NCBI GenBank assembly: GCA_016342645.1
Contig: JAEINX010000028.1
Coordinates: forward strand, 1-39,021
Length of the DNA stretch: 39,021 bases
Reading direction: 5' to 3'
From: Bacteroidales bacterium
GTDB taxonomy: Bacteria; Bacteroidota; Bacteroidia; Bacteroidales; JAEINX01
How positions within the stretch are numbered: position 1 is the first letter of the stretch; each line of letters starts with the position of its first letter. Made by a program: the position numbers and the translations under genes. The notes beneath the pieces are model-generated. The model ran no database searches. It was not told where the DNA came from and was given only the letters and a program-made list of their open reading frames with translations. Shown one piece after another: positions 1-39,021 of the stretch.

Positions 1-2
1 AT

Positions 3-104
3 GAGGTGCTGAACAAAAAATCGTATCAGCCTGAATACCTGCTTTATGTTGCTTGGATGTGTTTAATTAGAGTTATACCCAAGATTAAAACAATAGGCTG
101 CTAA
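3..104 (+). CDS. C-terminal end of an unidentified protein, cut by the window edge
   Basis: An open frame enters from the left edge and stops at TAA 102-104, giving a 33-residue tail that contains YLLYVAWMCLIRVIPKIK. The mix of aromatic, hydrophobic and basic residues recalls the tail of some transposases. That is only an impression and I do not assign a family. The frame has no start inside the window. It points towards the convergent padR-pspC operon, and the hairpin at 121-162 lies between the two. Confidence 0.3.
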   Translation, partial: EVLNKKSYQPEYLLYVAWMCLIRVIPKIKTIGC

Positions 105-120
105 TTGAATGCCATTTAAA

Positions 121-162
121 AAAAACAAAAAACCGGATAAAATTTCAAACATTCTATCCGGT
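121..162 (-). terminator. Rho-independent terminator of the padR-pspC operon
   Basis: An 8-bp perfect stem (ACCGGATA at 132-139 with TATCCGGT at 155-162) encloses a 15-nt loop. Read on the minus strand, the stem is followed directly by a long T-rich run (complement of the A-rich bases 121-131 and beyond). It begins 41 bases past the pspC stop codon. The plus strand has A-tracts on both sides, so it should not work well in that direction. Confidence 0.75.
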
Positions 163-203
163 AAAAAAAAACATCACTTGATAAATAGTGAAAGAAGTAT
201 TTT

Positions 204-1886
204 TTACATAATTAAGTTACATGAGTAAATATTTAGCATTAAATGTTTCTTATTAGAAATTCTCTTAACATCCTGATCTGATTCCTTTTCCTCTTTTAAG
301 CTAACCTCATTGATTTCTCTTTTAAGACCACTCGTTGTCATTATCCACGTTTTTCCCGGTAAATTGTAGGGATAATAATTTCTGTGATAATCAATTATCT
401 CATCCATATCATAACTTAAATGAATTTTTTTCCCAATTGGGATTAACAATTCGATTCTTAAATATTGATCTCTCCAATTCACATAATCGGGTAATTCGAA
501 ATACGAATCAAATGTTAGCAAACTATCGTTTTGGTTAATATTATAAATTGTTTTCCCTGCAAGTTTTTTGGCTGCATTTCGTGATTTACCTCTTGCATAC
601 GAATAAATTATCATCTGATATTGATCCGTATCGCTTTCTTCAAATCTTAACATAGGCTCACGGTAGAATTTCCCATCTTCGGTAATAATTATACCATCAT
701 CACAAATAACAGTATAATCGTTTTCATAGTAATTATTATATCCTCTGTTTTGTTTTACATCAAGATATAAAATATCCGACTTTGGTTGCTCAATCATGTA
801 TTCTTTTGTTGAATAATCCTGATATCTGAAATCTTTTACAATTTTAAAGGCAAAATATGCTGTAATTATTAATCCCGCTATCCAAATATTAAATGCTGTA
901 AAACCTATATATTTTATCTTGTCGATATTAAAAATTAATCTTACGGCACTATATAACAGCATAATTAATGGAACTCCTATTAAGAAGAAAAGTCCGACTT
1001 TAAGTAAACCAATGTTAGCTATACCTCCAAGAAATCTGTCGGCAAATATTGGGAATTGGCCAATAAAAATATCAGAATGCTCGTTAACACCAAACCCACC
1101 CCAACCAAAAATGGAAGCAAGAAATGCTATAAAAAGAGAGATACCAACAAAAAACAAAATAATCCCTATAAAAATAATAATTGCTTTAAAGAAATATTTA
1201 AAAATATTACCAAAAGCAATTAATACGTGATCATAACCCGGTTTATATTGCGTACTTTTTTTTTTGTAGGTGGTTTTAGCTTGGTTAGTCAAGTCGTTGA
1301 TCTTGTCTTTTAGATTATTAACTTCATCCCCAATGGATTTTTCTATATTGGAAATATTTACCTTTTCGCCTCTCATTTCAAGTCGTTCGGCTGTTGTTCT
1401 TGCCTCGGGAATTGCAATCCACAAGATCAGGTAAAGGAAAAACCCGAATCCTGAGAACAAGGCGATAATAAATCCTATTCGAAACCAAATAGGATCGGTA
1501 TGAAAATATGCAGCAATACCGCTACAAATACCGGCAATCACACTATCTTCTGTATCTCTGTATAGGCGTTTTACAGGCCGTGCCTGATAATAATATGGTT
1601 CTTCTTTTTTTTCCTGCTCATCTTCTTCATCAAACTCAAACGGTTGTCCCATAATTGAGATCACGTGTTTGATATCTTCGATATTTATTACTTGTTTACT
1701 ATCTGTAATTTTTTCCTGTAGAATCTCGGCGATTCTACTTTCGATATCATTAATAATTTCTTCTTTTCCGTCAGCTTTTGAAAAATGGCTCTTAACGCTG
1801 TTTATATAATTGTTTAATCTTTCGTAAGCGTCTTCGTCGATGTGAAATATTATTCCACTAACATTGATTGTGAATGTTTTTTTCAT
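204..1886 (-). CDS. PspC-domain membrane protein (Bacteroidota type)
   Basis: 560 residues. The first ~90 form a soluble domain usual in Bacteroidota PspC proteins. A PspC domain follows at about 105-165 (LYRDTEDSVIAGICSGIAAY, then a hydrophobic segment ending in LWIAIPEA). After a basic linker come about three membrane segments (~230-260, ~290-315, ~330-350) and a ~200-residue C-terminal domain, probably extracytoplasmic. PspC proteins belong to the envelope-stress (phage-shock) response. Here there is no PspA or PspF. The partner is a PadR repressor whose stop lies 8 bases upstream, so the two are almost certainly one transcript. The function of the C-terminal domain is not known to me. Confidence 0.85.
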   Translation of the reverse strand: MKKTFTINVSGIIFHIDEDAYERLNNYINSVKSHFSKADGKEEIINDIESRIAEILQEKITDSKQVINIEDIKHVISIMGQPFEFDEEDEQEKKEEPYYYQARPVKRLYRDTEDSVIAGICSGIAAYFHTDPIWFRIGFIIALFSGFGFFLYLILWIAIPEARTTAERLEMRGEKVNISNIEKSIGDEVNNLKDKINDLTNQAKTTYKKKSTQYKPGYDHVLIAFGNIFKYFFKAIIIFIGIILFFVGISLFIAFLASIFGWGGFGVNEHSDIFIGQFPIFADRFLGGIANIGLLKVGLFFLIGVPLIMLLYSAVRLIFNIDKIKYIGFTAFNIWIAGLIITAYFAFKIVKDFRYQDYSTKEYMIEQPKSDILYLDVKQNRGYNNYYENDYTVICDDGIIITEDGKFYREPMLRFEESDTDQYQMIIYSYARGKSRNAAKKLAGKTIYNINQNDSLLTFDSYFELPDYVNWRDQYLRIELLIPIGKKIHLSYDMDEIIDYHRNYYPYNLPGKTWIMTTSGLKREINEVSLKEEKESDQDVKRISNKKHLMLNIYSCNLIM

Positions 1887-1894
1887 CTTATATC

Positions 1895-2248
1895 TTATTG
1901 ATTTGTTTTTACTTCAGAATTTTCTTTAACGGTTATATTATTTACTGCTTCAACAAGTTCCTGCCAGTTCATATTAAGTTCCTCAAGAACTTTTTTCCCT
2001 ATTTCGGTTATTTGATAATATTTTCGTGGCGGCCCCGATTTCGACTCCTCCCAGCGATAACTTAGAAAGCCTTCGTTTTTCAGCCTTGTCAGCAACGGAT
2101 ACAATGTCCCCTCGACCACTATCAATTTCGATTCTTTTAATTTATTGATAATATCTGAAGCATAAACATCGCTTTCTGATATTATTGAAAGGATACAAAG
2201 CTCGAGTACTCCTTTCCTCATCTGTGCTTTTGTTTTTTCTAAATTCAT
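1895..2248 (-). CDS. PadR-family transcriptional regulator
   Basis: 117 residues from the ATG at 2248. A longer frame upstream would start with a Cys/Met-rich stretch unlike the family and would run through the operator, so I reject it. The winged helix is clear: MRKGVLELCILSII, then VVEGTLYPLLTRLKNEG (recognition helix and wing start) and GPPRKYYQITEIGKKVLEEL. PadR proteins repress their own operon and often a membrane-protein gene beside them. The downstream pspC gene fits. A 27-bp palindrome overlaps the likely promoter just upstream. Length and motif order are normal for the short PadR class. Confidence 0.9.
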   Translation of the reverse strand: MNLEKTKAQMRKGVLELCILSIISESDVYASDIINKLKESKLIVVEGTLYPLLTRLKNEGFLSYRWEESKSGPPRKYYQITEIGKKVLEELNMNWQELVEAVNNITVKENSEVKTNQ

Positions 2249-2252
2249 ATGG

Positions 2253-2295
2253 CAAATATAAACCATTTTTAGTACCATGCAACACATAGTACTAA
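2253..2295 (-). promoter_or_regulatory. padR promoter overlapped by a 27-bp palindromic operator
   Basis: On the minus strand TATATTTG (2253-2260) matches the Bacteroidota -7 box TAnnTTTG, with a TTG 19 bases upstream as the -33 element. Bases 2269-2295 form a symmetric site, TTAGTAC-n-ATG-nnnnn-CAT-n-GTACTAA, centred on 2282, and it covers the -33 element. A repressor bound there would block polymerase, so PadR autoregulation is the simple reading. The predicted transcription start falls almost at the ATG at 2248, so the message may be nearly leaderless. Confidence 0.6.
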
Positions 2296-2550
2296 TTATT
2301 TTTAATTATTGTTTATAACAAGATACTATAATAATTATATTATTAAGAAAATGAGTGTAATAAGTAGTGAAAAAAAAATTAAAAAATTTCAATTTTTTTT
2401 CATTTTTTGCTATTTTTGGGTGAAAATACCCTGTATTTTTTGAATTTTTATCGAAAAAAATTGAGTGAAAACGTCATGTTTTTCTTAAAAACTGAAAAAA
2501 GGGGAGGAGATTTTGTATTGAAGTATTTTAAACGTGGAGTGGTAAATTGT
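2296..2550. other. AT-rich intergenic region, no gene seen
   Basis: Together with the padR promoter this makes a 302-base gap between padR and the toxin gene. It contains long T and A runs and a short GGGT/ACCC hairpin near 2416-2432 that is too weak to call a terminator. I see no open frame with coding character, no RNA gene and no clear promoter in it. Confidence 0.5.
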
Positions 2551-3207
2551 TTAGTTTATTTTTAAACGTGTTACCAATTCAATAATATCAGCTTTTATAA
2601 GCTCCCAATATCTGCCTTTAATACAAATTGGGTCAATCTCATTATCAGCTTGTTCAAAGTTGGTTATTCCTTTATATACTTCTTCAACATCAATGTATTG
2701 ATATTTTTGTTTGAAAAAATCAATTAATTCTGAAAGAGAAAAATGTTCTAATAATTCGATTAAATCCCAAAAATCTTTTTTTCGCCCGCTTCGTGAAATA
2801 ACTTCTAATTTCATTGCAGCTATTTCTCTAATATCTGCTATTCGTATATTATCTTTCATAACAATTGGGAAAACAAAGTTATCGGTATAGAATAAGTCAA
2901 GCTTTATGGGTTTTTCACATTCATCACCGATATAATACATCTTGCCAAAACCAATGTTATGTTCAGTCCCGGTTTCAACAAAAAGAAACTCCTTTTTTAG
3001 TTTCTCGCCAATAGCACTAAAGTCAATAGATCCAAATTGAGCATCTGTAAATAAATCAATATCGACAGAGATTCTATGGCTGAGTTGCAAACTTAATGCT
3101 GTTCCTCCAACAAGTCGGAAAGCTTCCAATTCAGAAAATTGCATTATTTTTTTTAGAGCTAAATATATGCTGTCTGATATTGTTTGTATGTGGAGTTTTG
3201 AAGACAT
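2551..3207 (-). CDS. AbiEii/AbiGii-type nucleotidyltransferase toxin
   Basis: 218 residues. The nucleotidyltransferase signature is complete: LVGGTALSLQLSHR at about 32-45 (glycine pair and HR), SVDIDLF at 47-53 (metal-binding Asp49 and Asp51), a third acidic site in KLDLF near 105, and the family's late KLEVISRSGRKKDFWDL at ~130-147. AbiEii proteins are the toxins of type IV-like abortive-infection systems, moving nucleotides onto a target such as tRNA in better-studied relatives. The start overlaps the end of the antitoxin gene by 49 bases in another frame, so translation is probably coupled. No residue I look for is missing, so the toxin should be active. Confidence 0.85.
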   Translation of the reverse strand: MSSKLHIQTISDSIYLALKKIMQFSELEAFRLVGGTALSLQLSHRISVDIDLFTDAQFGSIDFSAIGEKLKKEFLFVETGTEHNIGFGKMYYIGDECEKPIKLDLFYTDNFVFPIVMKDNIRIADIREIAAMKLEVISRSGRKKDFWDLIELLEHFSLSELIDFFKQKYQYIDVEEVYKGITNFEQADNEIDPICIKGRYWELIKADIIELVTRLKIN

Positions 3208-3722
3208 TTAAATTCCTTTCTATTTATTTCTAAAAATTCCATAGCATTTTCTATGGCAATAAAAAGCAATGATTTAGCACTTTTTATTTCTTGTGAAACT
3301 TCTTCTTTTCCATAAAAATCAATAATATTTTGTATCTCTTTTTTATTTCCTCTTTCAAATACACGGGTAATTACAAAACTTTTATTGCGTTCATAGTCTA
3401 TATTTTCGAAGTTTATATCCCAAAAAAGCGAGGAACGCAGGCTTAAATTTATGTGTTTAATTTGCTTTTTTTGTTCTTGTTTTAAAGCATAATAGGTTTG
3501 AAGCAAAATGAAATATTCTTCACTGATATCAAAAAAACTTCCCAAACGAATTGATAATGCAGGATTTATGCCGCGACGTGTTTTGGCAATATCTGTAATG
3601 ATACCGCTGGAAATGCCTAATTCACCGGCAAGTTGAGATTTCCTGATTTTTCGTTTCTTCAATTCACGTTCTAAAATTATTCCCGGATGTATTCCTTTAA
3701 CTATATTAATATCTGGTAACAT
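3159..3722 (-). CDS. Antitoxin: HigA-like HTH fused to a small AbiEi-type domain
   Basis: 187 residues. Residues ~8-75 are a HigA-like XRE helix-turn-helix opening with HPGIILERELKKRKIRKSQL and continuing through GISSGIITDIAKTRRGINP. After a basic helical linker (~85-95) comes LFWDINFENIDYER...VITRVFERG...IIDFYGKEEV at ~98-145, which resembles a short domain (DUF6922, from memory) seen in Bacteroidota antitoxins next to AbiEii toxins. It lies directly upstream of the toxin and overlaps it. The HTH makes it the likely autorepressor, binding the paired palindromes at 3741-3783. Antitoxin assignment rests on context and domain resemblance. Confidence 0.75.
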   Translation of the reverse strand: MLPDINIVKGIHPGIILERELKKRKIRKSQLAGELGISSGIITDIAKTRRGINPALSIRLGSFFDISEEYFILLQTYYALKQEQKKQIKHINLSLRSSLFWDINFENIDYERNKSFVITRVFERGNKKEIQNIIDFYGKEEVSQEIKSAKSLLFIAIENAMEFLEINRKEFKCLQNSTYKQYQTAYI

Positions 3723-3740
3723 AATTATTTATTTATTTTA

Positions 3741-3783
3741 CAAAGGTAAAAAAAATACCTTAATTATACTCAAAAATGAGTAT
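3741..3783 (-). promoter_or_regulatory. Toxin-antitoxin promoter with two palindromic operators
   Basis: TACCTTTG (minus strand, 3741-3748) matches TAnnTTTG and lies 18 bases before the antitoxin ATG. TTTG at 3771-3774 is a -33 candidate with a slightly long 22-bp spacer. Two perfect inverted repeats sit exactly on these boxes: AAGGTA/TACCTT (3743-3748 with 3756-3761) and ATACTC/GAGTAT (3766-3771 with 3778-3783). Their sequences differ, so they could bind two proteins or two states of one. Confidence 0.55.
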
Positions 3784-3847
3784 TTTATTTTTGGTCATAA
3801 ATTACTGCTACAAATTATCAGGATAAAACTTCTATCTACAAACTATT

Positions 3848-4852
3848 TTACGGATTATATACCTTTAAACTTTTCTCAAGAATTTTCATTATCGTTTCCC
3901 TAAATCCTACAGGCGACAATACCTCAACATTATCCTTCCAGCTAAGAATAATTCCAATAAACTCCCAATTGATTGCAATGTGATAACTAAATTCATGCAT
4001 ATCTCCTTCTTCCTTTATCAGTTTTTGAGTATGGTGGATAGGTTGCGTTAGAATATAATTACCACTATTATTTTTAAATCGTAGAATAATTTCCTCGGGT
4101 TCACTTTCAGGTACATTGATCCCAATAAACTTTTCGAAATAAATATCAGGATTAAAATGCTTATAAGTAAATTCTTTGTGTAGTTCTTTTTCAATTTTAA
4201 GTATTCTTTCAAGGCCAAAAGTCCGCATTGCCTCTCTTTCTTCGCAATATCCTGCCAAGTACCATCGACCTGTATATTCTTTAAGATAAAAAGGATGAAT
4301 AGTGAACTCAAGTATTTTGTCCCGAAAAAAAGATTTATGCCGGATTTTGATAACTTGCTTGTCCCTAATATAAGGAATTAACTTGTCGATAAATTCCAGC
4401 CCGGAGGTTGTGGGGTTTTTCTCAAATTCAATGAAATCCAGAGCTTTTCCTTTCGGCTGAAGTTTTTTATAATTGATCAATCGTACTACCTTGTCGATAG
4501 TTCCACTAAAATCATTGAATGAAGTAACCTTTTTATACTGCTTTAACAAGCTTGCAGCCAGCCTGAGTTTTTGAATATCCTCATCAGCAAAAGGCAAATT
4601 GTCGATAGAAAAATCCGGTTCACTGTAAATATATCCACGACGATAGTGATCGTATTGTATTGGTGCAAAATAGCCAAGCCCTCTATCATAACGCATGGCC
4701 GCAAGGTCGTTTTCTATTGTTCGCAAACTAATCGCTTTATCCAATCTATCACTACAAGCCTCAGCCATTTGTTTTTTTGTAGCGATTTTACCTTTTGTAA
4801 GTATTTGGTTAATAACAATATATCTAATTAATGAATTTTTATTTTCCGGCAT
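3848..4852 (-). CDS. WYL-domain transcriptional regulator
   Basis: 334 residues. The N-terminal ~90 residues form a winged-helix domain (KKQMAEACSD...ISLRTIENDLAAMR, then RRGYIYSEPDFSID). The WYL domain spans ~165-245 with HPFYLKEYTGRWYLAGYCEE and RTFGLERI, followed by a WCX-type C-terminal domain (EIILRFKN...). WYL proteins sense ligands, often nucleotides or single-stranded DNA, and are common regulators of defence islands. It is divergent from the AAA+ ATPase gene across 75 bases, which suggests it controls that gene. It lies next to an AbiE-like system but has its own strand neighbours and promoter. Confidence 0.85.
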   Translation of the reverse strand: MPENKNSLIRYIVINQILTKGKIATKKQMAEACSDRLDKAISLRTIENDLAAMRYDRGLGYFAPIQYDHYRRGYIYSEPDFSIDNLPFADEDIQKLRLAASLLKQYKKVTSFNDFSGTIDKVVRLINYKKLQPKGKALDFIEFEKNPTTSGLEFIDKLIPYIRDKQVIKIRHKSFFRDKILEFTIHPFYLKEYTGRWYLAGYCEEREAMRTFGLERILKIEKELHKEFTYKHFNPDIYFEKFIGINVPESEPEEIILRFKNNSGNYILTQPIHHTQKLIKEEGDMHEFSYHIAINWEFIGIILSWKDNVEVLSPVGFRETIMKILEKSLKVYNP

Positions 4853-4927
4853 TATAGATTATTTAGAGTTCACAAATACATGGTGTACTTCGGACTTAAT
4901 TTTGCAAAAACAAAAATAATAAATTCT
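4853..4927. promoter_or_regulatory. Divergent promoter region between WYL regulator and AAA+ ATPase
   Basis: In this 75-base gap TAATTTTG (plus, 4897-4904) and TATTTTTG (minus, complement of 4911-4918) both match the TAnnTTTG -7 box, placed 23 bases before the ATPase start and about 58 bases before the WYL start. Neither has a convincing TTG at the usual distance, so both calls are tentative. The two face each other, so one bound regulator could control both. Confidence 0.35.
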
Positions 4928-6559
4928 ATGAATTTAGCTGATCATATAGAAAAAATTGCCAAAAAATCTGAAGATTCTCACATGGCATTTGCAAAGATGA
5001 AGGGCTTATCATCTAATATCAACCAACTGAAAAATTTTCTGAATTGTTCACAAGAACAGGCATTTATTTTTGCTTTGATCTTTTATCTCACACTTGAAAA
5101 TGGTGAAACCGATTATAATGAAATAGCAAAGCATCTTGATATACCTGCCATGCGTCTGCTAAAATATAAGAATGATATTGAGTGGCTTGTAAAAAGCCGT
5201 CTGTTACGACAGGAGAATAATAATACAATGTTCAAAGCCCGTGGAATTTCCTTTTATGTACCTTCACATGTTATTGATGGCTTGCTAAAAAATCGAAAAT
5301 CTTTTAGTATGGTAAAGATCAAAGATTGCTACGACTTTATTATTCGGGTAATTGAAATGATAGAGGTTGCAAAGGATGATTCAGGAAGTATTGAGATTCT
5401 CAAAGAGGATTTTATGAACTTATGTCACGAAAACGATGAACTCAATATTGCCAAAAAACTTATTAACTCAAGTATTCCCGAACATGAAATTATGATATTG
5501 ATTTTTGTTACTTATAAGTTGATGGATGGGGAAGTTGATATTTCACTCTCTGAGGCATCCGAATTTATGGAAAGTGTAAAATCGTTGAAACTCAAAGTTA
5601 GACGTAGTTTTTTGAATGGGCAAAATAGGCTTATTAAACGTGGATTCATTGAAACCAAATCAGGATTCTTTAGAAGCGATAATGAATTGAATGTAACCGA
5701 AAAAGGACTTCAATTCCTTTTAGGTGAAGAAGCTGAAAAATTAATAATCCAATCCGATAAAAATAAAAACGAAATAAATTTTGAAAAAATAGCAAGCGTA
5801 AAATTGTATCTTAATGCTAATGAGAAAAAGCAGCTTAACACTCTTGAGGGCATTTTTGAAACAAAAAAATTTGATAAAATCACACAAAGAATGAAAAATA
5901 ATCAAATGAAAGCAGGATTTACTGTATTATTTTACGGAAGCCCGGGTACAGGAAAAACCGAGAGTGTTTATCAACTGGCACGTAAAACAGGACGCAGTAT
6001 AATACCAGTGGAAATCAGCAAAACAAAAAGTATGTGGTTTGGTGAGTCAGAGAAATTAATTAAAAAAGTATTTGAAAATTATAGAAAAATAAGAGAATCA
6101 AAAAAACTATTCCCAATCTTGCTTTTTAATGAAGCCGATGGAATTTTCAATAAGCGAACCAAAAATGTTGACTCACCGGTATCACAAACACTTAATGCCA
6201 TACAAAACATCATATTACAAGAAATGGAAGATTTTGAAGGCATTATGGTAGCAACTACCAATTTAACAGATAATCTCGACAAAGCTTTTGAACGCCGTTT
6301 CCTTTATAAAGTAAAATTTGAAATTCCCGAACATATTACAAGAACCAAAATTATGATGGATAAACTTCCTTTTTTAAAAAGTGAAAACGTAAGTACTCTC
6401 TGTGAAAAATATTCTCTAAGCGGTGGACAGATAGCAAACATCGCAAAAAAATGTAATATTCATGAATTACTGAATGGCAGGATTCCTAAAACAATAGAAA
6501 TTGAACAATTTTGCAGAGATGAACAAGGGTTCCATGATAGAAAAAAACTTGGATTTTAA
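4928..6559 (+). CDS. AAA+ ATPase with N-terminal winged-helix-like region
   Basis: 543 residues from the ATG at 4928. An in-frame ATG at 4880 would put the start upstream of the promoter box and adds an untypical leader. The N-terminal ~280 residues look like two related winged-helix units (EQAFIFALIFYLTLENG... and EHEIMILIFVTYKLMDGEVD...). The AAA+ core has Walker A GSPGTGKT (~338-345), Walker B ILLFNEAD (~397-404) with Asn where Asp is usual, sensor 1 VATTNLTDNLD (~441-451), an arginine-finger ERRF and a GGQI sensor-2 region. The architecture suggests a DNA- or protein-remodelling ATPase. Its substrate is not evident. A divergent WYL gene is the likely regulator. Confidence 0.75.
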   Translation: MNLADHIEKIAKKSEDSHMAFAKMKGLSSNINQLKNFLNCSQEQAFIFALIFYLTLENGETDYNEIAKHLDIPAMRLLKYKNDIEWLVKSRLLRQENNNTMFKARGISFYVPSHVIDGLLKNRKSFSMVKIKDCYDFIIRVIEMIEVAKDDSGSIEILKEDFMNLCHENDELNIAKKLINSSIPEHEIMILIFVTYKLMDGEVDISLSEASEFMESVKSLKLKVRRSFLNGQNRLIKRGFIETKSGFFRSDNELNVTEKGLQFLLGEEAEKLIIQSDKNKNEINFEKIASVKLYLNANEKKQLNTLEGIFETKKFDKITQRMKNNQMKAGFTVLFYGSPGTGKTESVYQLARKTGRSIIPVEISKTKSMWFGESEKLIKKVFENYRKIRESKKLFPILLFNEADGIFNKRTKNVDSPVSQTLNAIQNIILQEMEDFEGIMVATTNLTDNLDKAFERRFLYKVKFEIPEHITRTKIMMDKLPFLKSENVSTLCEKYSLSGGQIANIAKKCNIHELLNGRIPKTIEIEQFCRDEQGFHDRKKLGF

Positions 6560-6640
6560 TAAAATATCCTATCAACTTGATAAAAAAATTCTAATGATGA
6601 AATTTATCGTATATATTTACAAAAATAAAAATCTAAATTA

Positions 6641-7117
6641 ATGAAAAAGAAAATACTATACATTGACATGGATAATGTTTTAGTTGATTTCCAAAGCGGT
6701 ATCGACCAGCTTTCGGAAAAAACTAAAATAATTTACAAAGGACACTTTGATGATGTTCCCGGAATTTTCAAACTAATGAAACCTATGCCCCGAGCAATTG
6801 AAGCCTTCAAAAGTTTAAGCGAAAAGTTTGAAACTTATATTCTTTCAACAGCTCCCTGGAACAATTCTACAGCATGGAGCGATAAACTTGAATGGGTGAA
6901 AAAATATCTTGGCGAAATGGCAAACAGGCGGCTTATTCTTTCTCACTATAAAAATTTATTATGCGGTGATTTCATAGTGGATGACAGGGATAAAAGAGGA
7001 GTGAAGGAATTTATGGGCGAACATATACATTTTGCCACCAAAAAATTTCCTGATTGGAATAAAGTTGTAGATTATCTGATAAATAGACACCAAGACTTAA
7101 ATAAGCAATCAAAATAA
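6641..7117 (+). CDS. 5'(3')-deoxyribonucleotidase (HAD superfamily)
   Basis: 158 residues. The HAD motif I is IDMDNVLVDF with nucleophile Asp9 and acid Asp11. LSTAPWNNSTAW at ~74-85 is the motif II region typical of the NT5C group, and DFIVDDRDKRG at ~112-122 supplies the motif IV acidic residues. The enzyme should dephosphorylate deoxyribonucleoside monophosphates in the cytoplasm. It lies 81 bases after the ATPase gene and 1 base before the next small gene, so the latter two are co-transcribed. Full length for the family. A nucleotide-depletion role in defence is conceivable from context but not shown. Confidence 0.85.
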   Translation: MKKKILYIDMDNVLVDFQSGIDQLSEKTKIIYKGHFDDVPGIFKLMKPMPRAIEAFKSLSEKFETYILSTAPWNNSTAWSDKLEWVKKYLGEMANRRLILSHYKNLLCGDFIVDDRDKRGVKEFMGEHIHFATKKFPDWNKVVDYLINRHQDLNKQSK

Positions 7118-7118
7118 T

Positions 7119-7445
7119 ATGAATAGAAAATTTGATAACGTACAGATTGATGAGGACACAATTATTTTATTTGAACGAATACATCATATAGGAAAATTTG
7201 AAGTACTATATCAAATATGGCAACAAGGAATCTATAAGGCTGACAGTATTATTTTTTGCAATAAAGATGTTGAAAAAATGACCGAAGAAGAAATTATTGA
7301 CATGGTAAAAAATGATACAGTTTATAAAGACGGTTCAAGTGTTTCATTTGTACGCAGCAAAAGCGGTTATACTTTTGTAAACTTTAATTTTCAGGAAAAT
7401 GAGCCTGACTTTCCAATGCCTGAAAAGAGCTATAAAAAGCATTGA
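7119..7445 (+). CDS. Uncharacterised small protein
   Basis: 108 residues, not recognised. It is acidic to neutral with alternating hydrophobic stretches (IILFERIHHIGKFEVLYQIW; SVSFVRSKSGYTFVNFNF) that suggest an alpha/beta fold. It has no signal peptide or membrane segment. It begins 1 base after the nucleotidase stop, so it is almost certainly translated from the same message. Its codon use resembles the neighbours, which supports a real gene. Confidence 0.6.
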   Translation: MNRKFDNVQIDEDTIILFERIHHIGKFEVLYQIWQQGIYKADSIIFCNKDVEKMTEEEIIDMVKNDTVYKDGSSVSFVRSKSGYTFVNFNFQENEPDFPMPEKSYKKH

Positions 7446-7572
7446 ACTCCCGTATGAAAGTTGATAACAAAAACAGGAAAACCAAAATTTAAGACCCTGA
7501 TCATTAAAAACACAATAAACACTAAAAGAATTTAAAATCCATAGAATTAACTTATTTATAAAAACTTATATT

Positions 7573-7788
7573 ATGATATCTTACAAAAACCTGAAAAATT
7601 TTATGGACATCACAACCGAAAAGCAGAATGAAGCTTTTGAAACCTGCAACACAAAAAATGAAGAGTTGGCTGTTATTGCCTTTGTACTTTCTCAACGTCT
7701 TGATATGCTTGAGGAAATCGCCGAAGGCATCCGACATTCCGATTGTGAAAAATGTTTTGAATTGATTAGACAAAAACTTTTTGAATAG
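7573..7788 (+). CDS. Uncharacterised small helical protein
   Basis: 71 residues, mostly alpha-helical by eye, with NEELAVIAFVLSQRLDMLEE and a C-terminal CEKCFELIRQKLFE. The two Cys in CEKC could bind metal or be chance. It lies 127 bases after the previous gene with no clear promoter between. The opposite-strand frame over the same bases has a Phe/Cys-rich product and looks spurious. I do not recognise the family. Confidence 0.5.
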   Translation: MISYKNLKNFMDITTEKQNEAFETCNTKNEELAVIAFVLSQRLDMLEEIAEGIRHSDCEKCFELIRQKLFE

Positions 7789-8054
7789 GCAAAGGTGCTT
7801 ACGGTTAGGGTTTGAGGATTTTTTGGTGTTTTTTGAAAAGGCTTGTTTTGGGTTAGGTACTGAATGATAAAGGGAATTTAATTTGATAAGAAAAACATTT
7901 CTGATTATTAATTGTCTATTAATTTAAATATGTTTTTATTAGTTATAAACCAGTAAATGGAGACTGTTATGTACAAAAACGAATATAGAATCAGGAGTAA
8001 TTTGGGAATTATCAGTTTTATTCACTAACCGATTAATCATAATCTAAATGTTAC

Positions 8055-8866
8055 TTATAGTTTTTGATTTTCAATGTAATTACAAAAGTTTTCAGCATTC
8101 CTTTTAATTTTAAAAATTTTTCCATTTTCTTGTTTTTCGAGATAGAACTTTCCGCTTCCAATTAACCAGAATAGTTTATCAACATTGTAAGGTGTTACCT
8201 CATTACTTTCTGCTATTCTTTCAATTGCTTTCAGAATTTCATAGTCTCTATTAGAATTACTCAATCCGGTTGTATGAAAAATTTTTTTAATCCATGTATC
8301 TGGTTTACCAAATTTATAATACCCAGATTCTTTTAAAAATCACATGCTAACGCTAATCCAAAACCATTTATCTCTTCTTTTAATAATAGAGGTAATGCTT
8401 TTCTTGCTCTGTTGTCTTTGTGAAAAAATCGAACAAAATTATCAAAATCTCTAAAATTATCGAATTGTGAAAGGAATTTTGCACCAGACAAAATAGTTGT
8501 TGAATATTGAAACCAAAGTCCTCTCTTGTCTAAATTAATTTTTAAATCAAAAATTCTTACTAAGTCCTCAAGTATTTTCTCTGGAGTACTATATTTCTTT
8601 AGGACAAGAAAAACGTCAAAATCAAAAAGAACTTTCTCCAAATTTCTTATTTCTCCATTTAAAGGGGATGTAATAACATTCCACATTAAACTTCTATTTG
8701 CTCCTGATTCAAGTAATCTTAAATATACTTCTTTCAAATCATTAAATTTAATTTTGGGCTCTAAATGTCTAAAAAGTAAATCTTCATTTTTTCCTTTTTC
8801 TTTCAATCGTTCAATTAAAAATTTTTTTCCTATTGAGTAAATTTTTATGTCTTTGTTTCTTTCCAT
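8055..8866 (-). pseudogene. Helix-hairpin-helix-like protein gene broken by a 1-nt frameshift
   Basis: The frame from the ATG at 8866 ends at TAA 8333-8335 after ...NGFGLALACDF. One frame over, the protein continues without pause as LKESGYYKFGKPDTWIKK... to the stop at 8055. Adding one base to the A5 run at 8335-8339 (T5 on the coding strand) restores a single 270-residue frame; 812 bases is one short of 813. The segment GFGLALACDFLKESGYYKFGKPDTWI resembles helix-hairpin-helix DNA glycosylase-type proteins (stretch split here by the shift). It follows the nuclease-like gene by 6 bases, so the two formed an operon. Recent decay, a slippage site or a sequencing error are all possible. Confidence 0.7.
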
Positions 8867-8872
8867 CTTATT

Positions 8873-9379
8873 TTATTTTAAGCTTTTTTTACATTCATTT
8901 AATATTATATCCCAATTTTCTTTAAATATTTCTATTTCTTTAGGTTTAACTCCACAACCTTTATAAGGATTTCCTTGTTTGTTGATCTCATCCGATAAAA
9001 TGAGAATATTATTTTCTATTACTGTTTTCCTATCTGGATGTTTTTCATTATAGCTTTTCTCTTTTTTTCTAACAAAATCACCCCAGTCTTTTTCACTTAA
9101 AATATAGAAATCTGGTCTTTGTGTTTCATTCAAATCCTTAAAATCAACAAATACAATAAATGAATCTTTCTGATAAATTCCTTTACAATTCGGCCATTCA
9201 TTTCCTTATTTACATTTTACTTCAATTTTTAATAATTTATCATTCTCTTCCGAAAATATTAATAAGTCTGTTCGCTTCTGATTTCCAAGTGTCAATTGTG
9301 CATAAATATTTCTTTTACCCAATTCAGCTGCCACATAGTATTCTCCACTTACTCCTAAAATTGATTTACGAATTTTCAT
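8873..9379 (-). pseudogene. PD-(D/E)XK nuclease-like gene interrupted by an in-frame stop
   Basis: Starting at ATG 9379 the frame reads MKIRKSILGVSGEYYVAAEL..., then RTDLLIF...LLKIEVKCK, hits TAA at 9206-9208, and resumes at once with GNEWPNCKGIYQKDSF and runs to the stop at 8873. Both halves share one frame and make sense as a single 168-residue protein. A single C-to-T change of CAA would create the stop. TDLLIF...IEVK has the spacing of a PD-(D/E)XK core (Asp, then Glu-x-Lys), and GEYYVAAEL is a typical preceding helix. The family is not known to me by name. It heads the operon with the helix-hairpin-helix-like gene. Confidence 0.7.
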
Positions 9380-9507
9380 TTTCTTTTATATTAATTAATA
9401 ATATATATTTTTAACTAAGTAAATAATAAAATTTATTTTTCGTCAAAAAAACAAAAAAAATCTAAATATTAAAATAATATTTGTGATTTTTTCTATTGGT
9501 GGTTATT

Positions 9508-9527
9508 TAGAACTTCATTTAGTTCTA
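9508..9527. terminator. AT-rich hairpin just after the PIN toxin gene
   Basis: A perfect 7-bp stem, TAGAACT with AGTTCTA, encloses a 6-nt loop and begins 3 bases past the PIN gene stop. It lacks a following T-run, so termination activity is uncertain. It may instead protect the 3' end. Confidence 0.3.
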
Positions 9528-9530
9528 TAT

Positions 9531-9968
9531 CTATCTTTCAATACGTTTGATTAAATCATTAGTACTCAAAATATTTAAAAATCCTTTTTGTTTTAAACCA
9601 TTGATTAATTTAAAATCTCCAGTCCATATGTCGTATCCCGTTTGAAGGGAAAGAGCAACAAATAATAAATCCTTTTTGTCAATATCCTGAACTATTTGAT
9701 AGGCTTTTCCTTGGTTTTTAAAACTTATCAAATCGTCATCAATAAATTCAATTCTTTTACAGATTAAAAATAACAATTCGGTTAAATATTTATCAGAATA
9801 TCCTGTTATTTTCAGGATTTTATTAAACTTATTCTGAAGCTCCTCAAACATAAAACTTGGAGATACAAGATTTGATTGTTCAAGTTTATTAAAAATTATG
9901 TCGGTAATAGTTCCTTTTGGAGTAATTAACCCTGAAATAATGATATTAGTATCAACGATTAAATTCAC
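9531..9968 (-). CDS. PIN-domain ribonuclease toxin
   Basis: 145 residues. The start is GTG at 9968, inside a GTGA overlap with the antitoxin stop; no ATG fits the conserved first strand. PIN acidic residues are in place: Asp6 in MNLIVDTNIIIS, Glu42/43 in MFEEL, Asp100 in KKDLLFVALSL and Asp118 in WTGDFKLI. PIN toxins of this class (putative-toxin PIN, COG1569-like) cleave RNA and are held in check by the protein encoded just upstream. The gene looks intact. Confidence 0.85.
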   Translation of the reverse strand: MNLIVDTNIIISGLITPKGTITDIIFNKLEQSNLVSPSFMFEELQNKFNKILKITGYSDKYLTELLFLICKRIEFIDDDLISFKNQGKAYQIVQDIDKKDLLFVALSLQTGYDIWTGDFKLINGLKQKGFLNILSTNDLIKRIER

Positions 9969-10171
9969 TTTTCAAACCTATGTTTATTTTTCTCCCACCA
10001 TGATTGATTAATTTCTTCTGCAAGATTATCAGCGTTTTCCTGAGTTGCTTTACTTTTTGAAGTTATTTCCCGAAATCTGATATAATCTATGAAATTTTGT
10101 ATCTCATTAATCTCAAATATATCCTCAGGGATACTAAATTTTATTTCGTTATTTTCTCTGACAATATTCAT
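9965..10171 (-). CDS. Antitoxin partner of the PIN toxin
   Basis: 68 residues: an N-terminal beta-like stretch (EIKFSIPEDIFEINEIQNFI) followed by a polar helix and a Trp-containing tail (NQSWWEKNKHRFEK), a layout common to antitoxins whose tail wraps the toxin. Overlaps the toxin by 4 bases (GTGA), so translation is coupled. No classical HTH or AbrB motif is obvious. The call rests on size, order and overlap. Confidence 0.75.
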   Translation of the reverse strand: MNIVRENNEIKFSIPEDIFEINEIQNFIDYIRFREITSKSKATQENADNLAEEINQSWWEKNKHRFEK

Positions 10172-10307
10172 TTGTTTTAAATTTATACAAAGATAGTGAA
10201 TTTTTCTCTCTAACAGTTTAAAACTAATAACAAAAAGAAATTATTTGTAAATTTGCTAAAAACATAAAAATGATTGCAATAGATTTATTATCAAAAACTT
10301 TTAACAA
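10172..10307. promoter_or_regulatory. Divergent promoter region between two toxin-antitoxin loci
   Basis: TATCTTTG on the minus strand (10188-10195) lies 17 bases before the PIN antitoxin ATG, and TAAATTTG on the plus strand (10248-10255) lies 53 bases before the next antitoxin. Both match TAnnTTTG, but neither has a good -33 element. A 13-codon frame (ATG 10270, TGA 10309-10311) overlaps the downstream start and could be a leader peptide, though it may be chance. Confidence 0.4.
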
Positions 10308-10550
10308 ATGATGAATCTTCAAATTGAAAAACAACAGATTATCCGGCAATTAATAAATATTAAGGATGCCGAACTTCTAAAGAAGATTAAACTATTAATC
10401 AAACAGGATTTATCCGCAAACTCTCAACAAATGTCGATAGATGAGTTTTACGACAGAATTTCAACCTCTGATAAAGCCTGGTTTGAAGGTAAAATAATTT
10501 CCAACCAAGACATAAAAGAAGAAGTAAAATCATGGAAAGCCAAGCATTGA
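10308..10550 (+). CDS. Antitoxin of a RelE/ParE-type pair (toxin truncated)
   Basis: 80 residues, helical, with the C-terminal pattern MSIDEFYDRISTSDKAWFEG then DIKEEVKSW, which is usual in small Bacteroidota antitoxins that precede RelE/ParE toxins. Two adjacent ATGs (10308 and 10311) are possible starts. It overlaps by 19 bases the start of a toxin gene that is cut to 18 codons, so this is an orphaned antitoxin. It may still bind DNA or neutralise a related toxin elsewhere. Confidence 0.65.
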   Translation: MMNLQIEKQQIIRQLINIKDAELLKKIKLLIKQDLSANSQQMSIDEFYDRISTSDKAWFEGKIISNQDIKEEVKSWKAKH

Positions 10551-10588
10551 AAATTGTATGGACAGATCCGGCCAAAAACGACCTTTAG
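10532..10588 (+). pseudogene. 5' remnant of a RelE/ParE-type toxin gene
   Basis: ATG 10532 opens a frame reading MESQALKIVWTDPAKNDL and stopping at TAG 10586-10588. The pattern (I/V)-V-W-T-x-x-A-K-N-D-L is the conserved first strand and helix of ParE/RelE toxins, and it overlaps the end of the antitoxin gene just as intact pairs do. The rest of the toxin (about 80 residues) is missing; the DUF2779 gene begins 14 bases later. A deletion or recombination joined the two. Confidence 0.65.
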
Positions 10589-10602
10589 AAAATTTATTTA
10601 AC

Positions 10603-12075
10603 ATGCCCAAAAAACCCGTAATCTCAAAATCCTCTTTCATTAAAGGGAAACAATGTTTGAAGTCACTCTATTTACAGAAAAAAAATCCTGAATTGCAAGA
10701 CCCAATCTCTGAAAGCCAACAAGCCATTTTTGATTGTGGCCAAAATGTGGGCGAACTTGCACAACAATTGTTTCCAGGTGGTGTTATGGCAGCTTTTGAC
10801 TTACCTGAAGGGTTTATGAAAAGTATCCATAAAACCAGGGAATTGATTGAGCAGGGTAATTCAATCATTTATGAAGCCGGATTAATGCACGAAAACACAC
10901 ATTGTTTTGTTGATATCCTTGTGAAGAAAAATGGTAAATGGTTTATCTATGAAGTGAAAAGTTCCACAGGGATCAAAGATGTATATATTTATGATGCCGC
11001 CTTTCAATATTATGTGCTTAGTAATCTTGGTCTGGAAATTGAAGATATTTCAATTGTTTATATCAATAACCAGTATATCAGGCAAGGAAATATTGATATT
11101 AATCAGTTGTTCAACATTGAGTCAGTTTTTGACCGGATAATTGAAATTCAAGCGACAGTGAAAAATTTACTTTCAAATCAAGTTGAAGCTTTGCAAAAAC
11201 CTGATGCACCCAATATTGATATTGGCAAACACTGCTCCGATCCTTATGATTGTAATTTTAAGGGACATTGCTGGAAGGATGTTCCGGATTATTCGGTGTT
11301 TAACATTTCCAGATTAAGAGCAGAGAAAAAATTTGATCTTTACAACGATGGCATTTTAAACACAACTGATGTCCCTGATGAATATCCGTTAAATACTAAT
11401 CAATTGCTTCAGGTGCATGCAGATAAAACCGGTGAGGCTATCATTAACAAACCGGCTATCAGGGAGTTTGTAAACAAACTCAACTATCCACTGTATTTTC
11501 TCGATTTTGAAACCTTCAACCCGGCAGTTCCTCTGTATGATTATTCCAAACCATACCAACAAATTGTTTTTCAATATTCACTTCACCTACTTGATAAACC
11601 CGGAGGACAGCTACAACACAAAGAATTCCTTGCCGGGACAAAAGGTGACCCAAGAATTCCAATGATTGAGCAACTAATTAAAGAGATAGGCAGACACGGT
11701 GATATTGTTGTTTATAACAGAGGATTCGAAACAGCAAGGCTGAACGAAATAGAAGCAAGTTTCCCGAAATACCAAACGGCAATAGAAAATATGATCAGCC
11801 GCATTGTTGACCTTATGATACCATTTCAACAAAAATTATATTATACTCCCGAAATGAAAGGTTCTTACTCCATAAAAAAAGTACTGCCTGCTTTGGTTCC
11901 GGCTTTTACTTATGATGATCTGGAAATAAACAACGGGGGCAATGCAAGCCTTGCTTTTGCAAACATGTTAAATGAAACCGATCAACAACAAATTAACAAA
12001 ACACGTAAAAACCTTTTGGAATATTGTAAGCTGGATACTCTTGCTATGGTGGAGATTTTGAGGGTTTTGGAATAA
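10603..12075 (+). CDS. DUF2779 protein: Cas4-like nuclease fused to a DnaQ-like exonuclease
   Basis: 490 residues from the ATG at 10603 (MPKKPVISKSSFIKGKQCLK is the usual family start; a longer frame from 10558 would overlap the toxin remnant). N-terminal half: PD-(D/E)XK core with Asp104, Glu117 and Lys119 (FVDILV...IYEVKSS), plus Cys18 and Cys211/216/223, arranged like the four iron-sulphur cysteines of Cas4. C-terminal half: YFLDFETF (Asp301, Glu303) begins a DEDD-type exonuclease, with later YNRGFE and YCKLDTLAMVEI motifs. Expected to degrade DNA or RNA. The biological role of the family is unknown. It is intact. Confidence 0.8.
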   Translation: MPKKPVISKSSFIKGKQCLKSLYLQKKNPELQDPISESQQAIFDCGQNVGELAQQLFPGGVMAAFDLPEGFMKSIHKTRELIEQGNSIIYEAGLMHENTHCFVDILVKKNGKWFIYEVKSSTGIKDVYIYDAAFQYYVLSNLGLEIEDISIVYINNQYIRQGNIDINQLFNIESVFDRIIEIQATVKNLLSNQVEALQKPDAPNIDIGKHCSDPYDCNFKGHCWKDVPDYSVFNISRLRAEKKFDLYNDGILNTTDVPDEYPLNTNQLLQVHADKTGEAIINKPAIREFVNKLNYPLYFLDFETFNPAVPLYDYSKPYQQIVFQYSLHLLDKPGGQLQHKEFLAGTKGDPRIPMIEQLIKEIGRHGDIVVYNRGFETARLNEIEASFPKYQTAIENMISRIVDLMIPFQQKLYYTPEMKGSYSIKKVLPALVPAFTYDDLEINNGGNASLAFANMLNETDQQQINKTRKNLLEYCKLDTLAMVEILRVLE

Positions 12076-12179
12076 TATTAAAGATTTTCTTGATTTTTGT
12101 AGGTGGAAGATATCCGTGACAAACTTAAGTTGATTGTATTAATTTCAGCCTTAGATTTTTCACTTTAAATTTTAGCCTT

Positions 12180-14717
12180 TTAAAACCCAATCCCAATCCT
12201 AAATTCCGGGATAATTTTTCCTCCTTTTTGATATTTTGTTACTAAGTCCATTCGTATGATCTTGAATATGTGTTCAAGCCCTGCAAATATTTCAGTATAT
12301 TCCTTGTTTGCTTCGGTATATAAAAAGTTTACTCCTCCAACAACCTGCATTTTTGATTTTCGAAGGATTGGAAATTTATTAATTATCCAACCATTGAAAT
12401 GATGTTCATAATTTATGGCTAAATAGTTTTCGTTAGTGCTATGTGAATAATAATCAAGTGCATGAAATTTAATATTGGAGCTTTCTGAGTTGGAATTATT
12501 CCCGCCAATTTCAATCTGATTACTTTTTTGCGGCAGAAAAATAGTTTGGTTTCCATTAAAATGCTTAAAATCCATAAAATACATTTTTGTTGTATTAAAA
12601 AAACCACCGGTAATAATTGCCAGCTTTGAAACCCCGAGATTATTAAGTGAAAAATTATCAAATACACCAATCTGCCATTGGTCGAAATCCACATCACTGC
12701 CAATTGCTGAAATTCCTTTCCTATAATTAAGTTTAATTATTGGATATTTTGTGCCATAAAGTTGCTTATAGTCAGGGTAGGTTGCATATTTTTGTCCGAA
12801 TCTTATTTCAAAACCCAAATTAACAATAAAGGCATTATTAGTTTTGAATGCCGGTTCGAAATTGGTTTTATTCAGCGGGTCATTAGAAGTGAATTCTTTA
12901 TCAGGGTAATTGAAAATCGTAAAATCAGAATGATTCACCAAAGCAGATCGTTTTGAGTATTCAGTTGATATAGAAAAATTTAATCCATTATATATTTCAC
13001 TTCCAAAACCTGCTTTAAGGTATTCTTTTTGGTAATATTTTGCAAAGTTATCTTTAAGAAAAACAGTGTAAACAGTATTTGTAAAATCTGAAATAGGATT
13101 TTGATTATTATATTGAAAACTATTTTTACCTCCTCTTAAATAAACATACCGTCTTTTCAAATTATCAAATCTGTAATACCCTGAAATTCCGTAATAAATA
13201 TTATTATTTGTAAAACTGTATTTCAGCAATGAGCTTACAGAAAGGAATCTGCGATATTCAAAGCTTTTCCTGAAATATGGCCTGAAATTAATTTTAAAAC
13301 CTTCAACCGTATTATAAGATAAAAATGCATCCGACAGAGAATTAATGCCGTATCCGATTTTTGAAAAAGAATTATAATAAGAATATCCGCCCCACAGAAT
13401 CCGGAGAGGTTTGAATTCATTATTTGCCTTATTAACCGAGTCGCGGTATTCTTTGGATTCTTTCATAAGTAAAATAGAATCGCCTTCATGATAATTTATT
13501 ATCTCATTTTCGGTAAGAACTGTCTGACGGGTATTTATCCAATAAGCCGAGTCCATTTTTGTGCTTTCTTCAGTAACTTTAAAAACTTCGTTATTGAAAA
13601 AATTATTCGGAAAATTCTGATTAACTTCATAATTGGTAAAAAAACCAATAAAATTTGTTGAAGCCTTGAACCCAAAAGCTTTAAAATACATTATTAAATG
13701 CAGAGATAAAGGCATACGAATTGAATCATTTACAGGAACAAATACTTGTCTGACAAGGAGACTGTCTGTCATATCAATTTGCGAATCTTTGGTTATACAA
13801 AGATCAAGACTGTGGATACTCCATTTTTTTTCTACAATATAAATATATCCTTTAAAAACATTATCGGATTTTCGTTTCGGAATGACTTCAATTTTGTAAA
13901 TCAATTCATCATTATCGATAAATGATTCAATTAGTTTGTACTTATAGTAAAAAAGTGCATTTCCGGCAATAGGCGAAACAAACGACCTTTCGGAAAAACC
14001 AATAGGTATGAGGTTTTTATAAAAGCTTATTAAAAGAATATCCGCACGATTAAAACTATAAGAATTTTTAGTTCCCGAAACTTTTGATGCTATCATAATT
14101 TCTTTTTGACTATCTGGCTTTTGCCAATAATAATCACTAACCGATTCACTAAGATATATTAAACCCAAATCGGAGGAGTCAGGCATATCTTCTTTCTTAA
14201 CAAGAAAAAACTTCTCTGGAATTTCATCTAAAGTAATGTTGCTTTTCATGTACATCTTTGTAGAATAGGCGTTTATATTGTTTAAATGAGATTTTCTGTT
14301 TTTAATAGCTTCACGGATAATAGGATAAGCCGGGTCTTCAGCATCAGCTGTTACAACAAATTCTTGCAGCAAAATTTGCTCCGGCTGCATTATTACTTTT
14401 AGTGGAGGTGGATTATTATCCAAATCGATTTCAATTTTTTCAATTTTATAACCAACGTATTGAAAGATTAAAGTGGCCGGTTTTTTCTGTCTGACTGCCA
14501 TTTGAAAATTTCCTTCAAAATTTGAAGTTGTTCCTGATGTTGTTCCTTCGATATAAATGTTCACAAATGCAAGGGGATCACTATAATTATCGGTAACTTT
14601 ACCGGAAATTATCATCACAGAATCGTTGGATGGATTTGCAAAAGTATTATTGAATTCAATTAAATTAATAAGAAAAAAAATAATACAAAATCTGATAAAA
14701 GTATTTTCTCTAAGCAT
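12180..14717 (-). CDS. DUF5686 outer-membrane protein with carboxypeptidase-regulatory-like domain
   Basis: 845 residues. A signal peptide (FCIIFFLINLIEFNNTFA) is followed at ~35-115 by a carboxypeptidase-regulatory-like beta-sandwich (ISGKVTDNYSDPLAFVNIYI, TSNFEGNFQM). The remaining ~700 residues match my knowledge of DUF5686: alternating beta strands and a barrel-like C-terminus ending in the aromatic FRIGIGF, as expected for insertion into the outer membrane. TonB plug features are not evident. Such proteins are common in Bacteroidota and have no settled function. It stands alone, divergent from perR, across a 278-base gap. Confidence 0.8.
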   Translation of the reverse strand: MLRENTFIRFCIIFFLINLIEFNNTFANPSNDSVMIISGKVTDNYSDPLAFVNIYIEGTTSGTTSNFEGNFQMAVRQKKPATLIFQYVGYKIEKIEIDLDNNPPPLKVIMQPEQILLQEFVVTADAEDPAYPIIREAIKNRKSHLNNINAYSTKMYMKSNITLDEIPEKFFLVKKEDMPDSSDLGLIYLSESVSDYYWQKPDSQKEIMIASKVSGTKNSYSFNRADILLISFYKNLIPIGFSERSFVSPIAGNALFYYKYKLIESFIDNDELIYKIEVIPKRKSDNVFKGYIYIVEKKWSIHSLDLCITKDSQIDMTDSLLVRQVFVPVNDSIRMPLSLHLIMYFKAFGFKASTNFIGFFTNYEVNQNFPNNFFNNEVFKVTEESTKMDSAYWINTRQTVLTENEIINYHEGDSILLMKESKEYRDSVNKANNEFKPLRILWGGYSYYNSFSKIGYGINSLSDAFLSYNTVEGFKINFRPYFRKSFEYRRFLSVSSLLKYSFTNNNIYYGISGYYRFDNLKRRYVYLRGGKNSFQYNNQNPISDFTNTVYTVFLKDNFAKYYQKEYLKAGFGSEIYNGLNFSISTEYSKRSALVNHSDFTIFNYPDKEFTSNDPLNKTNFEPAFKTNNAFIVNLGFEIRFGQKYATYPDYKQLYGTKYPIIKLNYRKGISAIGSDVDFDQWQIGVFDNFSLNNLGVSKLAIITGGFFNTTKMYFMDFKHFNGNQTIFLPQKSNQIEIGGNNSNSESSNIKFHALDYYSHSTNENYLAINYEHHFNGWIINKFPILRKSKMQVVGGVNFLYTEANKEYTEIFAGLEHIFKIIRMDLVTKYQKGGKIIPEFRIGIGF

Positions 14718-14821
14718 ATGTAATAATTTAATTTTTCATTTTATGACGAATCAGCAATTTTATTGTTACTGCAATTAACAAATTTTAATATAATCAATCA
14801 TGTTAAAAAAGCTTAAATTAG

Positions 14822-14847
14822 TTTTATAATTGAATTCAACTATAAAA
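14822..14847. promoter_or_regulatory. 26-bp near-perfect palindrome upstream of perR
   Basis: The site reads TTTTATA-a-TTGAATTCAA-c-TATAAAA, with only one mismatched pair across 26 bases. It lies about 105 bases from the DUF5686 start and 88 bases upstream of the perR -33 element. The spacing differs from the classical 7-1-7 PerR box, so its binding protein is unknown. The rest of this 278-base gap is AT-rich with no gene. Confidence 0.4.
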
Positions 14848-14934
14848 TTTAGAAATTTAATCTTTTCTAAAAACTTGTTATTTAACTTAATAAAATATTT
14901 TTCTATTTTTTTTCTATTTTTTTTAAAAAAACAC

Positions 14935-14964
14935 TTGACAATTAAAAAATTTATTATAATTTTG
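14935..14964 (+). promoter_or_regulatory. perR promoter
   Basis: TTG (14935-14937, within TTGACA) and TAATTTTG (14957-14964) are separated by exactly 19 bases, the textbook Bacteroidota arrangement. It is 31 bases before the perR ATG and probably drives perR and ahpC, and perhaps more of the island. The -7 region contains the symmetric ATTATAAT, a plausible half of a Fur/PerR-type site. Confidence 0.7.
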
Positions 14965-14995
14965 TAGCGATTTCAATAATGTAAAAATATCAATT

Positions 14996-15415
14996 ATGAA
15001 AACAATAAGTAAACACTTAACAGACTCAGGCATAAAGCCCTCATATCAGAGAATCAGAATACTAACATATTTGATGGAAAATAAAAATCATCCTACAGTA
15101 GAAATGATTCATAAAGAGCTGGTTAATGAAATACCCACTTTGTCAAAAACTACGGTTTACAACACCCTAAAACAGTTTGTTGAAAAGGGTATTACTCAAG
15201 TGATTAATATTGAGGATAATGAAACTCGGTATGATGCTGATATATCAACTCATGGGCATTTCAAATGTTTAAAGTGTAATAAAGTATATGATTTCAAATT
15301 TGATAATAAAAATCTTGAAGTTAGTGATATAGAAGATTTTGATTTTTTTCAAACTCACTTATATATTAAAGGAATCTGTAAAAATTGTAAATATTTATTA
15401 AACATTAAAAATTAA
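14996..15415 (+). CDS. perR: Fur-family peroxide regulator (PerR-like)
   Basis: 139 residues. A winged helix occupies ~1-80 (GIKPSYQRIRILTYL, TLSKTTVYNTLKQFVEKG). Two CxxC pairs, Cys91/94 and Cys128/131, form the structural zinc site. The regulatory metal ligands of PerR are represented by His32, Asp80/82, His86, His88 and His121. PerR is inactivated when peroxide oxidises a metal-bound His, releasing target genes. Downstream genes 5 bases away and onward encode peroxide and oxygen defence, which favours PerR over Fur or Zur. Sequence alone cannot exclude an iron-sensing Fur. Confidence 0.85.
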   Translation: MKTISKHLTDSGIKPSYQRIRILTYLMENKNHPTVEMIHKELVNEIPTLSKTTVYNTLKQFVEKGITQVINIEDNETRYDADISTHGHFKCLKCNKVYDFKFDNKNLEVSDIEDFDFFQTHLYIKGICKNCKYLLNIKN

Positions 15416-15420
15416 AAAAA

Positions 15421-16053
15421 ATGGAAACATTAATAGGAAAAAAAGCACCCCTTTTTAAAGCAAAAGCAGTTGTCAACGGAAATGACATCATCGAAAACTA
15501 TTCATTGGAACAATTTATCGGGAAAAAAGAAGTAATATTTTTCTTTTATCCACTTGACTTTACATTTGTATGTCCCACTGAATTAATAGCTTTTCAACGT
15601 AAAATCGAAGAATTCAAAAAACGAAATATTGAAGTTGTAGCATGTTCAATCGACTCTGAATTTTCACATTGGGCATGGTTAAATACTGATCAAAATAATG
15701 GTGGAATAAAAGGAGTTAAGTACCCGATTGTTGCAGATTTGACTAAAACAATTGCTGAAAGCTTTGGAGTTCTTGCCGGTGAATATGATTATGATAACGA
15801 CGGTAAATTGATTTTTGAAGGAGCACCTGTTGCATACAGGGGATTGTTTTTGATTGATAAAAAAGGAGTAGTTCGCCACTCACTGATAAACGATTTGCCT
15901 CTTGGAAGAAGTGTTGATGAGACCTTAAGAATGGTTGACGCACTTCAACATTTTGAAAAGTACGGCGAAGTTTGCCCTGCGAATTGGAAGGAAGGGGAGG
16001 ATGCAATGAAGCCTTCGGCAGATGGAGTTGCTGATTATTTGAGCAATCATTAA
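15421..16053 (+). CDS. ahpC: Typical 2-Cys peroxiredoxin (AhpC/Prx1 class)
   Basis: 210 residues. The peroxidatic Cys51 sits in YPLDFTFVCPTEL and the resolving Cys185 in GEVCPANW, both full matches to the class. The C-terminal tail after Cys185 (YLSNH end) has the extended form of eukaryote-like Prx1 proteins. It reduces H2O2 and organic peroxides in the cytoplasm. No ahpF is present, so the electron donor must be encoded elsewhere or be one of the island's rubredoxin-type carriers. It starts 5 bases after perR, so the two are co-transcribed and very likely autoregulated together. Confidence 0.92.
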   Translation: METLIGKKAPLFKAKAVVNGNDIIENYSLEQFIGKKEVIFFFYPLDFTFVCPTELIAFQRKIEEFKKRNIEVVACSIDSEFSHWAWLNTDQNNGGIKGVKYPIVADLTKTIAESFGVLAGEYDYDNDGKLIFEGAPVAYRGLFLIDKKGVVRHSLINDLPLGRSVDETLRMVDALQHFEKYGEVCPANWKEGEDAMKPSADGVADYLSNH

Positions 16054-16070
16054 CATTAATAAAAATGATG

Positions 16071-16161
16071 GATGCAAGATACTTAATGATTAAATATTTT
16101 AATAAATCAAAATTATTAATTAATAAATGATAATTATAATAAAAATTTTGTATCTTGCATC
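16071..16161. repeat. Gene-less inverted repeat built from the same heptamer as the S23 element
   Basis: GATGCAAGATAC (16071-16082) and its exact complement (16150-16161) face each other across 67 AT-rich bases. CAAGATA preceded by GGATG corresponds to units of the heptamer array at 17294-17377 (which contains both CAGGATG and CAAGATA). Orientation matches that array too: CARGATA on the left, TATCTTG on the right. It lies in the ahpC-prx6 gap and carries no open frame. An empty or miniature version of the element is the simplest reading; a plain mRNA hairpin is the alternative. Confidence 0.6.
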
Positions 16162-16214
16162 AATAAAAATAAATCTAATTTTAATTAATTTTATAAACAT
16201 TAAAACTAATAGTC

Positions 16215-16874
16215 ATGGAAGAAAAAAAAGGAATGCCATTATTGGGAGATGATTTTCCCCAAATGAAGGTTCAGACAACTCACGGTATGAAAAATTTACC
16301 GGAAGATTACAAAGGAAAATGGTTCGTGCTTTTTAGCCATCCGGCAGATTTTACGCCGGTTTGTACAACAGAATTTGTTGCTTTTCAGAAAAGATACGAC
16401 AAATTCAGAGCGTTAAATTGTGAATTAATAGGAATGAGTGTAGATCAAGTTTTTGCTCATATCAAATGGGAAGAATGGATACAAGATAATTTGGATGTTA
16501 AAATTGAATTTCCAATAATTGCCGATACTGGCAAAGTAGCTGAAACACTTGGATTAATACATCCGGGCAAAGGAACAAACACAGTTAGAGCTGTATTTAT
16601 CGTTGATGCAAATGCAAAAATCAGGATTATTTTTTATTATCCTCAAGAATTGGGTCGCAATATGGATGAAATATTACGATCAGTTGAAGCAATGCAAATT
16701 TCCGATAAAAATAAAGTTGCAATTCCGGCTAATTGGCCAAACAGTGAATTAGTTGGGGATCACGTAATTATTCCTCCGGCAACAGATACAAAAACAGCAC
16801 AGGAAAGACTTAAAAGTGCAAAAGAAGGAAAATTTGAATGTTATGATTGGTGGCTTTGCCACAAAAAATTATAA
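16215..16874 (+). CDS. Prx6-type peroxiredoxin
   Basis: 219 residues. [15 protein letters not shown] carries the peroxidatic Cys50, and the long C-terminal domain ([18 protein letters not shown]) is diagnostic of the Prx6 class as opposed to AhpC. Two extra Cys near the end ([13 protein letters not shown]) are common in prokaryotic members and may act as resolving residues. It should reduce peroxides in the cytoplasm. It is separated from ahpC by a 161-base gap that holds the heptamer inverted repeat, and is followed after 40 bases by the superoxide reductase gene. Confidence 0.9.
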
Positions 16875-16914
16875 TAGTAAAATATTATAAATAAATTTAA
16901 AATACTTAAATGTT

Positions 16915-17292
16915 ATGAAAATAAATAAATACGAAGATATTTCTCAAATTGATAGAGAAGCAAAAAAAGATTACATTGATCGGCATTCAGCTTTTGTTTT
17001 TTGCGAAAATGAAGCAAAAGCAGGTGAAAAGTTCAAAGTAAAAATAAAAATCGGTGATCAATATAAGCATCCCGATGACCCTGATCATTATATTGCTTGG
17101 GTACAACTGTGGAATGGCGAAAAAATGCTCGCTGAAGCTAATTTTATTGAAGGTGCTTTAGGGAACCAAGCCGAAAATTTGGAAGTTGATTTCTACATTG
17201 TTCCTAAAAAGAATATGAAACTTCTTGCTCATGCTTTTTGTACAAAACATGGGCTATGGCAGAGCGAAGAAATTTTAGTTGAAGTGAAATAA
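16915..17292 (+). CDS. Class II superoxide reductase (neelaredoxin-like)
   Basis: 125 residues. The iron ligands His24, His52, His58, Cys109 and His112 (RHSAF, KHPDDPDHYIAW, CTKHGLW) give the Fe-His4-Cys centre. The N-terminal desulforedoxin domain is absent, as in class II. The usual Glu-Lys pair before the first His is replaced by Asp-Arg (IDRH), a variant I believe is common in this subgroup. It reduces superoxide to H2O2, using rubredoxin as donor (encoded at 21492), and the H2O2 then passes to the peroxidases next door. The stop codon abuts the left heptamer array by one base. Confidence 0.88.
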   Translation: MKINKYEDISQIDREAKKDYIDRHSAFVFCENEAKAGEKFKVKIKIGDQYKHPDDPDHYIAWVQLWNGEKMLAEANFIEGALGNQAENLEVDFYIVPKKNMKLLAHAFCTKHGLWQSEEILVEVK

Positions 17293-17293
17293 A

Positions 17294-17377
17294 CAGGATA
17301 CAAGATACAGGATACAGGATACAAGATATTGGATACAGGATACAGGATACAGGATGCAGGATACAGGATGTAAGATA
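17294..17377 (+). repeat. Left array: 12 phased heptamers (CARGATA)
   Basis: Twelve consecutive 7-base units in perfect register: CAGGATA (x6), CAAGATA (x2), CAGGATG (x2), TTGGATA and TAAGATA. It begins one base past the superoxide reductase stop and ends 18 bases before the S23-type ATG. Units differ from one another by 1-2 substitutions but never by length. No spacers, so not CRISPR. It is complementary to the right array at 17785-17886. Confidence 0.9.
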
Positions 17378-17395
17378 AAATAAGGATATATTAAT

Positions 17396-17773
17396 ATGAA
17401 AAGTTATAGAGATTTACAAGTTTATCAATTAGCAAAAAGTTTAGCTATTAAAGTTCACAAGATGTCAATGAACTTACCTAAATATGAATTATATGAAGAG
17501 GGTAGTCAGATTAGAAGATCATCAAAATCTGTGGGAGCTAACATTGTTGAAGGATATGTTAAACGTAATTATAAGAGTGACTTTTTACGGTCAATAATTA
17601 TTGCCTGGGCCGAATGTGATGAAACTATTTATCATCTTGAAATGCTATTTGAAACCGGTTCATTAACAAATGAAAACGAATTTCGTTTTCTAAAAAGTGA
17701 ATACGAAAAATTGAGTAGTATGTTAAATAAATTTTATCAATCAGTATTTGAAAAACATATTAGTTCAAAATAA
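17396..17773 (+). CDS. S23-type four-helix-bundle protein inside a repeat-bounded element
   Basis: 125 residues matching the S23 / 23S rRNA intervening-sequence protein family: SYRDLQVYQLAKSLAIKV, then QIRRSSKSVGANIVEGY and four amphipathic helices. Related proteins are encoded in intervening sequences of 23S rRNA in Leptospira and Coxiella, and the Avd protein of diversity-generating retroelements shares the fold. Their molecular role is unsettled, with nucleic-acid binding suspected. Here the gene lies between superoxide reductase and ferritin genes, has nothing in common with their function, and is enclosed by inverted heptamer arrays. The frame is intact and full length. Confidence 0.85.
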   Translation: MKSYRDLQVYQLAKSLAIKVHKMSMNLPKYELYEEGSQIRRSSKSVGANIVEGYVKRNYKSDFLRSIIIAWAECDETIYHLEMLFETGSLTNENEFRFLKSEYEKLSSMLNKFYQSVFEKHISSK

Positions 17774-17784
17774 TCCAGCTTCAG

Positions 17785-17886
17785 TATCTTGTATCTTGTA
17801 TCTTGGATCTTGTATCCTGAATCCTGAATCTTGTATCTTGTATCATGAATCTTGTATCTTGTATCCTGTATCTTGAATCTTGTATC
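17785..17886 (-). repeat. Right array: 14 phased heptamers, inverted (TATCYTG)
   Basis: Fourteen in-register units: TATCTTG and TATCCTG with GATCTTG, AATCTTG, AATCCTG and TATCATG variants, plus a trailing TATC. They are the reverse complement of the left array. The array starts 11 bases after the S23-type stop and ends 29 bases before the ferritin ATG. In RNA the two arrays could pair over ~80-85 bases, putting the gene in the loop. Confidence 0.9.
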
Positions 17887-17915
17887 AAAAATCGTTAACC
17901 TTAAAATTAAAAAAA

Positions 17916-18431
17916 ATGATTAGCAAAAAAATCGAAAAGGAAATTAATGAACAAATAAATGCTGAATTTTGGTCGGCGTATTTATATTTGTCAATGTCAG
18001 CTTATTTTGTGAGTAAAAATTTGCCCGGCTTTGCAAATTGGATGCAAGTTCAATATCAGGAAGAGATTTCACACGCATTGAAATTTTTTAATTATTTGAA
18101 TGAAAGAGGAGGAAGAGTAAACTTAAAACCAATTGAGGCAGTTAAAACCGAATGGGATAACGAAATTGAGGTGTTTCAGGAAACATTAAAGCATGAACAA
18201 CATGTAACTTTCTTGATAAACAATCTTGTAAATTCAGCTATTGAAGAAAAGGATCACGCAAGCAATAATATGTTGCAGTGGTATGTTTCTGAGCAAGTTG
18301 AAGAAGAAGCTAACGTGGATGAGATTTTACAGCAATTAATATTGCTTGAGGGTAATAAATTTGGTTTATTGATGCTTGATAGAGAATTGAGGCAAAGAAC
18401 ATTTGTTGATGAAACGGTTCAAAATAATTAA
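17916..18431 (+). CDS. ftnA: Ferritin (FtnA-type iron-storage protein)
   Basis: 171 residues from the ATG at 17916. A frame extending to 17880 would use TTG and translate the repeat array. Ferroxidase ligands are in place: Glu17, Glu50, His53, Glu94, Gln127 and Glu130 (NAEFWSAYLYLS, EEISHALKF, SEQVEEEA). It oxidises Fe2+ and stores it in the 24-mer shell, limiting Fenton chemistry. It lacks bacterioferritin haem features. It was probably in one operon with the superoxide reductase before the S23-type element separated them by 623 bases. Confidence 0.92.
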   Translation: MISKKIEKEINEQINAEFWSAYLYLSMSAYFVSKNLPGFANWMQVQYQEEISHALKFFNYLNERGGRVNLKPIEAVKTEWDNEIEVFQETLKHEQHVTFLINNLVNSAIEEKDHASNNMLQWYVSEQVEEEANVDEILQQLILLEGNKFGLLMLDRELRQRTFVDETVQNN

Positions 18432-18451
18432 AAACAAAAAAAAATAAATTG

Positions 18452-19438
18452 ATGGATATTTCAGTTAAATATTTAGGTTTGGACCTCAAAAATCCAATAA
18501 TAATCGGAAGTTCAGGATTAACAAATTCTGTTAATAGGATAAAGGAGCTTGAGAAGAATGGTGCTGCTGCTGTGGTGCTAAAATCTCTTTTTGAGGAACA
18601 AATTTCAATGGAGCAAAATCATATTGCAAATCAAGATCAGCATAATTATCCTGAATTTCAGGACTATGTAAAATTTTACACTGAAGGGAAAAACCTTAAC
18701 AATTATTTAGATATAATAAAGGATTCAAAAAAATCTATTGATATTCCAATAATTGCAAGCATAAATTGCGTTAGTTCAAATGAATGGGTAAGTTTTGCCA
18801 AAAATATTGAAACTGCCGGAGCAGATGCAATCGAACTGAATATTTCATTATTACCCTCCAATTTTGATTTAGATAGTTCAGAAAATGAAAAAATTTATTT
18901 TAAAATTATTGAAAAAGTAAAGCAAAATGTAAATATTCCAATTGCATTAAAAATGAGTTATTATTCAGCCGGATTAGCAAATCTAATTCAAAAACTTAGT
19001 TGGACTCAAAATATTGATTCCTTTGTATTGTTTAATCGGTTTTACAATCCTGATATTGATATAGATAAAAAAGAGGTTATTTCATCGAGCAAGCCGGGTA
19101 ATTCTGATGACATATATACATCACTTCGCTGGGTTGCTTTATTAAGCGATACAATTGAATTACCTTTAGTTGCCTCAACAGGTATTCATGATTCAAAAGA
19201 TGTAATAAAACAAATTCTTGCAGGTGCTCAGGCAGTGCAAATAGTTTCATCAATTTATAAGAAAGGAGGCTCATATATATCAATTATTTTAGAAGAAATA
19301 GAGAACTGGATGAAAAAAAACAATTATTCTAAACTATCTGATTTCCGAGGTTTGTTAAATCAAAAAAAATCTGAAAATCATTCGGTTTATGAGAGAATTC
19401 AATTTATGAAGTATTTTTCAGATAAAAACAATATTTAA
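18452..19438 (+). CDS. Dihydroorotate dehydrogenase-like flavoprotein
   Basis: 328 residues from the ATG at 18452 (a TTG three bases earlier is also in frame). TIM-barrel FMN enzyme: VKYLGLDLKNPIIIGSSGLT at the start, then VVLKSLFEEQI, ELNIS, IALKMSYY and VASTGIHDSKDVIKQILAGA near the phosphate-binding end. It belongs to the DHOD-like group often found with redox genes rather than with pyr genes, and its substrate is not established. It follows ferritin by 20 bases. No pyrimidine genes are nearby, so I would not call it PyrD. Confidence 0.75.
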   Translation: MDISVKYLGLDLKNPIIIGSSGLTNSVNRIKELEKNGAAAVVLKSLFEEQISMEQNHIANQDQHNYPEFQDYVKFYTEGKNLNNYLDIIKDSKKSIDIPIIASINCVSSNEWVSFAKNIETAGADAIELNISLLPSNFDLDSSENEKIYFKIIEKVKQNVNIPIALKMSYYSAGLANLIQKLSWTQNIDSFVLFNRFYNPDIDIDKKEVISSSKPGNSDDIYTSLRWVALLSDTIELPLVASTGIHDSKDVIKQILAGAQAVQIVSSIYKKGGSYISIILEEIENWMKKNNYSKLSDFRGLLNQKKSENHSVYERIQFMKYFSDKNNI

Positions 19439-19450
19439 ATAGCTAAAAAT

Positions 19451-19530
19451 ATGAATTCTATCAAGAGTAGAAGTGCTAAACAATATTTGTTAAAGTCCTT
19501 TGCCGGAGAATCATAGCCAGAAACAGATTA
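19451..19530 (+). pseudogene. 5' relic of a rubrerythrin gene
   Basis: ATG 19451 opens MNSIKSRSAKQYLLKSFAGES, stopping at TAG 19514-19516. The intact rubrerythrin at 22758 has [17 protein letters not shown] at the same place. In the next frame the relic continues GCC AGA AAC AGA TTA (Ala-Arg-Asn-Arg-Leu), so only about one codon (the Gln) was damaged by a small deletion. About 26 codons survive; the rest is gone and the next gene's ATG follows 2 bases later. Confidence 0.7.
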
Positions 19531-19532
19531 AA

Positions 19533-20957
19533 ATGAATATTGATCCTAATAGTAGTGTAAAGCAAAAAGCTTTAAAAATAAATCTTGATTCAAGTATTTT
19601 TGGAACATTTGCAGAAATAGGTGCAGGACAAGAAGTTGCAAATCATTTTTTTAAGGCGGGAGCATCTTCGGGAACTGTGGCAAAAACTATTTCTGCTTAT
19701 GATATGGGAATGAGTAATGCCTTTTATGGAGAAATAAATAGTAAAAGATATGTTAGTGAAGAAAGATTAAAAAAAATGTTATTAGTTGAATACAATCAAT
19801 TAGTTTCATCTCTTAGAAATAAGCGGCCTGAAAATACCTGTTTTTTCGCATTCGCCAACACTATTTCTGCCATTAATTATCAAAAAACCAACGAAAGCCA
19901 CGGATGGATAGGAATAAAATTTCAATTATTTCCGGGCCATGAGCCAAATGAAATCATCATGCATGTTAAAATGTATGAAAAAGATAATATTTTACAAAAG
20001 AGAACATTAGGAATCATTGGTGTAAATTTGATATATGCTGCGTTTCATTATTACAACTATATTAATAGTTTCCTGCAATCATTAATGGATTTTACTTCAA
20101 GGGATAAATTTGAAATTGACATGATCAAGATGTCAGGCCCGGAACTTAGTCATATTGATAACAGGCTGTTATGTTTGCAGCTTGTAAAGAATAAAATGAC
20201 GAATGTAGCATTATTTGATAGCAAGCATAATGTTAATACACCCTCTGATATTTTTTACAAAAAGAATATTATGGTTATAAGGGGAAGTTTCCGGCCTATA
20301 ACCTATGTGCCTCTTGATATGTTAAATAAAGGCTTTGAAACATTTAAAAAAGATAATAATTTTGGTGGTGAAAATACAATGCTGTTTTGCGAGATCAGTA
20401 TCGACAATTTGCTTAAAGATCAGGAATATGATGAAAAAGATTTTTTGAATCGTGTTGATTTAATTAACGGTTTAGGAATTAATGTGATGGTATCTGATTT
20501 AAAGTATCATTACGAATTTGTATCATATTTTGATATATATAAAATTTATAAATTAGGAATTATTATCTCCTCAATTACACTCCGTGATCTATTTGAAAAA
20601 CACTATTATAAAAATTTAAGTGGTGGAATACTAGAGGGTTTTGGGAAATTATTCAAAAATAATGTAAAAATGTATGTCTATCCTTCTAAACAAGAAGGAA
20701 CTGATGAGCTTTTGACATCCGAGAACTTAATAATTGAAGACGAATCAATTCATATTTTAAATTATTTAAGGGAGACTCATAAATTATCTCAAATTAAAAA
20801 TATTGACATAGATAAATTAAATATTTTTTCAAAAACAGTTGTAAAATATATTCAGGAAGGAAATTCGGAATGGGAAAAAATGGTTCCTCCCTTTGTTTCC
20901 GAAAACATAAAAGCAAAATCTATGTTTGGATATAATAAAAATCAGAAAGATTTATAG
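19533..20957 (+). CDS. Conserved uncharacterised protein of Bacteroidota redox loci
   Basis: 474 residues from the ATG at 19533 (an upstream TTG frame would run through the rubrerythrin relic). The N-terminal third contains FGTFAEIGAGQEVANHFFKAG and AGASSGTVAKTISAYDMGMS, then RYVSEERLKKML and CFFAFANT, motifs I recall from a widespread conserved family whose database names vary and are not reliable. I see no signal peptide or membrane segment. The middle and end (EFVSYFDIYKIYKLGIIISSITLRDLF) are well conserved-looking but give no catalytic clue. It is flanked by ferritin/DHOD-like and Bcp genes, which suggests a redox or stress role. Confidence 0.65.
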   Translation: MNIDPNSSVKQKALKINLDSSIFGTFAEIGAGQEVANHFFKAGASSGTVAKTISAYDMGMSNAFYGEINSKRYVSEERLKKMLLVEYNQLVSSLRNKRPENTCFFAFANTISAINYQKTNESHGWIGIKFQLFPGHEPNEIIMHVKMYEKDNILQKRTLGIIGVNLIYAAFHYYNYINSFLQSLMDFTSRDKFEIDMIKMSGPELSHIDNRLLCLQLVKNKMTNVALFDSKHNVNTPSDIFYKKNIMVIRGSFRPITYVPLDMLNKGFETFKKDNNFGGENTMLFCEISIDNLLKDQEYDEKDFLNRVDLINGLGINVMVSDLKYHYEFVSYFDIYKIYKLGIIISSITLRDLFEKHYYKNLSGGILEGFGKLFKNNVKMYVYPSKQEGTDELLTSENLIIEDESIHILNYLRETHKLSQIKNIDIDKLNIFSKTVVKYIQEGNSEWEKMVPPFVSENIKAKSMFGYNKNQKDL

Positions 20958-20975
20958 GAATTTATATTGAATATT

Positions 20976-21440
20976 ATGACACATATAAGAATCGGAGATA
21001 CTGCTCCACAAATAACAGCAAAAAATCAAAATGGCAAACCGATAAGCCTCAATGATTATAAAGGAAAAAAGCTAATATTATATTTCTATCCGAAAGATAA
21101 TACTCCCGGTTGTACTTCTGAAGCATGTAATTTAAGAGACAATTTTGAACCATTAAAAGAAAAAGGCTTTAAAATACTTGGGGTAAGCCCCGATAGTGAA
21201 AATTCGCATCTTAAATTTATTGCAAAGCATAGCTTGAACTTCGATTTGATTTCGGATGTTGATAAGAAAGTGCTAAAAGATTATGGAGTTTGGGGTGAAA
21301 AAAAAATGTTCGGTAAAACAAAAGAAGGTGTTCATAGAACAACTTTTATAATTGATGAAGAAGGAAAAATTGAAAAAATTTTCAAAAAGGTAAATACTAA
21401 AAATCATACAAGTCAAATTTTGGAAGCCTATGAAAATTAG
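20976..21440 (+). CDS. bcp: Thioredoxin-dependent thiol peroxidase (Bcp/PrxQ)
   Basis: 154 residues from the ATG at 20976; a TTG at 20967 is in frame but less likely. YFYPKDNTPGCTSEACNLRD gives peroxidatic Cys46 and resolving Cys51, the alpha-2 helix pairing of the PrxQ class. GVHRTTFIIDEEGKI near the end is also typical. It is the third peroxiredoxin class in this island, after AhpC and Prx6, and should accept electrons from thioredoxin. It lies 18 bases after the preceding gene and 51 before rubredoxin. Confidence 0.92.
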   Translation: MTHIRIGDTAPQITAKNQNGKPISLNDYKGKKLILYFYPKDNTPGCTSEACNLRDNFEPLKEKGFKILGVSPDSENSHLKFIAKHSLNFDLISDVDKKVLKDYGVWGEKKMFGKTKEGVHRTTFIIDEEGKIEKIFKKVNTKNHTSQILEAYEN

Positions 21441-21491
21441 CATATAAATCAAAAAGTATAAATTATTAAAAAAAAAGAAAGGAATTAAATT

Positions 21492-21656
21492 ATGAAAAAG
21501 TATGAATGTACAGTATGTGGTTATATTTACGACCCTGAACTTGGAGATCCTGACGGCGGTATTGAACCGGGTACAAAATTTGAAGATATTCCCGATGATT
21601 GGGTTTGCCCCGAATGTGGAGTAGGTAAAGAAGATTTTGAACTTCTTGAAGAATAA
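21492..21656 (+). CDS. Rubredoxin
   Basis: 54 residues. Two CxxCG knuckles, Cys6/Cys9 ([10 protein letters not shown]) and Cys39/Cys42 ([11 protein letters not shown]), bind a single iron. [16 protein letters not shown] and DDWVCPECG are diagnostic. It is a small electron carrier expected to feed the superoxide reductase, rubrerythrin and flavodiiron protein of the same island. An AAAGAAAGG stretch lies about 7-15 bases upstream of the ATG, a rare purine-rich candidate ribosome site here. Confidence 0.95.
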
Positions 21657-21691
21657 TAAAAAAACCAAGTTTACGGTAACAAATTTATGTG

Positions 21692-21720
21692 TCCAAATTA
21701 ATTAATTTTGATAATTTGGA
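21692..21720. promoter_or_regulatory. 29-base inverted repeat enclosing a possible -7 box
   Basis: TCCAAATTA and TAATTTGGA (9-bp arms) flank an 11-base centre that contains TAATTTTG (21703-21710), a match to TAnnTTTG. No -33 element is visible. It could be an operator-promoter for the AEC transporter or a weak hairpin after rubredoxin. The rest of the 140-base gap shows nothing else. Confidence 0.4.
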
Positions 21721-21796
21721 AATTGCTAAGAAGTTAAAAATTTGAACATTCCAGACTTTTGACTTTATTAAACAAAATTTAAAGATAAATGTTAAC

Positions 21797-22750
21797 ATGA
21801 TTGTTTTCTGGAATGTATTTGAATCAATTATTATTTTGCTTGGAATAGGAATTATTGGTTTCACAATTATTTCAAGAAAAATTGTCCCGATAAAAATTCT
21901 TGATGTAGTTTCACCGTTAATTCTTGACATTGCCTTGCCATGTTTAATTTTTACAAATATTATTTTTCGATTTGATCCCGTAAAATTCTCTGCTTGGTGG
22001 ACTTTGCCGCTTTGGTGGATAGCTTTTACTTTTATAACAATTTTGTTAACATTTATTGGGATGAAGTTGATTACAAAGAAATTCAGGCCTGAGTTTGGTA
22101 TAAGTTTATTATATCCAAATGCTATTTTTGTTCCAATTGTAGTTATTCAAAATCTTTTTGGTGAAAACTCTTCAATATTGGTGGAACTTTTTTTGTTTAC
22201 TCTGTTTTTTCCGGCTTTTATGTTTAATACTTACTATTTGTTTTACAAAAATAAAGCTTCAGTAAAAAGCAAATTTGATTGGATAAAATTTTTTAATCCA
22301 ATCCTTTTAGCCACCGTTTTGGCAGTTGTGTTGCGTTTAACAGGTGTTTACAACAACATTCCAAATGTAGTTTTTTCAATAACAAAAATTTTAGGGAATA
22401 CTGCTTTGCCATTAATTCTTCTGTTAATAGGTGGCAATGTTTATGTCGATTTTAAAAGAAAGGGAGAAATTCATCTTAAACCAATACTTATTTTTGTTGC
22501 ATTTAAAAATTTTCTTTTCCCCCTAATTATCCTTCTTTTATTAATATTTATTAAACCACCATTTTCCGTGGCATTTCTAATTTTTCTTATAAGTGCAGTG
22601 CCTCCGGTAACTGCTGTACCAATATTAATAAATAAAGCTGGCGGAAATACAGCATTAACAAATCAATATTTAATATCAAGTTTCTTAGTGTCAATTATTT
22701 CAATACCTTTAGTCATGTTGATATTTGAGAATTTTTTTACAATTAATTAA
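21797..22750 (+). CDS. AEC-family transporter (auxin efflux carrier-like permease)
   Basis: 317 residues with about ten hydrophobic segments in two halves: [20 protein letters not shown] at the N-terminus, [20 protein letters not shown] with the family's conserved Pro, then the second half from [18 protein letters not shown] and a final [20 protein letters not shown] proteins export or import small organic acids; the substrate cannot be read from sequence. Its place between rubredoxin and rubrerythrin is unexpected for a transporter, and it may have its own promoter. Rubrerythrin follows 7 bases later. Confidence 0.8.
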
Positions 22751-22757
22751 AAATAAT

Positions 22758-23333
22758 ATGAAATCATTAAAAAAAACAAAGACAGAACAAAATTTATTGA
22801 AAGCATTTGCCGGTGAATCTCAGGCAAGAATGCGTTATGATTATTTTGCAAAACAAGCAAAAAAAGATGGTTTAGAACAAATTTCGGCAATATTTACCGA
22901 AACTGCTCTGAACGAAAAAGAACATGCAAAAAGGTTTTTTAAATTTTTAGAAGGTGGAGATGTAGAAATTACTGCTGCATATCCGGCGGGTAAAATTAGA
23001 ACTACCTTAGAAAATTTAAAAGCCGCAGCAATAGGTGAAAATGAAGAGTGGACAGAATTATATCCTGAATTTGCAAAAATTGCAGATGAAGAAGGATTCA
23101 AAGAAATTGCAACAGCTTTTAGAATGATTGCACAAGTTGAAAAAGCTCACGAAGCAAGATATAATAAATTATATAAAAATATCGAAGAAGGAAAAGTCTT
23201 TGAACGAGATAATAAAATAATTTGGAAATGTAGAAATTGTGGTTACCTACATGAAGCCCAAAAAGCACCCGAATTATGCCCTGCTTGCCTTCATCCTAAA
23301 TCTTATTTTGAAATAAAAGAAATTAATTTCTAA
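22758..23333 (+). CDS. rbr: Rubrerythrin
   Basis: 191 residues from the ATG at 22758 (a longer frame overlaps the transporter gene). Diiron ligands are Glu20, Glu53, His56, Glu94, Glu97, Glu128 and His131 ([37 protein letters not shown]). The C-terminal rubredoxin domain has Cys158/161 and Cys174/177 ([14 protein letters not shown]). It reduces H2O2 to water in anaerobes, using electrons from rubredoxin. A damaged copy of the same gene start lies 3.3 kb upstream. Full length. Confidence 0.95.
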
Positions 23334-23375
23334 TTTAGAATTATATATGTATATAACAAATTAATTATTGTTTGA

Positions 23376-24008
23376 TTGAAAGAACTGTTTAAAACATATA
23401 AAAATATTAAACCGGAAATTGAAAATCGAATTTCCGAATTTAAATCAATCTGGATTAATGCCGATGAAAAAGACTTGTTTCAGGAACTTGCTTTTTGTCT
23501 GTTAACTCCACAATCGAAAGCTGAAAACGCTTGGAAAACAATAATTAAACTTAGAGAAAACAAAAAACTATTTAAAGCTGATAAAAATTCAATTTCAGAT
23601 GATTTGAATTTGGTTAGGTTTAAAAACAATAAAGCTTCCTATTTGGTTGAAGCGAGGGAAAGGTTTTTTATTAATTCAAAAGGAATTAGAAAAACTCTTT
23701 CTGAAATGGAGTCGGTTTATGAAAAACGCGATTGGTTGAATAGAAACATAAAAGGCTATGGACTAAAAGAATCAAGCCATTTTTTGAGAAACATCGGATT
23801 TGTTGAAGACATTACAATTTTAGACAGGCATATTTTAAAAAACCTAAAAATTTTTAATGTCATTTCTGAAATTCCAAAAACTATAAGCGAAAAAAAATAT
23901 TTTGAAATCGAAAACCGAATGAAATTTTTTTCAAACGAAATAAAAATTCCTCTTGGTCATCTGGATTTTATTTTTTGGTTCAACGAAACAAAAATAATAT
24001 TTAAGTAA
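23376..24008 (+). CDS. ogg: 8-oxoguanine DNA glycosylase/AP lyase (Ogg2 type)
   Basis: 210 residues. Start codon TTG at 23376 is forced: the codon before it is TGA (23373-23375) and the next in-frame ATG is at residue 111. The N-terminal helix bundle has ELAFCLLTPQSKAENAW. The helix-hairpin-helix and catalytic region is IKGYGLKESSHFLRNIG with Lys131, followed by ILDRHIL with Asp150, spaced as in archaeal Ogg2. It excises oxidised guanine, a natural partner of oxygen defence. TTG starts are weak, so expression may be low. Confidence 0.85.
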   Translation: MKELFKTYKNIKPEIENRISEFKSIWINADEKDLFQELAFCLLTPQSKAENAWKTIIKLRENKKLFKADKNSISDDLNLVRFKNNKASYLVEARERFFINSKGIRKTLSEMESVYEKRDWLNRNIKGYGLKESSHFLRNIGFVEDITILDRHILKNLKIFNVISEIPKTISEKKYFEIENRMKFFSNEIKIPLGHLDFIFWFNETKIIFK

Positions 24009-24024
24009 AATTAAACGAAACAAA

Positions 24025-24510
24025 ATGCAAAAAAGAGACAGAGCAATAAAAGAAATTAATGAGTTTTCAGATCAGGAAGCAATTATTAAACGTGCAAAAA
24101 TTTGCCATCTTGCAATGATAGATGGGGATAAACCTTATGTTTTAGCTTTTAATTTTGGATATGAAAACAAAACCATATATTTACATACAGCTATTTATGG
24201 TGGAAAACTTGAAATTCTGAAAAAAAACAATAATGTTTGTGTTGAATTTGATGTTGACCATGATTTATTTTTTCGTGATAAAGAAGTAGCTTGTTCATGG
24301 CGTTGGAAATATAGAAGTGTGATTGCTCATGGCAAAGCCGAAATCATTGACGATTATGATGAGAAAATTTCAGGTCTTAAAATTTTTATGAAAAATTATT
24401 CCGATATTGATTTCAAATTTTCTAAACCTTCGGTTGATAATATACATATTATTAAGATTAAAATTGAGAAGCTTTCGGGCCGTCAATTTGAATATCCTAC
24501 AATTAACTAA
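24025..24510 (+). CDS. FMN-binding split-barrel protein (pyridoxamine-phosphate-oxidase-like, NimA-related)
   Basis: 161 residues. Starts with QEAIIKRAKICHLAMIDGDKPYVLAFNFGYENKTIYLHTA, the conserved entry to the split barrel, and continues VEFDVDHDLF, ACSWRWKYRSVIAHGKAEII and a C-terminal KIKIEKLSGRQ. This subgroup binds FMN or haem and includes NimA-type nitroreductases; the real substrate is unknown. The Cys/Trp-rich CSWRWKYRS segment is typical of this subgroup. It lies 16 bases after ogg and 16 before fhs, so all three are likely on one message. Confidence 0.8.
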   Translation: MQKRDRAIKEINEFSDQEAIIKRAKICHLAMIDGDKPYVLAFNFGYENKTIYLHTAIYGGKLEILKKNNNVCVEFDVDHDLFFRDKEVACSWRWKYRSVIAHGKAEIIDDYDEKISGLKIFMKNYSDIDFKFSKPSVDNIHIIKIKIEKLSGRQFEYPTIN

Positions 24511-24526
24511 ATAAATAATTAAACAT

Positions 24527-26200
24527 ATGAAGACAGACATTGAAATATCTCAAAGTGCCGACATAAAACGAATAGTCGATATAGCAAATATTCTAAAATT
24601 AAAAGAAGATGATCTTGAGCTATTTGGAAAATATAAAGCAAAAATTGCATTAAATGTAATTGATGAAAAAAAAATAAAAAGAAACAAACTTGTATTGGTT
24701 ACCGCTATAACCCCAACACCCGCAGGTGAAGGTAAAACAACCATGTCAATTGGCTTAACGCAGGGACTGAACAAATTAGGGAAAAAAGCAACTGTTGTTT
24801 TGCGTGAACCATCTTTGGGCCCTGTGTTTGGTATTAAAGGAGGTGCGGCAGGTGGAGGGAACTCACAAGTTATTCCAATGGAGGATATTAACCTACATTT
24901 CACAGGCGATCTTTCAGCGGTTGAAAAAGCGAATAATCTTTTATCTGCTCTAATTGATAACAATATTCAAAATAATAAAACACATAATTTGAATATCGAT
25001 CCGAGGACCATAATGTGGAAGCGTGTTACCGATATGAATGACCGTTCTTTGAGAAGTATTGTAAGTGGTCTGGGTGGCGTAAAACATGGTGTTCCAAGAG
25101 AAGCAGGTTTTAATATTACAGCAGCATCGGAAGTTATGGCCATTCTTTGTTTATCTGAAAATTTAAAGGATCTGAAAACAAGATTAGGAAATATTTTTGT
25201 TGGTTATACTTACGATAATAAACCGATTTTTGCACGTGACCTGAATGCTCATGGAGCAATGACTGCATTGATGAAGGATGCAATCAGGCCAAACCTTGTT
25301 CAAACTTTAGAAGGAAATCCGGCTATCATTCATGGAGGGCCTTTTGCAAATATTGCACAGGGTACTAATTCAATAATTGCAACAAAAGTAGGTTTATCCT
25401 TATCGGATTTTGTTATAACTGAAGCAGGTTTTGCTACTGATTTGGGAGCTGAAAAGTTTTTCAATATTAAATGTCAATCCGGAGGGTTAATGCCAAGGGC
25501 AACTGTGGTGGTTGCAACAATAAGGGCTTTAAAATATCATGGTGGAATTCAGTTGAAGAACCTGAAAATCCCAAATGTCGAAGCCCTAAAAAAAGGTCTG
25601 GAAAATTTGGACAAACATATTGAAAACATGCAGTTTTTTGGTTTCGACCCAATAGTTGCTATCAATAAATTTACATCAGATTCAAAAGAAGAAATTGATG
25701 CCGTAATTCAGCATTGCAATGAATTAGGAGCGAAATCTTCTGTTGTCGATGCTTGGGAAAAAGGTGGTGAAGGTGCAATAGAATTAGCTGAATTGGTAGT
25801 GGAAGCTGCAAAAACTTGCCCCTCATGTTTTAACACATTATATAAACCTGAATTTGAGTTAGAAGAAAAAATCGATTTGATAGCCAAGAAAATATATGGA
25901 GCTGAACATGTTGAATATACGGTAAGTGCAAAAAATCAATTAGATCAAATTAAAAGTTTGGGTCTTGGAAACCTTGCTGTTTGTATGTCCAAAACTCAAA
26001 AATCATTATCGGGCGATCCGCACAAAAGAGGCAGGCCGAGAGATTTTACTCTAAAAATAAGAGAAATTGAACTTGCTTCTGGAGCAGGATTTATTATACC
26101 GATGACCGGGAACATTATGAGAATGCCCGGATTGCCTCAAAGACCGGCAGCAGAAAATATTGATATTGATAATGAAGGTGTTATTAAAGGTTTGTTTTAA
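24527..26200 (+). CDS. fhs: Formate-tetrahydrofolate ligase
   Basis: 557 residues, full length. The ATP loop TPTPAGEGKTTMSIGLTQGL at ~62-81 is exact, followed by REPSLGPVFGIKGGAAGGG. Later LNAHGAMTALMKDAI, TEAGFATDLGAEKFF and the C-terminal MTGNIMRMPGLPQRPAA are family signatures. It makes 10-formyl-THF from formate, THF and ATP for purine and one-carbon metabolism. Its link to oxygen defence is probably shared transcription and not shared function. Neighbours are 16 and 25 bases away. Confidence 0.97.
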   Translation: MKTDIEISQSADIKRIVDIANILKLKEDDLELFGKYKAKIALNVIDEKKIKRNKLVLVTAITPTPAGEGKTTMSIGLTQGLNKLGKKATVVLREPSLGPVFGIKGGAAGGGNSQVIPMEDINLHFTGDLSAVEKANNLLSALIDNNIQNNKTHNLNIDPRTIMWKRVTDMNDRSLRSIVSGLGGVKHGVPREAGFNITAASEVMAILCLSENLKDLKTRLGNIFVGYTYDNKPIFARDLNAHGAMTALMKDAIRPNLVQTLEGNPAIIHGGPFANIAQGTNSIIATKVGLSLSDFVITEAGFATDLGAEKFFNIKCQSGGLMPRATVVVATIRALKYHGGIQLKNLKIPNVEALKKGLENLDKHIENMQFFGFDPIVAINKFTSDSKEEIDAVIQHCNELGAKSSVVDAWEKGGEGAIELAELVVEAAKTCPSCFNTLYKPEFELEEKIDLIAKKIYGAEHVEYTVSAKNQLDQIKSLGLGNLAVCMSKTQKSLSGDPHKRGRPRDFTLKIREIELASGAGFIIPMTGNIMRMPGLPQRPAAENIDIDNEGVIKGLF

Positions 26201-26225
26201 TCCTTTTGTGAAATAATCGAAAAAA

Positions 26226-26438
26226 ATGAAGGTTATAAAGAAAATATTCGAATTTTATATAGACGGCTTTAAGAATATAGATAAACTCGGTATAAAATTA
26301 TGGATAATAATTGCCATAAAACTTTTTATCATGTTTGTGATTTTAAAAATATTTTTCTTTCCGAATTTTTTGAACTCAAAGTTTGAAACTGATAAACAAA
26401 AAAGTGACTATATATTCAATAATCTAACTAAAAACTAA
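26226..26438 (+). CDS. DUF4492 small membrane protein of the cyd operon
   Basis: 70 residues with one membrane helix (LWIIIAIKLFIMFVILKIFFF). The N-terminus IKKIFEFYIDGFKNIDKLG matches DUF4492, a family I know mainly as the gene preceding cydA in Bacteroidota. It lies 5 bases upstream of cydA, so translation is likely coupled. Probably an assembly or stability factor of the bd oxidase, though no function has been demonstrated that I know of. Confidence 0.8.
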   Translation: MKVIKKIFEFYIDGFKNIDKLGIKLWIIIAIKLFIMFVILKIFFFPNFLNSKFETDKQKSDYIFNNLTKN

Positions 26439-26443
26439 AGTGT

Positions 26444-27973
26444 ATGGAAACATTTGACATATCCCTCGTAGATTGGTCAAGGGCGCAATTTGCTCTAACG
26501 GCAATCTATCATTGGATTTTTGTTCCACTAACGCTCGGCCTGTCGTTTATTGTTGCATTTATGCACACAATATATTATAAAACGGGAAGTTTAAAGTGGA
26601 AAAGTACAACAAAATTTTGGATGAAACTATTTGGGATAAACTTTGCAATTGGAGTTGCAACAGGTATTATTCTTGAATTTGAATTTGGCACCAATTGGTC
26701 AAACTACTCATGGATAGTCGGTGACATTTTCGGAGCCCCACTCGCTATTGAGGGAATTTTGGCTTTCTTTATCGAATCAACTTTCATAGCCGTAATGTTT
26801 TTTGGTTGGACCAGAGTGAGCAAGAAATTCCACATGCTCTCGTCATGGTTTGTAGCAATTGGTTCAAACCTTTCGGCTCTTTGGATTTTGGTGGCAAACG
26901 CTTGGATGCAAAATCCTGTAGGTATGCAATTTAATCCTGATACAGCTCGAAACGAAATGATGAACTTTTGGGAGGTGATTTTCTCACCGACTGCTGTTCA
27001 TAAATTCTTGCACACAATTACGTCAAGCTATGTTTTAGCTTCATTTTTTGTAATTGGTGTAAGTGCTTGGTTTTTACTAAAAGGACGACATCTTGAATTT
27101 GCTAAAAGAAGCATTTTAATTGCAGCCGTTTTCGGTTTATTATCGTCTTTATTTACAGCATATTCCGGTGATGGATCAGCTTATGATGTTGCTCAAACCC
27201 AGCCAATGAAATTTGCGGCAATGGAAGGTTTATACGATGGAAAAGAAGGCGTTGACTTGATTGCTGTCGGCATGCTTACGCCCGGAAAAAAATTCAACGA
27301 CACAAAAGATGATTTTGTCTTTGCTTTAAAAATTCCAAAAATGGCTTCAATATTGGCTTTTAGAAATGCTAATGCTTTTGTTCCCGGAATTAATGACTTG
27401 GTTAACGGGAATAAAAAATATAAAATCCCTGCACTCGAAAACAGAATATTAAACGGGAAAACCGCTATTGCTGCCTTGCGTGATTATAAAACTGCAAAAA
27501 TTTCTATTAGAAAAAAGCAAGCCCTTGAAAAATTCAGATTGAATTATAAAGATTTTGGATATGGATATCTGCCCGATAAAGATTCGGCAATACCAAATGT
27601 TCCTTTAACTTTTTATAGTTTTCATATTATGGTTGGTCTGGGATTCTTATTCATTATGGTTTTTGCTTTGATTTTGTTTTACTCTCTCAAACAAACGCTT
27701 GATAAAAAACATCTTCTGTTAAAACTATCAATTTTGATGATTCCTCTGGCTTATATTTCCTCCGAACTTGGTTGGATAGTTGCTGAGGTCGGCCGACAAC
27801 CTTGGACAATACAGGATTTGCTCCCGACAATGGCATCAACTTCACACTTAAGCACTTCATCGGTGCAAATCACATTTTGGCTTTTTGCCATTTTATTTAC
27901 AGTTCTTTTAATTGCTGAAATTAAAATTCTGTTACACCAAATTAAATTAGGACCTAAAGAAGAAAGGAGTTAA
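26444..27973 (+). CDS. cydA: Cytochrome bd ubiquinol/menaquinol oxidase subunit I
   Basis: 509 residues, about nine membrane helices. Haem ligand His23 lies in AIYHWIFVPLTLGLSFIV, a second conserved His in AVHKFLHTITSSYV at ~185, and GRQPW near residue 450 is the quinol-oxidase signature (VAEVGRQPWTIQDLLPT). The quinol-binding loop between helices 6 and 7 is present (~255-375) and includes the KMASILAF segment. It takes electrons from quinol and reduces O2 to water without pumping protons. The high O2 affinity suits scavenging in an anaerobe. Confidence 0.96.
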   Translation: METFDISLVDWSRAQFALTAIYHWIFVPLTLGLSFIVAFMHTIYYKTGSLKWKSTTKFWMKLFGINFAIGVATGIILEFEFGTNWSNYSWIVGDIFGAPLAIEGILAFFIESTFIAVMFFGWTRVSKKFHMLSSWFVAIGSNLSALWILVANAWMQNPVGMQFNPDTARNEMMNFWEVIFSPTAVHKFLHTITSSYVLASFFVIGVSAWFLLKGRHLEFAKRSILIAAVFGLLSSLFTAYSGDGSAYDVAQTQPMKFAAMEGLYDGKEGVDLIAVGMLTPGKKFNDTKDDFVFALKIPKMASILAFRNANAFVPGINDLVNGNKKYKIPALENRILNGKTAIAALRDYKTAKISIRKKQALEKFRLNYKDFGYGYLPDKDSAIPNVPLTFYSFHIMVGLGFLFIMVFALILFYSLKQTLDKKHLLLKLSILMIPLAYISSELGWIVAEVGRQPWTIQDLLPTMASTSHLSTSSVQITFWLFAILFTVLLIAEIKILLHQIKLGPKEERS

Positions 27974-27975
27974 TC

Positions 27976-29130
27976 ATGTTTGAAACTTTATCACATCTCG
28001 AACTTCAACAATATTGGTGGATGATTATTTCACTATTGGGCTCATTATTTGTTTTAATGACATTCGTTCAGGGAGGGCAAACACTCGTTAGCCAAATAGC
28101 TAAAAATCAAACTGAAAGAAAAGTGTTATTTAATTCGGTTGGTAGAAAATGGGATTTGACTTTCACAACTTTAGTAACCTTTGGTGGAGCATTTTTTGCT
28201 TCTTTTCCTTTGTTTTATTCAACAAGTTTCGGAGGAGCTTACTGGGTTTGGATGATAATACTTTTTAGCTTTATAATTCAAGCCGTTTCCTATGAATATC
28301 GAACAAAAACAAATAATTTTCTCGGTGAAAAAACCTATAATACTTTTTTGTTTATAAATGGTTTACTGGCTCCAATCCTGATTGGAGTGGCAGTTGGTAC
28401 GTTTTTTACAGGCTCAGAATTTTCGGTTGATAAACTACAATTAACCAACATTAATGATCCTGTAATTTCCAGATGGGAGGGAGCTGCACACGGTCTCGAA
28501 GCTGTACTAAATATTACAAATCTTGCTCTCGGTTTGGCAGTTTTTACTTTGTCAAGAGTTCTTGGCGCATTGTATTTTATAAATAATATCGACGATGAAA
28601 CTCTCGTTGAAAGAATTGTAAAACAACTAAAGCGTTGCTCTTTTGCATTTTTGATTTTCTTTTTGACTTTTGTGGCTTTGCTATTGACGAAAAAAGGTTT
28701 TGCAGTTGATACAGTAAATCAAGAAGTATATTTAGAAAATTATAAATATTTTCACAATTTTCTGCACATGCCAATAGTTTTGATTATTTTTTTGCTGGGT
28801 GTTGTATTTGTTTTAATTGGAATTTATCTTGGAGCCTTTAAGAAATCTATAAAAGCAATTTGGTATGCAGGAATTGGAACAGTAGCAAGTGTTTTTTCTA
28901 TTTTCCTTATTGCCGGATTAAATAATACTGCCTTTTATCCTTCAACTTTTGATATACAAAATTCTCTTACGATTCAAAATGCATCCTCAAGTAAATATAC
29001 TCTAACTGCAATGAGTTATGTTTCACTCATTGTTCCTTTTGTAATTTTGTATATTTGGTATGCATGGAAATCATTAAATAAGAAAAAAGTTAGTAAAAAG
29101 GATATTGAAGGGGATGATATGGCCTATTAG
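27976..29130 (+). CDS. cydB: Cytochrome bd oxidase subunit II
   Basis: 384 residues with 8-9 membrane helices. The start LELQQYWWMIISLLGSLFV and FVQGGQTLV are characteristic, as is RKWDLTFTTLVTFGGAFFASFPLFY. It begins 2 bases after cydA. It is structurally required for the haem d/b595 centre. Two copies of the 11-base repeat start 3 bases past its stop, the left edge of the second S23-type element. Confidence 0.95.
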   Translation: MFETLSHLELQQYWWMIISLLGSLFVLMTFVQGGQTLVSQIAKNQTERKVLFNSVGRKWDLTFTTLVTFGGAFFASFPLFYSTSFGGAYWVWMIILFSFIIQAVSYEYRTKTNNFLGEKTYNTFLFINGLLAPILIGVAVGTFFTGSEFSVDKLQLTNINDPVISRWEGAAHGLEAVLNITNLALGLAVFTLSRVLGALYFINNIDDETLVERIVKQLKRCSFAFLIFFLTFVALLLTKKGFAVDTVNQEVYLENYKYFHNFLHMPIVLIIFLLGVVFVLIGIYLGAFKKSIKAIWYAGIGTVASVFSIFLIAGLNNTAFYPSTFDIQNSLTIQNASSSKYTLTAMSYVSLIVPFVILYIWYAWKSLNKKKVSKKDIEGDDMAY

Positions 29131-29133
29131 AAC

Positions 29134-29155
29134 GGTGGAAATGCAATGGAAATAC
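29134..29155 (+). repeat. Two left-hand 11-base repeats next to cydB
   Basis: GGTGGAAATGC (29134-29144) and AATGGAAATAC (29145-29155) match the consensus AATGGAAATAC of the long array at 29546-29699. They begin 3 bases after the cydB stop and lie 34 bases before the S23-type ATG. Further left copies, if any, have decayed. Confidence 0.7.
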
Positions 29156-29189
29156 AGAAGGAGTTTTATGAATAATTAAATTTATTATT

Positions 29190-29539
29190 ATGAAATTAGA
29201 GGAACTACAGGTTTATCAGTTATCAATGGATATTGGAGAGAAAGTTTGGAATATTGTTGCTATGTGGGATTTTTTTTCAAAAGATACTATTGGGAAGCAA
29301 TTGGTAAGATCCATTGATTTAGTAGCAGCTAATTTGAGCGAGGGTTATGGTAGATTTCATTATAAAGAAAAAAGAATTTCTCGTATTATTCCAGAGGTTC
29401 CTTATTTGAATCAAAAACATGGCTTACAAAAGCATTTAATAGAAAACTAATATCCGAAGATGAATTTAAATATTTCGAATCACAAATAAAAAATATTTCC
29501 GTAAAACTAAATAACTATATAAAATCAATTGGACAATAG
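29190..29539 (+). pseudogene. Second S23-type four-helix-bundle gene, frameshifted
   Basis: ATG 29190 reads KLEELQVYQLSMDIGEKVW, then QLVRSIDLVAANLSEGYGRF, the S23 signature. At the A6 run in AAAGAAAAAAG (about 29365-29375) the frame is lost and ends early at 29450. With one more A it continues KKNFSYYSRGSLFESKTWLT... to TAG 29537-29539, giving a normal 116-residue protein. The 350-base length is one short of a multiple of three, fitting one deletion. It may be decayed, slippage-corrected or a sequencing error. Unlike the first S23-type gene, it has 11-base rather than 7-base flanking units. Confidence 0.75.
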
Positions 29540-29545
29540 GAATAC

Positions 29546-29699
29546 GATGGAAATACAATGGAAAAACAAAAGAAATACAATGGAAAAACAATGGAAATAC
29601 AATGGAAATACGATGGAAATACAATAGAAATATAACGGAAACACAACCGTATTACAACAGTATCTCAATCGTTTTACAATTGTATTTCAACCGTACCCC
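29546..29699. repeat. Right array: 14 phased 11-base repeats, forward then inverted
   Basis: Nine forward units (consensus AATGGAAATAC, 29546-29644) are followed without a phase break by five units whose consensus, AATCGTATTTC read in the same register, is the reverse complement of the first kind (29645-29699). Thus the array can fold on itself, and its inverted part can also pair with the left pair of units at 29134-29155. It starts 6 bases after the S23-type stop. No spacers between units. Confidence 0.85.
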
Positions 29700-29735
29700 C
29701 GTCTTTTTATAAACAAAAAATAAACATTAATTATT

Positions 29736-29840
29736 ATGACTTATATTAATTCAATTTTATGGTTGGCTGCGTGGCCGGTTTTTATTATTTTTGCATATCA
29801 AATATTAAAATATTTATTGAGAAAATTAAAATATTTATAA
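29736..29840 (+). CDS. 34-residue single-helix membrane protein, possible CydX-like subunit
   Basis: ATG 29736 to TAA 29840. The protein MTYINSILWLAAWPVFIIF... has one membrane helix containing WLAAWPVFIIFAYQI and a basic end (LLRKLKYL). Size, one-helix form and place after cydAB recall CydX/CbdX, the small third subunit of bd oxidases. Its sequence is not close to E. coli CydX, so the assignment is contextual. The second S23-type element appears to have come in between cydB and this gene. Confidence 0.5.
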   Translation: MTYINSILWLAAWPVFIIFAYQILKYLLRKLKYL

Positions 29841-29846
29841 ACATAT

Positions 29847-29864
29847 CGCTAATGTTTTTTAGCG
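29847..29864. promoter_or_regulatory. Short hairpin before fprA
   Basis: CGCTAA and TTAGCG (6-bp stem, 6-nt loop) lie 14 bases before the fprA ATG and 6 after the small membrane protein stop. There is no T-run, so this is not an obvious terminator. It may be an operator or an mRNA stem affecting fprA translation. Confidence 0.35.
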
Positions 29865-29877
29865 TAATTGGTTTAAT

Positions 29878-31044
29878 ATGAAAGCAAAAAAGCTAAAGGA
29901 AGGTATTTATTGGGTTGGAGCGATTGATTGGAATGTTAGAAATTTTCATGGCTATCTTACACAAAGAGGAACTACTTATAATGCGTATTTAATAATTGAC
30001 GAGAAAATAACTTTAATTGATACTGTTAAACCCGGATTTGAAAACGAGATGCTTGCTCGAATCTCAACTATAATTGATCCTTCAAAAATTGATTATGTTG
30101 TGTCAAATCATGTTGAGATGGATCATTCGGGTGCTTTGCCTGTAATTATGGAAAAAGCTCCAAATGCGAAGATTATCACTTGTCCAAAAGGTGATGAAGG
30201 TTTAAGGTTACATTATAAGAAAGATTGGGATTTTAAAATTGTAAAAACAGGCGATTCAATATCAATTGGGAAAAGAAATTTGCAATTTGTTTTAACACCT
30301 ATGGTACATTGGCCTGACAATATGCTAACATATGTTCCTGATGAAAAATTATTATTTTCTAATGATGCTTTCGGTCAGCATCTTGCAACATCTGTCAGGT
30401 TTGATGACGAATATCCGAATGATATTACCATGTTGGAAGCTCGAAAATATTATGCAAATATTGTTTTACCTTATCCTGGCCCTGTAAGAAAAGCTCTCGA
30501 AGCTACTGCAAATATTGACATTGAGATTATTGCCCCAAGCCATGGAATTATATGGCGACAAAATGTTGAGAAAATAGTAGATGAATATCATAATTGGGTA
30601 TCAAATAAAGTTGATAAAAAAGCCCTGATTATTTACGATACTATGTGGAAATCAACTGAAAAAATTGCTAAAGAAATTCAATATATCTTTGAAGACGCCG
30701 GATATGCCGCTCCTGTTTTTAATTTGCAGTTTAATCATATGTCTGATATTATGACCGAAGTTTTAACTGCTGAATTTGTTTGCATCGGCTCTCCTACTTT
30801 AAACAAAAATATTTTACCGTCTGTAGCAGGTTTTTTGACTTACTTTCAAGGTTTGGCACCTAAAAGTAGGAAGGGAATTGCTTTTGGATCTTATGGATGG
30901 GGCGATCAGAGTATTCCGAAAATTAGTGAGTTTTTAAAGAACTCGGGGATTGAGATTATTGACGCTTATAAAGTTAAATACATCCCCGACTCAAATGATT
31001 TAGCTAATATTAGAGAACGATTAACCGAGAAACTTAATAAATAA
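29878..31044 (+). CDS. fprA: Flavodiiron protein (FprA / A-type flavoprotein)
   Basis: 388 residues. Metallo-beta-lactamase half: HVEMDHSGALP supplies His78, Glu80, Asp82 and His83; His144 (PMVHWPDNM), Asp163 (SNDAFGQH) and a later His in APSHGIIW complete the diiron site. Flavodoxin half from ~255: IIYDTMWKSTEKIAKEI (FMN phosphate loop) and GSPTLNKNILPSV. There is no rubredoxin domain, so it is class A. It reduces O2 to water, or NO to N2O, with electrons from rubredoxin. It gives the cell a soluble O2 sink beside the membrane bd oxidase. Confidence 0.95.
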   Translation: MKAKKLKEGIYWVGAIDWNVRNFHGYLTQRGTTYNAYLIIDEKITLIDTVKPGFENEMLARISTIIDPSKIDYVVSNHVEMDHSGALPVIMEKAPNAKIITCPKGDEGLRLHYKKDWDFKIVKTGDSISIGKRNLQFVLTPMVHWPDNMLTYVPDEKLLFSNDAFGQHLATSVRFDDEYPNDITMLEARKYYANIVLPYPGPVRKALEATANIDIEIIAPSHGIIWRQNVEKIVDEYHNWVSNKVDKKALIIYDTMWKSTEKIAKEIQYIFEDAGYAAPVFNLQFNHMSDIMTEVLTAEFVCIGSPTLNKNILPSVAGFLTYFQGLAPKSRKGIAFGSYGWGDQSIPKISEFLKNSGIEIIDAYKVKYIPDSNDLANIRERLTEKLNK

Positions 31045-31077
31045 AGAAATTATAAAAACCTAAAACTATTTTACAAA

Positions 31078-31533
31078 ATGAAAACCTTTAATTCTATTGA
31101 CGAAATTTTGGATTTTGCTATTAATTCCGAACAAAATGCCTATAATTTTTATATAAAATTGGCCACAAATTCCGAAAACGATGCTATGAAAGATGTTTTT
31201 CTGGAATTTGCCGAAGATGAAAAATCGCATAAAAAACGATTGGAAAAAATTAAAGAAGATAGAAATTTCGAAATTGAGGATGTTAAAGTCCAAGATCTTA
31301 AAATCGCTGAATATACTGTTAATGTATCACCAAGCGATGATATGTCCTATCAGGAAGCTTTGCTTCTCGCGATGAAAAGAGAAAAAAATGCATATAAATT
31401 ATATACTGATCTCGCTGCAATTGCTCCTGATGAAAAAATGCAAAGGTTATTTAAAGGCCTTGCCAATGAAGAAGCTAAGCATAAGCTAAGATTTGAATTG
31501 GAATATGATGATGAAGTTTTAAGAGAAAATTAA
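31078..31533 (+). CDS. Rubrerythrin-like diiron protein without rubredoxin domain
   Basis: 151 residues, four-helix ferritin-like fold. Ligands by alignment with rubrerythrin: Glu18 (INSEQNAYNFY), Glu48 and His51 (EDEKSHKKRL), Glu102 (REKNAYKLY), Glu132 and His135 (NEEAKHKLRFE). The two halves are an internal duplication of the same helix pair. It lacks the C-terminal rubredoxin, so it needs an external carrier, most likely the rubredoxin at 21492. Probable peroxidase or iron-binding role. It starts 33 bases after fprA and ends the island. Confidence 0.85.
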   Translation: MKTFNSIDEILDFAINSEQNAYNFYIKLATNSENDAMKDVFLEFAEDEKSHKKRLEKIKEDRNFEIEDVKVQDLKIAEYTVNVSPSDDMSYQEALLLAMKREKNAYKLYTDLAAIAPDEKMQRLFKGLANEEAKHKLRFELEYDDEVLREN

Positions 31534-31622
31534 TTCTTTTGTTTATATTTTTTTGTAACTTTGAAGTTCCTCAAAGATTGAGCTCCGATATTTCGGAATT
31601 TTCTCACCAAAAATTGTTTTGA

Positions 31623-31650
31623 AAACCTGTTATCTTCGGATAACAGGTTT
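31623..31650. terminator. Hairpin with UUCG tetraloop between convergent genes
   Basis: A perfect 12-bp stem, AAACCTGTTATC with GATAACAGGTTT, closes on TTCG, the very stable cUUCGg tetraloop. It lies in the 237-base gap between the end of the oxygen-defence genes (plus) and the AI-2E-type gene (minus). No strong T-run follows on either strand. It is a likely bidirectional terminator or 3'-end stabiliser. I see no gene in the gap. Confidence 0.6.
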
Positions 31651-31770
31651 AATGATCCTCACCCTTATTATGATGTTGAAAAACCTTTCTCCGAACATTT
31701 AAGAAATGACTTGCGATTTATTCTAATATAAGAATTAAAAATACTGGGCTTTGATTTCAAATCAAAAAAA

Positions 31771-32898
31771 CTACTCTTTTGATTTGATTGCTTCAGTATT
31801 CAATTGTTCAGTATTATTGGTAACAGGAATGTTTTCAATAACCAGCCACCACATAAAAAGCTTGTAACCCAACGATAAAACCACTGCTCCAAGGAAAAGT
31901 CCTATTATTCCATTTGCCATAAATCCACCGATTGCGCCGAGGAATATAACCAGCGAGGGCACAGGAGATTTATGCCCAAGCACCATGGGTTTGATAACAT
32001 TATCGATAAGGGAGACAAAAACCAGCCAGATTGCAAGAAGAGTTGCCGTTAATGGATCAGAGGTCGAAAACATATAAATTATAATTGGGATGGTTACCGG
32101 CCCTAAACCCAATTGCATGATAGCCAGCATAAGACTAATCACAGCCCAAAGTCCTGCAAGAGGGACACCTGCAATAACCAGCCCTATTCCTACTAAAATA
32201 GCTTGGAAAAATGCTATTCCCAATATTCCTCTGGCAACATTGCGAATGGTGAGTTCCGAATCTTTGATGAATTCCTTTCCTTTTTCTCCCATTAGCCTGA
32301 TCCCTATATCTTCAGCAACTTTTCCGCCCGGTTCGGAATAAGCAAGAAAACCACCGCAGAGTATTATTGATAAGATAAATTGCAACATCCCCACACCTGC
32401 ATTACTGAGGTTCTCAAAAAGCCACAATCCGGCAACTTTAAGTTGAGGGGCATACTCTTTTAACACTTCTTCAAGATTTACGGTAGCATGGTACCAAGTA
32501 TTATAAATCGGTTTTCCAATTAGTGGCCAGGATTTAATGTTGTCTTTTGGTGGCGGAATAACGATTTGCCCATCTTTTAAGTATTCCTTAGCTTGCCCGA
32601 TGTTATTTACGAGCGATTTAGTAAGAAATGAACCGGGAACTATGAATACGGCTAAAAAAAGTAGTGTTACTGTTGTAGCAGCCAACTTTTTACGATTACC
32701 AAATTTTTTCCTTAAAAATTTATATAAAGGATATACGGCAACAGCAATTATTACTGCCCATGCAAGAATAATGATAAATGGTTGGATTATAATGAAACAC
32801 CAACCAATCAGCAGGGCAAGTACAGCTATGCGAATTGCGGCTTCTATTGTTTTTTTTGTAAAGGGTTTGTGGTCAGATTCTTCTTCAATTTTGCTCAT
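31771..32898 (-). CDS. AI-2E family membrane protein (PerM/YdiK-like)
   Basis: 375 residues with about seven to eight membrane segments. Paired N-terminal helices (IRIAVLALLIGWCFIIIQPFI, ILAWAVIIAVAVYPLYKFL) precede a long central soluble stretch and a conserved membrane end with LIDNVIKPMVLGHKSPVPSL and FLGAIGGF, the family's most conserved motif. Members export or exchange diverse substrates; the AI-2 name comes from one member and should not be taken as function. It ends the kinase-bearing minus-strand group and is 23 bases after the hybrid kinase. Confidence 0.85.
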   Translation of the reverse strand: MSKIEEESDHKPFTKKTIEAAIRIAVLALLIGWCFIIIQPFIIILAWAVIIAVAVYPLYKFLRKKFGNRKKLAATTVTLLFLAVFIVPGSFLTKSLVNNIGQAKEYLKDGQIVIPPPKDNIKSWPLIGKPIYNTWYHATVNLEEVLKEYAPQLKVAGLWLFENLSNAGVGMLQFILSIILCGGFLAYSEPGGKVAEDIGIRLMGEKGKEFIKDSELTIRNVARGILGIAFFQAILVGIGLVIAGVPLAGLWAVISLMLAIMQLGLGPVTIPIIIYMFSTSDPLTATLLAIWLVFVSLIDNVIKPMVLGHKSPVPSLVIFLGAIGGFMANGIIGLFLGAVVLSLGYKLFMWWLVIENIPVTNNTEQLNTEAIKSKE

Positions 32899-32920
32899 TA
32901 GAATAATTTTAAAAAAACGA

Positions 32921-35734
32921 TTAATTTAAGTATTTTTCAATTATATTAAATATCGTTTGTTTTTTAAAAGGTTTAGTTATATAGTCATCGCATCCTGCAT
33001 TTTCTGCTTTTTTGTCATCACCCGATAAAGCATATGCCGTTTGAGCGATAATAGGTAGTTTGGGCCGAAACTTTTTAATTTGTTTTGTTGCTTCATAGCC
33101 ACTTAGATCAGGCATTTTAATATCCATAAACACAAGATCAATATCAGGATAATCAGAACAAAAACGTATGGCCTCCTTACCTGTTTTTGCCCATAATATT
33201 TTAAAATTCAAATTTTTTAGCAATGCTTCAAAATAAAGATAATTTGATTCAATGTCTTCAACAATAAGTAGGGTTTTACCCGAAATATCATCTATTTTTT
33301 TTGTTTCAACACTTTTAGGTTCATTATCTTTAATTGAATTATTTGTTAGAGGAATTGTAAAATAAAATTCTGATCCTTTTACATGTTGAGATTCAAGCCA
33401 TATCTTTCCTCCAAGAAGCTCTGTTAGTCGTTTTGCCACAGATAAACCAATTCCAACACCCTCATATCTGCGTGTATGTGTGTCATCACCTTGACGAAAA
33501 ATATCAAAAATTAAGTCCTGTTTTTCTTTTGAAATACCGATTCCCGTATCTTTAACAAAGAATTTTAATATAGATTTATTATTTTCTTTTTCTTTAATAT
33601 ATCCATATTCGATTTGGCCTTCGTGTGTGAATTTTAAAGCGTTTTTAAGTAGGTTCAAAAGTATTTGAGAAAGTTTACGGCTATCAGTGTTAACCATAAT
33701 TTCATGATCGTTTTCAATCATTTTATGTTGAATATCAATATTATGTTTATTAATCTTCATTTGCTCGTTCAGAATGGTTTTCCTAATATTATTCATAAAA
33801 TTAAAAATATTAACATTCTCATTTTCAATTTTCACTTCTCCGCTTTCTATTAGAGAAATATCAAAAATATCTTCGACGAGTGAAAGCAAATGAGAACCGC
33901 TACTATTAATGGTTTCTACATAATCTATAATTTCGTCAATATGTGTATCTCTATCAATAATTTCAGAAAATCCGATTATAGCATTTAGAGGAGTACGTAA
34001 TTCATGAGACATTGTTGACAAAAAAGCTGATTTTAGTCTGTCGGATTCTTTGGCTTTTCCAAGTGCCAGTTTTATAGTTTCTTCTGACTTTTTACGCTCA
34101 ATGATAATACTAATTTGGCGTGAAACAAACTCAAGGATGTTTTTATCATTTTCATCATAGGCGTTTTCATTATCATAGCTTTGAACTACTATGGCGCCTG
34201 TCACTTTTTCCCTTATTTTTAAAGGTACACCAAGCCATATTTTTGAATCCGAACCAAAACTTTCAGTTTTCCCGACTTTCTCTAAGTCATCCATAATTTT
34301 CTTAGTAGCCAATAATGACTTTTCTGATTTTATGACATAAGCAGTTAAAGTTTTACCGGCAGGAAAAGTGCTTAATTCATCCAATTGGTCAGCCATATAT
34401 TGAAGAGAAATAGTATCGTTTTCATTATCATACAAAGCAACATAGAAATTAGTTGTATCAATTATCGTTCCCAGTTGTTTTTGAATTAGTTTACATAATT
34501 CTTCTACACTTTCATTTGTATTTGCAGCATTGGAAATATTATATAGAATTTTTTGAGCTTGATCGGATTTTTTACGTTGAGTAATATCGTTCAAAGCTGT
34601 AATTCTTATCATTCGGCCATCTATTTCAACCATTCTCCCTTGTATTTCAGCGGGAAATGTTTCACCATTTTTACGAAGTGCAGTAACCTCATAAGGTTTT
34701 TCGTATCCTGACATCATATTTTTTAGTACAATCTCACGACTTTGAGGAGTAATCCAATCTGTACCGGGTCTTCCAATAGCTTCCTTTAAGGAATAACCAA
34801 ACATGTTTTGAGCAGATAGATTTTGATCAATACATATTCCTTTTTCTGAGATAAAAATTGCTTCAACCGGTGCCTCCGAAAGAAATTTAAAACGATTTTC
34901 ACTTTCTTTAAGAGCTTTTTCAGCGATTTTTTGTTCAGTAATATCCCGTATATTTAAAACGATGCCATTAATTAATGGTTCTTGTAGATAATTTGTCCCG
35001 ATAGCTTCCAAATAAACCCAACCGCCACTTTTTGTTTTATGCCTGTATTCGTCTTTCATTGTTTTTTTTGGGGTTGCTAAAAGCTTTGAAAGAGTTTCCG
35101 ACATGTGCTCCACATCATCAGGATGCAGGAATTCAAAACCTGAGTGGTTCAATACTTCTGCCGGTGTAAAACCTGTAATCCTTTCTACCGAATCGCTTAC
35201 AAAAACCTCTTTTCCTGTTTTATCAATAATAACAATTAAATCATTGGAATTTTTGACAAGATATTTGAATCTTTTCTCACTATCCATTATTAATTTTGTC
35301 CTCTCAAAAACCTTTTCTTCGAGGACTTCTTTTTCAGCACGTAATTTATCCTCTGCTTCTTTTATTCGTAACGTTACTTTTATCTGAGCTGAAAGTTCAG
35401 TTGGATCAATTGGTTTTGATAAAAAGGCATCGGCACCGCATGCTAATCCATAGATTCTACTTTTGGAATCTGTTTTTATGGCCGTTATCATTATGACAGG
35501 AATCTGTTTTGTTAATTCATCCTCCTTTAGCCTTTTACAGGCCTCATAGCCGTCCAATTGAGGCATAATTATATCAAGAAGGATAGTGTCGGGTTGTTCT
35601 TCCCTTGCTTTTTTTATTCCTTCTTCACCCGACAAAGCAGTAAGAACTTTACATTCGGGCATCCTGTTTTTAACAATTGCCTCAATGGTTGTTAGGTTGT
35701 CTTTTTTATCATCAATAGCGAGGATTTTTCTCAT
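32921..35734 (-). CDS. Soluble hybrid histidine kinase, REC-PAS-PAS-GAF-HisKA-HATPase-REC
   Basis: 937 residues, no membrane segment. Receiver 1 at ~1-125 (Asp8/9, Asp54, Lys107). PAS domains at ~155-270 and ~280-390; GAF-like at ~395-550. HisKA has His577 (STMSHELRTPLNAIIGF); the ATPase domain (N-box LLNLLKNALKF, DTGIGISKEK, GVGIGLSVAK) ends before receiver 2 at ~815-937 (VFMDIKMPDLSG, TKPF). A receiver at both ends suggests it is itself a phosphorelay middle element, receiving from another kinase and passing to a separate Hpt or regulator. Its likely upstream partner is the haem-sensor kinase next to it. Confidence 0.9.
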   Translation of the reverse strand: MRKILAIDDKKDNLTTIEAIVKNRMPECKVLTALSGEEGIKKAREEQPDTILLDIIMPQLDGYEACKRLKEDELTKQIPVIMITAIKTDSKSRIYGLACGADAFLSKPIDPTELSAQIKVTLRIKEAEDKLRAEKEVLEEKVFERTKLIMDSEKRFKYLVKNSNDLIVIIDKTGKEVFVSDSVERITGFTPAEVLNHSGFEFLHPDDVEHMSETLSKLLATPKKTMKDEYRHKTKSGGWVYLEAIGTNYLQEPLINGIVLNIRDITEQKIAEKALKESENRFKFLSEAPVEAIFISEKGICIDQNLSAQNMFGYSLKEAIGRPGTDWITPQSREIVLKNMMSGYEKPYEVTALRKNGETFPAEIQGRMVEIDGRMIRITALNDITQRKKSDQAQKILYNISNAANTNESVEELCKLIQKQLGTIIDTTNFYVALYDNENDTISLQYMADQLDELSTFPAGKTLTAYVIKSEKSLLATKKIMDDLEKVGKTESFGSDSKIWLGVPLKIREKVTGAIVVQSYDNENAYDENDKNILEFVSRQISIIIERKKSEETIKLALGKAKESDRLKSAFLSTMSHELRTPLNAIIGFSEIIDRDTHIDEIIDYVETINSSGSHLLSLVEDIFDISLIESGEVKIENENVNIFNFMNNIRKTILNEQMKINKHNIDIQHKMIENDHEIMVNTDSRKLSQILLNLLKNALKFTHEGQIEYGYIKEKENNKSILKFFVKDTGIGISKEKQDLIFDIFRQGDDTHTRRYEGVGIGLSVAKRLTELLGGKIWLESQHVKGSEFYFTIPLTNNSIKDNEPKSVETKKIDDISGKTLLIVEDIESNYLYFEALLKNLNFKILWAKTGKEAIRFCSDYPDIDLVFMDIKMPDLSGYEATKQIKKFRPKLPIIAQTAYALSGDDKKAENAGCDDYITKPFKKQTIFNIIEKYLN

Positions 35735-35821
35735 GGTCTTATTTGTTTTCGAGTTTTGGTTTCTCGTTTGGGTTGCTAACTTTTGACTTCATACTTGAAA
35801 TCTTAATTTGATTATTTTTAT

Positions 35822-38677
35822 TTATGGTTTTACAGGTATTGAAAATGTAAATTTACTTCCCTCATCTACTGTACTTTCGACCCATATTTTACCTTTGTTT
35901 ATTTTAACAAATTCTTTACATAAATTTAATCCTAATCCAGTACCTCTTTCTCCTGATGTACCGAGAGTTGATATGCTTTCATCTATTTTAAATAGCTTTT
36001 CAATCAGTTGTTTCTTAATTCCTACTCCGGAATCGATAATCGAAACATGCACTTGGCTATCTTTAATTTCAGAAGATAAATAAATTGTTCCTTTTTCGGT
36101 AAATTTTATTGCATTAGAAAGCAAATTTCTAATAATAGTGCTAAACATGTTTTTATCGGCATAAGCAATTAGAGATGGGAGAATATTAGATCGTAGCTTA
36201 TTTTGTTTTTTCTCAGCATTTTCCTTTAATAATCTTATGTTTTCATCAATAACTTCCTTAATGAAAAATAGTTCAGGGTCATATTTTATTAAGCCTCTTT
36301 GCGATCTTGACCATTCTAAAAGGTTTTGAAGCAAGTTCATAGCATGCTTTGAATCTTTGCTTATAATTTCAATTAATTTTTTCCTGTCTTCCTCATCATA
36401 ATTATCATAATCTTTTGATAATTCCTCTGAAGCACTCATTACCAATCCGAATGGATTTATTAAATCATGTCCGATAATTCCGAAAAATTTGTCTTTTGAG
36501 GCATTTAATTCTTTTAAACGTTTTTCGTTTTCTATTAAATCCTGTTCGACTTTCTTTCGTTCAATAGAAAGACTTATCTGATCGGCGATAAATTCAAGCA
36601 TTTTCATATCTGATTCACCATAAGCATTTTCGTTGGTATAACTTTGCACAACAAGAACACCTATTACTTTGCTTTCAATTTTAAGAGGTACTCCAAGCCA
36701 TATTTCCGAATCGGTTCCGAAACTCAAAGTTTCACCGGATTTTTCTAATTCATTTATTTTTTCTTTGTTAGCAAGTAAGGACTTTTGAGTTTTAAAAACA
36801 TAATAAGTCATTGTTCCTTCTGCCGGAAAAGAGGAAATTTCATCGTTTTCATCAGAAAATAATGGAATAGAAAACATATGGGTTTTATGATCGTAGAGAG
36901 CTACATAAAAATTAGTAGTGTCGATGATAGTTCCCAATTCTTTCTGAATAAGGCGGATCAAATTTTTAAGATTATCTGTTGTTATAGCAGCATTGGAGAT
37001 ATTATATAATACCTTTTGAACCAGTTCATTATGTTTTCGCTCGGTGATGTCTTCAAAAACAGTAGCAAACCTATCTTTACGTGTTGAAAAAACCGATATA
37101 GAAAATTTTTTGTTCATTGGTTGGAAATTAACTTCTAAGCGAGTGGGTTTGCCGGTTTTAGTAACTTCAACAAAAGCATTCAGATATGGAGGCTCTTTAG
37201 CACCGTAAATTTCGGAAGCAAGCTTATTAATGATATCTTCTTTTTTAAGGCCGAGTATCTTTTCGTAACTCGGATTAACATCAAGTATGCGATAATCAAT
37301 CGCTTCATTAGCATTGTTGAAAACTAACTCGTGAAAACTAACCCCTTCTAATAAGGAGTCGAAAAGTGATTTGAATCTTATCTCGCTTGCTTCTACTGCA
37401 AAATTTGCCAGTTTTCTCTCTGTTATATCAACTGATATTATTAGAATGCAATTTTGGTTTTCTTCTATATCGAATGGGATTTTCGTTGTTTGAAACCAAC
37501 GTTCAGTTCCATCGTCATAAACGAAGAGATCTTCTTCTACAAATAATGTCTTTTTACTGTCGATTACATCCTGCTCCGCTTTTCTGAATTCTTTATAGTC
37601 GGTTGTTTCAAACCAATTTTTAGCAAATTCGTGGTCGTATTTTCCAAGAAATTCTTCAGGTGCTTTGTTATGCATCTCTGCCATTTTTTTATTCACAACA
37701 AGATACATTCCATTTCGATCTTTCACAAAGATACAATTGGGTGTTGCATCAATAACTTGTCGCAACATAGTTTCATTAAGCTTAAGCTTTGACTCTACTG
37801 CTTTTCGTCCTGTGATTTCTGCTTTTAACTCCCGATTGGTTTGAGCTAACTCGGCAGTTCGTCCCTGTACATTTGTTTCGAGCTTGCTATATGAATCCTG
37901 CAATAATTTATTAGCAGATTCCAGTTCAAAACTTTTCTTTCGAAGGACTCGAGAACTCAGAATAATGCCGACAATTCCTAATATCCAGAGCAGAGCTAAG
38001 GAAAAAATATGTGCTGTTGCGGTCTTATGCTCTTCAGCTAAATAAGGGGCTAAAGGTACGGTAAAGCTTACTCCACCCCGCACATCCCCAATCTTATAAC
38101 CTTGGTGTCCATGGCATTTAAGACAACCTTCTTGCATAATCAATGGCCTCATCAATCGTAGGGATTGTTGTCCTTCAAACTCGCAGAATCCAAGAGCCTC
38201 AGTTTTTCCGTTTTCAAAAGATTTTAGTGCCTTTTGTTCCCAATCATCGGGTGCATTCTCAGGACGCAAAGGCTTTAAACTGGTGATATGACCGGCTACA
38301 CCGGAAATTTCGGGTAAATCTTCGTTCAGTTGACGTTGTGCGTAGGCCGGATTCATCAGCGTTAACTTTACACCCGACGGAGTTTCGATATCTCGTTCAG
38401 GAACATGAGATAAAAATGGGTTGGGAGGAGTACGTTCGTTGACAGGGACGTAAAAACCGCCATGTTTAGCTGCCCAAAATCGAAAATTCTTATCTTTTTC
38501 AAAATTGATTCGAGCCTCATTAATTGCCAGGTTCTTAGTTGTCTGACTCAATTTAGAGAGGTCATGAGCCAATAATAACGCCATGATCACAGTCCATGAT
38601 GTGATGAACAACCATGCAAGTTTCATTATTCCTTTTCGGTTAGAATCGCCTTTGTGTTTATTTTTTATTTTAACCAT
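35822..38677 (-). CDS. Membrane histidine kinase with periplasmic c-haem sensor domain
   Basis: 951 residues. One N-terminal membrane helix (~19-38) and a second (~222-243) bound a ~185-residue periplasmic domain of DUF3365/Tll0287 type with a haem-c motif CLKCH (Cys185, Cys188, His189). After a coiled coil (~245-300) come PAS domains (~300-420 and ~430-545), a GAF-like domain (~550-710), HisKA with His736 (FGIIGHDLINPFGLV) and an ATPase end. There is no receiver. The haem suggests sensing of redox state, O2 or NO outside the cytoplasmic membrane. Adjacent to a hybrid kinase on one strand, so likely a linked relay. Confidence 0.9.
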   Translation of the reverse strand: MVKIKNKHKGDSNRKGIMKLAWLFITSWTVIMALLLAHDLSKLSQTTKNLAINEARINFEKDKNFRFWAAKHGGFYVPVNERTPPNPFLSHVPERDIETPSGVKLTLMNPAYAQRQLNEDLPEISGVAGHITSLKPLRPENAPDDWEQKALKSFENGKTEALGFCEFEGQQSLRLMRPLIMQEGCLKCHGHQGYKIGDVRGGVSFTVPLAPYLAEEHKTATAHIFSLALLWILGIVGIILSSRVLRKKSFELESANKLLQDSYSKLETNVQGRTAELAQTNRELKAEITGRKAVESKLKLNETMLRQVIDATPNCIFVKDRNGMYLVVNKKMAEMHNKAPEEFLGKYDHEFAKNWFETTDYKEFRKAEQDVIDSKKTLFVEEDLFVYDDGTERWFQTTKIPFDIEENQNCILIISVDITERKLANFAVEASEIRFKSLFDSLLEGVSFHELVFNNANEAIDYRILDVNPSYEKILGLKKEDIINKLASEIYGAKEPPYLNAFVEVTKTGKPTRLEVNFQPMNKKFSISVFSTRKDRFATVFEDITERKHNELVQKVLYNISNAAITTDNLKNLIRLIQKELGTIIDTTNFYVALYDHKTHMFSIPLFSDENDEISSFPAEGTMTYYVFKTQKSLLANKEKINELEKSGETLSFGTDSEIWLGVPLKIESKVIGVLVVQSYTNENAYGESDMKMLEFIADQISLSIERKKVEQDLIENEKRLKELNASKDKFFGIIGHDLINPFGLVMSASEELSKDYDNYDEEDRKKLIEIISKDSKHAMNLLQNLLEWSRSQRGLIKYDPELFFIKEVIDENIRLLKENAEKKQNKLRSNILPSLIAYADKNMFSTIIRNLLSNAIKFTEKGTIYLSSEIKDSQVHVSIIDSGVGIKKQLIEKLFKIDESISTLGTSGERGTGLGLNLCKEFVKINKGKIWVESTVDEGSKFTFSIPVKP

Positions 38678-38747
38678 TATTTTTTATCCTACTAATTTGT
38701 TTCAATCATTTTCATTTCTTAAAAAACTACTCAATCATTCAATTTAT

Positions 38748-39021
38748 TTAACAACTTCTCAATTGTAACTTAATTTTCGATAAAAGTACTTCCTTTTTAA
38801 TTGGCTTTGAAATATAATCATTGCATCCTGCTTCTAATGCCTTTTCACGATGGCCGGAAAGTGCGTGAGCTGTCTGTGCAATAATTACAACATCTTTGTT
38901 AAATTTACGGATCTGCCTCGTGGCTTCATAACCATCCATTTTTGCCATTTTGATATCCATCAGGATCAGGTCAATATCAGGATTGTTACGGCAAATTTCA
39001 ACTGCTTCTTCACCGGTTTTA
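38748..39021 (-). CDS. Receiver-domain protein, C-terminal part only
   Basis: The frame runs to the window edge (no start visible) and ends at 38748. The visible 90 residues are the back of a receiver domain: LILMDIKMAKMDGYEATRQI with the phospho-accepting Asp, IIAQTAHALSGHREKALEAG and the conserved Lys in YISKPIKKE. It closely resembles receiver 2 of the hybrid kinase at 32921-35734, so it is probably the tail of another hybrid histidine kinase. 70 bases separate it from the haem-sensor kinase. Confidence 0.85.
   Translation of the reverse strand, partial: KTGEEAVEICRNNPDIDLILMDIKMAKMDGYEATRQIRKFNKDVVIIAQTAHALSGHREKALEAGCNDYISKPIKKEVLLSKIKLQLRSC

Follow-up and report, generated by a model that had tools for sequence, protein, structure and literature searches.

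The interval 17294-17886 of a contig from a Bacteroidales bacterium (JAEINX010000028.1 of assembly GCA_016342645.1; its full 39,021 nt are called the window) is, on balance, read here as a single mobile cassette that has inverted arrays at its ends, contains an S23/IVP gene and was inserted between a superoxide reductase gene and a ferritin gene. The layout is almost certainly a recurrent one around S23 genes, and sequence comparison makes it probable that gene and arms form a mobile unit; a putative action of the S23 protein on its own arms is put forward with slightly more doubt than belief. S23/IVP genes are common and have been best known as part of insertions in rRNA genes; together with the repeats, the gene has the look of a mobile element that is widespread and so far undescribed. 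Among S23-bearing elements the cassette is the intergenic equivalent of the intervening sequences (IVS) found in 23S rRNA. In the open-licence literature no study was found that connects S23/IVP genes to inverted arrays of heptamers, and a description elsewhere is possible. Linking S23/IVP genes, the origin of 23S rRNA IVS and the bacterial heptamer excess makes each of the three testable, and the cassettes would supply markers of insertion history.

The gap between the two host genes is made up of 12 heptamers, the S23/IVP gene and 14 inverted heptamers, all features of the window being given here on the + strand. The upstream gene (desulfoferrodoxin/superoxide reductase, SOR; PF01880; 16915-17292) ends with a stop codon at 17290-17292, and the left array of 12 phased heptamers (17294-17377, consensus CARGATA) begins 1 base later. 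Unit reading, Tandem Repeats Finder (7-mer × 11.0, score 119) and arm alignment were used to define the left array; strict CARGATA was found in 8/12 units, the rest being TTGGATA, TAAGATA and twice CAGGATG. The intact S23-type/IVP gene (17396-17773, 125 aa) was identified by its profile match to PF05635 with 94.8 bits at a cut-off of 33.8. The right arm (17785-17886, consensus TATCYTG, inverted with respect to the left arm) contains 14 phased heptamers at 17785-17882, then TATCAAA; 8/14 units are strict TATCYTG and 13/14 are NATCYTG (Tandem Repeats Finder: 7-mer × 14.7, score 143). The ferritin gene (PF00210, 17916-18431) starts with an ATG at 17916, 29 bases beyond the end of the right array. 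The first-pass annotation, made from the letters and their reading frames, had described 12 and 14 phased inverted heptamers that abut the neighbouring genes at these distances, and both statements were borne out; its units were right in phase and orientation and too uniform in sequence, and the constant unit length that it claimed holds at this locus and fails at others, where units of 7 or 8 nt, rarely 6, 9, 10 or more, were found.

Alignment of 17288-17377 with 17785-17874 gave inverted arms of 90 nt with 82% complementarity. RNA folding of the interval yielded -190.6 kcal/mol, compared with -119.6 (sd 5.7) in 20 shuffled sequences (z = -12.5), and the predicted fold is a long stem enclosing the S23 gene, as had been proposed earlier. 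An Rfam scan of the window returned no rRNA; the cassette thus lies outside any rRNA gene, with SOR and ferritin as neighbours. The domain search of the element detected no transposase domain, and among the viral contigs searched there was no relative of the window S23 gene, for which the only relative of solved structure found by sequence was 2rld. Two further contigs of the source genome terminate in long TATCYTG arrays (the end of C189 and the start of C113), which indicates that the draft assembly breaks at such arrays.

For the survey of the source order, 102 S23 loci (101 scored) from 41 genomes, each relative representing a different family, were compared with 868 control genes on the contigs of the S23 loci; genomes were mostly drafts and gene starts were those of the longest ORF. 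Control genes included some S23 neighbours, so the flank test is conservative. Matching inverted flanks reached a median score of 20 at S23 loci vs 11 at controls; 58/101 S23 loci exceeded the control 95% level and 32/101 the 99% level. The fold-back intergenic element that had been postulated around the window gene is supported. Short arrays on both flanks were present at 27/102 S23 loci vs 8/868 controls (Fisher p = 1.6e-21). In about 40% of S23 loci arms were undetectable. When left and right arms from different loci were paired, the median score was only 11 (99th percentile 22), and the arm match is therefore locus-specific. The array unit was accordingly rejected as a fixed recognition sequence, since units vary by locus and arms from different loci mismatch. 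Unit length and composition were less variable: the best unit length was 7 in 52/84 stems and 8 in 25/84 (together 77/84), and the 5' arm was richer in G than in C in 49/51 skewed stems (p = 1e-12). At five loci, mostly of one genus (L191, L192, L195, L202 and L177), TGTAAGGAATT followed 8-22 nt on by GTCTTA was seen between left arm and S23 start; as a general promoter-like motif of S23 genes (TGTAAGGAATT-N-GTCTTA) it was rejected, being confined to these five.

The source genome itself contains about 14 PF05635 genes, most of them between inverted short arrays with one unit per locus (GGCAGT, CTGGATT, GGAGTTTT, AAAGGCT). A second, decayed cassette is located in the window. Its short left array (29133-29165) has about 3 units related to ACAATGGAAAT, its S23 gene (29190-29512) is split by a frame change into PF05635 pieces at 29199-29375 and 29366-29512, and its right side (29533-29695) consists of an 11-mer array of ACAATGGAAAT × 10.4 and then an inverted 11-mer stretch of ACAACCGTATT × 4.8. 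This gene sits after cydB, and the 11-mer array downstream of it flips orientation at its end.

Occupied and empty sites were compared with orthology called by flank identity. Among six species of one genus, three S23 loci were filled in some and empty in others, the gap between the same two genes being approximately 21-68 bp when empty vs 440-500 bp when filled. The window locus gave a similar picture: in two relatives from other families the SOR and ferritin genes are neighbours with a gap of 33 or 150 nt that holds neither element nor array, and the window cassette is thus taken as an insertion; a comparison of such gaps had been proposed by the first-pass annotation. No target-site duplication was seen in the comparisons of empty and filled sites, where the arrays blur the junctions. 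Locus D showed a gene-free inverted array in one species, a one-way array in two and nothing in one (G109).

At locus B the S23 gene of one species (G140) differed from the others (dN ~0.37) and so did both arms, although the flanks were 85-93% identical, from which we infer a joint exchange of the gene and its two arms. In comparisons across families, the share of genome pairs with common arms increased with protein similarity, from 0.5-4% of pairs at low similarity through 20% to 60% at high similarity, the last class consisting of five pairs only; plain common descent could account for the shared arms at high similarity. Orthologous S23 genes of one genus had dN/dS values mostly of 0.02-0.1, higher in a few pairs; these genes are under strong purifying selection, and the S23 protein therefore matters to something. 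Tight ongoing concerted evolution of the arms of orthologues was considered and dropped on mixed results: stems of the same locus scored clearly above cross-orthologue stems in L207/L209 and in L162 against its orthologues, and other pairs as well as group A gave no same-locus advantage.

Arrays also occur without an S23 gene. In 1.16 Mb, 88 such arrays were counted, and the window's CARGATA-type heptamer recurs at several other sites of the source genome. Gene-free arrays were more similar to S23 arms from within the same genome than to those from other genomes (p = 3e-4); 11/88 had an inverted partner, with a G-rich 5' arm in 8 of the 9 that showed skew. Array-like sequence was further found at some empty sites (G078, G094 and G066 at locus D, G140 at locus F). 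Because most gene-free arrays are one-sided and some empty sites are array-like, arrays may arise without S23. In regions chosen regardless of S23, the sampled S23-rich genomes had an array density of 8.8 per 100 kb and S23-less genomes one of 0.3 (Mann-Whitney p = 0.005); the underlying counts were 25 arrays in 285 kb of S23-bearing vs 1 in 292 kb of S23-less genomes of the same order, where arrays are thus about 25-fold rarer. This supports a dependence on S23, with genome size and life style as confounders of the genome-level link, since S23-less genomes tend to be smaller. The first-pass annotation had named arrays spread through the genome without a tie to S23 as a result that would count against it; this came true in part, in that CARGATA-type arrays are present at S23-free sites of the source genome, and the association with S23 is nonetheless very strong statistically.

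Outside the order, loci from across the phylum and from named genomes were analysed, and 36/59 stems were reached by ≤1/100 shuffles. The layout was present in Flavobacterium, Robertkochia, Algoriphagus, Nitrospira, an Armatimonadetes MAG, Halonatronum and two CPR lineages (Moraniibacteriota, Parcubacteria), and on cyanobacterial plasmids of Pseudanabaena galeata (AAAAGCT × 15.6), Geminocystis (7-mer) and Nostoc edaphicum (8-mer). No arms were detected in the flanks of the S23 loci of Akkermansiaceae (both loci), Maledivibacter and several cyanobacteria. FTHFS genes of the named genomes had few arrays in their flanks. On the Pseudanabaena galeata plasmid (L409), S23 and the AAAAGCT arrays lie between cas6 and cas4, and on the right side there are AAAAGCC units that point the same way as the nearby array on the left.

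A plasmid of Azospirillum lipoferum 4B carries an S23 gene inside a 23S rRNA gene (RF02541, 2540 bits; L418:1430-1910, where the gene table used shows no feature). Its IVS has inverted arms of 36 nt with 31 matches, composed of 7-mers of the CAGAGGA/CGGATGA type. In the 23S IVS of Coxiella burnetii, according to PMC4990558, tandem heptamers that vary between strains precede S23p, and the IVS is cut by RNase III. As both IVS carry heptamers, the intergenic cassettes and at least the S23-bearing IVS of Azospirillum and Coxiella share their anatomy, and the parallel with 23S rRNA IVS drawn by the first-pass annotation turned out stronger than claimed.

S23-bearing 23S rRNA IVS are accordingly the closest of the known systems. 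Described for Coxiella burnetii (PMC4990558) and as CPR rRNA insertions (PMC11270868), they encode the same protein family as the cassette, have inverted repeats around the gene that can form a stem, as do the arms of the window, and share its heptamers in the two cases above; they are sporadic and thought to have spread horizontally. The cassette differs in its position between two protein-coding genes and in arms that are built as arrays, the unit being particular to the locus, and it is not known to be excised; the parts of the two papers that were consulted report neither S23 cassettes located between protein genes nor inverted arrays flanking such cassettes. Intergenic heptamers have been described as TAACTGA in Beggiatoaceae, Cyanobacteria and Bacteroidetes (PMC4679880) and as GGGAATC in Xanthomonas and GGGGA(T/C)T in Nostoc (PMC4692102). 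These repeats, and cyanobacterial STRR, resemble the arms in their 7-nt unit, their intergenic position and their fast change in length and sequence from relative to relative, and the Xanthomonas and Nostoc heptamers also share the G-rich polarity. The reports on these repeats track one unit and mention no partner gene, whereas S23 arms have locus-specific units and form mirrored pairs at S23. Some hosts of the published heptamers are members of groups with S23 genes, namely Nostoc and, by an X. campestris S23p structure cited in PMC4990558, Xanthomonas.

REP/RAYT systems, fold-back elements and MITEs likewise have intergenic inverted repeats and possible gene-free derivatives. The fold-back- and MITE-like combination of inverted arms with presence and absence at orthologous sites was observed at the three S23 loci of one genus. 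In contrast to these systems, the cassette encloses no Y1 transposase, lacks a conserved foot sequence, has no identified target-site duplication and ends in arms built of short units. All Y1_Tnp matches of the source genome are on contigs other than that of the window, and the arms of the cassette consist of tandem units instead of single palindromes. The bAvd accessory protein of diversity-generating retroelements is a four-helix-bundle protein with the same fold as S23. Adjacency to RVT_1, as in such a retroelement, is absent here, the two RVT_1 matches of the source genome being on C7 and C58 and the window being C188, and the Pfam match of the window gene is IVP.

Mirrored arrays were also found around PD-(D/E)XK nuclease genes of the GxxExxY family (PDDEXK_3, PF13366), with units of 9-10 nt that are often of the CACAGAGGA type, at L094:12780-13151, L127:5185-5616, L419, L420, L421 and L423, from Bacteroides to Gemmatirosa. 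A pitch of 9-10 nt occurred in 7/7 GxxExxY stems vs 4/84 S23 stems, a post hoc comparison with a small GxxExxY sample and another stem threshold. It suggests that unit length is determined by the protein that the cassette encodes; a pitch that follows the gene family, if it holds, would favour a protein that interacts with the arms, by binding or handling them, over a model of slippage only. Tentatively, and with the balance of our judgement against it, small genes of at least two unrelated families, S23/IVP and GxxExxY, might belong to a class of one-gene mobile elements with inverted-array ends and a protein-set pitch (7-8 nt for S23, 9-10 nt for GxxExxY), in which the protein or its system creates and maintains the arrays. 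Such a class, if real, would account for the heptamer excess that many bacterial genomes show, and would bring the intergenic cassettes, the gene-free arrays and the IVS of 23S rRNA under one heading.

For the mobile cassette, the following model is proposed. In single-stranded nucleic acid the arms would form fold-back hairpins, and they would mark the ends of the element; an S23 oligomer might bind them at the 7-8 nt pitch and, together with host enzymes, promote insertion or upkeep; the arrays would grow by slippage in unit steps, and fold-back copying would keep the two arms alike. Slippage alone is the core of an alternative that we consider rather unlikely, in which arrays of 7-8 nt arise genome-wide and S23 elements prefer them as targets, inserting in the middle of an array or palindrome. 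The S23-free arrays, the further genomic sites of the window heptamer and the array-like empty sites listed above agree with such a preference, as does polymerase slippage as a cause of heptamer abundance, an idea cited in PMC4692102. A one-way array used as target would, however, leave direct and not inverted flanks; there is no array in the empty locus D of G109 or in the SOR-ferritin gaps of the two relatives, arm sequence follows the S23 subfamily even where the genomes compared belong to different families, and the GxxExxY cassettes have another pitch.

The arms may instead be selected as double-stranded RNA, which RNase III would cut or which would protect the transcript, with the gene as cargo of the loop. 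This would fit the strong predicted stem (z = -12.5), the arms of the same kind in the Azospirillum 23S rRNA copy, the RNase III cleavage of the Coxiella IVS and the co-directionality of S23 genes with the upstream gene, which was above that of controls (77/87 vs 595/789, p = 0.005); it is judged improbable, because arm differences of the G:U type were not in excess over those of the A:C type (113 vs 151; 20 vs 23 loci), which leaves both selection on an RNA stem and the role in RNA processing suggested by the first-pass annotation unsupported. Very unlikely, in our estimate, is a third arrangement, in which a separate HUH transposase (Y1_Tnp/RAYT) of the host or of IS type acts on the arms as it does on REP palindromes, with S23 as passenger or accessory protein. 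No sequence motif is common to the arms of different loci, and the presence of Y1_Tnp (PF01797) in 20/20 S23-bearing vs 5/12 S23-less genomes of the order (Fisher p = 2.4e-4), which speaks for this arrangement, may reflect genome size. Reverse transcriptase, a DGR-like partner candidate that was rejected, had no such contrast (11/20 vs 6/12). The only Y1_Tnp gene that was read in context (L080:18191-18652) lies between long inverted blocks of REP-like palindromes (ACCATAATATCGYGCC), not 7-8 nt arrays.

Follow-up and report, generated by a model that had tools for sequence, protein, structure and literature searches.

With moderate confidence, we read the locus behind cydB (locus B) as a decaying S23 element, belonging to a class of operon-resident IVS relatives in which the array ends are matched to the S23 protein. 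The locus lies in a window of 39,021 nucleotides (the whole stretch of Bacteroidales DNA that was analysed), in which the genes examined around S23 are respiratory and redox genes. Locus B is a worn copy that matters chiefly as one member of a set; it is unfit as a model case because its gene is frameshifted and is not enclosed by its own arrays. Its features and neighbours are:

27976..29130, + strand: cydB (cytochrome bd oxidase subunit II), upstream neighbour (Pfam PF02322, E 1.5e-72)
29135..29156, + strand: left array of two 11-base units, GTGGAAATGCA ATGGAAATACA, matching the right array better than any of 1000 shuffles
29190..29539, + strand: S23 / 23S_rRNA_IVP gene, frameshifted near 29366-29375, with PF05635 on both halves
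29536..29645, + strand: forward array of ten 11-base units of the ATGGAAATACA type
about 29648..29695, - strand: inverted array of four to five diverged 11-base units, forming a predicted hairpin with the forward array
29878..31044, + strand: flavodiiron-type protein (ODP + flavodoxin), downstream neighbour (PF19583, PF00258)

The left array begins 4 bases beyond the cydB stop codon (29128-29130), and the first of the ten forward units overlaps the stop codon of the S23 gene. The unit is thus present on both sides of the gene, with inverted copies downstream, where most of the forward units also lie. Against 1000 dinucleotide shuffles, the right array reached a lag-11 score of 59.5 (shuffle maximum 14.5 over lags 5-16), forward and inverted units matched each other with a score of 37 (maximum 31), and left and right units with a score of 38 (maximum 30). 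The two left units and the 11-base right array reported in the preliminary description are therefore real; its right-hand count of nine forward and five inverted units shifts to ten forward and four to five inverted. A chance origin of the arrays is ruled out by these shuffles at locus B and by the control genes of the S23 survey given below.

The preliminary description made no mention of the frameshift. Residues 1-62 are encoded in one frame (an 86-aa ORF) and the remainder in another, which ends at 29539, and no intact frame spans the whole PF05635 domain, which is the sole Pfam match of the gene. The N-terminal half scores 38.5 bits, above the cut-off of 33.8, and the C-terminal half, in the shifted frame, scores 31.4 bits, alone under that cut-off; the N-terminal part shares 77% identity with an intact homologue, L055. 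The broken frame may represent a pseudogene, a slippage-expressed gene or an assembly error. Slippage expression and a sequencing or assembly error are both possible because the break sits in an A-rich run (29366-29375) and both halves are well conserved.

Folding of the whole of locus B revealed no RNA stem around the S23 gene (z -0.3); the predicted structure is a downstream hairpin in which forward and inverted arrays are paired (z -2.5). The first S23 locus of the window (locus A) is intact:

17293..17376, + strand: G-rich heptamer array (ACAGGAT/ACAAGAT), directly behind the stop codon of the desulfoferrodoxin gene
17396..17773, + strand: intact S23 gene, 125 aa (PF05635, E 4.3e-27)
17784..17886, - strand: inverted heptamer array, forming with the left array a long stem around the gene (by folding)

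The predicted RNA of locus A has a folding energy of -190.6 kcal/mol, compared with -117 +/- 5 kcal/mol in shuffles (z -14.2). Its unit (7 bp, ACAGGAT) differs from the 11-bp unit of locus B, and the two S23 proteins belong to different clades, in agreement with the initial remark that the second locus repeats the design with a unit of another sequence and length.

The overall comparison covered about 190 S23 loci, and flank statistics were calculated for the 146 whose flanks were usable, most of them in Bacteroidota genomes and a few in genome contigs; a contig search with a single S23 protein, without an alignment, as query yielded four loci only. Inverted flank complementarity (score at least 28) was found at 61.6% of the 146 S23 loci, compared with 1.1% among 266 control genes and 2.4% among 255 genes bordered by intergenic sequence on both sides. 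Arrays are thus regular at S23 loci, as the preliminary description had supposed, and about 38% of the loci fall under the threshold. The commonest period is 7, which accounts for 73 of the 111 loci with an assigned period, followed by 8. The genome of the window (G000) contains 14 S23 genes, most of them with short inverted arrays of periods 6 to 11; two, L006 and L007, lack arrays. Three contigs of this genome (C113, C138 and C189) end in or near a heptamer array, so the assembly was probably broken there and may lack some S23 copies.

One well-supported S23 clade (L006, L035, L075 and L082) is devoid of arrays. L006, L035 and L082 occupy one common genomic site, so this clade possibly represents a settled, vertically inherited form; at the same site L045, a member of another clade, carries arrays. 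At L042 two practically identical S23 genes with hexamer arrays lie in tandem, about 540 bases apart; this pair is a recent local duplication.

The arrays have a defined polarity and position. G outnumbers C in the upstream array at 62 of 74 informative loci (the reverse at 12), C outnumbers G in the downstream array at 64 of 71 (the reverse at seven), and the G/C polarity of control-gene flanks is near 50%. The upstream array starts between -10 and +15 bases from the preceding stop codon at 38 of 65 measurable loci, and the downstream array ends between -10 and +25 bases from the next start codon at 37 of 62; the arrays usually reach from the stop of the preceding gene to the start of the following one. 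S23 genes are co-directional with both neighbours at 135 of 164 loci (control genes, 141 of 259), and these neighbours are genes of every kind.

Repeat families follow S23 lineages, whether through co-inheritance or through co-transfer. The array period changed 25 times on a tree of 144 S23 proteins, compared with 35.8 changes on average and never fewer than 31 in 300 shuffles. The tree has a small number of columns and many weakly supported forks, and the signal partly reflects common descent of orthologous loci. The idea put forward with the preliminary description, that protein clade predicts repeat length, was thus borne out. Because of the orthologous descent, array similarity was compared only across families, between loci with unrelated neighbouring genes. 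For these non-orthologous pairs, mean similarity was 11.4 below 30% protein identity, 13.0 at 50-60% and 18.1 at 60% or more. With rising identity the share of cross-family pairs scoring at least 20 grew from 1.5% to 28.6%, whereas in the opposite orientation it rose much less, to 6.5%.

The relatives of the locus B protein illustrate this relationship. Those with 62-75% identity to L055 often have units of 7 to 11 bases with a GGT...CATT core. Two relatives from other families, L291 and L295 (69% and 54% identity to L055, respectively), carry the 11-mers GGTAATTCAAT and GGTGATTCAGT, of the same core as GGAAATACAAT at locus B; further relatives have 7- or 8-base units with a related core. Recognition of the unit by the S23 protein would be a plausible reason for the lineage link.

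The same units also occur in arrays that lack an S23 gene (solo arrays). The 11-mer of locus B forms such arrays on five other contigs of the same genome (C13, C73, C128, C180 and C187), with no S23 match in the fetched sequence, up to 1.5 kb on each side. The suggestion that each S23 gene keeps a private repeat is refuted by these copies, and the units of most other S23 loci in this genome likewise form gene-less arrays. The heptamer GGATACAAGATRCA occurs 40 times, in several places without S23, and its reversed control pattern is absent. Solo arrays often lie directly behind a stop codon and may precede an inverted array, giving a gene-less hairpin; the right side of locus B already looks like this form.

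In a 623-kb census, whose count per base is biased upwards because contigs C180, C187 and C189 were chosen with arrays already known, 15 of 16 short-period solo arrays matched a local S23 flank well, and for 13 of the 16 none of 132 foreign S23 flanks was as good a match. Sampling of five other S23-bearing genomes (congeners) yielded no solo arrays in 278 kb, and that of five S23-minus congeners one in 355 kb. Array spread is thus no general consequence of having S23, and the notion that an S23 genome fills with solo arrays as a rule is unsupported. The genome of the window also contains intergenic arrays of another kind, whose period is about 21 bases and some of which form inverted pairs; no S23 gene was seen near them:

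L227:5710-6087, array of about 21-base period
L247:10365-10718, array of about 21-base period
L154:12694-12874, array of about 21-base period
L220:1-207, array of about 21-base period
L250:7251-7306, array of about 21-base period

Occupied and empty versions of one site were compared in the sdhA-sdhB gap of 45 genomes of a single genus. In seven genomes the gap is 8 bases long (TGGGCAAC or close) and in twelve others 13-141 bases, in both cases without S23; in ten genomes an S23 element (543-853 bases) fills it from stop to start codon. Between L262 and L264, the most similar occupied/empty pair, flank identity is 98.7% on the sdhA side and 90.3% on the sdhB side. The S23 genes in this gap belong to different clades by lineage (L005, L016, L129/L145 and L131/L144), suggesting that elements reached this site more than once. 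As regards the hallmarks of MITEs, inverted arrays are present at the ends of locus B, and no target duplication was visible between occupied and empty sdhA-sdhB sites. The S23-less sites often contain a different short palindrome that includes GTCGACC (L264, L265, L267, L269, L273 and L282).

Leptospira and Coxiella burnetii both bear an S23p-type IVS in 23S rRNA. The Coxiella IVS encodes S23p, has complementary ends and is processed by RNase III; GACAGAT heptamers precede its S23 gene in a copy number that varies between strains (PMC4990558). In this IVS, as in the S23 elements, the S23 gene lies between complementary ends. Locus B differs in its position between protein genes (cydB and ODP/flavodoxin), its 11-base unit, its broken gene and its lack of an enclosing stem. 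The element kind is known in rRNA as the S23-bearing IVS, and we found its operon-resident form with lineage-specific arrays, and the link between S23 and short intergenic repeats, described nowhere among the openly licensed papers searched; beyond the remark on the Coxiella IVS (PMC4990558), none of these papers was found to connect S23 genes with tandem arrays.

Several other repeat systems share some of these features. The G-rich heptamers of Xanthomonas and Nostoc (PMC4692102) and the TAACTGA repeats known from Beggiatoaceae (PMC4679880) are likewise short tandem units in intergenic gaps, and two Xanthomonas genomes contain 70-75 inverted pairs each; a text search of both papers found no S23. 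In Porphyromonas gingivalis the minisatellite BrickBuilt, which lies within a MITE, is also an intergenic tandem array within a mobile element of a Bacteroidota genome, but it has a 23-base unit and IS-like terminal repeats, and no S23 gene is reported there (PMC4596501). REP/REPIN sequences with RAYT resemble the S23 element in having a gene between repeats and gene-less repeat copies elsewhere in the genome. The S23 element, in contrast, has no Y1 tyrosine transposase, and its repeat is a tandem array of short units, not a single palindrome.

A complete S23 element consists of a G-rich short tandem array, an S23 gene and an inverted array of the same unit, and it occupies the whole spacer between two operon genes, from the stop codon of the first to the start codon of the second, as seen at many loci. 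The unit belongs to the S23 lineage and is inherited or transmitted with it, in line with the cross-family comparison. The element would be transcribed with the host operon and fold in vivo; folding predicts that intact copies form a long stem whose loop carries the gene, which is the architecture of the S23 IVS of 23S rRNA, and by analogy with IVS biology RNase III may excise it. We hypothesize that a ring-shaped S23 oligomer would bind the repeat units, roughly one per subunit, and that such binding would protect, copy or spread the element. As in TRAP, a ring that takes one unit on each subunit would account for units that hardly vary in length while their sequence is free. The net charge of S23 proteins is modest (median +2). 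The homologues 2rld and 2gsc (the latter being xanthomonad XCC0516), found by sequence, comprise five chains each, and an S23 pentamer has been described (PMC4990558). Gene-less arrays would be deletion derivatives or non-autonomous copies, and at locus B, with its frameshifted gene, the right side already resembles such an array.

It is unlikely, in our judgement, that the element moves at the DNA level like REP/RAYT, with S23 acting on the arrays as DNA ends and mobilizing both the full element and the gene-less arrays. Solo arrays that share their unit with the local S23 locus, units that point inwards with the G-rich strand towards the gene, and an sdh gap that is empty in some genomes and occupied by different S23 clades in others, as after repeated insertion, would all suit such a transposon; yet we know of no catalytic domain in S23, for which Pfam gives PF05635 alone, no target duplication was seen, solo arrays are few in other S23 genomes, and the strong operon co-directionality would be unexpected of a simple DNA transposon. 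This same co-directional placement, flush between stop and start codons, could instead point to a domesticated RNA control device, in which S23 would bind mRNA repeats in a TRAP-like manner and tune the neighbouring operon genes, with the stem kept under selection. The five-chain entries of the homologues and the long stem at locus A are consistent with such a device, which we nevertheless regard as improbable: neighbour genes of every kind, sites that are empty in close relatives and the broken gene at locus B indicate an optional element.

Ordinary slippage, which could raise simple repeats in any spacer with S23 genes merely landing in or beside them, would account for arrays without S23 and for the heptamer repeats common in several bacteria (PMC4692102, PMC4679880). 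Slippage does not make two flanks reverse complements, sets no polarity and ties no unit sequence to a protein lineage; this explanation is already strongly disfavoured and very improbable.

Since 2006 a solved S23 structure has been available (PMC4990558), but we know of no function for S23 proteins, no way in which IVS elements move and no origin for the heptameric repeats of several bacterial groups, and the association between S23 and the arrays joins these three questions. S23 may be, and this we put forward tentatively, a lineage-specific binder of short tandem nucleic-acid units. S23 with its inverted arrays would then form a bacteria-wide mobile class, the rRNA IVS being just the member that ended up in rRNA, and would be the source of many intergenic repeats of 6-11 bases, most of them heptameric, that lack an explanation in Bacteroidota, cyanobacteria and perhaps xanthomonads. 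The dominance of heptamers might have its reason in this link. Since the arrays are the ends of the element and follow the protein lineage, direct testing of whether each S23 protein favours its cognate unit becomes feasible.

Twelve plasmid S23 loci were fetched, eleven of them cyanobacterial and one from Azospirillum (L326). Significant short-period arrays were found in ten of the twelve, nine of which also had inverted complementarity above shuffles; L318 had arrays without such complementarity. The full array plan was present at nine of the 11 cyanobacterial loci. L326 is a 23S rRNA gene (Rfam RF02541) with an S23 IVS, and its left units are heptamer-like (CAGAGGA CGGATGA CAGAGGA CGGAGGA), with an inverted set on the right; these heptamers were read by eye because the array statistic alone failed there. 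The predicted IVS RNA of L326 has an enclosing stem (z -8.9), which is also present at locus A but lacking at locus B. At three cyanobacterial plasmid loci (L319, L325 and L329), array-bearing S23 elements lie inside defence gene sets: between cas6 and cas4, cas10 and cmr3, and drmD and an MmeI-type enzyme gene, respectively.
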